DNA from: Desulfovibrio sp. TomC
GTDB lineage: Bacteria > Desulfobacterota > Desulfovibrionia > Desulfovibrionales > Desulfovibrionaceae
Assembly: GCF_000801335.2 (NCBI RefSeq)
Contig: NZ_JSEH01000028.1
Coordinates: 1 to 57,157, forward strand
DNA: 57,157 bases
Direction: 5' to 3'
Below the pieces are notes generated by a model. That model saw only the letters and a list, made by a program, of their open reading frames with translations, did not search any database and was not told the DNA's origin. The position numbers and the translations under genes were made by a program. How positions within the stretch are numbered: position 1 is the stretch's first letter; every line of letters starts with the position of its first letter. Shown here one piece after another: positions 1 to 57,157 of the stretch.

Positions 1-218
1 CCAAAGGGGTCACCCCTTTGGCCGCCGAAGCAACGGTGGTTCCCGTCAGGCATCGACTTCGGCTGTCCCGGTCCACCGCCGACCAGATTGACAGCCAACG
101 CAAAGAACCCATAACCCTTTGAAAATTTTTCCCATCCAGGGGGTCCGGGGGGGATGATCCCCCCGGCCGCCGGAGGCACTCTTATAATTCAAGCTGCCCT
201 TTGGTCGCCGGGAGCGCC
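1..218. repeat. Intergenic repeat modules upstream of the first gene
   Basis: No gene is seen here. Positions 1-21 form an almost perfect palindrome. It is followed at 21-48 by the reverse complement of a module that recurs at 25289-25316 and 27385-27416 (core GAACCACCGTTGCTYCGGCGGC). Positions 141-178 carry one copy of the GC-rich hairpin element found again at 25168, 25430, 26128 and 56933. Both look like members of an interspersed intergenic repeat family. The GGGAG just before 219 serves the first gene. Confidence 0.6.
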
Positions 219-1043
219 ATGAAATACGTCACCATTGCCTGTATCGCGGCCATGCTGGCCTACTGCGGCTATCTGACCATGCTCTATGTCGGCCAGGACA
301 GGATGGTTTTCCCCGGCCGGGCGGCCAATCCGGGCCGGGTGGACGAGATCAAGCATTATTACCCGCGGTTGGAACCGTTTGATCTGCCGGCTGCTGACGG
401 GACGATGCTTCGCGGCTATTATCTGCCGCGCCAGCGCGACGGCCGCCTGCAGCCCGCGGTGCTCTATTTTTCCGGCAACGCCGAGGAACAGACCGGCTTT
501 TTCCTATGGTCGCCCAACGAACTGCGGGCCTACACCGTGGCCGGCGTGGACTATCGGGGCTATGGCGGCTCTGACGGCAAACCGTCCGAGGCGCTCGTCA
601 AAGCCGATGCCCTGGCCGTCTACGACGCGCTCATGCAAAAGCTCGGCCCGGACGGGCGCATCGTGGTCATGGGCCGCAGCCTTGGCTCGGGCGTGGCCGC
701 CTTTGTCGCGGCCAACCGACCGGTGGCCGGCGTCATTTTGGTCACGCCCTACGACTCCCTGGCCGCCGTGGGACAGGCCGCCCATCCCCTGGCCCCGGTG
801 CGGCTTTTAATGAAACACCCCTTTGACACAGCCCCGGATGCGGCCCGGATCACGGCTCCGAGCCTGTTTCTGGTGGCCGGCGACGACCGTCTCATCCCGC
901 CGGTCCATGCCGAGCGGTTGTCAGCGCTGTGGCCCGGACCCAAGACCTACGAGGTCATTGCCGCCGCCACGCACAACAACATCATCGACAATCCTCAATA
1001 CTGGAACATCATTCGGGAATTTCTCAAAGGGTGCCTGGGCTAA
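219..1043 (+). CDS. Alpha/beta hydrolase with N-terminal membrane anchor
   Basis: A 274-residue serine hydrolase of the alpha/beta fold (BAAT / YfhR-like group). The nucleophile elbow GRSLGSG places Ser at about residue 154. The acid is in GDDRLIPP (about 222) and the catalytic His in ATHNN (about 252). Residues 1-23 are a hydrophobic segment that probably anchors the protein in the inner membrane. The ATG at 219 is preferred over an in-frame TTG at 201 because GGGAG lies just upstream of it. The substrate cannot be deduced. The next gene on the same strand starts 95 bases downstream. Confidence 0.85.
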   Translation: MKYVTIACIAAMLAYCGYLTMLYVGQDRMVFPGRAANPGRVDEIKHYYPRLEPFDLPAADGTMLRGYYLPRQRDGRLQPAVLYFSGNAEEQTGFFLWSPNELRAYTVAGVDYRGYGGSDGKPSEALVKADALAVYDALMQKLGPDGRIVVMGRSLGSGVAAFVAANRPVAGVILVTPYDSLAAVGQAAHPLAPVRLLMKHPFDTAPDAARITAPSLFLVAGDDRLIPPVHAERLSALWPGPKTYEVIAAATHNNIIDNPQYWNIIREFLKGCLG

Positions 1044-2383
1044 AGATGTTGCCTGAAATATCTTATCACACGTATTGATTTTTGCTTTGGCTGGTGTATT
1101 CCCCCGTAAAAGGCCCTGACCGGGCCGGGAGGGGACTATGCGCATTGACGCCCATTGCCACGTCTTCACTTTTGCGTCGTTTCTGACCGCAGCGGCTGAA
1201 ACGAATCTCAAGGCCCGGCTCAAAAGCCGGCATCTGTCCGACGCAGCCTGCAATGACATTGTCGCTTTTGCCAAGGATGTGTTGTTTGGCGGCGCTGCCG
1301 AGGCGCGTCTGGCGGCTTTGGCCAAGAAATTCGGGTTGGTCGGCCATCCGGTGCTGGAGTTTTTGCGGCGCGGCTGTCGGCCATCCATCAGCGAGGTGAC
1401 GGACGCGCTCATGGCCGACACCAAGGCTGCGGCTGCTCCGGATGGGGAGTACATGGCCGTGGCCCTGATGATGGATGTTGTTGACGGCGAGTCCTCGCAG
1501 CAGGACAAGGAACGCTTCGCCAGACAATACGACGATCCGTTGTTTCCATCCAAACCGTGCGCCGGGCAATACCATGACACGGTGTTGCAGGCCGTGCGCT
1601 ATCCGGGCCGATTGCTTCCCTTCGTGGCCGTCAATCCCCTGCGCGGGGACGAAGCCCTGGCCATCATGCACCATGCCCTGGACAGCGGCGAGTGCGTGGG
1701 CGTCAAGCTTTATCCATCTTTGGGCTATGGCATAGACAATCCCATGGTGCAAACGATCATGCAGGAATGCGAGGCCTATAACGCGCCCATCACCATGCAC
1801 TGCAACGACGGCGGATTTTGTGGGGCTGAGCAGCATGATTATTTCTACTGCTCGCCGGTGAGCTGGCGGGATGTGGTCAGGGACTACGAGGTTCGCTTCA
1901 ATTTTGCCCATTTCGGCGATCAGACGCCGGGTAAACCCGGCTCCGACGTGTCCTGGCGGGATATCATCACCGCCGCGATGGACCGATGGCCAAAGCGCGT
2001 TTTTGCCGACGTGTCCTACCAGTCCGGACCTCTGGGCGACTCGGCCGCCCAGGACGCGTACGGGTCCTGGCTTGCCGCCCAGATGGCGACCGCGCACGGC
2101 CGCAACATCCTGTTTGGCACCGACTCCTTCATGCTGCTGCAGGTGGCCAGGGCCGTTGACTACTGGGGGTTCTTCAAGACTCGCCTGGGGGCCGACTTCA
2201 GCCGGCTGGCCTGCGCCAACCCCGCCCGTTTCCTCGGTTTCCAGTGGGACGGGGACGACTGCCCGCCAACCGATGCGGCCTGGGGGGTCGTTGCGGACAG
2301 CTCCCTGGAGCGCCACGCCCTGTACCTCCGGGACCGGCAGGCTGATCCGGCCTTTGGCACAGGCGCGGCCCCGGCTGACTGGC

Positions 2384-4213
<1,830 letters not shown>

Positions 4214-4236
4214 GAGGGGGCGGGCGGGCAGAACCT

Positions 4237-4644
4237 TTAGGCGGGGTCTGGAGAACGCGGCAAGTGAGTGAGAATGAGTTGCTGGACGCGCAGGGATGCA
4301 GCAAAGGCCTGCCGTCCATCTTCCTCGTCAGGCTCGTAGATGTCATCGGGATACCGGGATGCCGTGCCAAAATAGGCCAAGCTGCGGCAGGACGTTTCCA
4401 ATGCGGTAAGGTCCGGTGTGAATTCCACACACAAAGCGAGCAGGGCAATCAGGTCGTGTGAGCGCGGCGGCAATGCGCCCTGGGCGACCAGGAAAGCTTT
4501 CAGGTATTTTTCTGCGGCCTGTTGGGCGTGAAAGCAGACGGTGTCCCAGGGAATCAGGGCCGCGTGCAGGTTGTTCCGAATATTGAGCAGATCATTTTCG
4601 GCTTTGGCCAGCCAGCGCCGGGCTGCGGCGTCAGCGCCGTTCAT
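4237..4644 (-). CDS. HEPN-domain protein (toxin half of an MNT/HEPN pair)
   Basis: 135 residues. The segment CFHAQQAAEKYLKAFL (about residues 36-51) is the hallmark of the HEPN fold, and SRYPDD near residue 97 is typical of this subfamily. HEPN proteins paired with minimal nucleotidyltransferases act as RNase toxins. Inside the paired-module model the partner neutralises the toxin by nucleotidylation. The start ATG overlaps the end of the nucleotidyltransferase gene by 14 bases, so the two are translationally coupled. The toxin role is inferred from family and context. Confidence 0.85.
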   Translation of the reverse strand: MNGADAAARRWLAKAENDLLNIRNNLHAALIPWDTVCFHAQQAAEKYLKAFLVAQGALPPRSHDLIALLALCVEFTPDLTALETSCRSLAYFGTASRYPDDIYEPDEEDGRQAFAASLRVQQLILTHLPRSPDPA

Positions 4645-4945
4645 GGAGCACCACGCCTTCGGCCTGGATGCGCGAGAGAAACGAAGTCGGCTGTTGCGAA
4701 AGCCGCCGCGCCTCGGCCGGTGTGTGGACCAGCACGTCCAGCGACCATGTCCGCAGTCCGAAAAGAGCGGCAATGGCGGCGGTCCGGGCCGGCGGCCGCA
4801 AATCCGTCTCCATCTCCACATACAAATCGAGGTCGCTCTCCGGTCCGGCCTCGCCACGGGCATGGCTGCCGAACAGGATAATCCGGTTCGGGGCAAAAGC
4901 CTTGGCGATGGTGTCGGCGACGGTTTGAATATGGGTGCGGTCCAT
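4631..4945 (-). CDS. MNT-type nucleotidyltransferase (antitoxin half of the pair)
   Basis: 104 residues, starting MDRTHIQTV. The motif GSHARGEAGPESDLDLYVEM contains the GSx(10)DxD signature of minimal DNA polymerase-beta-like nucleotidyltransferases, so the active site looks intact. The gene is first in a two-gene unit with the HEPN gene, with a 14-base overlap. In characterised MntA/HepT pairs this protein adds AMP to the HEPN toxin and silences it. The open frame extends further upstream, but that part has no family resemblance. Confidence 0.85.
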   Translation of the reverse strand: MDRTHIQTVADTIAKAFAPNRIILFGSHARGEAGPESDLDLYVEMETDLRPPARTAAIAALFGLRTWSLDVLVHTPAEARRLSQQPTSFLSRIQAEGVVLHERR

Positions 4946-5057
4946 GGCAGCAATCAAGCATACGGCGGGGCGGCTGTCCAGGGGGTGCTGGAACAGAGAC
5001 CTGCGGGCGGGATTGGGCGGTGGGGTAAAGGCAGAACGGCCTTGTCCGGACGCTTCG

Positions 5058-5255
5058 GTGGCGGTGCGGCTGTTCGATCTGCTGCACGCCCCCGAGGCGT
5101 CGGACACCTCGGCGCTGAAAAATTCCCCCTACCGCCGGGCCGACGTCGGGGAGTATCGCATCGTCTACCGCGTTGAGGATGATGTGTTGCTGGAGCCGCT
5201 CATTGGGAAACGGAACGACGGGGATGTATATAAGCGGTTGGGGCGGATGGGGTGA
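5058..5255 (+). pseudogene. 5'-truncated RelE/ParE-family toxin remnant
   Basis: The last 65 codons match the C-terminal two thirds of RelE/ParE-type mRNA interferases (VGEYRIVYRVEDDVLL, then LIGKRNDGDVYKRL). The usual N-terminal helix of about 20-25 residues is not found in any frame upstream. A GTG at 5058 could start a short product, but it would lack the first part of the fold. No antitoxin gene is adjacent. A strong terminator at 5284-5322 follows, so the unit was once transcribed rightward. It is probably a decayed toxin gene. Confidence 0.7.
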
Positions 5256-5283
5256 GTTGCGAGAATGAATTGGCAGATATTAA

Positions 5284-5322
5284 GTCGGCCGCTCCATGAA
5301 CATGGAGCGGCCGACAGTTTTT
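5284..5322 (+). terminator. Strong rho-independent terminator
   Basis: A 15-base perfect inverted repeat (5284-5298 with 5301-5315) is followed by a T-rich run AGTTTTTG. It ends the rightward RelE-remnant unit and separates it from the convergent gene at 5324-5587. Confidence 0.85.
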
Positions 5323-5323
5323 G

Positions 5324-5587
5324 TTAGTTAAAATTAAATCGTTTCCACGGAATATTGCCGGGATGGACATGTGAAAGGAACGTCACGATGTCTGTCCTGC
5401 CTTGGTATTCGGGGAGGCCACGATGATCTTGCTTCATCAGTACAATGGGCATCCCTGGAAAATACCGTTGAAAGGCTGACCGGGCGTCATCCAGGCAGTT
5501 TTGGGAGTTAAATACGAATGGTTTGACCGCAACTACGGCAAACATGACATCTTGCTCTTTGATTACGGCAGCTTCGATGGTGGTCAT
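5324..5587 (-). CDS. Small conserved-looking protein of unknown function, partner of the DUF2188 gene
   Basis: 87 residues, beginning MTTIEAAVIKEQDVMFAVVA. I do not recognise the family. It is mixed alpha/beta with no membrane segment or signal peptide, and the C-terminal half is rich in Pro, Gly and aromatics (YFPGMPIVLM, then NIPWKRF). The ATG at 5587 is favoured because AGGTGG lies 8 bases upstream; a GTG at 5599 is also in frame. It starts 12 bases after the DUF2188 stop codon, so the two are almost certainly co-transcribed. Base composition is clearly lower in GC than the flanking housekeeping genes. Confidence 0.65.
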   Translation of the reverse strand: MTTIEAAVIKEQDVMFAVVAVKPFVFNSQNCLDDARSAFQRYFPGMPIVLMKQDHRGLPEYQGRTDIVTFLSHVHPGNIPWKRFNFN

Positions 5588-5599
5588 AGCTTTTTCCAC

Positions 5600-5827
5600 C
5601 TAGCCCCGGGGCGGACAGTCATCATTTCCATGACTGTCTTTCTGGCCGATCTGGCCGTTTTTGTTATGGATTACAAGTTCTGAGCCGATCTTGCTGCTGT
5701 GTTCCCGCGCCCAGTCAGTCGTTTCGCTCTTCTTGTCAAAGTGACGGGAGACGCGGGAGTTGCCGCTGTCCTTGGAATCCCAACCGCCGCGGGAGGAATT
5801 GGGGACAACATGTGTACTTTTAGCCAT
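5600..5827 (-). CDS. DUF2188-family protein
   Basis: 75 residues. MAKSTHVVPNSSRGGWDSK and the C-terminal half (GSELVIHNKNGQI then QKDSHGND) match the DUF2188 pattern of small proteins that begin with a His-Val-Val-Pro turn and end with a Lys-Asp-Ser-(Tyr/His)-Gly-Asn-Asp motif. The function of this family is unknown; members often sit in accessory or stress gene clusters. The ribosome site is AAGGAC. Just upstream lies a short hairpin (5840-5855) with a GAAA tetraloop on the transcribed strand, which may influence translation. The gene leads a two-gene unit with 5324-5587. Confidence 0.8.
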   Translation of the reverse strand: MAKSTHVVPNSSRGGWDSKDSGNSRVSRHFDKKSETTDWAREHSSKIGSELVIHNKNGQIGQKDSHGNDDCPPRG

Positions 5828-5839
5828 GATAAGTCCTTG

Positions 5840-5855
5840 TCCTGTTTTCACAGGA
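5840..5855 (-). promoter_or_regulatory. Short GAAA-tetraloop hairpin in the DUF2188 leader
   Basis: TCCTGT-GAAA-ACAGGA on the minus strand forms a 6-bp stem capped by a GNRA-type loop, placed just 5' of the AAGGAC ribosome site of the DUF2188 gene. It could be an operator half-site pair or an mRNA structure. The evidence is structural only. Confidence 0.35.
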
Positions 5856-6004
5856 TTTGGGCGGACTCAAGCTTGACATGGGAGGGTTGCGTGGCTAGAG
5901 ATATAAGTGCAAGTTAATCTTAGCATGCAACCCGCATGCCAAGGGCCGCGAGTCCGCCGCGTGTGGGCAAGCGGCCTTTGTCTTTTTATATTGTCGGAGC
6001 CTTT

Positions 6005-7219
6005 TCAGGCTTCGTTGGTCAATTTTTCAAGCTGATTGCGCACCAACCCTTGGCCGACATGCTGGGCCAATATCCTATAGTTTTTCTGATCATGGCGAAC
6101 TCTACCTGCGACAATAGCATCATGAATATGCAATTTTCGGGCTAAACTCTTGATGGAAGCAATGCGTGCGCTTTTAAAAGCGGTGTGCCCCATTTCAGTG
6201 CCGGGGATTGCCGCCTCTAACGCGACTGCATCCGCTTCACTCTCCTGCCCCGTAAACTCGATGTCGAGGTCGTCGAGATAGTAATCATCCTCTTCGGCTA
6301 AGTGTCCGCAAGCGAGATGTGCAAGCTCATGTAAAAGAACAAACCAAAAATTATCCAAGCGGTCATATCGGCATGTTTGTGCGATAATCGGCTTGCCGTC
6401 AACAAAAAAAACAGCACCATCAAGGTAAGTTCTTCTAAAGTGAGATAAATATATGTGCCCAATACCCTTGGTGCGCAACACCTCTAGGGCTTGATCAATG
6501 CCATCGGGTAAGGCACTCTTTTGAACAATATTACGTAAAAACTCAGTGGTTATCTCGGCTTGATTGAAATCGGTACCAGGGATTGCATTGCGCGCACGAG
6601 CCTTGGCGCAGAGCAACCAAGCTTGCGTAGCATAGGTGTCAGCCTTGGCACTCAAGCGGTTACCTTGTCGGAGGCATGCAGCCAGTGTCTTGTCGCAGGC
6701 AACGCCAGCCATGCGGCATGCTTCCGCCATGATTTCCTGGGCATCATTTTTATAGTCGAATTTTCCAGCAATTCGTAACGCCGCAGCAACTTCCTTGGTC
6801 GGATAGCGCGTCCAATCTATTGATATGGATGAATTCGAAGTGGTTTCATCTTCGCCAATCAACAGTTCCAGGGGGATTCCTAGATGCCTGTTCAGCGCAC
6901 GAATCATCGAGAGCGTCAGGGGACGTTTTTCGGAGAGGACTGAAGAGACTTGGCTTCTGCTTCCAAGGAAAGGTTGCATATCTTTCGGGTTTAGGCGGCG
7001 ATTGGTCATCACGCACCGGATGATTTCCAGTGGCGTTGGCTTCGCAGGCGAGCTAAAAATATGTAAGCGTTCATACTTACGCATTTCTGCCAGCAAACTT
7101 TCCAACGATTCGTACTCTGGGGAGTCCGGTGGTGTGCCGACAAGCGCTAAAAGCAATGTTCGGGCCTGCTCATACTGAGCGCCCGTCTGGATTGCTTTGA
7201 TGGTTTGAACCCTGCTCAT
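6005..7219 (-). CDS. HTH (HigA-like) plus ImmA/IrrE metallopeptidase fusion
   Basis: 404 residues. Residues about 60-125 form a HigA/Xre-like helix-turn-helix (TPLEIIRCVM, FLGSRSQVSSVLSEKRPLT). The C-terminal half carries the zinc-protease motif HELAH of the ImmA/IrrE (DUF955) family with a downstream ESEADA segment that provides the third ligand. Proteins of this build regulate stress or mobile-element genes by cleaving or repressing a partner. No HigB-like toxin lies next to it, so it is an orphan or acts in trans. The region is AT-richer than its neighbours, which suggests horizontal origin. A short inverted repeat sits 24 bases upstream of the start. Confidence 0.85.
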   Translation of the reverse strand: MSRVQTIKAIQTGAQYEQARTLLLALVGTPPDSPEYESLESLLAEMRKYERLHIFSSPAKPTPLEIIRCVMTNRRLNPKDMQPFLGSRSQVSSVLSEKRPLTLSMIRALNRHLGIPLELLIGEDETTSNSSISIDWTRYPTKEVAAALRIAGKFDYKNDAQEIMAEACRMAGVACDKTLAACLRQGNRLSAKADTYATQAWLLCAKARARNAIPGTDFNQAEITTEFLRNIVQKSALPDGIDQALEVLRTKGIGHIYLSHFRRTYLDGAVFFVDGKPIIAQTCRYDRLDNFWFVLLHELAHLACGHLAEEDDYYLDDLDIEFTGQESEADAVALEAAIPGTEMGHTAFKSARIASIKSLARKLHIHDAIVAGRVRHDQKNYRILAQHVGQGLVRNQLEKLTNEA

Positions 7220-7242
7220 CGCCTAAACACCTGTCATTAAAT

Positions 7243-7259
7243 GCTATATATTTGATAGC
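7243..7259. promoter_or_regulatory. Possible operator palindrome upstream of the HTH-peptidase gene
   Basis: GCTAT and ATAGC arms are separated by 7 bases in an AT-rich patch directly 5' of the gene at 6005-7219. On the minus strand a TTTACA hexamer abuts it. The placement fits an autoregulatory site for the encoded HTH protein, but the -10 element is poor. Confidence 0.3.
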
Positions 7260-7405
7260 TGTAAAAGAGCGCGGGAAACACCCGCTGTCAACATGACGAA
7301 TAGCCCGTCTCAAAATGCGTGTCAATCCCCAGATCCTCAACTTGGGAACAGATAGAATCGCAAGTAAATAAGGTTCCAGAGAACAGACGCAGTGGGCTTA
7401 AATAA

Positions 7406-9460
7406 TTAGCAAATCTCCCCATACGTCAACCGTTCCTCGTATTCCGCCTGCTTGCCTTTGTTCCACAGCGACACCGGGCGATAATACCCCACGATGCGGG
7501 TGAACACTTCCGAGGCGGCGCCGCAGTCCGGGCACTCGAAGTGCTCGCCTTTGATGTAGCCGTGGGTCTTGCAGATGGAAAACGTCGGCGTAATCGACAG
7601 GTAGGGGATTTTCGTCAGGGTAAAGGCCTTGACGATAAACGACTTGAGCGCCTCCACATCGGCCACGGCTTCGCCTAAATAGGTGTGGAACACCGTGCCG
7701 CCGGTGTAGAGCGGCTGGAGCTTGTTTTGATGCTCCAGGGCGGCGAACACGTCGCGCGACAGCCCGACCGGCAGGGTGGTGGAATTGGTGTAGTACGGCG
7801 TGCCGTTGCCCGAGGCTTTGATATCGGCGTAGAGCGACTTGTCGATCTTGGCCAGACGGTAGCTGGTGCCCTCGGCCGGGGTGGCTTCGAGATTGTAGAG
7901 GTTGCCCGTTTCTTCCTGAAAGCCGGCGGTCAGCGTGCGCAGATGTTCAAGCATCCGGGTCATGAGCCGCACCCCGGCCTCGGTCTCGATGCCCTTGCCC
8001 AGGAGGTTTAAGCAGGCTTCGTGCCCGCCGACCAGCCCGATGGTGGAGAAATGGCCCTTGAAGCCGTTGGTCAGGTAGCGCTTGGTCCAAGGGAAAAGGC
8101 CGCGCTCCAGGTTGTCGCTGATCATCTTGCGCTTGAATTCCAGGGCGTCCTTGGCCAGCTCGGCATACTCGCCAACGAGATCGAGGAAGTCTTCCTCGCC
8201 CTGGGCCAGAAAGGCCAGCTTGGGCAGATTGAGCGTCACCACGCCGACCGATCCGGTCAGGTCGCCGGCCCCGAAAAGTCCGCCCACCTTGGTGCGCAAC
8301 TGGCGCAAATCCATCTGCAACCGGCAGCACATGGAGCGCACGTCCTCGGGCGACAGATCGGAATTGATGAAGTTCTGGAAATAGGGCGCGCCGTACTTGG
8401 CGGTCAATTCCAGCAGCAGCCGGCCGATTTCGCCGTCCCAGGGAAACTCGGCCGTGATGTTGTAGGTGGGGATGGGAAACGAGAAAATGCGGCCGTCAAA
8501 ATCCCCCTCGCCCATGACCTCCAAAAAGGCCCGGTTGATCATCTCCATTTCCGGCCCGAAGTCGCCGTAGACCGCGTCCTGCAGCACGCCGCCGATGATG
8601 ACGGCCTCCTTGGCCAGATGCTTGGGCGGGGCCAGATCAAAGGTGAGGTTGGTAAATGGGCTTTGCCCGCCCCAGCGCGAGGTGGTGTTGAGGTTGAAGA
8701 TGAATTTTTGCATGGCCTGGCGCACTTCGCGGTAGGTGAGCGCATCGTGGCGGATAAACGGGGCCAGGTAGGTATCGACGTTGTTGAAGGCCTGGGCTCC
8801 GGCCCATTCGTTTTGCAGCGTGCCCAGGAAATTGACCATCTGGCCTAGAGCGGTGTCGAAGTGGCGGGCCGGGCCGGCGCTGGAACGGCCCTGGAGATTG
8901 AAGCCTTCGAGCAGCAGATCGCGCAGGCTCCAGCCGGCGCAATAGCCGGCCAGCCCGAAGGACAGGTCGTGGATGTGGAAATAGCCGTGCTCGTGGGCGG
9001 CCCGGGCCTCTTCGGGATATTTGCCCAGGGCGTAGCGGGCCTGGACCGTGCCCGAGAGATGGAGCATGAGGCCCTGGAAACTGTGGGTCATGTTGGCGTT
9101 TTCCGCCACCCGCCAGTCGGTCTTGGCAATGTAGTTGTCGATGACGTCGGCGATGTCCAGGAAGGCGGCCTTTTGCTCGCGCAGCTCCCGGCGTTTTTCC
9201 CGGTAGACGATGTAGCGCCGGGCCACATTGTACAGCCGCGATTCCATGAGCACCAGTTCCACGGCATCCTGGACCTGTTCCTGCTCGGGCACGTCGTTGC
9301 CCAGTTCCGTCAGCTTGCCCTCCACCTTGCCGGCCAGCCGGGTGGCTAAAAGCGGGTCCTTGACGCCGCTGGCCTTGAGGGCTTTCAAGATGGCCTGGGC
9401 AATGCGCTGGGTGCTCCACGTTTCCAGACAACCGTCGCGTTTGCGAATCTGCTTAGGCAT
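7406..9460 (-). CDS. nrdD: Anaerobic (class III) ribonucleoside-triphosphate reductase
   Basis: 684 residues. The N-terminus (MPKQIRKRDGCLETWSTQRI) begins an ATP-cone allosteric domain (about residues 1-90), followed by the glycyl-radical reductase barrel. The glycyl-radical loop near the C-terminus is RIVGYYRP, with the radical Gly at about residue 658. A Cys-rich segment just before it (SICKTHG then ECPDCG) fits the zinc site of NrdD enzymes. It reduces ribonucleotides to deoxyribonucleotides without oxygen. The start ATG overlaps the stop of the activase gene upstream by 8 bases, so the two form an operon in the order activase, then nrdD. Confidence 0.95.
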   Translation of the reverse strand: MPKQIRKRDGCLETWSTQRIAQAILKALKASGVKDPLLATRLAGKVEGKLTELGNDVPEQEQVQDAVELVLMESRLYNVARRYIVYREKRRELREQKAAFLDIADVIDNYIAKTDWRVAENANMTHSFQGLMLHLSGTVQARYALGKYPEEARAAHEHGYFHIHDLSFGLAGYCAGWSLRDLLLEGFNLQGRSSAGPARHFDTALGQMVNFLGTLQNEWAGAQAFNNVDTYLAPFIRHDALTYREVRQAMQKFIFNLNTTSRWGGQSPFTNLTFDLAPPKHLAKEAVIIGGVLQDAVYGDFGPEMEMINRAFLEVMGEGDFDGRIFSFPIPTYNITAEFPWDGEIGRLLLELTAKYGAPYFQNFINSDLSPEDVRSMCCRLQMDLRQLRTKVGGLFGAGDLTGSVGVVTLNLPKLAFLAQGEEDFLDLVGEYAELAKDALEFKRKMISDNLERGLFPWTKRYLTNGFKGHFSTIGLVGGHEACLNLLGKGIETEAGVRLMTRMLEHLRTLTAGFQEETGNLYNLEATPAEGTSYRLAKIDKSLYADIKASGNGTPYYTNSTTLPVGLSRDVFAALEHQNKLQPLYTGGTVFHTYLGEAVADVEALKSFIVKAFTLTKIPYLSITPTFSICKTHGYIKGEHFECPDCGAASEVFTRIVGYYRPVSLWNKGKQAEYEERLTYGEIC

Positions 9461-10097
9461 GTTCCCTCTCCTTCCCATGGCTGGCAATCGGTCTGAACGG
9501 TTGGAGCGTGAGCGCGTGTCCGGCCGGCAGCAGCGAGGCGATCTCCCGGAGGTCGGCTTCGGACAGCTCGGGCACGCGGGTGGTGCGAAACCGGATGCGC
9601 CCGGGATGGGCCTGGGCCAGGGCAAAGACCTGCTCCAGGCTGTGGCGGGCCGTGGCGGCATCGACGCGGTTGCCGGTAACGAGCGGATAGCTGGCAAAGG
9701 GGGCTTTGACGTCCACGGCCAGATGCACGTCCGGGTGGCCGGCTAACAGCGCGGCCAGGACGTCCGGACGCAGCCCGTTGGAATCGACCTTGACCGGCAG
9801 GCCCGAGGCGGCAAGGCCGACGGCCAGATCGACCAGCCCCGGGGTCAGGGTGGGTTCGCCGCCGGTGATGACCAGCCCGTCGAGCCAGCGCCTATGGGTG
9901 GCCACGAACCGGCGCACGTCTTTCTCGGCCACGAGCGGTCCGGCCTGGGCCGACCAGGCCAGGGCGGCGTTGTGACAATGGGGACAGCGCAGGTTGCAGC
10001 CGCCGAAAAAGAGCACGGCGCAGAGGCGTCCCGGCCAATCGCACAAGGACATGGGCTCGATGCCGCGCACGAGCGTCCAGGCGGATAAGTAGGTCAT
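9453..10097 (-). CDS. nrdG: Radical-SAM activating enzyme of anaerobic ribonucleotide reductase
   Basis: 214 residues. GGCNLRCPHCHN is the CxxxCxxC iron-sulfur motif of radical-SAM activases, and VITGGEPTL is the SAM-binding GGE motif. It would generate the glycyl radical on NrdD, with which it overlaps by 8 bases. The start MTYLSAWTLVRG is chosen because family similarity begins there; the open frame continues 32 codons upstream without resemblance. Activases of this single-domain type are often annotated as anaerobic RNR activating proteins. Confidence 0.9.
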   Translation of the reverse strand: MTYLSAWTLVRGIEPMSLCDWPGRLCAVLFFGGCNLRCPHCHNAALAWSAQAGPLVAEKDVRRFVATHRRWLDGLVITGGEPTLTPGLVDLAVGLAASGLPVKVDSNGLRPDVLAALLAGHPDVHLAVDVKAPFASYPLVTGNRVDAATARHSLEQVFALAQAHPGRIRFRTTRVPELSEADLREIASLLPAGHALTLQPFRPIASHGKEREHA

Positions 10098-10253
10098 TTT
10101 GTAAGCGATGCCAGCGTGATGAAAAGGTGCGACCCCCGGCCCGCTCCCCAACGCGCCGAGGCTGGGACGTCCCCAACACTCCCCAAGCCGCATCTGTCAT
10201 ACGCCCGGGAACGGTGAAATCAAGAGGCCGGCCGGCCCTGCGGCAGATCGAAA

Positions 10254-10276
10254 CCGGCAAGGCCGCGCCCTGCCGG
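10254..10276 (-). terminator. Probable terminator of the APC transporter gene
   Basis: CCGGCA (10254-10259) pairs with TGCCGG (10271-10276). On the minus strand this is followed by TTTCGAT. It lies 22 bases beyond the stop codon of the transporter. The T-run is short. Confidence 0.45.
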
Positions 10277-10298
10277 GTAATCTTTTTTCAAGACATGT

Positions 10299-12326
10299 TT
10301 ACACGGCGGCAATGTCCTCGCCGTCCGGAAGGTCCAGACGCACGGGCATGATCATAAACGGCATGCCCAGCCGGTAGATTTGGCGTTGCAGGGAGAAGAC
10401 GACGTAGTTGTGCAGGAAGCGGGTGAAAAAGGTGTCGTGTTCAAAGACGATCTGGCCGCCGAAAAAGATGGCCTTGGGGAAGCGGTCCCGCAGGGGCGGG
10501 GCCAGCTCCAGGACCTCCTGGACGATGTCGGTGCCGACGGCCCAGTGGGCTTCGGCGTGGTAGCCGCGCTCGGTCATGACGCTGACGTATTTGCCAAGCC
10601 CTTCTTCCATCTCGGTCTTGAGCTGGTTGAGCTTGTCCGTGCCGCGAAAGACCGCCGCATCCACCACGCCGATCTGCACGAAGACGTAGTTGGCGATGTC
10701 CTTGCCGAAAAGGCGCACCACCGAAAGCAGGGTATGGACGCCCAGGCCGCTGAATCCGTTGACGAAGATGACGGCGGTCGGGGCCTGGGGATCGGGCTTG
10801 GGGCCGTGGGCGCTTTTGGGAATAGGCCGGGTGTAGGGGTTTTCGGGATCGATGACGGCGCGCAGCACGTCGAGCTTGCGGATGCTCTTCCACACCCGGT
10901 TGTAGTGGCGTTTGACGGCAAGGGCGGCCAGCACCAGCGCCCCGGTGATGACGATGGTCACCCAGCCGCCGGCATCGAATTTGACGATGGTCACGGTGAT
11001 CAGGATAAAGCTCGTCAGGGCCAGTCCGAGGCCGTTTAAGAGCATGCCCTTGCCCCAGTGGGCGGAGGAGCCGCGCACCTGCCACCAGTGGCGCACCATG
11101 CCGAGCTGGGACAGCACGAAGGTGACAAAGACGTTGATGCTGTAAAGGACGATGAGGATGTCCACGGCCCCGTCGGTGGCCAGAAGCAGGATCAGGCCGG
11201 CTACCCCCATAAGGGCGATGCCGTTTTGGGTGACGAGGCGATCCGAGAGCAGGGCAAAGCGGGTGGGAAACCAGCGGTCCAGGGCCATGTTGGACAACAC
11301 CCGGGGGCCGTCGACAAAGCCGGCCTGGGCGGCCACGAACAGCAACAGGGCCTCGGAGACCAGGGTGATAAGGACGAAGCCGCCGCCAACCGTCGGTCCG
11401 AAGCCGGCGGCCATGCTCTCAAACAGGACGGCGTTTAAGGTTTTGCCCGGCACGGCCGTCACCCGGTAGAGGATAAAGCACAAAATGAGTCCGACCACGG
11501 TCAGGGACAGGGACAGGGCCATGTAGAGCATGGTCCGCTTGCCGGTTTTCTCCTTGGGTTCGCGCAGGATGGGCAGGCCGTTGGACACGGCCTCGATGCC
11601 GGTATAGGTGCCCGCGCCCATGCTGTAGGCGTGCAGCACCAGGAGCAGCATGCCGACTGTGCCCAGTTCGCTTCTGGCCGCGCCGACATCGGCCCCAACC
11701 CGGGTGACCACGGCCGGCAGGTCCATGGCGTGGGACCAGAGGCCGTAGCCGATGCCCAGGGCGTGGGTGACGACGAAGACCATGAAGACCGGCACCAGGA
11801 CCAGCACCGATTCCTTGACCCCGCGCAGGTTTAACAGCGTCAGGGCGATGATGCCGGCCGCAGCCACGGGCAGCCGGTAGGGCAGCCACTCGGGGGGCAG
11901 GAAGCTGAAAACGGCGTCGGCCCCGCTGGCAATGGAGATGGCGATGGTCAGCACGTAGTCGATGAGCAGGGCGCAGCCCGAGACCATGCCCACGGTTGGC
12001 GACAGGAGTTTGCTGGCCACGAGGTAGCCGCCGCCGCCCGAGGGAAAGAGTTCGATGATCTGGGAATAGGCGGCGCTGATGATGATGATGGTGGCGGCCG
12101 AGGCCAGGGCCACGAACACGGCCAGGAAGCCGTGCTGGCCCAGGGCCAGGTAGGCCTCGGCCGGGCCGTAGCAGGAGGAGGACAGGCCGTCGGCCCCAAG
12201 GCCCACCCAGGCGAAAAAGGCGATGAGCGAGAGATTATGGAATACCGAGTGGTCGGCCAGATTGAGCGAGCGGCCAAACAGCACGCGGCGCAACCAGGCC
12301 AGGGGCCGGATGGGGGAATCGGACAT
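10299..12326 (-). CDS. APC-superfamily transporter, KimA-like (probable potassium importer)
   Basis: 675 residues. About 12 transmembrane segments occupy residues 25-500, and a soluble C-terminal domain of about 150 residues follows (VIFVNGFSGLG, then FGGQIVFEHDTFF). The segment GLGADGLSSSCYGPAEAYLA in the first helices matches the APC/KUP-type permeases related to Bacillus KimA (YdaO), a c-di-AMP-regulated high-affinity potassium importer. The call is greatly strengthened by the c-di-AMP riboswitch in its leader at 12596-12716. The ATG at 12326 follows GAGG. The substrate is inferred; an amino-acid permease remains possible. Confidence 0.8.
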   Translation of the reverse strand: MSDSPIRPLAWLRRVLFGRSLNLADHSVFHNLSLIAFFAWVGLGADGLSSSCYGPAEAYLALGQHGFLAVFVALASAATIIIISAAYSQIIELFPSGGGGYLVASKLLSPTVGMVSGCALLIDYVLTIAISIASGADAVFSFLPPEWLPYRLPVAAAGIIALTLLNLRGVKESVLVLVPVFMVFVVTHALGIGYGLWSHAMDLPAVVTRVGADVGAARSELGTVGMLLLVLHAYSMGAGTYTGIEAVSNGLPILREPKEKTGKRTMLYMALSLSLTVVGLILCFILYRVTAVPGKTLNAVLFESMAAGFGPTVGGGFVLITLVSEALLLFVAAQAGFVDGPRVLSNMALDRWFPTRFALLSDRLVTQNGIALMGVAGLILLLATDGAVDILIVLYSINVFVTFVLSQLGMVRHWWQVRGSSAHWGKGMLLNGLGLALTSFILITVTIVKFDAGGWVTIVITGALVLAALAVKRHYNRVWKSIRKLDVLRAVIDPENPYTRPIPKSAHGPKPDPQAPTAVIFVNGFSGLGVHTLLSVVRLFGKDIANYVFVQIGVVDAAVFRGTDKLNQLKTEMEEGLGKYVSVMTERGYHAEAHWAVGTDIVQEVLELAPPLRDRFPKAIFFGGQIVFEHDTFFTRFLHNYVVFSLQRQIYRLGMPFMIMPVRLDLPDGEDIAAV

Positions 12327-12359
12327 GGTTTTTCCTCGCAACGACGCAGGCACGGGCCA

Positions 12360-12381
12360 TTGGCTGGTCACAACCAGCCAA
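12360..12381 (-). promoter_or_regulatory. Perfect hairpin in the transporter leader
   Basis: TTGGCTGGT (12360-12368) and ACCAGCCAA (12373-12381) form a 9-bp stem with a 4-base loop, 34 bases upstream of the transporter ATG. No T-run follows, so it is not a classic terminator. It may be part of the expression platform of the riboswitch leader. Confidence 0.4.
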
Positions 12382-12418
12382 CAGAGGCGAAAAGGGGAGC
12401 AGGGGAACGGGGCCAGCC

Positions 12419-12535
12419 TCAGACGACGGCGAGGAGGCGTCCTGGCGGATGGGCCTTGGCAAGGAAGGCAGGACGAAAAGGATCGGGATCGGACAGGAGC
12501 GGGCGCAGCCCGGGAGCATGGGCGTCGAACAACAT
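12419..12535 (-). CDS. Candidate 38-residue leader peptide between riboswitch and transporter
   Basis: A short open frame starting MLFDAHAPGLRPLL lies between the riboswitch and the transporter gene. It has a strong ribosome site (GGAGG, about 8 bases before the ATG) and GC-rich third codon positions like its neighbours. It ends 92 bases before the transporter start. It has no recognisable domain, signal or membrane segment. It may be a regulatory leader whose translation the riboswitch controls, or a small protein. Only ribosome-site strength, position and codon usage support it. Confidence 0.4.
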   Translation of the reverse strand: MLFDAHAPGLRPLLSDPDPFRPAFLAKAHPPGRLLAVV

Positions 12536-12595
12536 GAGGCATCCCTCCGGAGACCGGTTGCGGGAAACCTGCCTGGCGACAAGCGGTTTCCCCTT

Positions 12596-12716
12596 CGACG
12601 TCTACGAGGTTAGCTGACGGGCTCGGGCCGAAGAGGTTGCCCTACGCCGGAAGACCGGCGATACGCCCCGGGAAAGTGGGTCCCCCGCTTCCGCCACGGG
12701 CGGAACTCGACGTTGG
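12596..12716 (-). ncRNA. c-di-AMP riboswitch (ydaO/yuaA motif)
   Basis: On the minus strand the segment shows the conserved ydaO/yuaA blocks in the right order. They are GGGGGACCC, a GGGGCGTATC turn followed by a CGCCGG/CCGGCG hairpin, GTAGGGCAACCTCTTCGGCC, then the signature GAGCCCGTCAGCTAACCTCG. The P1 stem pairs ACGTC (12710-12714) with GACGT (12597-12601). These blocks closely match known ydaO leaders, which bind cyclic di-AMP and usually switch genes off. The downstream gene is a KimA-like transporter, the classic target of this riboswitch. After P1 a GGGAAACC/GGTTTCCC hairpin lies at about 12562-12593 and could belong to the expression platform. Confidence 0.9.
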
Positions 12717-12728
12717 AAGCCAGATAAC

Positions 12729-12746
12729 GCCGGCCTTGGCCGGCGT
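12729..12746 (-). terminator. Hairpin at the 3' end of the glycosyltransferase gene
   Basis: CGCCGGCC-TT-GGCCGGCG lies immediately after, and touching, the stop codon at 12746-12748. It is followed on the minus strand by only a short TTAT. It probably ends the upstream gene and separates it from the riboswitch leader. Confidence 0.5.
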
Positions 12747-13816
12747 CAAGCGTTTGCCGCCGGGGCCAGGACGGGGGCGTCGTCGTCCTGCCCGGGAAGC
12801 AGCCCGTGGCGGGCCAGGAATTGTTCGGGCGTGCCGGGATAGGTGAGCATTTTGTGCGTGAAAATGGCGCTAAACTGTTCGGCAAAGGGTTCGCGCCGAC
12901 CTTCGCGCTCATAGAGGGCCTCGATGAGCCGGATGAAATCCTGCCGCTGCTCCCGGATTTTGAGCAGGGTGCGCAGCCGCACCACCCGGGGGGACAGGTC
13001 CTGGGCGATCAGGTCGGCCACGGCGGCGGCAACGGCCCGGGGGTCAGGTTCCACCACCCGGCTGATTTCCGGATCGAGGAAGGCGTCGCGTCCGCCCTGG
13101 CTCGGGGTGGAGACCACGGGCAGACCGCAGAGCATGTACTCGGTGGTGGCGTAATTGCCGCCTTCCACCTGGGACAGGCACAGCCCCACCCTGGCCCGGT
13201 TGATGGCCTGGCACATGGCGGCGGGACCAAGCTTGCGGTACGCGCCGTCAACCGGATCATGATTGGGCAGGACCATGCCGGGCATGGTGCGCGTCAGGTG
13301 GCGCACATAGGTCTGCTGCTTGTCCGGGTCGGTCGGGTCGAAATAGTACAAAAGCTCCCAGGACGGGATGCGTCGGGCCAGGGTATGGCGTTTGAAGGGG
13401 AGCGGCCGGGCGGTATAGACGGCGTCGAGGTCCTTGTTCACGTCCGGCAGGGGACGAAAGATCGCTTCGTCGAGAAAGGCGTTGTGGTGGCACAGGTAGT
13501 TGGGCAGGCCGATGCGTTCGAGCAGGGCGTTTTCTTCCTGGGCGTTGGTCAGGAAGATGTACTCATGCAGCGGGTACATGTCACGCATGAGACTGTAGAA
13601 CTGTTTGGTGCGCACGAGCACGCCGCGATCCAGCAGCGACCACCAGTTGCCCATGAGGAAATAGGCTTTGCGATGCGCCAGATAGGGAGAAAGCTGCATG
13701 GGCGCGCCAAGGGGCAGTCCGTAGGAGATGATGATGAGCGGATCCCGGCTGACCAGATGGCAGCGCAGGGTTTCGCGTACGGAAAGGCGGAAGGCAGAGC
13801 TTGGCGGCGTGGTCAT
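12746..13816 (-). CDS. Glycosyltransferase, GT4-like
   Basis: 356 residues. The C-terminal Rossmann half contains VEGGNYATTEYMLCGLPVVS (about residues 219-238), the E-x7-E nucleotide-sugar motif of GT-B family 4 enzymes. The N-terminal half includes PFKRHTLARR near residue 137, in the usual position for a phosphate-binding loop. It probably transfers a sugar to a surface glycan or lipid. GAGGGAG precedes the ATG at 13816. The gene for a membrane glycosyltransferase-like protein ends 100 bases upstream on the same strand. No polysaccharide cluster surrounds them. Confidence 0.7.
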   Translation of the reverse strand: MTTPPSSAFRLSVRETLRCHLVSRDPLIIISYGLPLGAPMQLSPYLAHRKAYFLMGNWWSLLDRGVLVRTKQFYSLMRDMYPLHEYIFLTNAQEENALLERIGLPNYLCHHNAFLDEAIFRPLPDVNKDLDAVYTARPLPFKRHTLARRIPSWELLYYFDPTDPDKQQTYVRHLTRTMPGMVLPNHDPVDGAYRKLGPAAMCQAINRARVGLCLSQVEGGNYATTEYMLCGLPVVSTPSQGGRDAFLDPEISRVVEPDPRAVAAAVADLIAQDLSPRVVRLRTLLKIREQRQDFIRLIEALYEREGRREPFAEQFSAIFTHKMLTYPGTPEQFLARHGLLPGQDDDAPVLAPAANA

Positions 13817-13915
13817 GCGGCTCCCTCTTGGCGTGGTTTGCCTGTCCGGACATGTCTCGGGCGGGCCGGAGCAAGGAGATGCAGGAACCGGGCCAGGAAA
13901 AAGTCGCCACTCGGA

Positions 13916-16273
13916 TCAGAAAAACACGCCCTCCCCCAGGGTCCACAGCTGGGACCAGCGGCCGGTCAGTTCCAGGTCGACGGCCGTCTCCCGGTTTTGG
14001 AGCCAGTCCGGGACCGCGAATTCATAGCGGGCGCTGATCGGGGTCCAGTTGTCGGTGTGGTTTTGCAGGGCGAACAGGAGGCGGCGTTGGCCGTCCGGGC
14101 GGGTGGCCCAGACCTGCACCATGCCGTCCAGGCCGACCCGGGGGAAAAACGACAACCGGGAGCGGTCGGTTGTCAGCGTCAGATGCATGACGCCGGGCCG
14201 GGACGCCAGGGCCGGGGCGACGGCCGACCAGGCTCCCAGGACGTTGTCCGGGATGCCGGCGAGGTTGTCGCGGCCGGTGATGCGGGTGGCCTGGGGCGTG
14301 TCGGCTGACTCGGCAAAGCGTTCTTCCAGATAATTTGTCAACTGGTTGGCAATGAGCTGGCCTTCGGCGTCCTTGAGGCAGCCGGCGGCGTCCCGGGTTG
14401 GGCAGAAAAAGGCTTCCAGGCCGGTCAGGCGCAGGGTCTCCTGGCTGCCGCCGCTGAGCGTCGGGGTGCGGCCGGCGCCGTGCAGGAGGAGGTCCACGGT
14501 CATGACGGCGTAAGGGGCGTCGCGCTGCAGGGCGATCTGACGCTGATGGGTGGGGTCGTAGCCGGTGGAAAGGGGATGGACGGTGGGCGGTTCGTCGTCG
14601 AAGCGGACCACGGCGGTCAGGGTGTTGCCCTGGCCGGTGTTGTCGAAAAGGACGTTTAAGCGAATGTCCTGGGGCTCGGGCGGGGCCAGCAGGGCAAAGG
14701 CGGCCCGGACCTGTCCCTCGGTCTGGTTGTGGATGGGAATGATGGCCGGCCCCCGGGCGTTTTGGTGGTGGTGGACCCCCTTGGCGATGTTGGCCGTGGC
14801 GAAAAAATCCCGGTAGCCCATGGACAGGCCGGCCCGGGCCGGCAGGGCGGTGATGCGGCGAACCGGATCGCGGGGAACGGCCAGGGCCATGACCGTCGAG
14901 GTCTCGATGCGGTGGCGCACCGCCCCGGGGCCGAAACGCGCTTCGAAATCGTCGGCGTCTTTGGCCAGATAGCCCCAATGGGCGCCGGCGGCAAAAAGCA
15001 GGTTGGCGGTCTGGTCGTCCGGGGTCAGGCCCGGGTTGTCCACGGCGTTTGGCCGGGGCGACTGGTCCAGATACCAGGACACGGCGTTGCCGTAATAGGC
15101 GTTGCCAAAGGAGACCACCGTGGCCGGGCCGTACAGCCGGGCAATCCCGGCGGCGGCCAGTTTGTAGTTGTTGCCGATAATCGGCACCTGATAGCTGTCG
15201 ACGGTGTAGAACTGTTCCCGGTGCCAGACGAGCGGGTCCAGGGCGGCCAGGACCAGCACGGCGACGGTGATGGCCGGCAAGCGGGGGGCCAGTCGGGGCA
15301 GGCGGCCCAGGGCGGCGGCCATGGTCAGGGCGATGGGAATGCCCAGGCTCGACAGGTGGCGGGCATAGAGCCCGGTGGCCTTGCCCAGGACCACCAGGAT
15401 GGCGATCGGGGCCAGGGTGAGGATGGCCAGCAGGAGAAAAGCCCGGCGGTCGGTCCGAAACAGGGTGAAAAAGCCCAGGCCGGCGGCGGTTCCCGCCAAC
15501 AGCCGGGCCAGGGGAAGGTCGAAGAGGTACAGGACGCCGCCCAGGGCCTCGCCCACGGCCCGGGCGGCGTCGGCTGCGGTCTCGTCGGCTGCGGCAATGA
15601 GGGCCGGGGTGGCGCTTGTGCGGATGAGGCCGAAATAGGCTGCGGCAGTAATGGCGGCGCAGCCGGCGGCATAGCACACAATGGCCGGCAGCCGGGAGCG
15701 GGGCCGAGCCAGGGGCGGGATGGCCAGCAGGCAGCCGCCCATGGCGGCCAGCAGGGGAAAGGACAGGTAGTGGGTGGCGACCATGAAGGCGGCGCTGGCG
15801 AGCAGCCCCCAAATGGAGCGCAACCGGCCGTCCTTGAGGAAGCCGGCCAGGAAATACAGGGCGCACAGGTAGAAAAAGAGCCACAGGGAATAGGGCCGGG
15901 CCATGCGCGACAGCCACAGGTCCTGGGGCATGGCCAGCCACAGCGCCGCGGCAAGCAGACCCACGGACCGGGAAAAGAAACGCGTTCCGACAGCCATGAC
16001 CATGGCCACGCAGCCAAGGCCGGCCAGGGCCGGCAGCAGGCGCACCAGGAAATCGGTCCGGCCCAGGTTGAGAAAGGCCTTGAGCAGCAGGTAGAACAGG
16101 GGCGGGTGTTCTTCCAGGGTCCGCGACAGCTCCAGGATGGCTTCGGTCGAGAGATGGGCGTTGAGCGGCGCGGCAACCTCGTCAAGCCACAACGACGGCG
16201 TCCCGAGGTCGTGGATGATCAGGAAGGCTGCAACACCAAGAATGAGAAAAGAAACAATGCGGTATGGGCGCAT
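13916..16273 (-). CDS. Polytopic membrane glycosyltransferase-like protein (GT39/PMT type)
   Basis: 785 residues from MRPYRIVSFL. Residues about 5-25 form the first membrane helix, followed by GTPSLWLDE, the Asp-Glu motif of the first periplasmic loop in ArnT/PMT-type lipid-linked glycosyltransferases. About ten further hydrophobic segments lie before residue 430. The last 350 residues form a soluble, presumably periplasmic, domain without a domain I recognise. Such enzymes move a sugar from a polyprenyl carrier to lipid or protein. The substrate is unknown. Confidence 0.75.
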   Translation of the reverse strand: MRPYRIVSFLILGVAAFLIIHDLGTPSLWLDEVAAPLNAHLSTEAILELSRTLEEHPPLFYLLLKAFLNLGRTDFLVRLLPALAGLGCVAMVMAVGTRFFSRSVGLLAAALWLAMPQDLWLSRMARPYSLWLFFYLCALYFLAGFLKDGRLRSIWGLLASAAFMVATHYLSFPLLAAMGGCLLAIPPLARPRSRLPAIVCYAAGCAAITAAAYFGLIRTSATPALIAAADETAADAARAVGEALGGVLYLFDLPLARLLAGTAAGLGFFTLFRTDRRAFLLLAILTLAPIAILVVLGKATGLYARHLSSLGIPIALTMAAALGRLPRLAPRLPAITVAVLVLAALDPLVWHREQFYTVDSYQVPIIGNNYKLAAAGIARLYGPATVVSFGNAYYGNAVSWYLDQSPRPNAVDNPGLTPDDQTANLLFAAGAHWGYLAKDADDFEARFGPGAVRHRIETSTVMALAVPRDPVRRITALPARAGLSMGYRDFFATANIAKGVHHHQNARGPAIIPIHNQTEGQVRAAFALLAPPEPQDIRLNVLFDNTGQGNTLTAVVRFDDEPPTVHPLSTGYDPTHQRQIALQRDAPYAVMTVDLLLHGAGRTPTLSGGSQETLRLTGLEAFFCPTRDAAGCLKDAEGQLIANQLTNYLEERFAESADTPQATRITGRDNLAGIPDNVLGAWSAVAPALASRPGVMHLTLTTDRSRLSFFPRVGLDGMVQVWATRPDGQRRLLFALQNHTDNWTPISARYEFAVPDWLQNRETAVDLELTGRWSQLWTLGEGVFF

Positions 16274-16494
16274 GACAACTGCACCCCACAAATCAGCCAC
16301 GGTCCACCACCATTCCGCCCTCGACGACCTTAACTGCAATGGATATGATATTATTGAAAAAGTCAATGTGATACAAGGGGTGTGGCTAAAACGTCACGGC
16401 CCCGGGCCATAGGGCTGCTCCATTCCTGCCTGCCTGTTTCCCGTCGGCCATCGCCGCCGTTGCTCCCGGGCCGGGCCTCGGCTACTGTGCCCCC

Positions 16495-17490
16495 ATGCAA
16501 AGAGCCGGCTTTTCCTTTCTGGTGTGTCCCGACCCGGAAATCATCCGGGAACGGGTGGAGCGTCTGCTGGCGGATTGCGGCCAGTCGTTTGCCCGGGAGG
16601 TGTTCTGGGGCGATGAGGAGATTGGCGCGCCGTTTTGGAGCGCCTTGACCGTGGCCAGTCTGTTTGCCGGCCGCCGGGCCGTGGTGGTGCGCCGGGCCGA
16701 GGCCTTGCCGGCGGAATTCTGGCCCAAGCTGACGCCGGCGCTCAAGGGGTTTAACGACGCGGTCTGGCCGTTTTTTTGCCTGGAAGGCCCGCTCGACCGC
16801 AAAGGCGGACCGAAACTGCCCAAAACCCTGGCCGAACAGCCCTATTTCCAGGTGGCCCAAAAGCGCAAATGGGTGTTTGTCTCGCCGGGCCTGACGCGGC
16901 GGGACATGGGACCGCGTCTGTCGGACTGGGCCGCCCGCCGGGGGCTGGTCCTGGGGCCGGGCGTGGCCGAGGCCCTGGCCGGGGCGCTGCCGCCCTCCCT
17001 GGCCCATGCCGACAACGAGCTGGCCAAGCTCGAGCTGGCCCTGGGGGATCGCACCAGCCTGGAGCTGGCCGATCTGGGCCTCTTGTCCCACCACGAGGGC
17101 ATGGACGGCTTTGCCTTTCTCGACGCCCTGGCCGGCGGACGCGACCCGACCCTGGTGTGGCAGGAAATTTTCGACAAGGAACTGGCCGGGGAGGAGATGA
17201 TTTTCCCCTTTATCGGGCTGTTGCTCTATGAAGCCCGGATGATGTGGCGTCTGGCCGTGGGCGAGGCCGACGACGTGCGCCTGCCGCCCCAGGTGCGCCA
17301 GAAAAAAGAGGCCATGGCCAGAAGGCTGGGATCGGCCGGGCTGACCCGGATCTTCGAAGCGGCCTTTGCCGCCGAAGCCGGCATCAAAACCGGGGCCAGA
17401 AAGCCGGATCAGGCCATGGAATTTCTGACCGCCGAGCTTTTCCGGCTTTTTAGCGGCCAGATGCGGGCTTCCTCCCGGATTTCGCCATGA
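16495..17490 (+). CDS. holA: DNA polymerase III delta subunit
   Basis: 331 residues, close to the usual size of HolA. The delta subunit opens the beta clamp within the clamp-loader complex. Supporting features are an AAA-like fold without a functional Walker A motif and characteristic segments (GRRAVVVRRAEALP, then FAFLDALAGG and the C-terminal collar helices). The gene is followed after about 87 bases by the RadC-like gene. No strong ribosome site is seen before the ATG at 16495. Confidence 0.8.
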   Translation: MQRAGFSFLVCPDPEIIRERVERLLADCGQSFAREVFWGDEEIGAPFWSALTVASLFAGRRAVVVRRAEALPAEFWPKLTPALKGFNDAVWPFFCLEGPLDRKGGPKLPKTLAEQPYFQVAQKRKWVFVSPGLTRRDMGPRLSDWAARRGLVLGPGVAEALAGALPPSLAHADNELAKLELALGDRTSLELADLGLLSHHEGMDGFAFLDALAGGRDPTLVWQEIFDKELAGEEMIFPFIGLLLYEARMMWRLAVGEADDVRLPPQVRQKKEAMARRLGSAGLTRIFEAAFAAEAGIKTGARKPDQAMEFLTAELFRLFSGQMRASSRISP

Positions 17491-17577
17491 TGGGGCCGGC
17501 CTTTCCCGTGTTTCCGGCCGAAATTTGCCGAGTTTTCCCGCGTATCCGCCACAAACGCCTTGCCCGGACCGCAAACC

Positions 17578-18264
17578 ATGCTTAGTAAGAAAGAATCGCC
17601 ACACTATATCGGCCACCGCCGCCGCCTCAAAGACCGGTTGCTGGAAAATTCGCGCGCCCTGGCCGATTATGAAGTGCTGGAGCTGGTGCTGGGCTATGTC
17701 AATATCCGCCGCGACAACAAGCCCCTGGCCAAGGAGCTCTTGAGGCGGTTTGGCAATGTGCGCGGGGTGCTGACAGCCCGACTGGAAGAGATGCGGGACG
17801 TTGACGGGTTTGGCCCGGGCGCCGAGGAATTTTTGACCCTGTGGCGCGAGGTCTGGGCCCGGTTTCACGAGCAGCCGCTCAAGGACCGCATGGTGCTCAA
17901 CAGCCCCGAGATCGTGGCCGAAATGGGCCGCTCGCGCATCGGGGTCAAGGAGCACGAGGAATTCTGGATGGCCCTGGTGGACACCAAGAACCGGCTGATC
18001 GGCTGGGAGCAAGTGAGCAAGGGCACGGTGGACCAGGCGGCGGTCTATCCCCGGGATGTCATTGCCGCGGCCCTGCGCCACAAGGCCAGCGGCGTGATTC
18101 TGGTCCACAACCACCCCGGGGCCGATCCCAGGCCCTCGGTTGAGGACGTGGAATTTACCCGGCGCATTGTCAGCGCCGCCAGGGAAATGGACATCCGGGT
18201 CCTGGACCATCTGGTGGTGACGGAAAACCGGTTTTTCAGCTTTCAGGCTGAAGGTATGATCTAA
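17578..18264 (+). CDS. radC: RadC-family JAB-domain protein
   Basis: 228 residues from MLSKKESPHY. Residues about 25-90 are the helix-hairpin-helix part of RadC proteins. The C-terminal part carries VHNHPGADPRPSVEDVEFT (about residues 177-195), the intact JAMM/MPN+ metal motif HxHPx5PSxxD. RadC proteins are linked to recombination, but their enzymatic role is unsettled. An in-frame TTG lies 18 bases earlier. The frame ends 16 bases before the acylphosphatase gene. Confidence 0.88.
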   Translation: MLSKKESPHYIGHRRRLKDRLLENSRALADYEVLELVLGYVNIRRDNKPLAKELLRRFGNVRGVLTARLEEMRDVDGFGPGAEEFLTLWREVWARFHEQPLKDRMVLNSPEIVAEMGRSRIGVKEHEEFWMALVDTKNRLIGWEQVSKGTVDQAAVYPRDVIAAALRHKASGVILVHNHPGADPRPSVEDVEFTRRIVSAAREMDIRVLDHLVVTENRFFSFQAEGMI

Positions 18265-18280
18265 TCCAAGGAGGCGCTCC

Positions 18281-18583
18281 ATGACGGCGACGGATGCGAC
18301 GGCCAAGGCGACGCCAAGCCTGCACGCCACCATTTCCGGCACGGTGCAGGGCGTGTATTTCCGGGCCTGGGTTTGTGATCAGGCCGTCAGCCTCGGCCTT
18401 CACGGCTGGGTGCGCAATCTGGCCGATGGCCAGGTGGAAGTGCTGGCCCAGGGCGCTCCCGAAGCCCTGGACGCCCTGAAGGAACGCCTGCCCCAAGGTT
18501 CGCCCCTGTCCCGGGTGGACCGCGTGACAGCGAACATGATCGAGTATGACAAGGCCTTCACGGCCTTTACCATTCGCGGCTAG
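18281..18583 (+). CDS. acyP: Acylphosphatase
   Basis: 100 residues. SGTVQGVYFRAW carries the phosphate-binding loop and catalytic Arg, and GWVRNLADGQVEV supplies the catalytic Asn. It hydrolyses acyl phosphates. The ribosome site AAGGAGG is well placed. About ten extra residues precede the domain. It is preceded closely by radC and followed by lon. Confidence 0.93.
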   Translation: MTATDATAKATPSLHATISGTVQGVYFRAWVCDQAVSLGLHGWVRNLADGQVEVLAQGAPEALDALKERLPQGSPLSRVDRVTANMIEYDKAFTAFTIRG

Positions 18584-18668
18584 GCCGCCATTCCGTTGAG
18601 GCCGCCTCCTCCGGGAGGCGTGATCGGCCCCTGTGCCGCTTGCGACGCAGACAAGGAGTCTGAGTATT

Positions 18669-21152
18669 ATGGACAAGGAACACGACCCGAAGGCGGTCTC
18701 CGAGACGGAAGCCCCCGAGGCCGACGCGCCCAAGGCCGACACCGCTGCGGTGGCTGCCGGGAACGAAAGCGACGAGGCGACGCCGCCGGATATTCCGACC
18801 GAATTGCCGGTGTTGCCCGTGCGCGACATCGTGGTCTTCAATTATATGATCCTGCCGCTGTTTGTCGGCCGCGACAAGTCGGTCCAGGCCGTGGACGCGG
18901 CCCTAAACGGCTCGCGCTACATCCTGGTGCTCACCCAGAAGGACGAAAAGGTCGACGACCCCGGGGTGGACGACCTCTACCGGGTCGGCACGGTGGGCAT
19001 GATCATGCGCATGCTCAAGATGCCTGACGGCCGGCTCAAAGTGCTGGTCCAGGGCCTGACCCGGGCCCGGGTGAAGGACTTCAGCTCGTCTGAGCCGTAT
19101 CTCCAGGCCTCGGTGGAAGTGCTGGCCGAGCACGACCCCAAGGAAGCGACCCTGGAGCAGGAAGCCATGATGCGGGCCGCCCGGGAGCAGAGCGAAAAGA
19201 TCCTGTCGCTTCGGGGCATGGCCTCGGCCGACATCATGGCCGTTTTAAACAGCGTCAACGAACCCGGCCGGCTGGCCGACCTGGTGGCCTCCAACCTGCG
19301 GATGCGGGTGGAAGAGGCCCAGCGGCTGCTGGAGTGCGAGGACCCGGTGGAGCGGTTGCGGCTGGTCAACGACCAGCTGGTCAAGGAAGCCGAAGTGGCC
19401 ACCATGCAGGCCAAGATCCAGAACATGGCCAAAGAGGGCATGGACAAGGCGCAAAAGGACTTCTTCCTGCGCGAACAGCTCAAGGCCATTCGCCGGGAAC
19501 TCGGCGAGGGCGGCGAGGAGTCCGACGACCTTGAGGAGCTCAAAGAGGCCCTGGACAAGGTCGGGATGCCCAAGGAAGTGAAAAAGGAGACGGACAAGCA
19601 GCTCAAGAGGCTGGTGTCCATGCATCCCGATTCCTCCGAGGCCGGCGTCATCCGCACCTATCTCGACTGGATGGTGGACCTGCCCTGGAAAAAGATGTCC
19701 AAGGACCGGCTCGACATCAAGGAAGCCAAGCGCATTCTCGACGACGACCATTTCGATCTGGAAAAGGTCAAGGAGCGCATCCTCGAATACCTGTCGGTCA
19801 GAAAGCTCAATCCGGGCATGAAAGGCCCCATCCTGTGCTTCGTCGGCCCTCCGGGCGTGGGCAAGACCTCGCTTGGCCGGTCCATTGCCCGGGCCCTTGG
19901 CCGCAAGTTCGTGCGCATGTCGCTCGGCGGGATGCGCGACGAGGCGGAAATCCGGGGGCACCGGCGCACCTACATCGGCTCCATGCCCGGCCGGGTCATC
20001 CAGAGCATCAAACAGGCCGGCACCCGAAACCCGGTCATCATGCTCGATGAGATTGACAAGGTCGGTTCGGACTTCCGGGGCGATCCGTCTTCGGCCCTCC
20101 TTGAGGTGCTCGATCCCGAACAGAACAATTCCTTCTCGGACCACTACTTAAACGTGCCCTTTGACCTGTCCAAGGTGATGTTCATCTGTACGGCCAACAT
20201 GCTCGACACCATTCCGGCGGCGCTGCTTGACCGCATGGAAGTGATCCGCCTGCCCGGCTACACCGAGCAGGAGAAGGTCAAGATCGGCCGGCGCTACATT
20301 CTGCCGCGTCAGATCGAGGAAAACGGCCTGACCGCCGACGACGTGTCCATCTCCGATCTGGTGCTGGGCCGGGTGATCCGCGACTACACCCGCGAGGCCG
20401 GGCTTCGCAACTTCGAGCGCGAGGTCGGTTCGGTGTGCCGCAAACTGGCCCGCAGAAAGGCCGAGGGCGAGACGCCGCCGTTTCGGGTGACCATCTCGGC
20501 CCTGGAAAAGCTGCTTGGACCGGCGCGGTTCATGGACGACGAGCGCGAGGCCGATCTGCCGCCGGGCGTGGCCGTCGGGCTGGCCTGGACCCCGGTTGGC
20601 GGGGTGCTTTTGCACATCGAGGCGGCCACCACCCCGGGCAAGGGCGCGGTGCATCTGACCGGCAAGCTTGGCGAGGTCATGAAGGAATCGGCCCAGGCCG
20701 CGCTCACCTATGCCAAGTCCCGGGCCAAGGAACTCGGCATCGACCCCGAGGCCTTTGAGAAAAACGACATCCACATCCACGTGCCGGCCGGAGCCACGCC
20801 CAAGGACGGCCCGTCGGCCGGCGTCACCCTGGTCACGGCGCTCATCTCGCTTTTGACCAACACGCCGGTGTGCAACGATCTGGCCATGACCGGCGAGATT
20901 ACCTTGCGCGGCCGGGTGCTGCCGGTTGGCGGCATCAAGGAGAAGATCCTGGCGGCGGTGGCGGCCGGCATGAAGCAGGTCATCATTCCGGCCAAGAATA
21001 TGAAGGACATCCTGGATATTCCCAAGGATCTGCGCGGGCGCATCAAGATCATGCCGGTGGAGCGCATCGACGAGGTCTGGCCGTTGGCCTGCGCCAAGCC
21101 CGGGCTTGCGGCCAAGGCTGCGGCAACGCAGACGCCCGAGGCAACGGCTTAG
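18669..21152 (+). CDS. lon: ATP-dependent Lon protease
   Basis: 827 residues. It has an N-terminal Lon substrate-binding domain (LPVLPVRDIVVFNYM at about residue 45), a coiled-coil region and an AAA+ domain with Walker A GPPGVGKTS (about 394) and Walker B IMLDEID. The Ser-Lys protease domain has catalytic Ser in PKDGPSAG at about 716 and Lys about 43 residues later. It degrades misfolded and regulatory proteins. The ATG at 18669 has AAGGAG upstream, so it is preferred to the GTG at 18633. The N-terminal 35 residues are acidic and low in complexity. A strong hairpin terminator follows. Confidence 0.97.
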   Translation: MDKEHDPKAVSETEAPEADAPKADTAAVAAGNESDEATPPDIPTELPVLPVRDIVVFNYMILPLFVGRDKSVQAVDAALNGSRYILVLTQKDEKVDDPGVDDLYRVGTVGMIMRMLKMPDGRLKVLVQGLTRARVKDFSSSEPYLQASVEVLAEHDPKEATLEQEAMMRAAREQSEKILSLRGMASADIMAVLNSVNEPGRLADLVASNLRMRVEEAQRLLECEDPVERLRLVNDQLVKEAEVATMQAKIQNMAKEGMDKAQKDFFLREQLKAIRRELGEGGEESDDLEELKEALDKVGMPKEVKKETDKQLKRLVSMHPDSSEAGVIRTYLDWMVDLPWKKMSKDRLDIKEAKRILDDDHFDLEKVKERILEYLSVRKLNPGMKGPILCFVGPPGVGKTSLGRSIARALGRKFVRMSLGGMRDEAEIRGHRRTYIGSMPGRVIQSIKQAGTRNPVIMLDEIDKVGSDFRGDPSSALLEVLDPEQNNSFSDHYLNVPFDLSKVMFICTANMLDTIPAALLDRMEVIRLPGYTEQEKVKIGRRYILPRQIEENGLTADDVSISDLVLGRVIRDYTREAGLRNFEREVGSVCRKLARRKAEGETPPFRVTISALEKLLGPARFMDDEREADLPPGVAVGLAWTPVGGVLLHIEAATTPGKGAVHLTGKLGEVMKESAQAALTYAKSRAKELGIDPEAFEKNDIHIHVPAGATPKDGPSAGVTLVTALISLLTNTPVCNDLAMTGEITLRGRVLPVGGIKEKILAAVAAGMKQVIIPAKNMKDILDIPKDLRGRIKIMPVERIDEVWPLACAKPGLAAKAAATQTPEATA

Positions 21153-21177
21153 GCGAAAAGTCTGTACGGACGGCTTG

Positions 21178-21209
21178 AAAAGGCCGGAGCGGCGACGCTC
21201 CGGCCTTTT
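21178..21209 (+). terminator. Terminator after lon
   Basis: AAAAGGCCGGAGC (21178-21190) pairs perfectly with GCTCCGGCCTTTT (21197-21209) across a 6-base loop. It is flanked by A and T runs, so it can act in both directions. Confidence 0.9.
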
Positions 21210-21363
21210 GGCGTGTGATGGGGATACCGAAGCAGGATCGTTTGCGCGTCTCCCCTCCAGACAGCTTTTCTGGCGGCCGCTTGGGCGATGACGCAAAAGC
21301 GATCGAAGGCGCGGCCTCGGCGGAATGTGAAGAGACGTCGGCCGGCAGTCCTCCGAAACGGTC

Positions 21364-22518
21364 CTATTGGTCGGTGGTCTGTAGAAAACGTCTTGCGACC
21401 CATCCCTCTTCGCCTGATGCGAGCGTGGACTTGCACGTATCGCTCGACTTCTGTTCCTCTATTTTAACATGTGCAAAGACAGGTTCGTATCTGTCGACGC
21501 TGGAATCATACTCAACGCTGCTCATGAGTGTCAGTGTTGTCCCTTTGCACAGAATCCCTTCAGTTGATCCGTGTCCAAAATAGGGTTGTCTTCTCAGTTT
21601 CGTCCTGTCAGCAACAACTATTACTTTGGTGTCTTTTTCCCAGGGAAGGTTGTGGTCAAAGAACATTTCTTCTTCATGACTGGAGTCCCACGATCTTGAG
21701 CGGGGCGACGAGTAGATTCTTACAGATGCGGGCAGTTGGTCGGCCGATATCAATGCCCATTTGGCATGATGCGGGCTGGCACTAGCAGCTATTTCGAACA
21801 CGCCGGAGTCGGATGGACGGATCTGTGTGGCAGTTATTTCCTTGTTAAGCAGTAATTGTTTGATGCAATCTTTGTGGTTGTCTGCTGCATTGCACTTCTC
21901 GGTGAAGTAAGTATTTCCCGCTGCAAGGTCTACGAGGATGGAGGTTATTTTTGATTTGTCGATGGTTTTGTTGTCGATCAACTTCGTATCGCTTGTCTGT
22001 TTCGCAAAATCCTGCATGATATGATACTGAATATCATATTTCAGTTCGTCGTTAATGGGGAGCAGGACAAACCAGCACTCTTTTGGATCGTAGAATTTCA
22101 ATATGTCTCCCCCTTTCAGCGTATTGCATCCAAGATAGGTCTTATTGCTCGTCATTTCATCTTCTGTCGACACGTTGTCGGGACGTATCGTCTTTGAGTA
22201 TACGAGTTGCGGCACCCGGTCTAAGTAGTAGAGGGCCGTATTGTTCGTCTTCTTTAGAAATTCGACTTGTTCCGCGAGGTTTGCCTTTGCATTGTTTGTC
22301 GCTATAAAAGTGCATATTGCCGCAATGAGCCCGATGATGATAATGGTAATGCGCAATGAAGCGGAAATTGATTTTTGTGTATACGAGGTTACGGTCTTGA
22401 GGTTGTGCATTTCTTGCGAATCGATAATGCCCTGCACGTAATCTGTTTCCAAGAGTGAAAGGAGGAGAGGGAGCGCCGCTAAAAATAAACTGCAAAAGAA
22501 TAGGAAACCATCGTTCAT
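21364..22518 (-). CDS. Unknown membrane protein with C-terminal SH3-like segment
   Basis: 384 residues. Two hydrophobic helices (about 4-22 and 54-73) anchor the N-terminus, and the rest is soluble. The last 60 residues (KLRRQPYFGHGS, then GEEGWVARRFL) resemble a bacterial SH3 domain, which often binds cell-wall peptides. I know no family for the central part. The ribosome site AAAAGGAGG is strong. The gene and its upstream region are distinctly AT-richer and use more A/T-ending codons than lon and nrdJ on either side, which suggests acquisition. It could be an envelope stress or defence protein, but nothing in the sequence decides this. Confidence 0.6.
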   Translation of the reverse strand: MNDGFLFFCSLFLAALPLLLSLLETDYVQGIIDSQEMHNLKTVTSYTQKSISASLRITIIIIGLIAAICTFIATNNAKANLAEQVEFLKKTNNTALYYLDRVPQLVYSKTIRPDNVSTEDEMTSNKTYLGCNTLKGGDILKFYDPKECWFVLLPINDELKYDIQYHIMQDFAKQTSDTKLIDNKTIDKSKITSILVDLAAGNTYFTEKCNAADNHKDCIKQLLLNKEITATQIRPSDSGVFEIAASASPHHAKWALISADQLPASVRIYSSPRSRSWDSSHEEEMFFDHNLPWEKDTKVIVVADRTKLRRQPYFGHGSTEGILCKGTTLTLMSSVEYDSSVDRYEPVFAHVKIEEQKSSDTCKSTLASGEEGWVARRFLQTTDQ

Positions 22519-22915
22519 TTGAAACCTCCTTTTCGAGAAATGCGTATGGAAATAGCCCCGGGAGTGGTATTGCTCTTGATGCGCAGGGGAACTCGGCTGG
22601 TCGTCGGAAATGTAATGGCTAAGCGATAGCTTGTCTGCGGAAAAATGTTAATGCCTTTTTTGAAATTGGCAGCGCTTATTTTTTTGTAAGCATATTCCCG
22701 AAGTTATGTCGGGCGCGGCAACAGCTTTTTGCTCCCTTCGGCATGTGCGATGGTGGCAATCACCATGGATTTGGTGTACTCATCCGGGCGGGGAGAGGAG
22801 GTCGTTTGGCCAATCGCCGAAAGACCAATTTGCTGATATATAAGGCTAAAATTTAAGCCGCCTTCCGGCGGCCACACTTTTTCATGCAACCGAAATCGGT
22901 TAGGAACTTCCGCCC
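22519..22915. other. Divergent AT-richer intergenic region upstream of nrdJ
   Basis: No convincing gene is seen. It must hold the promoter of the leftward membrane-protein gene and of nrdJ. A GCCGCC/GGCGGC hairpin at 22857-22872 followed by CACACTTTTT sits 44 bases before the nrdJ start and could be an attenuator or terminator. No NrdR box or B12 riboswitch could be recognised by eye. Confidence 0.4.
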
Positions 22916-25147
22916 ATGACCCACCTGCCCTTGCCCGCCGATCTGCCCGAGGCTGCTATCAACGACAACGCCATGGTGGTTCTGTCCAAGCGCTACCTCA
23001 AAAAGAACCCAGACGGCTCACCCGAGGAGGATGTCCGGGGACTGTTCTGGCGCGTGGCCGCGGCCATTGCCGCCGAAGAAGCCAAATATCCCGAGTCGTC
23101 CTGCACCCCTGAGGCCTTGGCCCGGAAATTTTACGACCTCATGGTCGGGATGCGCTTTCTGCCCAATTCCCCCACCCTCATGAACGCCGGCACGCCGCTT
23201 GGGCAGCTGGCCGCCTGCTTCGTGCTGCCGGTGGGCGATTCCATGGACGAAATTTTCGACGCCGTGAAATTTGCCGCCCTGATCCACAAATCCGGCGGCG
23301 GCACCGGCTTTTCTTTTTCCCGGCTTCGCCCCAAAAAAAGCCGCGTCGGCTCCACCGGCGGCGTGGCCTCCGGGCCGGTGTCGTTCATGCGGATTTTCAA
23401 CACCGCAACCGAGCAGGTCAAACAGGGCGGCACGAGGCGCGGGGCCAACATGGGCATCCTGCGCATCGACCATCCCGACATCCTGGAATTTATTTCCTGC
23501 AAGGAACGCGAAAACGAGCTGCAAAATTTCAATATCTCGGTGGCGCTGACCGAGCGCTTCATGCAGGCCGTGGAAAAGGGCGAGGACTATGACCTGATCG
23601 ACCCCCGGGACGGCTCGGTGCGAAGCCGGCTCTCGGCCAACGAGGTTTTTGCCCTGCTCGTGCGCAAGGCCTGGGAGTCGGGCGATCCGGGCATCGTCTT
23701 TCTCGACCGCATCAACCGCGACAACCCCACCCCGGCCCTGGGCGAGATCGAATCGACCAATCCCTGCGGCGAACAGCCCCTGCTGCCCTTTGAGGCCTGC
23801 AACCTCGGCTCCATCAATCTGTCGGTCTTCTACGATCCCCAGGCCAAGGACGGCATCGACTGGAAGGGCCTGACCGAAACCGTGCATCTGGCCGTGCGCT
23901 TCCTCGACAACGTCATCGACGCCTCGCGCTATCCCTTTGAGCAGATCACCGAAATGGTCCACGCCAACCGCAAGATCGGCCTTGGCGTCATGGGCTTTGC
24001 CGACCTGCTCTATCTGCTCGGCGTGCCCTACGACAGTACCGAAGCCCTGTCCCTGGCCGAAAAGCTCATGGAAACCATCCAGGCCGAGGCCCGGTCCGCC
24101 TCCAAGCTCCTGGCCGCCGAACGCGGCCCCTTCCCGGCCTATCCCGACTCCGTCTACGGCAAGCGCAATCTTGGCCCCTATCGAAACGCCACCACCACCA
24201 CCATCGCCCCAACCGGCACGCTGTCCATCATCGCCGGCTGCTCGTCGGGCATCGAACCGCTGTTTGCCCTGTCCTTTGCCCGCCACGTCATGGATGGGGA
24301 AAAGCTCGTGGAGGCCAACCCCCACTTTGTGGCCGCCCTCAAGGCCGCCGGCGCCCACTCCGACGCGCTCATGGAAGAGGTCACCCGCAAAGGCTCCATC
24401 GCCCATATCGGCATGCTGCCCGAGAGCCTGCGCGAGGTCTTTGTCACCGCCATGGACATCGAGCCGGTCTGGCACCTCAAGATGCAGGCCGCCTTCCAGA
24501 AATATACCGACAATGCCGTGTCCAAGACCGTGAACCTGCCAGGCTCCGCCACCCAGGAAGACATCCGGGGCATTTACTGGCTGGCCTACGAACTGGGCTG
24601 CAAAGGCGTGACCGTCTACCGCGACGGCTGCAAGGCCAATCAGGTGCTGTGCACCGGCGACGGCGCGCCGGTCGATCCGGCCAAGCCGCAAAGCAAGGTG
24701 CGCACCCGGCCGGACATCGTCTTCGGCTTCACCCAGAAGGTCAAAACCGGCATGGGCGAACTCTACCTCACCGTCAACGAGATCGACGGCAAACCCTTCG
24801 AGGTCTTCGCCACCATCGGCAAATCCGGCCGTTCGGTGACGGCCAAGGCCGAGGCCATCGGCCGCCTCGTCTCCCTGGCCTTGCGCTCCGGAGTCGGCGT
24901 GGAAGCCATCGTGGGCCAGCTCAAAGGCATTGGCGGCGAAAACCCGGTGTTCCAGAAAAAGGGCCTGCTGCTCTCCATCCCCGACGCCGTGTCCTGGGTG
25001 CTGGAAAACCGCTACATGGAAGGCCGGACCGTGCGCGACGACACCGCCAACCTCGGCCACCCGCAATGCCCGGACTGCGGCGCAGACCTCGTCTTCGAAG
25101 AAGGCTGCCACGCCTGCAAGAACTGCGGCTATACCAAGTGCGGTTGA
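22916..25147 (+). CDS. nrdJ: Adenosylcobalamin-dependent (class II) ribonucleotide reductase
   Basis: 743 residues. It has the RNR barrel typical of the B12-dependent class, with FLPNSPTLMNAGTPLGQLAA near residue 80 and NPCGEQPLLPFEACNLGSIN near 282, which contains an active-site Cys. A TSCPD-like domain (about 605-680) and a Cys-rich tail (CPDCGADL then CHACKNCGYTKC) that could pass on reducing equivalents or bind zinc complete the chain. It makes deoxyribonucleotides with adenosylcobalamin and works with or without oxygen. It complements the oxygen-sensitive NrdD earlier in the window. Confidence 0.95.
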   Translation: MTHLPLPADLPEAAINDNAMVVLSKRYLKKNPDGSPEEDVRGLFWRVAAAIAAEEAKYPESSCTPEALARKFYDLMVGMRFLPNSPTLMNAGTPLGQLAACFVLPVGDSMDEIFDAVKFAALIHKSGGGTGFSFSRLRPKKSRVGSTGGVASGPVSFMRIFNTATEQVKQGGTRRGANMGILRIDHPDILEFISCKERENELQNFNISVALTERFMQAVEKGEDYDLIDPRDGSVRSRLSANEVFALLVRKAWESGDPGIVFLDRINRDNPTPALGEIESTNPCGEQPLLPFEACNLGSINLSVFYDPQAKDGIDWKGLTETVHLAVRFLDNVIDASRYPFEQITEMVHANRKIGLGVMGFADLLYLLGVPYDSTEALSLAEKLMETIQAEARSASKLLAAERGPFPAYPDSVYGKRNLGPYRNATTTTIAPTGTLSIIAGCSSGIEPLFALSFARHVMDGEKLVEANPHFVAALKAAGAHSDALMEEVTRKGSIAHIGMLPESLREVFVTAMDIEPVWHLKMQAAFQKYTDNAVSKTVNLPGSATQEDIRGIYWLAYELGCKGVTVYRDGCKANQVLCTGDGAPVDPAKPQSKVRTRPDIVFGFTQKVKTGMGELYLTVNEIDGKPFEVFATIGKSGRSVTAKAEAIGRLVSLALRSGVGVEAIVGQLKGIGGENPVFQKKGLLLSIPDAVSWVLENRYMEGRTVRDDTANLGHPQCPDCGADLVFEEGCHACKNCGYTKCG

Positions 25148-25167
25148 GGCGAGAGAAGCGAAAAGAT

Positions 25168-25204
25168 GCCTCCGGCGGCCGGGGGGATGATCCCCCCGGA
25201 CCCC
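25168..25204 (+). repeat. GC-rich palindromic intergenic element (copy 2)
   Basis: GCCTCCGGCGGCC, a G6-ATGAT-C6 hairpin, then GGACCC. It is identical over about 37 bases to the copy at 26128-26164 and is inverted relative to the copy at 141-178. It lies just after nrdJ and could serve as its terminator. Confidence 0.8.
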
Positions 25205-25288
25205 GCAACGGGAGAAGTTGTTAAGGGGTTCTTGGCGCTGGCTGCTAATCCGGTCGGTCGTGGACCGGAAGCAGCCCAAGCAGAGGCT

Positions 25289-25316
25289 TGACGGGAACCA
25301 CCGTGGCTCCGGCGGC
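25289..25316 (+). repeat. Second intergenic repeat module
   Basis: Contains GGGAACCACCGTGGCTCC and then GGCGGC. Close copies occur at 21-48 (inverted) and 27385-27416. It lies between two copies of the hairpin element, so the elements are mosaics. Confidence 0.65.
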
Positions 25317-25421
25317 TGGAGGGAAAATAGTCCCCGGCCCGCTTGATAGAAAGGGGGGAGCGCAACGTCGCACTGGCGCGACATCTTTTTGGAAAAAACG
25401 TCTGGCCCCCTCGCCCCCCCC

Positions 25422-25470
25422 GTCAGGGAGGGTCCGGGAGGGGGTTACCCCCTCCCGGCCGCCGGAGGCA
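25422..25470 (-). repeat. GC-rich palindromic intergenic element (copy with GGGAGGGGGTTACC core)
   Basis: The reverse-oriented element has an altered loop. Its first 28 bases (25422-25449) are identical to 57130-57157 at the window edge. It ends with the shared GGCCGCCGGAGGCA arm. Confidence 0.75.
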
Positions 25471-25498
25471 TCTTCTCTTACGCGAGCACGAGGTTTTT

Positions 25499-26098
25499 TT
25501 GAGTAAAATAGACGACATCATCGCCCGCATGGAGGCTCTGGAAAAGGAGTTGGCGCAGGAGTTCGAGCAGGTCGGCGCCGAGGTCCGCTACACCATCGAA
25601 CGCAAGAAGGTTCATTTCACCAAGGAAGTACAGCAGCAGCATCAGCTTTTGGCCACAAAGTGGTCGGCGTATGTTGCGGAGTCCGGTTTCCTGAGAATGC
25701 TCTCCATGCCGCTTATCTGGGGAGCCGTCATTCCGGCCTTTTTCATGGACGTGACCGTCACCTTTTACCAGTTTGTCTGCTTTCCCATCTACGGCATCCC
25801 CAAGGTACGGCGCGGCGAGTATATCGTCATCGACCGCCACGCCCTGTCCTATCTCAATTGGATCGAAAAACTGAGCTGCGTCTACTGCGGCTATTTCAAT
25901 GGTCTGCTCGCTTTCGTGCGCGAAGTGGCCGCCCGCACCGAACAGTACTGGTGTCCCATCCGCCACGCCCGCACCCCCAAGTCCACCCACTCCCGCTACC
26001 GTTTCTTCCTGGAATACGGCGACGCCGAAGGCTACCGGGCGCGCCTGGAAACCGTGCGCCGCCAGTTCGACGACCTGCGCGGACGCGGGAAAGGGTAG
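25499..26098 (+). CDS. Conserved membrane-associated protein of unknown function
   Basis: 199 residues from an unusual TTG start (MSKIDDIIAR), with AGG about 7 bases upstream; an ATG at 25529 is an alternative. The N-terminal 50 residues form a coiled coil (MEALEKELAQEFEQVGAEVR). A hydrophobic segment follows (about 75-100), then FPIYGIPKVRRGEYIVIDRH, then VYCGYFNGLLAFVREVAART. I recall this pattern from a widely distributed proteobacterial family without assigned function. The Cys pair may bind a metal or form a disulfide. It is flanked on both sides by repeats. Confidence 0.7.
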   Translation: MSKIDDIIARMEALEKELAQEFEQVGAEVRYTIERKKVHFTKEVQQQHQLLATKWSAYVAESGFLRMLSMPLIWGAVIPAFFMDVTVTFYQFVCFPIYGIPKVRRGEYIVIDRHALSYLNWIEKLSCVYCGYFNGLLAFVREVAARTEQYWCPIRHARTPKSTHSRYRFFLEYGDAEGYRARLETVRRQFDDLRGRGKG

Positions 26099-26352
26099 GG
26101 GGAGAGGGGGAGAAGAGAGGAAAGAGGGCCTCCGGCGGCCGGGGGGATGATCCCCCCGGACCCCTGCAAAGGGAAAGGGGGGGTGAAGCCAGCAGGCACA
26201 GGGTGGGTTGCGTGGTCAAGAATACGCCGTGAACCACAGGCCTAACGGGTCGCCGCGCGTCCACCCACCCTTTGAAAAGAAAAAAGTTTTTGGGGAGGGA
26301 GGGGTTCCCTCCCCCACATTCCCTCGCCCTCTCGCCCTTTTGCCACCCGTGG
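26099..26352. repeat. Repeat-filled intergenic region with hairpin terminator for the USP gene
   Basis: It contains the hairpin element at 26128-26164 and a second inverted repeat (GGGGAGGG at 26292-26299 with CCCTCCCC at 26307-26314). On the minus strand the second is followed by AAAAACTTTTTTCTTTT, so it can terminate the leftward stress-protein gene. No gene is seen. Confidence 0.6.
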
Positions 26353-27222
26353 CTACTTGCACAACCACAGGGCCGCGTGTTCGATGCCGCGCAGGATTTT
26401 AAGGCTGGTGGTGGCGAAGATGTGTTCCAGCGAGGACGGCTTGTGGCTGGTGCGGCCGATGGCCACGGCCGCGTATTTGCCGTTCTCGGCTTCGGCCAGG
26501 ATGGTCCGGGCCGGGTTGGCCGAGGTGAGCACTTTGACGCTGATGCGCTCATCAGGCACGCCGTTGGCTTTGATTTCGGCCAGGGCGCGGCCGAAAATCT
26601 GCTCTGCGTCGACGCAGCGGTCATCACCGCAGACATGCAGCAGGGTGATGGCATGCTCCGGGTCGTGGCGCACCATGAACCCGGCATGGTCGGCCACCCG
26701 CATACATTCTTCCGACCCATCCACGCACACCAGCACGTTTTTGCGGCCGCGCTCCGGGTTGCGGCAGATCCAGATGGGAAACGACAGCGATTCCCAAAGA
26801 ATGCGGTGCGACACTGAATCCGTCACCATCTCCTCAAACCAGGACAGGCCGCGCCGGCCCAGCACCGCCGCATCATAGAGCCCTTCCTCGGATTCCCGGA
26901 CGATCTCCTTGACCGTGCCGAGTTTGCCCTGGGAAAACTTGACCAGCACCTGCTCTTTGGAAAACCCCATGGAATACAGCCACTCCTTGGCCTTTCCCAT
27001 GGCCGGCACACCGCGCGTAACCTTGTCTTCCTCGATATGCACGATGGCTTCAGGGTTGGCTTCGAGATCAATGGGGTCAAGCCGCCAGTCGGGCTTGCGC
27101 GGCACCACATAAAAGAGCGTGAGTTTGAGGTCTTCGCGGTTGGCGAAAAAATTATGTACGAACCGAAGGCTTTGGGAGGTTTGGTACTCGTTGCTGACGG
27201 TCACCAGGAGATGTTTTTCCAT
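26353..27222 (-). CDS. Universal stress protein, two tandem USP domains
   Basis: 289 residues. Domain 1 spans about residues 1-150 and domain 2 about 155-289. Domain 2 opens with KNVLVCVDGSEECMRV, a typical first strand and Asp of the USP fold. ATP-binding loops are partly degenerate (VLGRRGLSWFEE, then AIGRTSHKPSS). Tandem UspE-like proteins help cells survive starvation and oxidative stress. AAGGA precedes the ATG at 27222. The open frame continues 12 codons upstream without similarity. Confidence 0.87.
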   Translation of the reverse strand: MEKHLLVTVSNEYQTSQSLRFVHNFFANREDLKLTLFYVVPRKPDWRLDPIDLEANPEAIVHIEEDKVTRGVPAMGKAKEWLYSMGFSKEQVLVKFSQGKLGTVKEIVRESEEGLYDAAVLGRRGLSWFEEMVTDSVSHRILWESLSFPIWICRNPERGRKNVLVCVDGSEECMRVADHAGFMVRHDPEHAITLLHVCGDDRCVDAEQIFGRALAEIKANGVPDERISVKVLTSANPARTILAEAENGKYAAVAIGRTSHKPSSLEHIFATTSLKILRGIEHAALWLCK

Positions 27223-27598
27223 GAGCCTGATCCTTGGGGCGCAGGAGCCCGTGTTCAAGGGTGTTCGTTAAATGTTTGCGCGGGAATCCTTACGGGGAAG
27301 CCCCCGGCCCCCCCAAAAAAATGGGTCAAGGGGAGTGGCGTTGCCGCGACGGCGAGCGGGAGCGGGGAAAAAATTGAGCGTGCAGTGAACCACCGTTGCT
27401 CCGGCGGCCAAAGGGCCGGGACAGTTTAAAACAAGTATGGTTTCAGCATGTTGTCTGCTCGGGCCAAGCCATGCCCGGGATCTGGAAATGGGCTTGGTAC
27501 AGACGGACTATCAGGTTTGGATAAAACATCTTGCGTCGGGTTGGAAAGCGCTTATTGTCTCTTTCGACGTTGAGAGTCAATTTCAAGGAGTCCGGTCT
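27223..27598. repeat. Intergenic repeat modules between USP and Feo-associated genes
   Basis: Positions 27335-27372 (core GTGGCGTTGCCGCGACG, GAGCGGGAGCG) recur at 56990-57030. Positions 27385-27416 carry the AACCACCGTTGCTCC module also seen at 1-48 and 25289. The remaining AT-richer part before 27598 probably holds the promoter of the small gene that follows. Confidence 0.6.
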
Positions 27599-27772
27599 AT
27601 GGATACGCTCATCGTGGCTGTGATTGTGGCGGCGGCGGCCTGGTACGTCTTTCGCAAATTTTTCGGCAAAAAGGCCGGGGCCTGCGGCTGCGGCTGTAGC
27701 GGCGGCTCCTGCGGCAACGGGACCAGGCCGCAACCAGGCGGCTCGTGTTGCGAACCGGGCAGGCGTCTGTAG
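27599..27772 (+). CDS. FeoB-associated Cys-rich membrane peptide
   Basis: 57 residues. One transmembrane helix (DTLIVAVIVAAAAWYVFRKF) is followed by a Cys/Gly-rich tail (KKAGACGCGCSGGSC). This is the pattern of FeoB-associated Cys-rich membrane proteins, thought to accompany ferrous-iron transport. Here no feoA or feoB is adjacent. AAGGAG precedes the ATG, and a strong terminator lies about 50 bases downstream. Confidence 0.8.
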   Translation: MDTLIVAVIVAAAAWYVFRKFFGKKAGACGCGCSGGSCGNGTRPQPGGSCCEPGRRL

Positions 27773-27822
27773 AGACGCTGTGGTCTGGGGCTGGTATCGG
27801 AGCGCGAAGGGCGCCTGAGGCA

Positions 27823-27865
27823 ACAGACAAACCGGAAAGGCCAAGAGCTTCCGGTTTGTCTGTTT
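27823..27865 (+). terminator. Strong terminator after the Feo-associated gene
   Basis: A 15-bp perfect stem (27823-27837 with 27849-27863) has an 11-base loop and a following TT. The convergent chemoreceptor gene ends at 27937, so it may serve both sides. Confidence 0.85.
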
Positions 27866-27936
27866 GATGCCGCCCGGGTCGGGCTATTGCCTCTTGTCGT
27901 CAGGGCCGGGCCGTTTCGGCCGACTGTCCGGTTGAC

Positions 27937-29862
27937 TTAAAAATTCTCAAACTCGTTTTCATCGTTGGAGCCTGATGTCCCTTGCAGGTCAATGCGTGTG
28001 CCGCTTGGCCGAGGCCGGGCGGCGTGGGCCAGGGCTTTCGGAGCCTTCCCCGCGCTCATGGCCCGGCGCGGCGCATCGGCGGCAGGCCGGGGTATCCGCC
28101 TCGGGGCCTCGACCTGGAAAAAGGCGATGGTGGCCCGGAGTTGTTCCGACTGGCCGGAGAGTTCCTCGGCCGTCGAGGCCAGTTCTTCCGAGGCGCTGGC
28201 GTTTTGCTGGATGGTCTGGTCGAGCTGTTGCAGGGCCTGGTTGACCTGCCCGGCTCCCTGGCTCTGCTCCTGGCTGGCGGCGCTGATTTCCTGGACCAGT
28301 TCGGCGGTGCGCTGGATATTGGGCACGAGCTGGGCGAGCAGGGTGTTGGCCTGGACCGCCACCTCGGTGCTGTCCTTGGCCAGTTTGGTGATTTCCGAGG
28401 CGGCCTGCTGGCTGCGCTCGGCCAGTTTGCGCACTTCCGACGCCACCACGGCAAAGCCCCGGCCGTGTTCGCCGGCCCGGGCCGCCTCGACTGCGGCATT
28501 GAGGGCCAGCAGATCGGTCTGGCGGGCGATTTCCTCAATGATCGAAATTTTCCCGGCGATCTCCTTCATGGCCGCCATGGTCTGTACCATGGCTTCGCCC
28601 GAAGACTGGGCATCCCGGGCGGCCTTGACGGCGATGGCCTCGGTTTGCCGGGCGTTTTCGGCATTCTGCTGGATGCCGGAGCTCATCTCCTCCATGGAAG
28701 AGGAGGATTGCTCCACCGCCGCCGCCTGTTCCGTGGCTCCCTGGGAGATGGCTTCGGCCGAGGCGGAAAGCTCTTCGCTGCCGGCGGCCACGTTGTCCGT
28801 GCCGGATTGCACGTCCACGACAATTTCGGTCAGTGTTTCGATCATCTTGGCCAGGGATTCGAGCATGACGTCGTTTTCCGAGCGTTTGGAAACCTTGACG
28901 CGCAGGTCGCCGGCGGCCAGCTGTTTGGCGGCTTGGGCCACGGCTTTTTCCGACGCCGCCAGTTCGCGGATGGACATGAGCAGGGAATCTTCCGGCCCCC
29001 GGGGCGTGATCACCACGGAAAGATCGCCTTTGGCAATGTGCGCCGCCACCTCGGCCACCTGTTTTTCCGAGGCCGCAACCAGTCGCAGGGCATCGGCCAG
29101 CTGGCCCAGTTCGTCACGCTGCGACACGGCCAGCGTCTGCCCCAGGTCGCCCTGGGCCAGACTCTGGGCAAAAGCGGAGCCGGCAGCCAGCGGGCGGGTG
29201 ATGGAGCGGGCGGTCATGATGGAGATGAAAAAAGCCAGTACAGCTCCAAGGATGGTCATGGCGGCGGTGATGCGGGTGGCGTCCCGGCGTTGGCTGTCAA
29301 AGGCTTCGTCCCCGGTCTGATTGTCTTTGGCCAGGGCATTGGAGATTTCTTCGAGGGGTTTGAGCGTGGCCACGCGGATGGTATCCACCTGCCCGTCCAG
29401 TTGCCGGATTTCCTCTGTAAGCGCCTCGGTGGCGCTGCCTTCTTTGGTCGCTGCCGCAAGATCAGCCAGCTTGGGCAGCATCTTTTTTTCGAAGTGGTCG
29501 AGGTAGTTCTGGTAATTGTCGGCAAAGTGGCTGGCCAGGGTCCGTTCTTCGGCAGTGTCGGCCAGCGACTGGACGAGACGGATGTCTTTTTTGGCCTGGT
29601 CCTTGGCGGTGGCGAAATCAGCTTTGGTCTGGGTCAGATCCCGATTGATCTGGGCATCGGCAATGATGGTGTAGAGCCCGCTGACCCGCAGGGCGACCTC
29701 CATCACGGCCTTGTCGTCCAGCGCCCGCTTGGCCCCGGCATCCTGGATGCCGCCCAGATGCTCCAGGGTGACGACCTGATAGACGGCCAGCGCGATGAAG
29801 ATGGCGATGACCAGGGTGAACCCGCCGAAGAGTTTGGACCCCACCTTGATGTGCTTAAACAT
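27937..29862 (-). CDS. Methyl-accepting chemotaxis protein (chemoreceptor 1)
   Basis: 641 residues. TM1 is at about 10-30, a four-helix periplasmic sensor domain at 31-200, TM2 at about 202-225, then a HAMP domain and a second HAMP-like repeat ([18 protein letters not shown]). The conserved signalling hairpin follows with [20 protein letters not shown] and [20 protein letters not shown]. There is no C-terminal CheR-tethering pentapeptide. The signalling region is nearly identical at DNA level to that of the receptor at 34147-36192. A promoter could not be identified in the 460 bases upstream. Confidence 0.93.
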
Positions 29863-30321
29863 GCCGACACCTCATTGTGAAGCATACGACCGTCCGGGCG
29901 GGACGTGCCGGGAAAGGTCTGACCGGGGTCAGAGCGTTTGACGAGTGCTCTCCATTTCTAGAACAAAAGGGACGTTGTTGTCTATTGCATGCCCAGAGAG
30001 CAGATTGACGTTTGTGTGACCGTTTGCGGTCGGCCGGCCAGGTGGGCGACGCCGCGACTTCCCCGGGACGGGCCGGCCTGCGCCTCGGGAGAACCGGTTG
30101 GCGGCTGACCGTCCTGCTGGCTGCAGGCATCACTGGGGACAACCGGGGCAAGGGTTGCCTCCGGAGCAGGCGCTTGATCCGGGGGCTTTCGGGCTGGCAG
30201 GGGAAGGCGGGCAAAGGGCGCGACCCGAAAGGCTGATGCCGTATTTCGTGTCGCGCCCATGGGCGTTGGCGCGGTTTGGCCGGTTGCGGGCAGGAGTGTG
30301 CGGGGCGCGGGATCGTGGGCG
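29863..30321. other. Intergenic region between chemoreceptor and trxC
   Basis: About 460 bases with no convincing gene. The promoter of the leftward chemoreceptor must lie near 29870-29990, but I find no good sigma-28 or sigma-70 match. No repeats of the window's families were seen. Confidence 0.3.
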
Positions 30322-30756
30322 CTAGATGTTCTGGCGTACCCAGGTCACGATGTCGTTGGCGCTTCTGGCCCCGGAAATGCGGGCCTTTTCCTTGCCGGCG
30401 AGAAACAGGGCCAATGTCGGCACGCCCTGGATGCGCATCCGGTTGGCGATGGCCTGTTCCTCCTGGGTGTCGCATTTGGCCAGGATCACCCGCGGGTGGA
30501 GCATGGCCGCGGCCTGGTCATAGGCCGGAGCCATGCTCCGGCACGGGGCGCACCAGGGAGCCCAGAAATCCACCAGCACGGGCAGGTCGCTTTTGGCCAA
30601 AAACACGTCGAAATTGGCTGCCGTCAGGGTGATGGGATGGGGGGCCAGAATGGGGGCGCGGCATTTGCCGCACACCGGGCCGCTGTCCAGGCGTCCGGTC
30701 TGGACGCGGTTTATGGCCTGACACTTGGGGCACACCGCATGAATGGAATCGGGCAT
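30322..30756 (-). CDS. trxC: Thioredoxin 2 (zinc-ribbon thioredoxin)
   Basis: 144 residues. An N-terminal zinc ribbon (CPKC, then CGKC, about residues 9-33) precedes a thioredoxin domain with active site WCAPC (about 68-72), where the usual Gly is replaced by Ala. It reduces protein disulfides. It is the last gene of a likely operon GGDEF protein, siroheme decarboxylase, trxC; the gap to the gene before is 16 bases. GAGAGGA precedes the ATG. Confidence 0.9.
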   Translation of the reverse strand: MPDSIHAVCPKCQAINRVQTGRLDSGPVCGKCRAPILAPHPITLTAANFDVFLAKSDLPVLVDFWAPWCAPCRSMAPAYDQAAAMLHPRVILAKCDTQEEQAIANRMRIQGVPTLALFLAGKEKARISGARSANDIVTWVRQNI

Positions 30757-30772
30757 GGCGTCCTCTCGGGTG

Positions 30773-31222
30773 TTAGTCGCTCATGGAGAAATCGACGCGG
30801 ATTTTAAAGAGCCGGTCGGCCGGCAGGTTCAGGATGGAGATGCCGGTCTTGGCCGTGATTTCGGCCAGCCCTTCCCGGATGGCCTCGCGGGAGGGGCCGA
30901 TCATGGTGAACCAGATGTTCAGCGTGTGGGCGCGCAGATAGTTGTGGGTGACGCCGGGATGGGCGTTGACCACGGCCGTGAAGTCGTCAAGCTTCTCCGG
31001 CGGCACCGATGCGGCGCACAGGGTCGATTTGAAGCCGATCTTGGCCGACTGGAAATTGGCCCCGATGCGGCGGATGATGCCCGAGGCCTTAAGCGCCCGG
31101 ACCCGGGCCAGGGCTTCGGCTTCGGTCAGGCCCACCTGTTCCCCGATGGCCGCATACGGGCGCGGGGCAATGGGAAAACCGGTCTGGATGATGTCGAGAA
31201 TGCGTTTGTCCGTGGCGTCCAT
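30773..31222 (-). CDS. Siroheme decarboxylase subunit (Lrp/AsnC-type, AhbA or AhbB)
   Basis: 149 residues. An N-terminal winged helix (DKRILDIIQTGFPIAPRPYA) is followed by an AsnC-like ligand domain with the conserved run HNYLRAHTLNIWFTMIG. This is the signature of AhbA/AhbB, which decarboxylate siroheme to 12,18-didecarboxysiroheme in the alternative heme pathway of sulfate reducers and archaea. The second subunit and the radical-SAM steps AhbC/AhbD are not in the window. It starts 2 bases after the GGDEF gene, so they are co-transcribed. Whether it is AhbA or AhbB cannot be settled by eye. Confidence 0.82.
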   Translation of the reverse strand: MDATDKRILDIIQTGFPIAPRPYAAIGEQVGLTEAEALARVRALKASGIIRRIGANFQSAKIGFKSTLCAASVPPEKLDDFTAVVNAHPGVTHNYLRAHTLNIWFTMIGPSREAIREGLAEITAKTGISILNLPADRLFKIRVDFSMSD

Positions 31223-31224
31223 GG

Positions 31225-32535
31225 TTACCGTACTTCTGTTTGGGGCGGGGATTCTCGCTCCACCCGGTTGCGTCCGCCGGCCTTGGCCCGGTACAGGGCC
31301 TCGTCGGCGCGTTTGAGCAGGTCTTCGGGCCTATCGTGTGGCCGGTAGGCCGCCGCGCCAAAGCTGGCGGTCACCGGGCCGGCGGCGGCAAAGGGCGTCT
31401 CGGCCACGGCTTGGCGCAGGCGTTCGGCCATTTCCACCGCGCCCTTGGCGTCGATGCCCGGGGCCGTCACCACGAATTCCTCGCCGCCGAACCGGGCCAG
31501 GCGGTCCACCTGGCGCAGGCCGGCCGACAAACGGGCCGTCAGTTCCATGAGGACGCGGTCGCCCACGTCGTGGCCGTAGGTATCGTTTATGGCCTTGAAG
31601 TGGTCGATGTCCAGCATGACCACGGCCAAGGGCGTGGCGTAGCGTTGGCTCCGGGCCGTCTCGGCGGCCAGGACGTCGCCGAGTTTGCGGCGGTTAAGCG
31701 CCTTGGTCAGGGGGTCGCGGTTGGCCAGATCGAGCAGTTCCCGGCGTTCCAGCTCCAGTTCCGTGACGTCGGTCAGGGTGAGCAGGCAGCGGTTGCGACC
31801 CGGCAGCCGCGTGACGCCGACCTGGAAGACCTGCGGCGGACTGTGGGGCCGGTCCGGGCGCGCCAGCCGCAGCCGGTGGTCGCGATCCAGGGCGTCGTCG
31901 GGCAGGCGGCAGGCCCAGGCGGCCAGCCCCCCCGGCGGCGGCGGATCAGCCAGAAACCGGTCCAGGATCAGGCCCCGGGCCTTGAATTCGCCAAAGCTGC
32001 CAAGGCCCATGAAGCGCAGGAAGGCCTGATTGAGGCTGGCCACCTCCGCCCCATGGAGCACGGCCGAGGGGTTGGGCGATTCGTCCAGCAGATGGCGCAC
32101 GAGCTGCCAACCCTCGTCGGCGAAACGGCGCGCGGCAATGTCGCCGGCCGCCTCGTCCAGGGCCTCTTCCAGGGCCTTTGGGGCAAAGGGCCGGACCAGA
32201 CAGCGCAGCCCCGGCAGGGCCACGGTGGACAGCACGGCCAAAACGTCCTCGGGCGTGCCGGCCAGGAACACGGGAACAGGCGGCCTGCCGCCCTGCATGG
32301 CGGCCAGCAGTCCGGCGACCGGACCATCGGGCAGGCGGGCGGCCACGACGGCCAGATCGGGCTGGCCGGCCAGGACCTTTTCCCGGGCCTCGGCCAGGGT
32401 GCCGGCCAGGAGAACCACGGCAAAGCGCGGCTTCAAACTCTCGGCCAACACGTCCCGGACCGCCGGGTCAGGCTCGACCAGCAAGGCGGTGAGGCGGCGG
32501 GAGGCGGCGGGCGTCTCCGAGGGCTGGTGGGTCAT
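31225..32535 (-). CDS. Diguanylate cyclase with degenerate receiver and PAS-like middle
   Basis: 436 residues. Residues 14-125 have a response-regulator receiver fold, but the phosphorylatable Asp is replaced by Ala (DLAVVAARLPDG, Ala65). A PAS-like segment spans about 140-260. The C-terminal GGDEF domain has an intact GGEEF active site (about 350) and an RxxD inhibitory site five residues before it (RQVDRLARF), so it should make c-di-GMP with product inhibition. The gene is first in a unit with the siroheme decarboxylase subunit and trxC. The ATG at 32535 is chosen by the start of the receiver. Confidence 0.88.
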   Translation of the reverse strand: MTHQPSETPAASRRLTALLVEPDPAVRDVLAESLKPRFAVVLLAGTLAEAREKVLAGQPDLAVVAARLPDGPVAGLLAAMQGGRPPVPVFLAGTPEDVLAVLSTVALPGLRCLVRPFAPKALEEALDEAAGDIAARRFADEGWQLVRHLLDESPNPSAVLHGAEVASLNQAFLRFMGLGSFGEFKARGLILDRFLADPPPPGGLAAWACRLPDDALDRDHRLRLARPDRPHSPPQVFQVGVTRLPGRNRCLLTLTDVTELELERRELLDLANRDPLTKALNRRKLGDVLAAETARSQRYATPLAVVMLDIDHFKAINDTYGHDVGDRVLMELTARLSAGLRQVDRLARFGGEEFVVTAPGIDAKGAVEMAERLRQAVAETPFAAAGPVTASFGAAAYRPHDRPEDLLKRADEALYRAKAGGRNRVERESPPQTEVR

Positions 32536-32643
32536 GGCCGGGTCTCCATAGCGAGAGAAATAAGACGGATGGCAGGCCTTGTCATCGTCTTGCGAATGGG
32601 ACACAGTGTCATGGTCGGCATTGTCCCGGCAAGGAGGCAAACC

Positions 32644-33108
32644 ATGCGCCGTCATCGTCCATTGCGTCTACTGCTGGTTCTGGCTTTTTGTCTGGCCGGA
32701 CTGTTGGCCGGCGGCGAGGCTGCGGCCCAGCCGGCCGTAGTGGTCTACCCACCCGGGTATTATCCGCCGCCGCCCGGCTATGGGCCGTACCCGCCGTATC
32801 CGCCGTATCCGGCCTATCCCGGCTACCCGGCCTATCCCTATCCTGCCTACCCCGCGCCCGGTCCGGGCGTTGTCGTCAATCCCTGGGGCGCGCTGGGACT
32901 TATCCCCGGTCCCGGCTACGGTCCCGGTCCCCGGCCCGGTCCTGGTTACGTTCCCGGTCCCCGGCCCGGCCCCGGCTTCGGGCCTGTGGGACCCGCTCCG
33001 GTGCCGGTGCCTGTTCCCGGCCGGGGGATCGGTCCCCGGCCCGGCCCCATCGGTCCTGGTCCCATCGGTCCCGGCCCCATGGGTCCGGGGCGGCCCGGCG
33101 GGCGTTGA
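32644..33108 (+). CDS. Pro/Gly/Tyr-rich secreted protein
   Basis: 154 residues. A signal peptide (residues 1-28, RLLLVLAFCLAGLLAGGEAAA) is followed by a low-complexity chain: first PPGYYPPPPGYGPYPPYP repeats, then PGPRPGPG and IGPGP repeats. The composition suggests an extended, disordered cell-surface or periplasmic protein. No enzymatic domain is visible. AAGGAGG precedes the ATG. The lipoprotein gene follows after 69 bases on the same strand. Confidence 0.75.
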   Translation: MRRHRPLRLLLVLAFCLAGLLAGGEAAAQPAVVVYPPGYYPPPPGYGPYPPYPPYPAYPGYPAYPYPAYPAPGPGVVVNPWGALGLIPGPGYGPGPRPGPGYVPGPRPGPGFGPVGPAPVPVPVPGRGIGPRPGPIGPGPIGPGPMGPGRPGGR

Positions 33109-33177
33109 CGCCCCCGGAGCGCCCTTTCGTCGAAAAGCCCGGCCCGGGCGGGCCAAGCCGTTAAGGAGGAGTCGTCC

Positions 33178-33585
33178 ATGCTGCGTATGGTCCCGTTTGT
33201 CCTTGTTGTGCTCCTGCTGGCCGGATGCGCCGGCAAGGGGACGGCCTCCCGTCCGGAGCTGGCCGGCACGCCCACGGTCTATGCCGATGTGCTCAGCAAA
33301 CCCAATCCGCTCCTGGTCGGCTGCTTCATGCGGTCGCGGCCCTCGGAATTCAACCGTCCCAACAGCTACCACTATTGCCTGGTGGAACAGGGCGGGAAAT
33401 ACGCCGTGTATTACAACTGGCGCGACGGCAAATCCGGCGAGGAGCACAAGGGGTGGATGCCGTTTACCGTTGACGGCGACAAGCTCATAAGCGGCACGGA
33501 CCCCAGTTCCTTTGTGGTCAAAAACGGGTCGGTCTGGCACAGCTACGGCGGCCGCGAAACCCTGCACCGCATGTTGCCGGAATAG
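33178..33585 (+). CDS. Small lipoprotein of unknown function
   Basis: 135 residues. The lipobox LLAGC (Cys at about 17) follows a short signal peptide. The mature part contains paired Cys (LVGCFMRSRP, then HYCLVEQ) and is rich in Tyr, Trp and Gly. I recognise no family. AAGGAGGA precedes the ATG. It may be co-transcribed with the Pro-rich gene. Confidence 0.75.
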   Translation: MLRMVPFVLVVLLLAGCAGKGTASRPELAGTPTVYADVLSKPNPLLVGCFMRSRPSEFNRPNSYHYCLVEQGGKYAVYYNWRDGKSGEEHKGWMPFTVDGDKLISGTDPSSFVVKNGSVWHSYGGRETLHRMLPE

Positions 33586-34146
33586 GGGCGCCTGCGAAAT
33601 CCGTTTCTGCGAAGAGACAGGGGAACACCCTCTCATCGGTATTTTTTTAGGGACACCACAGGAGTTTGACGTCTGGCCTGTGAACCGGCGCACGTCGGTT
33701 CGCAGGCCCCAACGTGCAGGCCCCAACGCGCAGGCCCCAATGCGCAGGCCCTCGGACCAGACGCAGCGGTGTTTTGGTGCGGGGGCCTGCGCCTGTTTTG
33801 GGCCGGGGACAGGGACCTGTTTGGGGGTTCTCCCTCTTGGCCGACCGGACGATTGCTTTCGTGCCCGGGCACTGTGCAGGGTGTCCGGCCGCAGCAGCCG
33901 GCGGCCGGCGCCTGACCGGACGGCCCAGCCTCACCCCCGGAGTCCACGCCTCGGGATTCAAAGTTTTTTTTCTTCCAACATGCGTCATTTAAGAGTAATA
34001 TACAGGAGAATATACATGTTCTCCTTGGTCGTGCCGCCTGGGGCAAGAGCCTGCCGCCGACAGAGCGGCAGGCTGTCGTTTCACGGTATTTGTTGCGTCG
34101 CAGATGGCTGTGCAGACGGAGTACATTTAAAACGATGAGGCGGACC
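33586..34146. other. Intergenic region with a 14-base tandem repeat and a hairpin leader
   Basis: At 33702-33757 there are three 14-base tandem copies of GCAGGCCCCAACGC plus a diverged fourth. A hairpin at 34048-34074 (AGCCTGCCGC with GCGGCAGGCT) lies upstream of the chemoreceptor start. A 40-codon frame with CAGGAG upstream runs from 34016 to 34138, but its codon use is not convincing. Confidence 0.5.
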
Positions 34147-36192
34147 ATGGCGAAACCAACGAAATTGTTTCATCGAGTAAGCGTCAAACTGTCTTTAAGC
34201 TATGCCATTTTGGTCATAGCCCTCATGTTGGTTGGTTTCACCGGGTTCTATGCGGCCAAAGTGATCAGCAGCAATCTGGACGCCCTCTTTGGCCGGTTCC
34301 TGCCGAGCATCGATTTCCTCATCGAGGCCGACCGCGACCTCCACCAATTGCTTGTGGCCGAGCGCTCCATGCTGTTTACCGACGTGGAGTCCGAGCAGTT
34401 CAAGAAGCTTCTCGGCGTCTATACCCTGAACCTCAAGCAGGCCAAGGATCGCTTCGGCTCATTTAAGGCCCTGGCGACCACGCCGGAAGAAAAGAATCTG
34501 GCCGGCCAGTTCGACCAGGCCATGCAGAAGTGGGAAGCGACCTCGGCCAAGGTGCTTAAGTTCCGGCAGGCCAATACCGCCGAGTCGACCGCCGAGGCCA
34601 TTGCCCTGTCCCAGGGCGAGGCCGACCAGCAGTTCGAGTTTATGCGGGAGTTTATCAACAAGCTCACCGAGATCGAATTGGCCTTTTCCAGCGAGCGCAA
34701 CACCGAATCCAAGGCCCTGTACGAGCGCACCGTCCAGGTCATCGTGGGACTGACCGGGGCCATGATCCTGTTTGCCATCCTGACAGGCTGGCTGATCGTC
34801 CGGGGACTGTTGCGAAAGCTTGGCGGCGAACCGGACGAGATTGCCGCCATTGCCCGGCAGGTGGCTGTCGGCGACCTGTCTCTGGCTTTTCACGACTGCG
34901 CCCACCCGGAAAGCATCTACGAGGCCATGCGGGCCATGGTGGCTTCCTCGACGCTGGTGGCCGAGGCCGTGGCCAAGCTGGCCCAGGGCGATCTCAACGT
35001 CAGCGTGGCCGAGCGGTCGGACAAAGACACCCTCATGCGCTCCCTGGCCGCGCTTATTGCAGCGGAAACCGACATTGCCGCCCTGGCCGGCAAATTGGCC
35101 CTGGGCGATCTCAACGTCACGGTCACCAAGCGTTCGGAAAGCGACCAACTGCTTTTGGCCATCGAGCGCCTGGTGGCGGCGGAAACCGACATCGCCTGCA
35201 TCATGGGACGCTTAAGCGACGGCGATCTGGCCCTGACCGTCACGCCGCGCGACCCGGCCGACAAGCTGTTGCACGGCCTGCGCGAAATGATCGCCAAGGT
35301 CAGCGCAGTCATCCGCGAGGTCCAGGATGGTTCGGTCAACGTGGCCTCGGGCAGCGAACAGTTAAGCGCCTCCTCCTCCTCCCTGTCCCAAGGCTCCACC
35401 GAGCAGGCCTCGGCCGTTGAGGAATCCTCCTCGGCCATGGAGGAAATGGCCGCCAGCATCAGCCAGACCGCCGACAACGCCAAGCAGACCGAGGCCATTG
35501 CCGTCAAGGCCGCCCGGGACGCCCAGTCTTCGGGCGAGGCCGTGGTGCAGACCATGACCGCCATGAAGGCCATCACCAGCAAGATTTCGATCATTGAGGA
35601 AATCGCCCGCCAGACCGACCTGCTGGCCCTCAATGCCGCAGTCGAGGCGGCCCGGGCCGGCGAACACGGCCGGGGTTTTGCCGTGGTGGCGTCGGAAGTT
35701 CGCAAACTGGCCGAACGCAGCCAGGCTGCGGCGGCTGAAATCACCGGACTGGCCGCGACCTCGACGGAAATCGCCGATACGGCCGGCCAACTGTTGCAAA
35801 AGCTTGTGCCTGATATTCAAAAGACTGCCGAGCTGGTTCAGGAGATCAATGCCGCCAGCCAGGAGCAGAGCCAGGGAGCCGGGCAGGTCAACCAGGCCCT
35901 GCAACAGCTCGATCAGGTCATCCAGCAAAACGCCGCCGCCGCGGAAGAGATTGCCTCCACCTCGGAGGAACTCTCGGCCCAGGCCTCCCAATTGCAGCAG
36001 ACCAGCGCCTTTTTCCAGGTGCAGCGCGACGACGACTACCCGCAGCCCGCCGGTCGCGGCGGCCGGCGTCAGGGCCTGTCCCCCTCGCCCCGGGGCAAGG
36101 CCCTGCCGCGCCAGACCCGTCGGACCATGCCGGGCTCGGTCATCGCCCTGGATGATTCCGACCCGGACAACGCGCAATTCGAACGCTACTAA
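34147..36192 (+). CDS. Methyl-accepting chemotaxis protein (chemoreceptor 2)
   Basis: 681 residues. TM1 is at about 14-35, a periplasmic helical-bundle domain at 36-205, TM2 at about 207-228, then HAMP and three repeated HAMP-like segments (each with a G-D-L core, such as [17 protein letters not shown] and [17 protein letters not shown]). The signalling domain contains [24 protein letters not shown] lies 7 bases before the ATG at 34147. It is the inverted paralogue of the receptor at 27937-29862, with long almost identical DNA in the signalling tip. Confidence 0.93.
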
Positions 36193-36236
36193 GGCTTGTT
36201 GGGCCGGGAGCGCGCCCGGCCCTGCCTGGATACAGG

Positions 36237-36268
36237 AAGGCCGGCGGGACAGGCGTCCCGCCGGCCTT
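36237..36268. terminator. Bidirectional terminator between chemoreceptor 2 and RND pump
   Basis: AAGGCCGGCGGGAC (36237-36250) pairs perfectly with GTCCCGCCGGCCTT (36255-36268) across a 4-base loop. It sits between two convergent genes. Confidence 0.8.
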
Positions 36269-36272
36269 GTCG

Positions 36273-39200
36273 TTATTGGACTGAGGCTTCGCTGCGTCTG
36301 GCGTCCAGAAAATAGAGCACCGGCACCACCATGCGCGAGAAGATGGTGGCGGCCACTTCCCCGGCCATGAGCGATATGGCCAGTCCCTGGAAGATGGGAT
36401 CAAACAGGATCACGAAGGCACCGGCCACGACGCTCACTGCGGTCAGCAGCATGGGTCGAAACCGCACCGCTCCGGCCTCTTCCACGGCCTGGGCCAGGGG
36501 GACGCCCTCGGCCCGGCGCAGCTCGATGAAATCCACCAGGATGATGGAATTTCGCACCACAATGCCGGCCCCGGCAATGAAGCCGATCATGGAGGTGGCC
36601 GTGAAAAACGCCCCGGCCACGGCATGGGCTGGGATGATGCCGATGAGCGACAGCGGGATCGGGGCCATGATGGCCAGGGGAATGGTGTAGGAACCGAACC
36701 AGCCCACCACCAGCACGTAAATAAGCACGATGACCACGGCAAAGGCCAGCCCCATGTCCCGGAACACCTCGTAGGTGATCTGCCATTCCCCGTCCCATTT
36801 GAGGCTGTAGTCAAAGGTCTGGGTCGGGGTGCCGTTCCAGAGAATGGACAGCGGCGTTTTGGCCGCCTCCTGCCAGACCCCAAGGCCCCGGTTTCCCAGG
36901 TCGGCCAGGGCGTCGTTGACCCGGCCGATGGCGTAGATCGGGCTTTCCTCGCTGCCGGCCACATCACCGGTGACATAGACCACGGGCAGCAGGTTTTTGT
37001 GATAGATGCGTCCGGGCTGCGTAACCGTGGTCATGGCCGCGATCTGGGCCAGGGACACCATCTTGCCGCCGGCCCCGGCCACGGCCACGGAGTCCAGGCT
37101 GCCGGCGTCCGGGCGCGACCGGGGCGGCAGGCGCACCACGATGGGGGCGTCTTCCCGGGCGGCTTCGTCATGGAGCAGCCCGGCCACCGTGCCGGAAAAG
37201 GACGCGGCCACGTCGCGGAGCGCCCGGTCCGGGTCGATGCCGGCGGCCAGGGCCTTGTCGCGTTCGATGCGAATGACCTTTTCGGGCCGGGGGTCGTCCA
37301 CGAACCAGTCCACATCCACCACGTCCGGCGTGGTCAGCATGGTGTCGCGCACTTGCCTGGCCAGTCGTTCCCGGCCGGCATCGGTCGGGCCGTAGATCTC
37401 GGCCACGAGCGTTTGCAGCACCGGCGGTCCGGGCGGGGCCTCCACCACCTTGATCCTGGCCCCGTAGCGGGCGGCGAGGGGAATAAGCGTCTCGCGCACG
37501 GCCTTGGCAATGGCGTGGCTTTGCTGGCTGCGCTCGCTTTTGGGCAGCAGGTTGAGGCTGATTTCCGCCTCGTTCTGGCCGCTTCGCAGGTAGTAGTGGC
37601 GGATCAGGCCGTTAAAGCTCATGGGCGCGGCCGTGCCGGCGTAGATGACGGCGTCGGTGGCGTTGGCCTTGGCGATGGCCGCGTCGGCCAGGACCCGGGA
37701 GACGGCCGTGGTCTGTTCCAGGGTCGTGCCGCGCGGCATATCGACGATGACGGAAAATTCGCTCTTGTTGTCAAAGGGGAGCATCTTGACCAGCACGGCC
37801 TTGGCCGGAAAAAGCGCGCAGGCCCCGGCAAACAGGGCGGCAACAAGGCCGAGGAAGCCCCATCGCCACACCGGGCGCTTGAGCAGCCGGTCCATGAGGC
37901 GCAGATACAGCCGCGTGCCGACGTCGTCGGGGATGGCGGCGTGTTCGGTTTTCCCTGGCCGAAGGGCGCGTTTGGCGGTCCAGGGGGTGACCAGAAAGGC
38001 CACCAGCATGGACAGCAGCATGGCCACGGACGCGCCGACCGGCATGGGCCGCATATAGGGGCCCATGAGGCCCCCGACATAGGCCATGGGGGCGATGGCG
38101 GCGATGACGGTGAAGGTGGCCAGGACCAGCGGGGCGCGCACTTCGCCAACGGCCGCGACAATGACGTCGGACAGGCGTTTTTGCCGCGCCCCGGGCAGGC
38201 CCAGGTGGCGCACGATGTTTTCCACGTCAACAATGGGATCGTCGACCAGGATGCCGATGCAAAAGATCAGGGCAAAAAGGGTCACGCGGTTAAGCGTGTA
38301 GCCCATGAGCCAGTAGGTGGCGAGCGTCACAGCCAGGGTGACCGGCACGGCCACCATGACCACCAGACTGGCCCGCAGCCCGAGGAATACGGCCACCACG
38401 CCGCCGACGGTCACGGCGGCCAGGATGAGGTGCATGAGCAGTTCGTCGACCTTGTGCTTGGCCGTCTCGCCGTGGTTGCGGGTGACGGTCAATTGCACGT
38501 CGGCCGGCAGGATGTAGCCGCGAAGGGCCTCGATGCGCCTAAGCGCCGTGTCGGCCAGTCTGGCGGCGTTTTCTCCGGCCCGCTTGGCAATGGACAGGGT
38601 GACGGCCGGGTGGGCCTCGCCCGGGCGCACGACGTCACCAACCGTGGCCATGGCCGGTCCGGGAACGAACAAGACGTAGTCGTCCGGGTCGTCAAAGGCG
38701 TCGCGCACCGTGGCCACGTCGCCGAGATAGACGGGCCGGCCGCCCTCGACGGCAATAACGGCCCGGGAAAGCTCCTTTTGGCTGCGAAAGAAATTGTCCA
38801 GGCGAACGGCCAGGGCCGTGCCGGTCTGGTAGGTCTCGCCCACGGCGCTGGCGGTGTTTTGTTCGCCAAGGGCCGTTATGACGTCCACGGCGTCCAGGCC
38901 CCGGGAGCGCAGACGGTCGGCGTCGAGTTCCACCATGACGGCCCGTTTGCGCCCGCCGGCGACGATGGTCTCGCCAATGCCCGGGATGCGGCGCACCTCG
39001 TCGTTGACCGCCGCCGCCATGGTGCGCAGCTGCCGGGAGTCGTAGGGGCCGCCCCACAGGGTCACGGCCAGGATCGGCACGTCGTCAATGGAGCGCGGCT
39101 TCAAAAGAGGCCGGCTGCATCCGGGCGGAATCCAGTCGAGGTGCTGGTAGAGCTTGGCATAGGCGGCAATCAGGCTGCGCTCGATGTCGGCTCCCACGGC

Positions 39201-39524
39201 AAAGCGCACCACGGTCATGGCCTCGCCGTCGCCGGCCGTGGAATAGAGGTATTCCACCCCGGCGATTTCCCACAGGATGCGCTCCATGGGCGCGATCACC
39301 CGGTTCTCGATCTCCTTGGGCGTGGCTCCGGGCATGGAGACGTGGACGTCGATCATGGGCACGACGATCTGCGGCTCTTCTTCGCTGGGCGTGGCGTAAA
39401 CGGCCATGACCCCGGTGAGGACGGCGGCCAGGATAATGAGCGGCGCGAGCTTGGAATCAACGAACAGGGCGGTTATGCGGGTCAGCCAGTCGCCGTGATG
39501 GCCATGGGGTTGGGGATCGGTCAC
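36273..39524 (-). CDS. RND-family efflux pump, inner-membrane component
   Basis: 1083 residues, typical of AcrB/HAE1-type RND transporters with 12 membrane helices and two large periplasmic loops. TM4 carries the proton-relay pair in IGILVDDPIVDVENIV. The early segment YPT-like PSEEEPQIVVPMIDVHVSMP is characteristic of this subfamily. It exports drugs or other hydrophobic compounds by proton antiport. The GTG start overlaps the stop of the membrane-fusion gene (GTGA). No outer-membrane factor is encoded nearby. Confidence 0.92.
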   Translation of the reverse strand: MTDPQPHGHHGDWLTRITALFVDSKLAPLIILAAVLTGVMAVYATPSEEEPQIVVPMIDVHVSMPGATPKEIENRVIAPMERILWEIAGVEYLYSTAGDGEAMTVVRFAVGADIERSLIAAYAKLYQHLDWIPPGCSRPLLKPRSIDDVPILAVTLWGGPYDSRQLRTMAAAVNDEVRRIPGIGETIVAGGRKRAVMVELDADRLRSRGLDAVDVITALGEQNTASAVGETYQTGTALAVRLDNFFRSQKELSRAVIAVEGGRPVYLGDVATVRDAFDDPDDYVLFVPGPAMATVGDVVRPGEAHPAVTLSIAKRAGENAARLADTALRRIEALRGYILPADVQLTVTRNHGETAKHKVDELLMHLILAAVTVGGVVAVFLGLRASLVVMVAVPVTLAVTLATYWLMGYTLNRVTLFALIFCIGILVDDPIVDVENIVRHLGLPGARQKRLSDVIVAAVGEVRAPLVLATFTVIAAIAPMAYVGGLMGPYMRPMPVGASVAMLLSMLVAFLVTPWTAKRALRPGKTEHAAIPDDVGTRLYLRLMDRLLKRPVWRWGFLGLVAALFAGACALFPAKAVLVKMLPFDNKSEFSVIVDMPRGTTLEQTTAVSRVLADAAIAKANATDAVIYAGTAAPMSFNGLIRHYYLRSGQNEAEISLNLLPKSERSQQSHAIAKAVRETLIPLAARYGARIKVVEAPPGPPVLQTLVAEIYGPTDAGRERLARQVRDTMLTTPDVVDVDWFVDDPRPEKVIRIERDKALAAGIDPDRALRDVAASFSGTVAGLLHDEAAREDAPIVVRLPPRSRPDAGSLDSVAVAGAGGKMVSLAQIAAMTTVTQPGRIYHKNLLPVVYVTGDVAGSEESPIYAIGRVNDALADLGNRGLGVWQEAAKTPLSILWNGTPTQTFDYSLKWDGEWQITYEVFRDMGLAFAVVIVLIYVLVVGWFGSYTIPLAIMAPIPLSLIGIIPAHAVAGAFFTATSMIGFIAGAGIVVRNSIILVDFIELRRAEGVPLAQAVEEAGAVRFRPMLLTAVSVVAGAFVILFDPIFQGLAISLMAGEVAATIFSRMVVPVLYFLDARRSEASVQ

Positions 39525-40717
39525 TGGGGCGCTCCGGGGAGACGGTCGCCGTCGCGAAGGACGGCGGTTCCCGGGCAGGCCAGTTTGTCGCCGTTTTCCA
39601 CCCCGCTTATGATTTCCACGTAGCGTTCGTGTTCGGGGCTGGCGTCAAAGGCTTCGGAGTCGGTGACGTAGGTGGCCCCGCCGAAGTCCACGGCCAGGAA
39701 GGAGCCGCCGGTTTTGACCACGCCCAGGCGCAGGGTCCCGCCGGAGTCGGCCACGGCCACCAGGGGCAGGTCGCCGCGAAGGCTTAAACACTGGGCCGGC
39801 ACGAGGAGCTTGGCCACGGTGCGGGCCGGCACGAACACCCGGCCGAACATCCCGGCCCGGGGGGGGCCTGTGGCCCCGGGCACATCGCCTGGCAGGGCGC
39901 ATTTGAGCTTGAAGGTGCGGTTGCCCGGATCGATCCGGCCGACGATGGCCGAGACGGTGACGGCAAAGGGGCGCGGGGCCAGGGAGGGCACGCCGGCGAT
40001 GATGGTCTGGCCCTGGCGCACGGCCGTCAGCAGGGATTCGTCCACCTGGGCGGTCAGCTCAAAGCCGCCGGCGGAGGCGTCGATGAGGGCCAGCGGCGCG
40101 CCGGCGGCGACATAGGCCCCCTGGTCCACATAGCGCCGGGCCAGGATGCCGTCGAAGGGGGCGGTGATGCGGGTATAACTCTCCAGGGCGGTCAGTTCGC
40201 CCAGTTTGGAGACCACGGTCTGTTCCTTGGCCGCGGCCGCGTCGATCTGGCGGGACACGGCGTCGTACTCGGCCTTGGCCTTGTCGAAATCCTCCTGGCT
40301 GACCGCCCGCTGGGCCAGCAGCCGGCCGATGCGCTCCATGGTGGTCTTGGCCAGCCCGGCCCGGGCCACGAGCGCCTGGCGTTCCCGGGAAACCTGCTCG
40401 CGCTCGGCGAAAAGCCCCTGGCGCTGGCTGAGGAGATCCTTGTCGTCCAGGCGCATGATGGCCGCGCCGGTGGTCAGACGGTCGCCCTCCCGGGCCATGA
40501 CCGCTTCCACCGTGCCGGAAATCTTGCTGGCCAGGGTAACGCTTTGTTCCGACTCCACCTGGGCCGGAAACGACCGGCATTCCACCACATCGGTTCGAGC
40601 GGCGGCGCGCACCGGCACATCGACGACGCGCGCTGCCGGCGTCTGGGAGGATTTATCGCCGGAACAGCCGGTCAGACAGGCTGCGACAAGACACAGGGCC
40701 ACGAGGATGTATTGCAT
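39521..40717 (-). CDS. RND periplasmic adaptor (membrane-fusion lipoprotein)
   Basis: 398 residues. A lipobox (ACLTGC) anchors it to the membrane. A biotinyl-lipoyl-like half (ASKISGTVEAVMAREGDRL), a coiled-coil hairpin (about residues 95-180) and a beta-barrel domain follow. It links the pump to an outer-membrane channel. The ATG at 40717 puts the lipobox at the right distance. The 3' end overlaps the pump start by 4 bases, so the two are one operon. Confidence 0.92.
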   Translation of the reverse strand: MQYILVALCLVAACLTGCSGDKSSQTPAARVVDVPVRAAARTDVVECRSFPAQVESEQSVTLASKISGTVEAVMAREGDRLTTGAAIMRLDDKDLLSQRQGLFAEREQVSRERQALVARAGLAKTTMERIGRLLAQRAVSQEDFDKAKAEYDAVSRQIDAAAAKEQTVVSKLGELTALESYTRITAPFDGILARRYVDQGAYVAAGAPLALIDASAGGFELTAQVDESLLTAVRQGQTIIAGVPSLAPRPFAVTVSAIVGRIDPGNRTFKLKCALPGDVPGATGPPRAGMFGRVFVPARTVAKLLVPAQCLSLRGDLPLVAVADSGGTLRLGVVKTGGSFLAVDFGGATYVTDSEAFDASPEHERYVEIISGVENGDKLACPGTAVLRDGDRLPGAPQ

Positions 40718-40834
40718 GATCCAGGCAATTGCATCGCCGGGCGTCCTTGTCAACGCACAGGACGTCTTTTAAACGTCTGATCCTGCAATGGCCCAAAAGG
40801 AATTTCATAGAGGAAAGATGGGGAATCGGGCGGT

Positions 40835-41452
40835 TTACGGGCCGGGAAAGCGCCAGGGCGCGATCGGGGCCAGATTGAGGCCGTCCACCCGCCAGCAGTC
40901 CGGGCCGAGATCGAGCAGGTTTAAGCGGCAGTAGTCCTGGCCCAGGCGGAACAGCCGGGACAGGTCAATGCCAAGGGCATGGCACAGGATGGTCCGGTTG
41001 ACCCCGCCATGGGCCACCACCAGCACGTTGCCGCAAAGCGGCTGCAGTTCGGTCAGGACGGCCACAGCCCGGCTCTGGACGGCGGCAAAGCTTTCGCCGC
41101 CCTGGGGGCAAAAGCCGGCAATGTCGCAGCCCCGGCGTTCGTAGGCCCCGGGGTAGCGTTGCCGGACCTCGTCCACGGTCAGGCCCTCGAAGGCCCCCAG
41201 GGCAATTTCGCGCAGGCGCGGTTCCGGGCGCACGGCCAGATCGCGTCCGCCAAGGACGATCGCGGCGGTCTCGCGGCAGCGGCACAGATCCGAGGACACG
41301 GCGGCGGCAAAGGGCACGTCGGAGAGCACCTCGCTCCACAGGGCGGCCTGCCGGCGGCCGGCCTCGGTCAGGGGATGGTCGGTCTGGCCGATGAACCGGC
41401 GGGGTTCCTGCTGGAGGATGGCCCCGTGGCGCAGGAGAAACAGCGTGCTCAT
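40835..41452 (-). CDS. Histidine phosphatase family protein (CobC/PhoE-like)
   Basis: 205 residues. LFLLRHGAIL holds the catalytic RHG, and VVAHGGVNR the second catalytic His. The ribazole-phosphatase (CobC) and broad phosphatase branches share this pattern; the substrate is uncertain. Its start overlaps the end of the MobA-HD gene by 4 bases. It is the last gene of the run. Confidence 0.85.
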   Translation of the reverse strand: MSTLFLLRHGAILQQEPRRFIGQTDHPLTEAGRRQAALWSEVLSDVPFAAAVSSDLCRCRETAAIVLGGRDLAVRPEPRLREIALGAFEGLTVDEVRQRYPGAYERRGCDIAGFCPQGGESFAAVQSRAVAVLTELQPLCGNVLVVAHGGVNRTILCHALGIDLSRLFRLGQDYCRLNLLDLGPDCWRVDGLNLAPIAPWRFPGP

Positions 41453-42621
41453 GATTGATCCTCCCAGGGCAGGCCGGTTTGGGCCAGGACGTCGGCCAGG
41501 GGATGGGCCAGGGCCTTTTCCACCCGGGCCAACACGGTCAGGGCGTTGGCCCGGCGGCGGGTGATGGCGGCAACGGCTTCCGGGTCGTGGGCAAACAGCG
41601 CCAGTTTCTGGCCGAAGCGTTCCGGCACGGACACCAGCCGGCTGCCGTGCACGAACTTGTCGGCCAGATAGACGATTTCGGCTTCGGTGATGGGGGCCTG
41701 CGGCGGCAGGGCGATGTCGCGGTGGGCGGCGACAATGGCTGCGGCCCGGGAAAAGCCCAGGCTCTCAAGGAGCCGGCCGCCTTCGGCCTCATGGCGGGGC
41801 CGGCCCTTGGCCACGTCGTGGAGCAGGGCGGCGGCTTCGATCAGTTCGAGGTCAAGGGCGGCCCCGGCGGCATTGAGCGACCTCGCCAGCGCCACGGCCA
41901 CGGCGGCCACGCCCCGGGCATGGCCCAGCCCCTGGGGCGGCACGGCCTGGATGGCCAGCAGGGCCTCGGCCTCGGCCGGAGTGGGGCTCTCCAGACGGTT
42001 GGCCAGGACGGTCAGGGCGGCGTAGTCCTCCGGGGTGTCCATGTCGGCCAGGGTCAGGCCGTCGGGCACAGGGAGTTCCTCGAAGGGATACGGGGCCAGG
42101 GCGGCGCGCAGGCCGCCGCCGCCGTCGTAGGCCAGGATGGCCGGGATGAGGCCGGCGTCCAGGCAGGGCGGGTGGCCGCGCTGGCCGGCAAAGGCCGGGT
42201 AGAGGACGGGCGGGGCGCTTGCTGCCTCGGCCCGGTTAAGCAGCCGGGCCACGGTTGCCGGGCGGAAAAGCGGCACATCGGCCGGGGTCAGGAGCAGGCG
42301 GCGGCAGTGCGGCCACTGTGCGGCCACAGCCGCCAGGGCGGCCGTGACCGTCGAGAACATGCCGCGCTGGTAGTACGGATTGTTGACGAAGCGCAGGCCG
42401 ATGCGGGCGGCTTCGGCGGCGACTTCGTCGCCCCGGTGTCCGCCGGCCACGAGGATGTGTTCGACGCCGGCCTGGCGAAAGGTGTCGGCCAGCCGGGCCA
42501 GGGGGGTGGCCCCGGCCAGGGGGAGCAGCGGTTTGAGCGGTCCGGCCATGCGCGAGGACAGGCCGCCGGCCAGGATGACGGCGCAGACAGCGGGACGGAG
42601 GGCGTCGGGTGGTCGTGGCAT
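41449..42621 (-). CDS. MobA-like nucleotidyltransferase fused to an HD domain
   Basis: 390 residues. Residues 1-210 are a MobA/MocA-type NTP transferase (AVILAGGLSSRMAGPLKPLL, then LTPADVPLF). Residues about 225-370 are an HD phosphohydrolase domain (AAALLHDVAKGRPRHEAEGG). MobA/MocA proteins attach GMP or CMP to molybdopterin; the HD domain may hydrolyse a phosphoester. The arrangement with an overlapping histidine phosphatase suggests one nucleotide or cofactor pathway, but the substrate is unknown. It begins 31 bases after the sensor-kinase gene. Confidence 0.85.
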   Translation of the reverse strand: MPRPPDALRPAVCAVILAGGLSSRMAGPLKPLLPLAGATPLARLADTFRQAGVEHILVAGGHRGDEVAAEAARIGLRFVNNPYYQRGMFSTVTAALAAVAAQWPHCRRLLLTPADVPLFRPATVARLLNRAEAASAPPVLYPAFAGQRGHPPCLDAGLIPAILAYDGGGGLRAALAPYPFEELPVPDGLTLADMDTPEDYAALTVLANRLESPTPAEAEALLAIQAVPPQGLGHARGVAAVAVALARSLNAAGAALDLELIEAAALLHDVAKGRPRHEAEGGRLLESLGFSRAAAIVAAHRDIALPPQAPITEAEIVYLADKFVHGSRLVSVPERFGQKLALFAHDPEAVAAITRRRANALTVLARVEKALAHPLADVLAQTGLPWEDQS

Positions 42622-42652
42622 GGGGCAAGTGTCGGGGCTGGCCGTGTCCCTG

Positions 42653-44767
42653 TCAAGACTGGGCGGCCCTGGGAAAGGTCAGGGTGAAGACGGCGCCGCC
42701 TTCGTTGCGGGCGGACAGGCCGCCGCCGAGCTGCTGGGCCAGATTGAGGACGAGCTGCATCCCGAGGGTCCCGGTCTGGCTGGGTTCGAAGTCGGGCGGC
42801 AGTCCCGGTCCGTTGTCGGCGATAACGATGATCACGTCCTGGACGGTTTCGCGCAGGTCCACCCGCAGCCAAGCCCCTTCCCGGGAGGGAAGGGCGTGTT
42901 TGTGGGCGTTGGTCAACAGCTCGTTGACCGCCAGCCCGGCCGGCACGGCCTGCTCAATGGGCACGGTCACCGGGTCGAGCCGGCAGTGGAGGGCTAAGCC
43001 CGGGTTGGACGGTGACGAGCCGAAGATTTTTGGCAGCAGGTCCTGGATATAGGTGTCCAGGCGAATGTGGGAGAGATCGGCCGAGCGGTAGATCTCCTCG
43101 TGGACCAGGGCCATGGAGGCAATGCGGTTGCGGCTGACCCGGAAACTCTCCAGAGCCACCGGGTCCTCGACCAGTTCGGACTGGAGATAGAGCAGGCTGG
43201 AGATGATTTGCAGGTTGTTTTTGACCCGGTGGTGGATTTCCTTGAGCAGGATGTCTTTTTCGGCCAGGGAGGCCCGGATGGCCCGTTCGGCCCGCACCCG
43301 CTCGGTGACGTCCTTGTCCACGCCGCGATACCCCTGGAAATGGCCGGTTTCGTCGTGCCAGGCCACCCCGCTGGTCATGAGGCAATGGCGGGAGCCATCG
43401 GTCGCCAACCGCCAGTTGACCAGATCGCGGATGGGCTCGCGTCTGGCCCAGGCCGTTTCGATGATCGGGCGCAGGGTCTGTTCCTCGCCCGGGGCCAGGA
43501 GGTCGAAGAAGGTTTTGCCGATCAGATCGGCCGGGGCATAGCCCAGGGAGTCCCGGACCCTCTCGCCGACATGGGTGCAACGGCCGCCGGCGTCCATTTC
43601 CCAGATCCAGTCGGCCATGGAGGCGGCGATGTGGGCCATGCGTTCCTGGCTTTGGCGCAGGGCGGCCAAGGCCCGTTCCTTGGCCGCGTCATTGGCGGCG
43701 AGCAGATCGGCCATGGCGTCCAGGCTGGTTGCCACCTTGGCGATGCCCGACGGCCCGTGGAGCAGGCCGGTGCGGGCCTGGCGTTCGCCCTGGCCGATGC
43801 GGGCGGCGGTGTCGGCGATGCGGTCGAGACGCCCGGCAATGACGGCCCCGCCGACCAACCAGGCCACGGCCAGGGCCAAGGCTCCGGCTGCCCCGAGCAG
43901 GATCAGGTTTTCCTGCAGGGCCTGCCGGCTGGGGCCGAGCACACTGTCTTCCGGCACGCCGACCACAAAGGTCATGTAGGCCGGCATCGCCGACGACAAA
44001 TGCAGCTTATGGAAGGCGTAATAACGCTGGACGCCGTCGGAGCCGGGCAACAGGGCCACGCCCTCGGCGCCGCCGGCGTCGATGGCCTGCCAGACTGCGG
44101 CCCGGATGGGTTTGCCCGGGAGATTGGTCGCGGTGGTCGGCTGGTGATACAGCCGGACGCCGTTGCGATCGCAGATGCCGAAGACCGACCCGGCCGGCAT
44201 GCGCAGCTGCCTGAAGGCGGCGTCAAAAGCATCGAGCCTGATGGAAGCTACGACAAGGCCTCCGAGGGTCCCGTCCTGGCTTTTAAACGGCAGGACAAAG
44301 GGGAAGGCCGGCTCGCCCGAGGTGCGGCTTATGATATATTCGCCGGCCGTGAACTGCTGCATGGCCATGGCTTCGCGGAAATGCTTGCGGTCGCTTAAAT
44401 TGACGTGGCCAAAGGGCAGGCCCGAGGCGAAGACGTCGCCCTGGTCGTTGGCGGCCAGGATGTTGGCGTAGATGGGATTCTGGTTGAGCAGGGTGGCAAA
44501 CAGGCTGCCGCAGGCGGCGCTGTCCATGGCGCGGAGTTCAGGCATGGCGGCCAGGGCGGTCAGGAGCAGGCGGGTGCTGTCGGTGATGTGCTCCTGGACC
44601 TGGGCCAGGGCGGCGGCGGCCCGGGAGGCTTCGGCCATGGCGTCGGTGACCAGATGGGCGCGGCGTTTGTGCCCGTCGTAGAGCTGGAGCGCCAGGGCCG
44701 GCAGCACGCACAAAAGGGCCAGCAGGACCAGGCCGCCCCGAATGGACATGGTGGAAAAGAGCTTCAC
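42653..44767 (-). CDS. Sensor histidine kinase, HisKA_2 type
   Basis: 704 residues. TM1 is at about 10-30, a periplasmic dCache-like sensor domain at about 35-285, TM2 near 290-312, then HAMP. A PAS domain (about 370-490) precedes the HisKA_2 phosphoacceptor (LLKEIHHRVKNNLQIISSLL) and an HATPase with the N-box NELLTNAHKHA. These kinases usually phosphorylate stand-alone regulators; none is adjacent. The GTG start is used here; an ATG lies seven codons on. Confidence 0.9.
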   Translation of the reverse strand: MKLFSTMSIRGGLVLLALLCVLPALALQLYDGHKRRAHLVTDAMAEASRAAAALAQVQEHITDSTRLLLTALAAMPELRAMDSAACGSLFATLLNQNPIYANILAANDQGDVFASGLPFGHVNLSDRKHFREAMAMQQFTAGEYIISRTSGEPAFPFVLPFKSQDGTLGGLVVASIRLDAFDAAFRQLRMPAGSVFGICDRNGVRLYHQPTTATNLPGKPIRAAVWQAIDAGGAEGVALLPGSDGVQRYYAFHKLHLSSAMPAYMTFVVGVPEDSVLGPSRQALQENLILLGAAGALALAVAWLVGGAVIAGRLDRIADTAARIGQGERQARTGLLHGPSGIAKVATSLDAMADLLAANDAAKERALAALRQSQERMAHIAASMADWIWEMDAGGRCTHVGERVRDSLGYAPADLIGKTFFDLLAPGEEQTLRPIIETAWARREPIRDLVNWRLATDGSRHCLMTSGVAWHDETGHFQGYRGVDKDVTERVRAERAIRASLAEKDILLKEIHHRVKNNLQIISSLLYLQSELVEDPVALESFRVSRNRIASMALVHEEIYRSADLSHIRLDTYIQDLLPKIFGSSPSNPGLALHCRLDPVTVPIEQAVPAGLAVNELLTNAHKHALPSREGAWLRVDLRETVQDVIIVIADNGPGLPPDFEPSQTGTLGMQLVLNLAQQLGGGLSARNEGGAVFTLTFPRAAQS

Positions 44768-44820
44768 CTCGCGCCTCTTGCCGTCCTCATGCCCCGAAGG
44801 GGGCAGGGTTTGGACGCCGG

Positions 44821-45012
44821 TCAGCGCCCGCGGATCCGGGCAACAAACCAGCGGGCGATCCCCAGGCCCAGGGTCAGGTTGTTGAGGCTGCGGGAGAAGG
44901 CCGCGCGGCCAAGACTCGCTTCCAGGCGCGCCAATCGGCGGGAGAGCTCTCCCCGCAGGGCAATGGCCCGGCGTTTGTCGGCCAGGGCGCGCAGTTGTCC
45001 GTCTAGAAACAT
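44821..45012 (-). CDS. YqjK-like small protein
   Basis: 63 residues, basic, with an N-terminal helical part and a weakly hydrophobic C-terminus (LNNLTLGLGIARWFV). By position it is the third gene of a yqjD-yqjE-yqjK-type cluster and its start lies inside the end of the yqjE-like gene (10-base overlap). Sequence similarity to YqjK is low, so the name rests on context. Confidence 0.6.
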   Translation of the reverse strand: MFLDGQLRALADKRRAIALRGELSRRLARLEASLGRAAFSRSLNNLTLGLGIARWFVARIRGR

Positions 45013-45380
45013 GCCCGGTCCTTTTTCAGTTCCTCCACGGATTGGGAAAAGGCCAGGGGCAGCCGGGCCAGCCGGCGGCGCAGGGCAAAAAGGGTCAGCG
45101 CCCCGGCCACAAGCAGCGCCGCGCCCCCTCCCGCCGCCACAGCGAGACGCCACTGGGGCGGCAGGGCCAGGAACACGGCCAGGATGGCCAGGGCCAGGCC
45201 CATCAGAAACAGGGCTGCGCCCAAAAACGCCAGCAGCATCAGTTGGACGAGGCGGATTTTCACCTCGCGGGCCTCAAGCCCCAACAGTTCCAGGCGGTCT
45301 GCGGCGATATCCAAGGCCAGCCCGGCCATGCGCCCGGCCGTGCCCATCAGCTCCGAGAGGGCGGCAAACGTGTCGGCCAC
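45003..45380 (-). CDS. YqjE-like (DUF1469 / holin-X) membrane protein
   Basis: 125 residues. Two strong membrane helices (VQLMLLAFLGAALFLMGLA, then VAAGGGAALLVAGALTLFAL) follow an amphipathic N-terminal helix. This matches the phage-holin-III / YqjE family of inner-membrane proteins, often made in stationary phase or stress. A GTG start (GTGGCCGACACG) follows the yqjD-like stop codon by one base. Confidence 0.75.
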   Translation of the reverse strand: MADTFAALSELMGTAGRMAGLALDIAADRLELLGLEAREVKIRLVQLMLLAFLGAALFLMGLALAILAVFLALPPQWRLAVAAGGGAALLVAGALTLFALRRRLARLPLAFSQSVEELKKDRACF

Positions 45381-45381
45381 G

Positions 45382-45678
45382 CTACTTGCGGCTCATGAAC
45401 CAGCCAAGCAGCAGCCCGAAGAGAAACGAGCCGCCCACGGCATGGTAGGGTTTTTCGTGGATGATGCGATCGGCAGCCTGGATTTTGGCATCGAGGATGT
45501 CGTCCAGGTCGGCGTATTTGCTCTTGGCGGCCTCCAGCCGTTTCCCCAAAAGTTCGCGGGCCTTCTGGACGCGTTCGTCGGCTTCTTCAGCCGTGGCGTC
45601 GACCAGGACGCCGGCATGGCGGATGAGTTCGCGCAGTTCTGCGGCCATGGCCTCGGCGGGGGGTGTCTTTGCAGCCAT
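45382..45678 (-). CDS. YqjD/ElaB-like (DUF883) membrane protein
   Basis: 98 residues. A long amphipathic helix (residues 10-75) precedes one C-terminal membrane helix (VGGSFLFGLLLGWFMSRK). This is the DUF883 architecture of ribosome-associated, stationary-phase inner-membrane proteins such as YqjD and ElaB. AAGGAGG lies 8 bases before the ATG at 45678, so that start is chosen over 45684. It heads the trio. Confidence 0.8.
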   Translation of the reverse strand: MAAKTPPAEAMAAELRELIRHAGVLVDATAEEADERVQKARELLGKRLEAAKSKYADLDDILDAKIQAADRIIHEKPYHAVGGSFLFGLLLGWFMSRK

Positions 45679-45720
45679 TGTCATGCCTCCTTGGCAGTGG
45701 GCCATTGCCCATTACTCCTC

Positions 45721-48700
45721 TTACTGCGAATTGCCGGGCATTGTCCATGCAGCTGTATCGGAGGCCGCTGTTCCGTGGTCATCCGGCGCAAAGAGACCGG
45801 CCAGCCCGTCCAGGAACGGTCCTTTCTGGATGGGCTTGGTGAGCAGGACGGCGGCCCCGGCGGCGGCGGCCCGACCGCTTTCTTCGCGGAAGGCAAAGGC
45901 GGTGACCACCATGATCGGGGTGGTGGGGCGTCCGGCGGCGGCTTCACGCCGGCGGAGCTCCTCAATGACGGTGATCCCGTCGATGTCGGGCAGCTGGATA
46001 TCCATGATCACGGCGTCAAATTGGGCGGTCTCGAGTCGTTCCAGGGCCTGGGCGCCGGTATGGGCGTAGGTGACGGCCAGGGGCAGGCCTTCCAGAAAGG
46101 CTTCATACAACAGGCGATTGGGTTCGCTGTCCTCGACAATGAGCAGGCTGCGCCGATCGGTCGCCGCCGGGCGGGCCTGACGGGCGGAAATGGTCTGGAG
46201 CAGCTGGGCGGGCGGCTCATTGTGTCTGCGGGCGTCGCGAGGCAGGGCGCAGTAAAACGCGCTGCCGGCCCCGGCCGTGGATTCCACCCACAACCGGCCG
46301 TCCATGCCGTCGACCAGCAGGGAACAGATGGCCAGCCCCAGTCCCGTGCCGCCGTAGGCCCGGGTGGTGGAGGAGTCGGCCTGGGTGAAGGGCTTGAAAA
46401 TGGCTTCGCGTTTTTCCGAAGCGATGCCGATGCCGGTGTCGGACACGCAAAAGAGCAGATCCTCCCGGGCCAGCCGGGCCGGCAGCACGGACAGGCGCAG
46501 GACCACTTCGCCCTTGGCGGTGAATTTCACGGCATTGCCGGCCAGATTGACCAGGATCTGGCTGATGCGCCCCGGGTCGCCCCAGGCCTCCCTGGGCACG
46601 TCCGGGGCGGATTCGACGCGCACGACCAGGCCCTTGGCCGTGGCCTGGGGAGTGAGGAGGGCGGCGGCGTGGTGCAACAGTTCGACCGGATCATAGGCTT
46701 CCCGGGTCAGTTCCAGGACGCCGGACTCGATCTTGGACAGTTCGAGAATGTCGGTCAAAAGAGCCATGAGGGATTCGCCGGCCACTTCCAGGGTGCGCAG
46801 GAAGTCCTGCTGCCGGGAGGAGAGCGGCGTGTCGCGCAAGACATCCACCATGCCGAGGATGGTGTTCATGGGGGTTCGGATTTCGTGGCTCATGGTGGAC
46901 AGGAAGCGGCTCTTGGCCTGATTGGCCGCTTCGGCCGAATCCTTGGCCAGGCGCAGGGCCTCTTCCATGGTTTTGCGGCCGGTGATGTCCACGATCACGG
47001 ACAGCAGGCAGGCCTCGCCGTAGGCCTCCATGGGCGTGCACGACAACAGGACCGTGCCCAGCTGGCCGCTGCGCATCCGCAGCCGCAGTTCCATGTTGCG
47101 CACCTGCCCGTCACGTTCGATGGCCTGGGTGATGCGGTCCCGGTCGGTCGGATTGAGCCACAGGCCCAGTTCCCCGGGGGTGCGGTCGATGACGTCGCTG
47201 CGGGCATACCCGGAGATGGTGTAAAACGCCTCGTTGACGTCGAGATAACGGCCCTCGGCCAGGGTGCTGATGGTGACCACCACCGGGGAGAGGCGGAAAA
47301 TGTTGGCCAGGCGTTCCTGGCTCTGGCGCAGGGCCTGATCGGCGGCCAGCTGTTCGGTGACGTCCCGGGCGTAGATGGCCAGACGCAGTTTGCCGCCGGG
47401 GGCCGTCGGTATGGGATAGACGGTGTTTTCGTAGATATGTCCGGCGCGTTTGTCGGTGAAGCGCTCGGGCAGGCCGGTTTCCTGCACGTTGCGGTAGCGC
47501 TCGCGCCGGGCGGCGGCCACGGGCGCGTCGGTCAGTTCCAGGATGCCCCGGCCCAGCATGGATTCGACGGCCAGCCCGAAACGCTCGGCCCCGGTTTTGT
47601 TGATCATGACCACGTGGTAGGATTCGTCGAGGACCATGATGGCGTCGCTTGTGGCGTTGAGCACGGCTTCAAGCATTTCCCGGTGCTGGTTGAGGTCGTA
47701 CTCGGTGGCTTTTCGCCGGGCCACCTCGGTGCGCAGGCGGCGTCGCCACCACCAGACCGCGCTCACCAGCAGTCCGGCCAGAGCGCCGACCAGGAGCCAG
47801 CGCCCGGGCAGCCGTTTCGGGGATTGTCCGGGAAAAGTCGCCGCGTCGAACCAGCGGGCGGCCAGGGCGGTTTTGCGTTCCTGGGGGATGGCGTCCAGGG
47901 CTTTTTGCAGGATGGAGGCCAGTACGGCGTCGGGCGAGCCCATGCAGATGGCGTTGTCGGGCCAGGGCATGGTGGCGACGATGCGCAGATTGTCAAAGCC
48001 GTGTTCCCGGATGATGCCTGTTGCCGCCACGAGATTGAGAAAACAGGCGTCAGCCTGGCCATTGGCCACGGCGGTCACGGCCTCAATGGCGTTGCGTTTG
48101 AAATCGAATTGCGCCCCCAGATCGGGGCGTTCGTTTTGCAGGCGTTCGTAGGCAAAAAACGTGGGGGCCACGGCCACGGTCCGGCCGGCCAGATCGGCCA
48201 GGTTCCAGGCCATATCCGGGCCGGACCGGGCGATCATGACGTAGGGATGGCTGGCATAGGGCCGGGTCAGGTGCAAAAAGGTCCGGCGGGAGGGGGTGTC
48301 GGTGATGCAGGCAAACAGGTCGATGCCGCCGGTCTGGGCCATCTCCAGGGCGCGGGTGAAGGTGATGTCAAAGGCCGGGCTGAAGGTCACCTCGAGCATG
48401 GCGGACAGGACATCGAGATAGTCGGCGGCCAATCCCTGGAAGCGGGGCGTGCCGTCGGGGGCGCGCACGATGCTTTGGAAGGGCGTCTGGCCGTTGGACA
48501 CGCCCACGCGCAACACCGGATGGGCGTCCAGGTAGGCCTGTTCGGCCTCGGTCAGCCGGGAGCGGATATCGATGCCTGGCGGCGTCCGGGGCGCGGCCTG
48601 GACCGGCGTGCCCCCGAGGCACAGCAGCCACGGCAGCCACAGCAGTATCCCCAGCAGGCGAACAGGGCCGGGCCTGCGGCCTGAGCCGCGCACGGCCGTT

Positions 48701-48747
48701 GCGGCCAGGGGCCGGGGCTGGACAGGGAGGCGACCAGAGGCGTTCAT
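45721..48747 (-). CDS. Hybrid sensor kinase with periplasmic solute-binding domain
   Basis: 1008 residues. A signal/TM segment is at about 30-50, then an SBP_bac_3 amino-acid-type binding domain (about 70-305), TM2 near 318-338, and two PAS domains (about 360-610). HisKA with SHEIRTPMNTILG, HATPase (FTQADSSTTRAYGGTGLGLA) and a C-terminal receiver (IMDIQLPDIDG, Asp in the phosphoacceptor position, about 920) complete the chain. It resembles EvgS/BvgS-type kinases, which sense ligands in the periplasm and relay phosphate internally. No Hpt domain is seen, so an external phosphotransfer protein is expected. It starts 18 bases after the Nif11-like gene. Confidence 0.92.
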   Translation of the reverse strand: MNASGRLPVQPRPLAATAVRGSGRRPGPVRLLGILLWLPWLLCLGGTPVQAAPRTPPGIDIRSRLTEAEQAYLDAHPVLRVGVSNGQTPFQSIVRAPDGTPRFQGLAADYLDVLSAMLEVTFSPAFDITFTRALEMAQTGGIDLFACITDTPSRRTFLHLTRPYASHPYVMIARSGPDMAWNLADLAGRTVAVAPTFFAYERLQNERPDLGAQFDFKRNAIEAVTAVANGQADACFLNLVAATGIIREHGFDNLRIVATMPWPDNAICMGSPDAVLASILQKALDAIPQERKTALAARWFDAATFPGQSPKRLPGRWLLVGALAGLLVSAVWWWRRRLRTEVARRKATEYDLNQHREMLEAVLNATSDAIMVLDESYHVVMINKTGAERFGLAVESMLGRGILELTDAPVAAARRERYRNVQETGLPERFTDKRAGHIYENTVYPIPTAPGGKLRLAIYARDVTEQLAADQALRQSQERLANIFRLSPVVVTISTLAEGRYLDVNEAFYTISGYARSDVIDRTPGELGLWLNPTDRDRITQAIERDGQVRNMELRLRMRSGQLGTVLLSCTPMEAYGEACLLSVIVDITGRKTMEEALRLAKDSAEAANQAKSRFLSTMSHEIRTPMNTILGMVDVLRDTPLSSRQQDFLRTLEVAGESLMALLTDILELSKIESGVLELTREAYDPVELLHHAAALLTPQATAKGLVVRVESAPDVPREAWGDPGRISQILVNLAGNAVKFTAKGEVVLRLSVLPARLAREDLLFCVSDTGIGIASEKREAIFKPFTQADSSTTRAYGGTGLGLAICSLLVDGMDGRLWVESTAGAGSAFYCALPRDARRHNEPPAQLLQTISARQARPAATDRRSLLIVEDSEPNRLLYEAFLEGLPLAVTYAHTGAQALERLETAQFDAVIMDIQLPDIDGITVIEELRRREAAAGRPTTPIMVVTAFAFREESGRAAAAGAAVLLTKPIQKGPFLDGLAGLFAPDDHGTAASDTAAWTMPGNSQ

Positions 48748-48765
48748 GTCCGGTCGCCTGGGCGG

Positions 48766-49011
48766 CTACATGAAGGCGTACGAGGCGTCGCCGTGCTGCC
48801 GGCGCACCCGGTCGATGACTGCGGCCCGTTCAGGCGAGGCCTGGCCGGCCGGGCTGGTGGCGCAGACCAGTTCGGCCGGGCTGAACCGATAGCCTTCCAG
48901 GATGACGAAACGGCGGCGTTCCCACTTGTTTTTGCATTCGCCAAGGGCCCAGCGAAATTGCGGGTCCTCATGCAGGCGGGCGACAAAGGCCTTGGCACTT
49001 TCAAGCGACAT
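48766..49011 (-). CDS. Nif11-like peptide
   Basis: 81 residues. The opening MSLESAKAFVARLHEDPQFR is the Nif11 domain signature, a helical domain used as a leader in Nif11-type ribosomally made peptides and as a stand-alone protein. No double-Gly cleavage site or modifying enzyme is seen, so it may be a stand-alone regulator. GGAGG precedes the ATG. It lies 18 bases before the hybrid kinase and probably shares its transcript. The link to the kinase is inferred. Confidence 0.8.
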   Translation of the reverse strand: MSLESAKAFVARLHEDPQFRWALGECKNKWERRRFVILEGYRFSPAELVCATSPAGQASPERAAVIDRVRRQHGDASYAFM

Positions 49012-49267
49012 AACGTGGTCCTCCCCGAAAAATCAGGGATGGTCTTTGCACGTCGCGCGCCAAACGGGCGTTGGGGCGGTGAATTCCATATATGACAAGT
49101 CATTTTAAGCGGTTGCCTATGAATTGTCCGACGCTGTCAGCCGTGACCGTCCAGTCGGGCGATACACTTTTTTATATTGTGGCCAGGGTTGTCGACAAAC
49201 CTCAAACGCCCGGGGCCTGCGCCGGCGCCAGTCCGCCATGCCTTTGGAGGTGTCCGGACGCAAAGGG

Positions 49268-49600
49268 TCACTCGGCGTAGTTGCTGTTGCAGTATTTGGT
49301 GCACCAGGCGAGTCCGACGCCAATGGTTGGCATGCAGCCGTTGAACTGATTGGGGCCGGTCAGCGCGTTGCTTGTGGCGGCGCAAGCGTCAACGCAGGCT
49401 TTACGGGATGTATGTTTGACCGAAATAGCCTGGGAATCGTACGTGTTGCAGATGTTGATGGTGTCGCACGAGTTGCTCCGCCCTCCCTCGGAGGTATAGC
49501 AGAAGCCCCGAAATTCCGAATCGGTTACCGGCTTGGGCGTACAGGCGGCGATCAGGCAGACGGCCACGAGACAGCCAGTGGCGAGAAGAATCGGACGCAT
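49268..49600 (-). CDS. Cys-rich lipoprotein
   Basis: 110 residues. The lipobox LIAAC (Cys at about 20) is followed by a mature part with eight further Cys (CYTSEGG, SCDTINICNTY, ACVDACAAT, GCMP, WCTKYC). Disulfide-stabilised folds of this kind are secreted or surface-exposed. I know no family. It has its own upstream region. Confidence 0.7.
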   Translation of the reverse strand: MRPILLATGCLVAVCLIAACTPKPVTDSEFRGFCYTSEGGRSNSCDTINICNTYDSQAISVKHTSRKACVDACAATSNALTGPNQFNGCMPTIGVGLAWCTKYCNSNYAE

Positions 49601-50189
49601 AGAATTTCTCTGTGGGTTAGAGGGTGCGGGGGGATTCCCGGGCGTTATCCAGGGTCCACACTATACCCGGCCCGTATCTTTTGCCAGAGGGTGCATCCGG
49701 TGCGGCAGTGGATTGTGCAAAATCTTGTACCCGCTTTGGCGGCCTGGTTCGGCCGGTACAATATTCTGTACTCCGACGCCGACGCACACGGGGTCTGAGG
49801 ACATCGGACGCTGTTTTTAACTCACTGGAACATCTTGTTTTTTTACGATTGGAGGAGAGTTTTCCCTATTGGCCCGGCTCTTGCTAAAAAGGAAATATCC
49901 TTCCTCTTCAGACACAATTTTAGAAAAAGGACTTCAGGGATGGCGACCCGGAAGTCCTTTTTCATTTGCGGCGCCGGGGGCGCGACGCCTGGCCAGACCG
50001 GTCCCCTGGGCTTCCCTGAAGCGACTGGGCCGGCTGGGCTGGGCGACCGTTGCCAATCTTTTCCCCCGTGCGCCTCAGACGCGAAAACACCGCGCGCATT
50101 GATGGATGCGCGCAGTGTTCTGTCTCGTTCGGCTGGCCGCCGCCCGCCCCGGCCCCTGAAGGGCGGGCGGCCGGGGCGTTCAAATCCTT
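49601..50189. other. Intergenic region between the lipoprotein and glnS, with terminators
   Basis: No convincing gene is seen. A terminator-like hairpin at 49925-49961 (AAAAGGACTTC with GAAGTCCTTTT) points rightward or both ways. Downstream of glnS lie two hairpins: 50141-50171 (CCGCCCGCCC with GGGCGGGCGG) and 50086-50119 (arms of 13-14 bases with one mismatch, then TTTT on the minus strand). Confidence 0.55.
50086..50119 (-). terminator. Probable terminator of glnS
   Basis: AACACCGCGCGCAT pairs with ATGCGCGCAGTGTT except for one C-A mismatch, with a 6-base loop. On the minus strand a run of four T follows. Confidence 0.5.
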
Positions 50190-51893
<1,704 letters not shown>

Positions 51894-51995
51894 GGCTGGA
51901 CCTCGTGGAGACAGGATTGGGCACGGCCGGAGGCCGGCCGCAGGAAAACGGGAATTTTACGGGAATAGGCTGGCGAGGTCAAATCGGATCGGGGT

Positions 51996-52030
51996 CCGGA
52001 ACAACGCCGCCCGAGGCGGCGTTGTTCCGG
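51996..52030. terminator. Long perfect hairpin between the SH3-like gene and glnS
   Basis: CCGGAACAACGCCGCC (51996-52011) pairs perfectly with GGCGGCGTTGTTCCGG (52015-52030), a 16-bp stem with a 3-base loop. There is no clear T-run on either strand, so it may be a terminator of reduced efficiency or an mRNA-stabilising structure. Confidence 0.5.
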
Positions 52031-52069
52031 CCGTTGTCTGCTCTGCCCGGACCGGGGCGGGCCGGCGGT

Positions 52070-52462
52070 CTAGAAAATGTTGTTCGTGTTGACCCAGCCG
52101 TACAGGTTGATGCTTGGCACGTGCACCAAAGCCCAGCCTTCCCGGTCGTCGACCAGGATGTCCACCGGGGTGCAGCTGGGCATTTTGGCCAGCTCGCCGC
52201 AGTAGGTCCCTTCACAGTTGCGAAGCGGCAACCCCGTGAACCCCGTCCTGGCCGTCCGCTGGGGGGTCAGGGTCCAGGCCTCGGCCAGGATGGCCCGCTG
52301 TTGCGAGCTCAGGCCCATCGCCATGGCCTGGGTTCCCATGGGCTGCGTCATCGGAGCCTGTTTCATGGCTGGCGGCGTGGCCTGGGCCGCAGCGGTACAG
52401 GCAAAGAACAAGGCGGACACAAACGCGAGCGCAAACAGTGGGAAGATGAGACGACTCTTCAT
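52070..52462 (-). CDS. Secreted SH3-like domain protein
   Basis: 130 residues. A signal peptide (MKSRLIFPLFALAFVSALFF) and a Met/Gln/Ala-rich linker precede an SH3b-like domain (TGLPLRNCEGTYCGELAKMP, then GWALVHVPSINLYGWVNTNN). Such domains bind cell-wall or surface ligands. The two Cys probably form a disulfide. AAGGAGG lies 5 bases before the ATG at 52462, which fixes the start. Confidence 0.75.
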   Translation of the reverse strand: MKSRLIFPLFALAFVSALFFACTAAAQATPPAMKQAPMTQPMGTQAMAMGLSSQQRAILAEAWTLTPQRTARTGFTGLPLRNCEGTYCGELAKMPSCTPVDILVDDREGWALVHVPSINLYGWVNTNNIF

Positions 52463-52777
52463 AAAAGCCTCCTTCATGTTTTGCCGCGCCGGTTGGCGCG
52501 CCGCCAGCAAACGCGCGGCGGTGACGTCCTGTTCCCCATGGAAGAGGATTTCACAGCATCCCCGTTATACCCCCTGATTTTCGCCCGTCAATGTTGAATA
52601 TTCCTTTTGCCCGCTCGGCGGCCGGTCTGGCCGTTTCTCGCCAGGGCAACCGGGTACGATCATTGACAAAAGTGTAGCAAAACTGTTTTGTTCTATAATT
52701 TAATTCCAATATTTCAGGATGTTGACAATCAAACGTCCTTGTTGCAAAGCTCCCGCATCTTTACCAGGGGCGACAGT
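52463..52777. other. Divergent promoter region of the SH3-like and PAS-GGDEF-EAL genes
   Basis: AT-rich near 52650-52720, with a TTGACA at 52663 and a TATAAT at 52694. Their spacing of 25 bases is too wide for a normal sigma-70 promoter, so the true start site is uncertain. No gene is seen. Confidence 0.35.
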
Positions 52778-55267
52778 ATGGCCATGCATTCCCCGGGGCT
52801 GCTCCCCGATGTCCCGGAAGACGTCCACCAGCGCATCTTCCAATGCTCTCCCAACGCAGCCCTCTTGCGCGATGCCGACGGTATCGTGCTTGCAGTCAAT
52901 GCCGCCTTTGAGGCCCTCTTTGGCGTGGACGCGGCCGAGGTTGTCGGGCGGGATCTGCGGGCGGTGGTGCGTCCGGCCGTGGACAGGGACGGCGACGGGG
53001 GGGGCGAGGTCTGGAGTCTGTCCGGCGCGGCCTTTTTGCGGGAAACCCGCTGGGGCGCCCACGACGGCGGCACGGTGGATGTGAGCCTGTCCCAGTTTCC
53101 GGTGGGGGACAGCGGCGGCAAGACCATCTCCTGCGTGATTTTTCGGGATATTTCCGGGCGTCGCCGGGCCGAGGAACAGCTCGACGCGGCCGAGCGCAAG
53201 TACCGCTCCATCTTTGAAAATGCCGTCGAGGGCATCTTTCAGACCACCCCCGGCGGCCGCTATCTGGAGGCCAATCGCACCCTGGCCCGCATCTACGGCT
53301 TTGTATCCGTGGCCGAGATGACCGAGTATTTCCGGGACATCAAAAACCAGCTCTACGTCGATCCCAGGCGGCGCGACGACTTCGTGCGCCGGCTTTCGGC
53401 CCATGACGAGGTGCACAACTTCGAGTCGCAGATCCGGAAAAAAGACGGGGCCGTCATCTGGATTTCCGAAAATGCCCGGGTGGTGCGCGATGCCTCCGGC
53501 GAGGCGGTCTACTACGAAGGCACGGTGGTGGACATCACCGACCGCAAGCGGGCCGAGGAACAGCTGGCCGCCCAGCGGGCCTATTTCGACCAGCTTTTTG
53601 CCAATTCCCCCCAGGCCATTGCGCTTATCGACATGCACCGCAACATCGTGGACGCCAACCACGCCTTTGAAAATCTTTTCGGCTTCAGGGCTGAGGAGAT
53701 CAAGGGTTTCGGCATGCGCACCTATATCGTGCCCGATCACCTGCTTGGCGAGTGCGAGAGCACCCGAAACGCCATTTTGTCGGGCAACACGCTGGTGCGC
53801 GAGACGTTTCGGCAGCACCGCGACGGCCGGCTCATCCCGGTGTCCATGATCGGCTTTCCCATTGAAATCGGCGGCCGGGTCCAGGGCATCGTCTACGTGT
53901 ATCAGGACATCTCCGAGCGCAAGGCCTTTGAGGAGCAGATCACCCATCAGGCCTTCCACGACGCCCTGACCGGGCTGCCCAACCGCAGCCTGTTTGCCGA
54001 CCGCCTGGACCGGGCGCTGACGCGCGGCAAACGCCGCAGCGACTACCAGTATGCCGTGCTCATGATCGACCTCAACAAGTTCAAGGGCATAAACGACACC
54101 CTGGGGCATCAGGCCGGGGACCAGCTGCTCATCGAAGTGTCGCGGCGGCTGTTGTCCTGCGTGCGCACCATGGACACCGTGGCCCGCCTGGGCGGAGACG
54201 AGTTCGCCATCATCCTGGAGGAACTCAAGTCCAAGAAAGAGGTCATGACCGTGGTCGAACGCATCGGCACGGTCCTTGGCCGGCCCTGCGTCCTGTGCGG
54301 CTCCACGGTCACTCCCGGGGCCAGCATCGGCATTGTGCTGCGCACCCTGGACTACACGAGCGCCGAAGACATTTTGCGCGACGCCGACATCGCCATGTAC
54401 CGGGCCAAGGAATCGGGCCGCACCTCCATGATCTTTGATCGCCAGATGCACCAGGAAATCCTTGAGGCCATCACCCTGGAAGCCGATCTGCGCGCGGCCC
54501 TGGAGCGGGGCGAGCTGCTGCTCCACTACCAGCCCATTGTCGATGTCCAAAGCGGTCGGATCGAGGGTTTTGAGGCCCTGGTGCGCTGGGATCATCCCAT
54601 CCGGGGGCTGGTGCCGCCGGTGCGCTTTATCCCGCTGGCCGAGGAGACCGGGCTGATCCTGCCGCTTGGCCGTTTCGTCATCACCGAGGCCTGCCGCCAG
54701 CTGCGGTCCTGGCAGCTTACGATGCCCGAGGCCGGGGCGCTTTCGGTCAGCGTCAACGTGTCCTGCCGCCAGTTCGTCAAGGACGGGCTGGTGGAACATG
54801 TGTCCGGGGTGCTGGCCGAAACCGGATTGGACCCGGCCTGCCTCAAGCTTGAGATCACCGAGTCGGTGCTCATGCACGACGCCCAGCACACGGCCGGGGA
54901 ACTCAACCGCTTAAAGAAGCTCGGAGTCAAGATCGCCATCGACGACTTCGGCACCGGCTATTCCTCCCTGTCCTATCTGCGCCAGCTGCCCATCGACCAC
55001 CTGAAGATCGACCGGTCCTTTATCAGCGGCGACGACTGCAACGGCGAGAGCCAGGAAATCGTCAAATCCATCATCGCCCTGGCCCGCAGCCTGGGCCTGA
55101 CCGTCATTGCCGAGGGGGTCGAGCATCAGGACCAGCTCGACAAACTGCGCTTTGCCGATTGCGACAAGGCGCAGGGCTTCATGTTCTCGCGCCCGGTGGA
55201 CAAGGACGCGGCCCTGCAGCTGCTCCGGGAGGCCTTGGACGGCGGCTGCGGCTGCTCTCCGGTCTGA
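52778..55267 (+). CDS. PAS-GGDEF-EAL c-di-GMP turnover protein
   Basis: 829 residues. Three PAS domains (about 15-135, 140-275, 285-395) precede a GGDEF domain (RLGGDEFAII near 500) and an EAL domain (EGFEALVRW near 590, then DDFGTGYSSLSYLRQLPIDH). Both catalytic motifs are intact, so the protein could make and cleave c-di-GMP; many such proteins are mainly phosphodiesterases. There is no membrane segment, so it senses intracellular signals. The ATG at 52778 with AGGGG upstream is preferred. No partner gene is adjacent. Confidence 0.9.
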   Translation: MAMHSPGLLPDVPEDVHQRIFQCSPNAALLRDADGIVLAVNAAFEALFGVDAAEVVGRDLRAVVRPAVDRDGDGGGEVWSLSGAAFLRETRWGAHDGGTVDVSLSQFPVGDSGGKTISCVIFRDISGRRRAEEQLDAAERKYRSIFENAVEGIFQTTPGGRYLEANRTLARIYGFVSVAEMTEYFRDIKNQLYVDPRRRDDFVRRLSAHDEVHNFESQIRKKDGAVIWISENARVVRDASGEAVYYEGTVVDITDRKRAEEQLAAQRAYFDQLFANSPQAIALIDMHRNIVDANHAFENLFGFRAEEIKGFGMRTYIVPDHLLGECESTRNAILSGNTLVRETFRQHRDGRLIPVSMIGFPIEIGGRVQGIVYVYQDISERKAFEEQITHQAFHDALTGLPNRSLFADRLDRALTRGKRRSDYQYAVLMIDLNKFKGINDTLGHQAGDQLLIEVSRRLLSCVRTMDTVARLGGDEFAIILEELKSKKEVMTVVERIGTVLGRPCVLCGSTVTPGASIGIVLRTLDYTSAEDILRDADIAMYRAKESGRTSMIFDRQMHQEILEAITLEADLRAALERGELLLHYQPIVDVQSGRIEGFEALVRWDHPIRGLVPPVRFIPLAEETGLILPLGRFVITEACRQLRSWQLTMPEAGALSVSVNVSCRQFVKDGLVEHVSGVLAETGLDPACLKLEITESVLMHDAQHTAGELNRLKKLGVKIAIDDFGTGYSSLSYLRQLPIDHLKIDRSFISGDDCNGESQEIVKSIIALARSLGLTVIAEGVEHQDQLDKLRFADCDKAQGFMFSRPVDKDAALQLLREALDGGCGCSPV

Positions 55268-55496
55268 CGTCCGTGGCCGGGCCGCCGGCCTGACGTTCTT
55301 CCCTGCCCCGGGCCGCCGGTTTCGCCGTGCCCCTTTTTCTCCCAACGTCCCCTTTTGTGCCGTTATTTCTGTAACCGGTTGTCTTCGGCCGGCGTCTTTT
55401 CGTATAGAAGGCAGAGCCTCCGGAGAGAAAAGCAGCGCCCGAGGCTCTGGGGAACTATGTCGGCCAAGAGCCGACAGGAAGTTGACAAAATATACG

Positions 55497-55530
55497 ATGG
55501 CAGAGTGTACAGTACTGTGCGCTCTGCCAT
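55497..55530. promoter_or_regulatory. Nested palindrome upstream of the FlxA-like gene
   Basis: ATGGCAGAG (55497-55505) pairs with CTCTGCCAT (55522-55530), enclosing the inner palindrome ACAGTACTGT (55509-55518). A TTGACA lies at 55482-55487, so it may be an operator or a structured element. It is too far from the sigma-28 promoter to be part of it. Confidence 0.4.
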
Positions 55531-55626
55531 TATTTATTTGCAGTGCAAAAGAATGTGACGCCTTTTGTTTGCAAAAGATACAGAATTCATAAAAAATTAT
55601 TGTCGCTATTTTTTTTATTTCTGTCC

Positions 55627-55653
55627 TAAACAATCAGAAATGTCGTCCGATAG
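55627..55653 (+). promoter_or_regulatory. Sigma-28 (FliA) promoter
   Basis: TAAA (55627-55630), a 15-base spacer, then TCCGATAG (55646-55653), matching 6 of 8 positions of the FliA consensus GCCGATAA. Spacing is exactly right. The start codon of the FlxA-like gene at 55678 is 24 bases downstream, with AAAGGAGG between. Confidence 0.7.
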
Positions 55654-55677
55654 GTGCTCATACAAAAGGAGGTTGCC

Positions 55678-56289
55678 ATGGCAGCCATTGATACGTCCCT
55701 GACACTGTATGCGAACACCTCCCAGTCGCTCACCTCTGCCAGTTCGGGCCTCACGGCCACCGCCAAAACGACCTCGGGCGGCTCGTCTTCGAGCACGTCC
55801 GCTTCCGGCGACACCGTGACCATCTCGGACGAGGGCAAAGCCCTGGCCTACAGTCTGGGCACGGGCCAGACGGCCAGCAACGCCGCGACCACCGCCGCCT
55901 CGGCGACCACGGCCACGACCGAGGAAGCCTCCGCCACGTCCACGACCACTGCTGCCGCCGGTTCGAGCGCCGCCGAGTCCACCGCCTCGGCCCAGGGCAG
56001 CGGCGGGGCCAAGGGCTCCGGCTCGGCCAGCAGCAGTGATTCGGAGGACGAAACAGACACCACCACCTCGGACGAACTCAAGGATCAGATCGAGCAGCTA
56101 CAAAAGGAAATTGAGCAGCTTGATAGCGAGCAGCTTTCCGAGGACGAGAAAAAGACGCAGAAGATGGAATTGCAAAACGAATTGGCCCAACTCCAGACCG
56201 CCTACGCCGAGGCGCTCCAGAATGAAGAGAGTTCGAGCTCGTCGACCAGCGGCAACACGGCCGCCACAGCCCTGGGCGGCGCATCCTGA
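55678..56289 (+). CDS. FlxA-like protein
   Basis: 203 residues. The N-terminus (AIDTSLTLYANTSQSLT) leads into a long Ala/Ser/Thr-rich low-complexity region. A coiled coil at about 130-185 (DQIEQLQKEIEQLD, then QKMELQNELAQLQTAYAEAL) matches the FlxA family, which in E. coli is expressed under FliA. The short TVTISDEGKALA block resembles motifs in flagellum-related proteins. A well-placed sigma-28 promoter supports a motility link. Its molecular role is unknown. Confidence 0.8.
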   Translation: MAAIDTSLTLYANTSQSLTSASSGLTATAKTTSGGSSSSTSASGDTVTISDEGKALAYSLGTGQTASNAATTAASATTATTEEASATSTTTAAAGSSAAESTASAQGSGGAKGSGSASSSDSEDETDTTTSDELKDQIEQLQKEIEQLDSEQLSEDEKKTQKMELQNELAQLQTAYAEALQNEESSSSSTSGNTAATALGGAS

Positions 56290-56305
56290 TGCCGTCGGTG
56301 TTTCC

Positions 56306-56343
56306 GGCGGCGTCGGCTGGCCCATGGACCAGCCAACGCCGCC
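56306..56343. terminator. Terminator between convergent genes
   Basis: GGCGGCGT and GGCTGG arms pair with CCAGCC and ACGCCGCC with one mismatch. It lies between the rightward FlxA-like gene and the leftward secreted-protein gene. Confidence 0.55.
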
Positions 56344-56379
56344 GGCGGCCGGGGTTGCGAGGGTTTGCCGCTTGGCGAT

Positions 56380-56766
56380 CTACTGGCTGCCGCAGCAGCG
56401 GGCGGTCTTGAAGGCGGAGCAGGGCAGGGGATCAATGGCCACGGTGATGCAGCCGGCAGTGGTGTCCCGGATGATGCGCCCGGACGGCATCCGGCCATGC
56501 CACACCCGGCTGGAGAAGATGGCCAGATCGCCGTTTATCTGGACGTAGAAGTCGGCGAACCCTTTGGCATAGTGGCTGTTGAACACGTAGACGCCGTCGC
56601 GGATGCCAAGGAAGCTGTACTTTTCCGGCTCCTTGCAGGTCAAAATGGCCAGAGCCTGGCGGAAAGCGCAGATCAGCACGGCCTGTTCGTCAAAGGCTGC
56701 CGCCCGGCTGGGCAGGCTGCCCAGGCTAAGCGTCAGGACCAGGATCACGAGTAGCATGCGTTTCAT
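56380..56766 (-). CDS. Small secreted protein of unknown function
   Basis: 128 residues. A signal peptide (MKRMLLVILVLTLSLGSLPS) precedes a compact mature domain with four to five Cys and a Cys-rich end (TAGCITVAID, then CSAFKTARCCGSQ). No family was recognised. GGGGAGG precedes the ATG at 56766. It may be periplasmic. Confidence 0.65.
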   Translation of the reverse strand: MKRMLLVILVLTLSLGSLPSRAAAFDEQAVLICAFRQALAILTCKEPEKYSFLGIRDGVYVFNSHYAKGFADFYVQINGDLAIFSSRVWHGRMPSGRIIRDTTAGCITVAIDPLPCSAFKTARCCGSQ

Positions 56767-57157
56767 CGTTTCCTCCCCGGCCGCCCGGCCGTCTTCAGCC
56801 ATCCCTTCGGCTCTTCCAATCGATTCTTAAGGGAGCGGGGCTGCATCCGCAGTCCAGTCTTGTCGCCCAAACGTCGCCCGCAGTCTACCAAGTGGACGCG
56901 GTCGCAGGGGCAAGAGAAAAGGGGGGAGGCATGCCTCCGGCGGCCGGGGGCCTGAGGCCCCCGGACCCCCCAACTGGGGTAAGGGGGTGGTGGCGTTGCC
57001 GCGACGTTGAGCGGGAGCGTGAAAAAAAAGCGCTTGATGGGGGACGTTTGATTTGACAGGGCGCGATGCCGAGCCGGTGAGCGGCAGTTGCGCGAGGGGG
57101 GCCTTCTCGCCACGATCCCCTTTCCCCCTGTCAGGGAGGGTCCGGGAGGGGGTTACC
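56767..57157. repeat. Repeat-rich intergenic end of the window
   Basis: It contains the hairpin element at 56933-56970 (loop CCTGAGG), the GTGGCGTTGCCGCGACG module at 56990-57030 (also at 27335-27372) and, at the edge, 57130-57157, which is identical to 25422-25449. No gene is seen. Confidence 0.65.

Follow-up and report, generated by a model that had tools for sequence, protein, structure and literature searches.

The window, meaning the whole 57,157-nucleotide stretch of Desulfovibrio sp. TomC DNA that was analyzed, carries on its minus strand a leader with a c-di-AMP (ydaO/yuaA) riboswitch aptamer, a 38-codon upstream open reading frame (uORF), and a kimA-type gene, in that order. The upstream neighbor is a glycosyltransferase-like gene (13816-12746). 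Past kimA, the same strand carries genes for a radical-SAM protein and an anaerobic ribonucleotide reductase (PF13597, 616 bits) at 10193-7406. The product of a further minus-strand gene, at 7219-6005, weakly resembles the IrrE N-terminal domain (PF06114), scoring 20.6 bits where the cut-off is 22.

Riboswitch aptamer and putative promoter

We searched the whole window by cmscan against all Rfam families (Rfam 15). RF00379 (ydaO/yuaA) was the sole match above gathering, at 12722-12584 on the minus strand (94.6 bits, E 4.4e-21; gathering score, 38 bits). The match spanned model positions 1-134 of 134 with one pair flagged as non-standard, and the score was above the curated cut-off across the whole aptamer. 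An initial annotation of this DNA had placed such a riboswitch, with a compatible P1 stem, at 12596-12716 and had named a sub-threshold covariance score as what would count against it. The score was far from that range, the coordinates were correct to within 12 bases, and the strand, not given there, is minus. The P1 stem was also present, with CGUC (12712-12709) pairing with GACG (12602-12599). The same covariance model found a single copy in the 5.07-Mb, 84-contig genome and, on 14 control genomes, gave matches in B. subtilis and C. glutamicum. As in its class, the aptamer precedes a gene linked to K+ or osmolytes, KimA being encoded downstream. We infer from class membership that the aptamer is a c-di-AMP riboswitch. 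The riboswitch itself belongs to an already known class; the uORF between it and kimA is the less expected part.

The leader appears to have a promoter of its own. A -35-like hexamer, TTGACG (12744-12749, minus strand), is separated by a 17-nt spacer from a -10-like hexamer, TATCTG (12721-12726, minus strand), a weak match read from the sequence. This pair ends where the aptamer starts, and the transcript would begin at or just before P1. TTGAC is conserved: 50 of 53 leaders of the family Desulfovibrionaceae have it 24-35 nt ahead of the position where the aptamer model begins, and its background rate in the window is 0.033 per 30 nt. A strict promoter scan of the window leader returned 0 sites and missed the TTGACG box. 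The dyad GACGCCGGCCaaGGCCGGCGTTA was not accepted as a terminator because it lies mostly between the -35-like and -10-like boxes. The upstream hairpin GACGCCGGCC-aa-GGCCGGCGTTA, considered as a terminator of the preceding gene, was set aside because it lies mostly between TTGACG and TATCTG, and TTGAC is found at the same distance in relatives. The stop codon of the glycosyltransferase-like gene overlaps the -35-like box at 12746-12749.

KimA-type transporter gene

The gene after the leader (10299-12326, minus strand) encodes 675 amino acids and is preceded by a Shine-Dalgarno (SD)-like GAGGAA (12337-12332, minus strand), as read from the sequence. Pfam detected amino-acid permease domains only (PF13520, 63 bits; PF00324, 28 bits), and an NCBIfam scan of the protein gave no match. 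When the PDB was searched with phmmer, B. subtilis KimA (6s3k) was the only match at E ≤ 0.001 (E 6.4e-59, 203 bits). For an AlphaFold2 model (38-row alignment, mean pLDDT 80.5), the KimA entries 8b70, 8b71, and 6s3k ranked 1-3 among PDB structures, making KimA the best PDB match by both sequence and fold. These fold alignments covered 637-650 columns including gaps, with a TM-score by target length of 0.68-0.70 and a large global rmsd of about 14 Å.

Residues D36, Y43, D117, T121, S125, T230, E233, and Y377 of B. subtilis KimA are discussed for K+/H+ in PMC6994465, and all eight were identical in the phmmer alignment. In contrast, the window protein is only 23-24% identical to KimA in the fold alignments, and it differs at Arg337, described as a c-di-AMP contact in PMC10284832. 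The phmmer alignment gives its counterpart as Thr (355 of 675 residues), then Arg. The C-terminal domain also differs, having no KimA match in the PDB by sequence at E up to 10, and was aligned to KimA by fold alignment only. On sequence and modeled fold, the product is a KimA-type K+/H+ symporter of the KUP family, and K+ transport is predicted. The initial annotation had read this gene as an APC transporter of the potassium-importer type, with which the sequence and fold matches agree.

c-di-AMP enzymes and other genes in the genome

A diadenylate cyclase gene, which had been expected to accompany the riboswitch, is encoded in the genome (PF02457, 141 bits). It is of the CdaA type, with DAC and CdaA_N domains, and adjoins a YbbR/CdaR gene. 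The genome also encodes a PgpH-like 7TMR-HDED protein (133 bits); the presence of c-di-AMP enzymes in the organism is thus assigned from genes. The suggestion that the organism is a sulfate reducer is consistent with its dsrA (628 bits, cut-off 393). Kup, a second K+ importer, is encoded elsewhere (623 bits), and the stretch examined around that kup gene had no RF00379 match.

Leader and uORF in the genus of the window

Following the aptamer, the first ribosome-binding site to appear is that of the uORF and not that of kimA. Its SD sequence, GGAGGG (12543-12548, minus strand), was invariant in 8 of 8 leaders of the genus, and the uORF ATG followed 5, 6, or 7 nt past this unchanged sequence. 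In the window the uORF occupies 12419-12535 on the minus strand and translates to 38 codons, MLFDAHAPGLRPLLSDPDPFRPAFLAKAHPPGRLLAVV, with stop codon TGA; kimA starts 92 nt after that stop. The initial annotation, which had the riboswitch controlling the transporter, was therefore partly supported: the riboswitch class and the KimA-type target stood, but direct control is an incomplete reading, as the nearest start after the aptamer is that of the uORF.

Directly 3' of the aptamer, all 8 genus leaders have a genus-specific hairpin, GGGAAACC...GGUUUCCC (12562-12592, minus strand). One of its pairs was compensated on both sides (AU in 6, CG in 2), and its outermost pair was broken in one sequence. 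The segment after this hairpin, CCGGAGGGATGCC, was invariant in 8 of 8. An aptamer segment, GGGCAACCUCUUCGG (12628-12642, minus strand), has complementarity to the ribosome-binding site of the uORF together with the adjoining 3' bases, and RNAalifold paired it with CCGGAGGGAUGCC in 8 of 8 leaders; both strands are invariant, and the pairing hence has no covariation support. A PPG triplet, which is a slow-translation motif, occurs in the second half of 4 of the 8 uORFs (G000, G263, G264, and G259) and is absent from the other four.

Comparison across the family and phylum

RF00379 was found at 53 places in 41 of 288 family genomes, a KimA homologue (E ≤ 1e-40) in 26, and a DAC domain in 261. 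All 53 places were used and were oriented by script. The 14 genomes of the window's genus comprised 8 with aptamer and kimA, 5 with neither, and 1 with a kimA leader cut by a contig end. RF00379 was present in 52 of 395 genomes drawn from the phylum. It occurred somewhere in 23 of 50 entries out of 80 genomes or records retrieved for their KimA homologue, a set that includes other phyla and some family members. Outside the family, 58 places were listed, 43 fetched, and 42 counted. Two rows were dropped, L140 (aptamer motif unrecognized in either orientation) and L163 (the same place as L173), and L182 was left out of the helix scan for a run of N. The family had 27 kimA genes, and 24 of these had an aptamer leader; the leader in G267 ends at a contig end 127 nt upstream. 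One family genome (G167) has two divergent kimA homologues (L127 and L138), with no RF00379 match in the stretches examined.

An exact GGAGG-N5..9-ATG pair lay 40-56 nt past the aptamer, hereafter the slot, in 19 of the 24 family aptamer-kimA leaders. By genus (our labels), a slot uORF occurred in 8/8 leaders of the window's genus (g1), 10/10 of g25, 1/1 of g7, 0/3 of g4, and 0/2 of g23. The background for this pair in the window was 0.0024 per 14 nt, to be read with slot limits that were drawn after seeing the leaders. The frame closed after 29-40 codons in 19 of 19. As a conserved feature, the uORF is well supported by these comparisons; as a translated, regulatory element it is putative.

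The spacing to kimA differed by genus. In all 10 g25 leaders, -4 to 14 nt separated the uORF stop and the kimA ATG, and in 9 of the 10 this stop was in or beside the kimA SD (TAGGAGG and similar). The product of shuffle probabilities for this spacing was 4.6e-8, which assumes ten independent leaders and is overstated because relatives are not independent. The gap was 55-147 nt in the window's genus and 97 nt in g7. Close spacing of the ppe2 stop/start coupling type was found only in g25, and not in the window with its gap of 92 nt.

Family leaders ahead of genes other than kimA were also compared. The slot held an ATG with GGAG or GAGG in 19 of these 29, and the frame was long in all 19. Downstream proteins were scanned for 10 of the 29; nine were Kup (PF02705) and the tenth was Kup by NCBIfam in another frame. 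Eight of the 10 slot-less leaders belong to g12, with SD and ATG about 110 nt past the aptamer. Targets of RF00379 were KimA and Kup in relatives; other families added KdpA and a TrkA protein. Outside the family, the first long open reading frame was KdpA in L152 and L205, the TrkA protein in L200, a LysM-bearing transglycosylase in L194, and an amino-acid permease-like protein in L161. Ten kimA leaders came from other families. Among them, kimA started in the slot in 4 (L142, L147, L155, and L191), a terminator-like site was found in 4 (L148, L165, L195, and L201), L164 had one by eye, and L196 had neither; the scan of these ten found no different SD and start in the slot.

Proposed control of kimA through the uORF

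Since the first frame after the riboswitch is a short leader peptide, control of K+ uptake probably passes through the uORF. We propose, with a confidence that leans toward the idea without being high, that the c-di-AMP aptamer gates translation of the uORF and that kimA expression depends on that translation. The promoter just upstream would yield a transcript with the aptamer as its first structure, and the state of the aptamer would set whether ribosomes can start about 48 nt past it. In the window's genus that start would be the 38-codon uORF rather than kimA, and translation of the uORF would then allow kimA expression. The uORF of g25 may act on kimA by stop/start coupling. For the window's genus, translating ribosomes would hold the leader unfolded and occupied, so that the kimA ribosome-binding site is exposed and/or Rho is kept off the RNA. 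A high c-di-AMP level would report enough K+, and KimA would therefore be lowered; the behavior of c-di-AMP and KimA in Bacillus underlies this assumed OFF direction. The 5 of 24 family aptamer-kimA leaders that have no such uORF count against the proposal.

RNA folding and masking

A local anti-SD helix of 11-13 bp, formed on the uORF SD with bases next to the aptamer, was found in 10 of 10 g25 kimA leaders (0/200 shuffles each), and g7 had one of 10 bp (1/200 shuffles). Nothing beyond chance was found in the 8 leaders of the window's genus, where the best was 6 bp in L096 (31/200 shuffles; window, 126/200). By ensemble folding of RNA ending soon after the uORF start, the SD region in this genus paired with the unfolded aptamer in most leaders. 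Opening the uORF SD and start was cheaper by 0.4-4.1 kcal/mol with the aptamer imposed in 7 of 8 leaders, as an ON switch for the uORF would have it, and dearer in 1. In longer window RNA, most SD bases were instead less free with the aptamer imposed. The g25 uORF SD was closed in both modeled states, and joint consensus folding of the 19 uORF leaders paired the SD with a different aptamer segment. A two-state switch read from equilibrium folding was rejected, as the short, longer, and consensus folds gave no consistent direction. Neither the ligand, nor tertiary structure, nor the order of co-transcriptional folding is represented in the models, and for this reason no switch direction was read from them.

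We also assessed whether the uORF RNA hides the kimA SD. Native uORF RNA hid it more than shuffled uORFs did in the window's genus (mean z 2.8 over 8), with no more than 2 of 40 shuffles reaching the native value in 5 of 8 leaders. The value was 2/40 for the window and 6/40, a weak effect, for L109, while L174 and L179 had no effect compared to shuffles. The g25 leaders taken together did not have the effect (mean z 0.55), and g7 had the opposite, with 35 of 40 shuffles exceeding native. Occupying the uORF lowers the opening cost of the kimA SD, which is expected from removing partners, and only the shuffle control was counted. A direct duplex between the uORF and kimA SD was tried and rejected: 113 of 300 shuffles matched it in the window, and shuffles fell under 5% in 2 of 8 genus leaders (L102, 12/300; L178, 3/300), at 7-8% in L179 and L174, and at 27% or more in the remaining four, the window among them. 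One of 10 g25 leaders (L175) was under 5%. Long perfect matches between uORF and kimA SD exist in the genus leaders L178, L171, L102, L174, and L179, and own pairs averaged -16.8 kcal/mol vs -14.2 kcal/mol for swapped pairs in the genus.

The short-RNA results would suit a double negative, in which c-di-AMP turns the uORF on and uORF translation represses kimA, as for MetE of M. tuberculosis. In most leaders of this genus the modeled free RNA has the aptamer paired to the SD and start of the uORF, opening is cheaper in 7 of 8 with the aptamer in place, and riboswitch-linked uORF repression has precedent (PMC11260477). However, the energy differences are small compared to model error and ignore tertiary structure, and the longer window RNA leans the opposite way. 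The g25 uORF-kimA junction resembles positive coupling, and in most genus leaders untranslated uORF RNA hides the kimA SD, which points to activation. We consider the double negative unlikely, although it is the best of the alternatives to gating of kimA by uORF translation.

Conservation of the uORF

Pooled pN/pS of the uORF peptide was 0.67 (2 genus pairs) and 0.81 (11 g25 pairs), from pairs more than 50% identical only, a choice that favors low values. The third-position GC excess was weak, being reached by 36 of 2000 shuffles. Peptide conservation is therefore weak as evidence that the uORF is translated. The best 80-nt C-over-G stretch of the window was in the top 0.4% of single background windows, yet it is the best of many positions. 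Rho loading was not accepted on C-richness; the genus uORFs were no richer in C over G than Kup-type gene starts, which makes Rho involvement in the leader a guess.

These results bear on whether the uORF is a vestige that no longer has a function, Rho acting on an untranslated leader or the switch being defunct in the genus. The weak peptide conservation and the C-rich window leader would fit, as would the g25 uORF start, which is like the tandem kup start in some genomes and may be left over from a duplicated unit. Against this, the exact GGAGG and ATG are kept in 19 of 19 uORF leaders from three genera whose uORFs have otherwise diverged, and the g25 stop position tracks the kimA start through different frames. 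We give the vestige little credence compared to a uORF that relays the riboswitch signal.

Terminators and alternative kimA start

Strict scans found no terminator-like site in the whole leader of the window or in the first 130 nt past the aptamer in 8 of 8 genus leaders. Up to 130 nt past the aptamer, such sites occurred in 1 of 53 family leaders, inside the g7 uORF, vs 12 of 42 other-family leaders; the scans were strict, and imperfect terminators can escape them, as that of L164 did. The window leader looks like a translational expression platform. A canonical ydaO switch, in which c-di-AMP stabilizes an intrinsic terminator before kimA and the uORF is incidental, is the textbook mechanism for Bacillus, and some other families of the phylum seem to employ it, the 12 other-family leaders having a hairpin with a U-rich tail past the aptamer (e.g., L148, L165, and L195). 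With no such site found by the strict scans in the first 130 nt past the aptamer of the genus leaders, and the single one in the family inside a uORF, we find this mechanism improbable here.

About as improbable is that kimA is translated from the slot under direct riboswitch control, starting at an in-frame ATG at 12542 and making KimA 72 residues longer. In its favor, no stop interrupts the window frame 12542-10299 (747 aa), and kimA begins in the slot in other families (e.g., L142, L147, and L155). Against it, this ATG abuts GGAGGG (0 nt), and only L001, L096, and L102 of the 8 genus leaders have it joined to kimA by an open frame. All 8 retain the next ATG, at a normal spacing of 5-7 nt, and in all 8 its frame closes before kimA, which possesses its own SD-like sequence and start.

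Possible origin of the uORF

Tandem riboswitch-kimA and riboswitch-kup units were observed in g25 (L169/L094 in G158, L170/L097/L189 in G159, L104/L177 in G156, and L175/L180 in G166), with up to three aptamers within 5 kb. The g25 uORF start resembled the tandem kup start by eye in 5 of 8 same-genome comparisons (25-31 of 48 bases), as in MPAVHLAVLRPF and MPAVSLAVMRPW; 3 of 8 had no such likeness (16-26 of 48 bases). These comparisons suggest that the uORF of g25 may derive from kup by truncation of a copy. We offer the following only tentatively, as a scenario that we doubt more than we believe. A riboswitch-kup unit may have been duplicated, and its kup copy may have shrunk in g25 to a uORF of 29-37 codons before kimA, so that within the Desulfovibrionaceae the riboswitch, once in direct control of a K+ transporter, came to act on a leader ORF instead. 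In the window's genus, an aptamer strand would mask the uORF start and the uORF RNA would mask the kimA start, with the ligand signal relayed by the translating ribosome.

Significance and comparison with known systems

Control of K+ uptake by c-di-AMP is best studied in Gram-positive bacteria. The present analysis would place such control in sulfate reducers, with a set of candidate parts. Family leaders with and without the uORF form a test set for the role of riboswitch-linked uORFs. Annotation often omits such short frames, and riboswitch targets taken from annotation alone may therefore be off by one open reading frame. We found no published case of a c-di-AMP riboswitch with a uORF or leader peptide, or of one in Desulfovibrio, in open-licence literature judged by title and the start of the abstract, with PMC8632094 checked by passages.

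The RF00379 riboswitch of B. subtilis upstream of kimA/ydaO is like that of the window in aptamer class, in ligand class by membership, and in its KimA-type target. It is unlike it in that Bacillus uses a terminator, whereas no terminator-like site was found in the window leader and the first open reading frame past the aptamer is the uORF.

Both of the nearest published precedents for a riboswitch with a uORF come from M. tuberculosis (PMC11260477, PMC12810186). In the metE and ppe2 B12 riboswitches, a short uORF sets expression of the main gene, with uORF translation suppressing MetE and the ppe2 uORF acting by stop/start coupling (PMC11260477). The window's family shares the order of riboswitch and then short uORF, and the coupling of ppe2 is what the g25 leaders suggest. 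A conserved SD and start of a short open reading frame between aptamer and main gene was found in 19 of 24 family and 8 of 8 genus leaders. The B12 switches differ in ligand, phylum, and target, their uORF action was shown by experiment where that of the window is inferred, and in the genus of the window 55-147 nt separate uORF from kimA. The pe20 Mbox has a highly conserved uORF, rv1805A, with Rho-dependent termination (PMC12810186). It is a Mg2+-type switch, and the peptide of the window uORF is not highly conserved as rv1805A is. Like the arrangement proposed for the window, the pe20 Mbox combines a translational platform with a uORF as the first controlled open reading frame, ahead of an operon linked to ion uptake.
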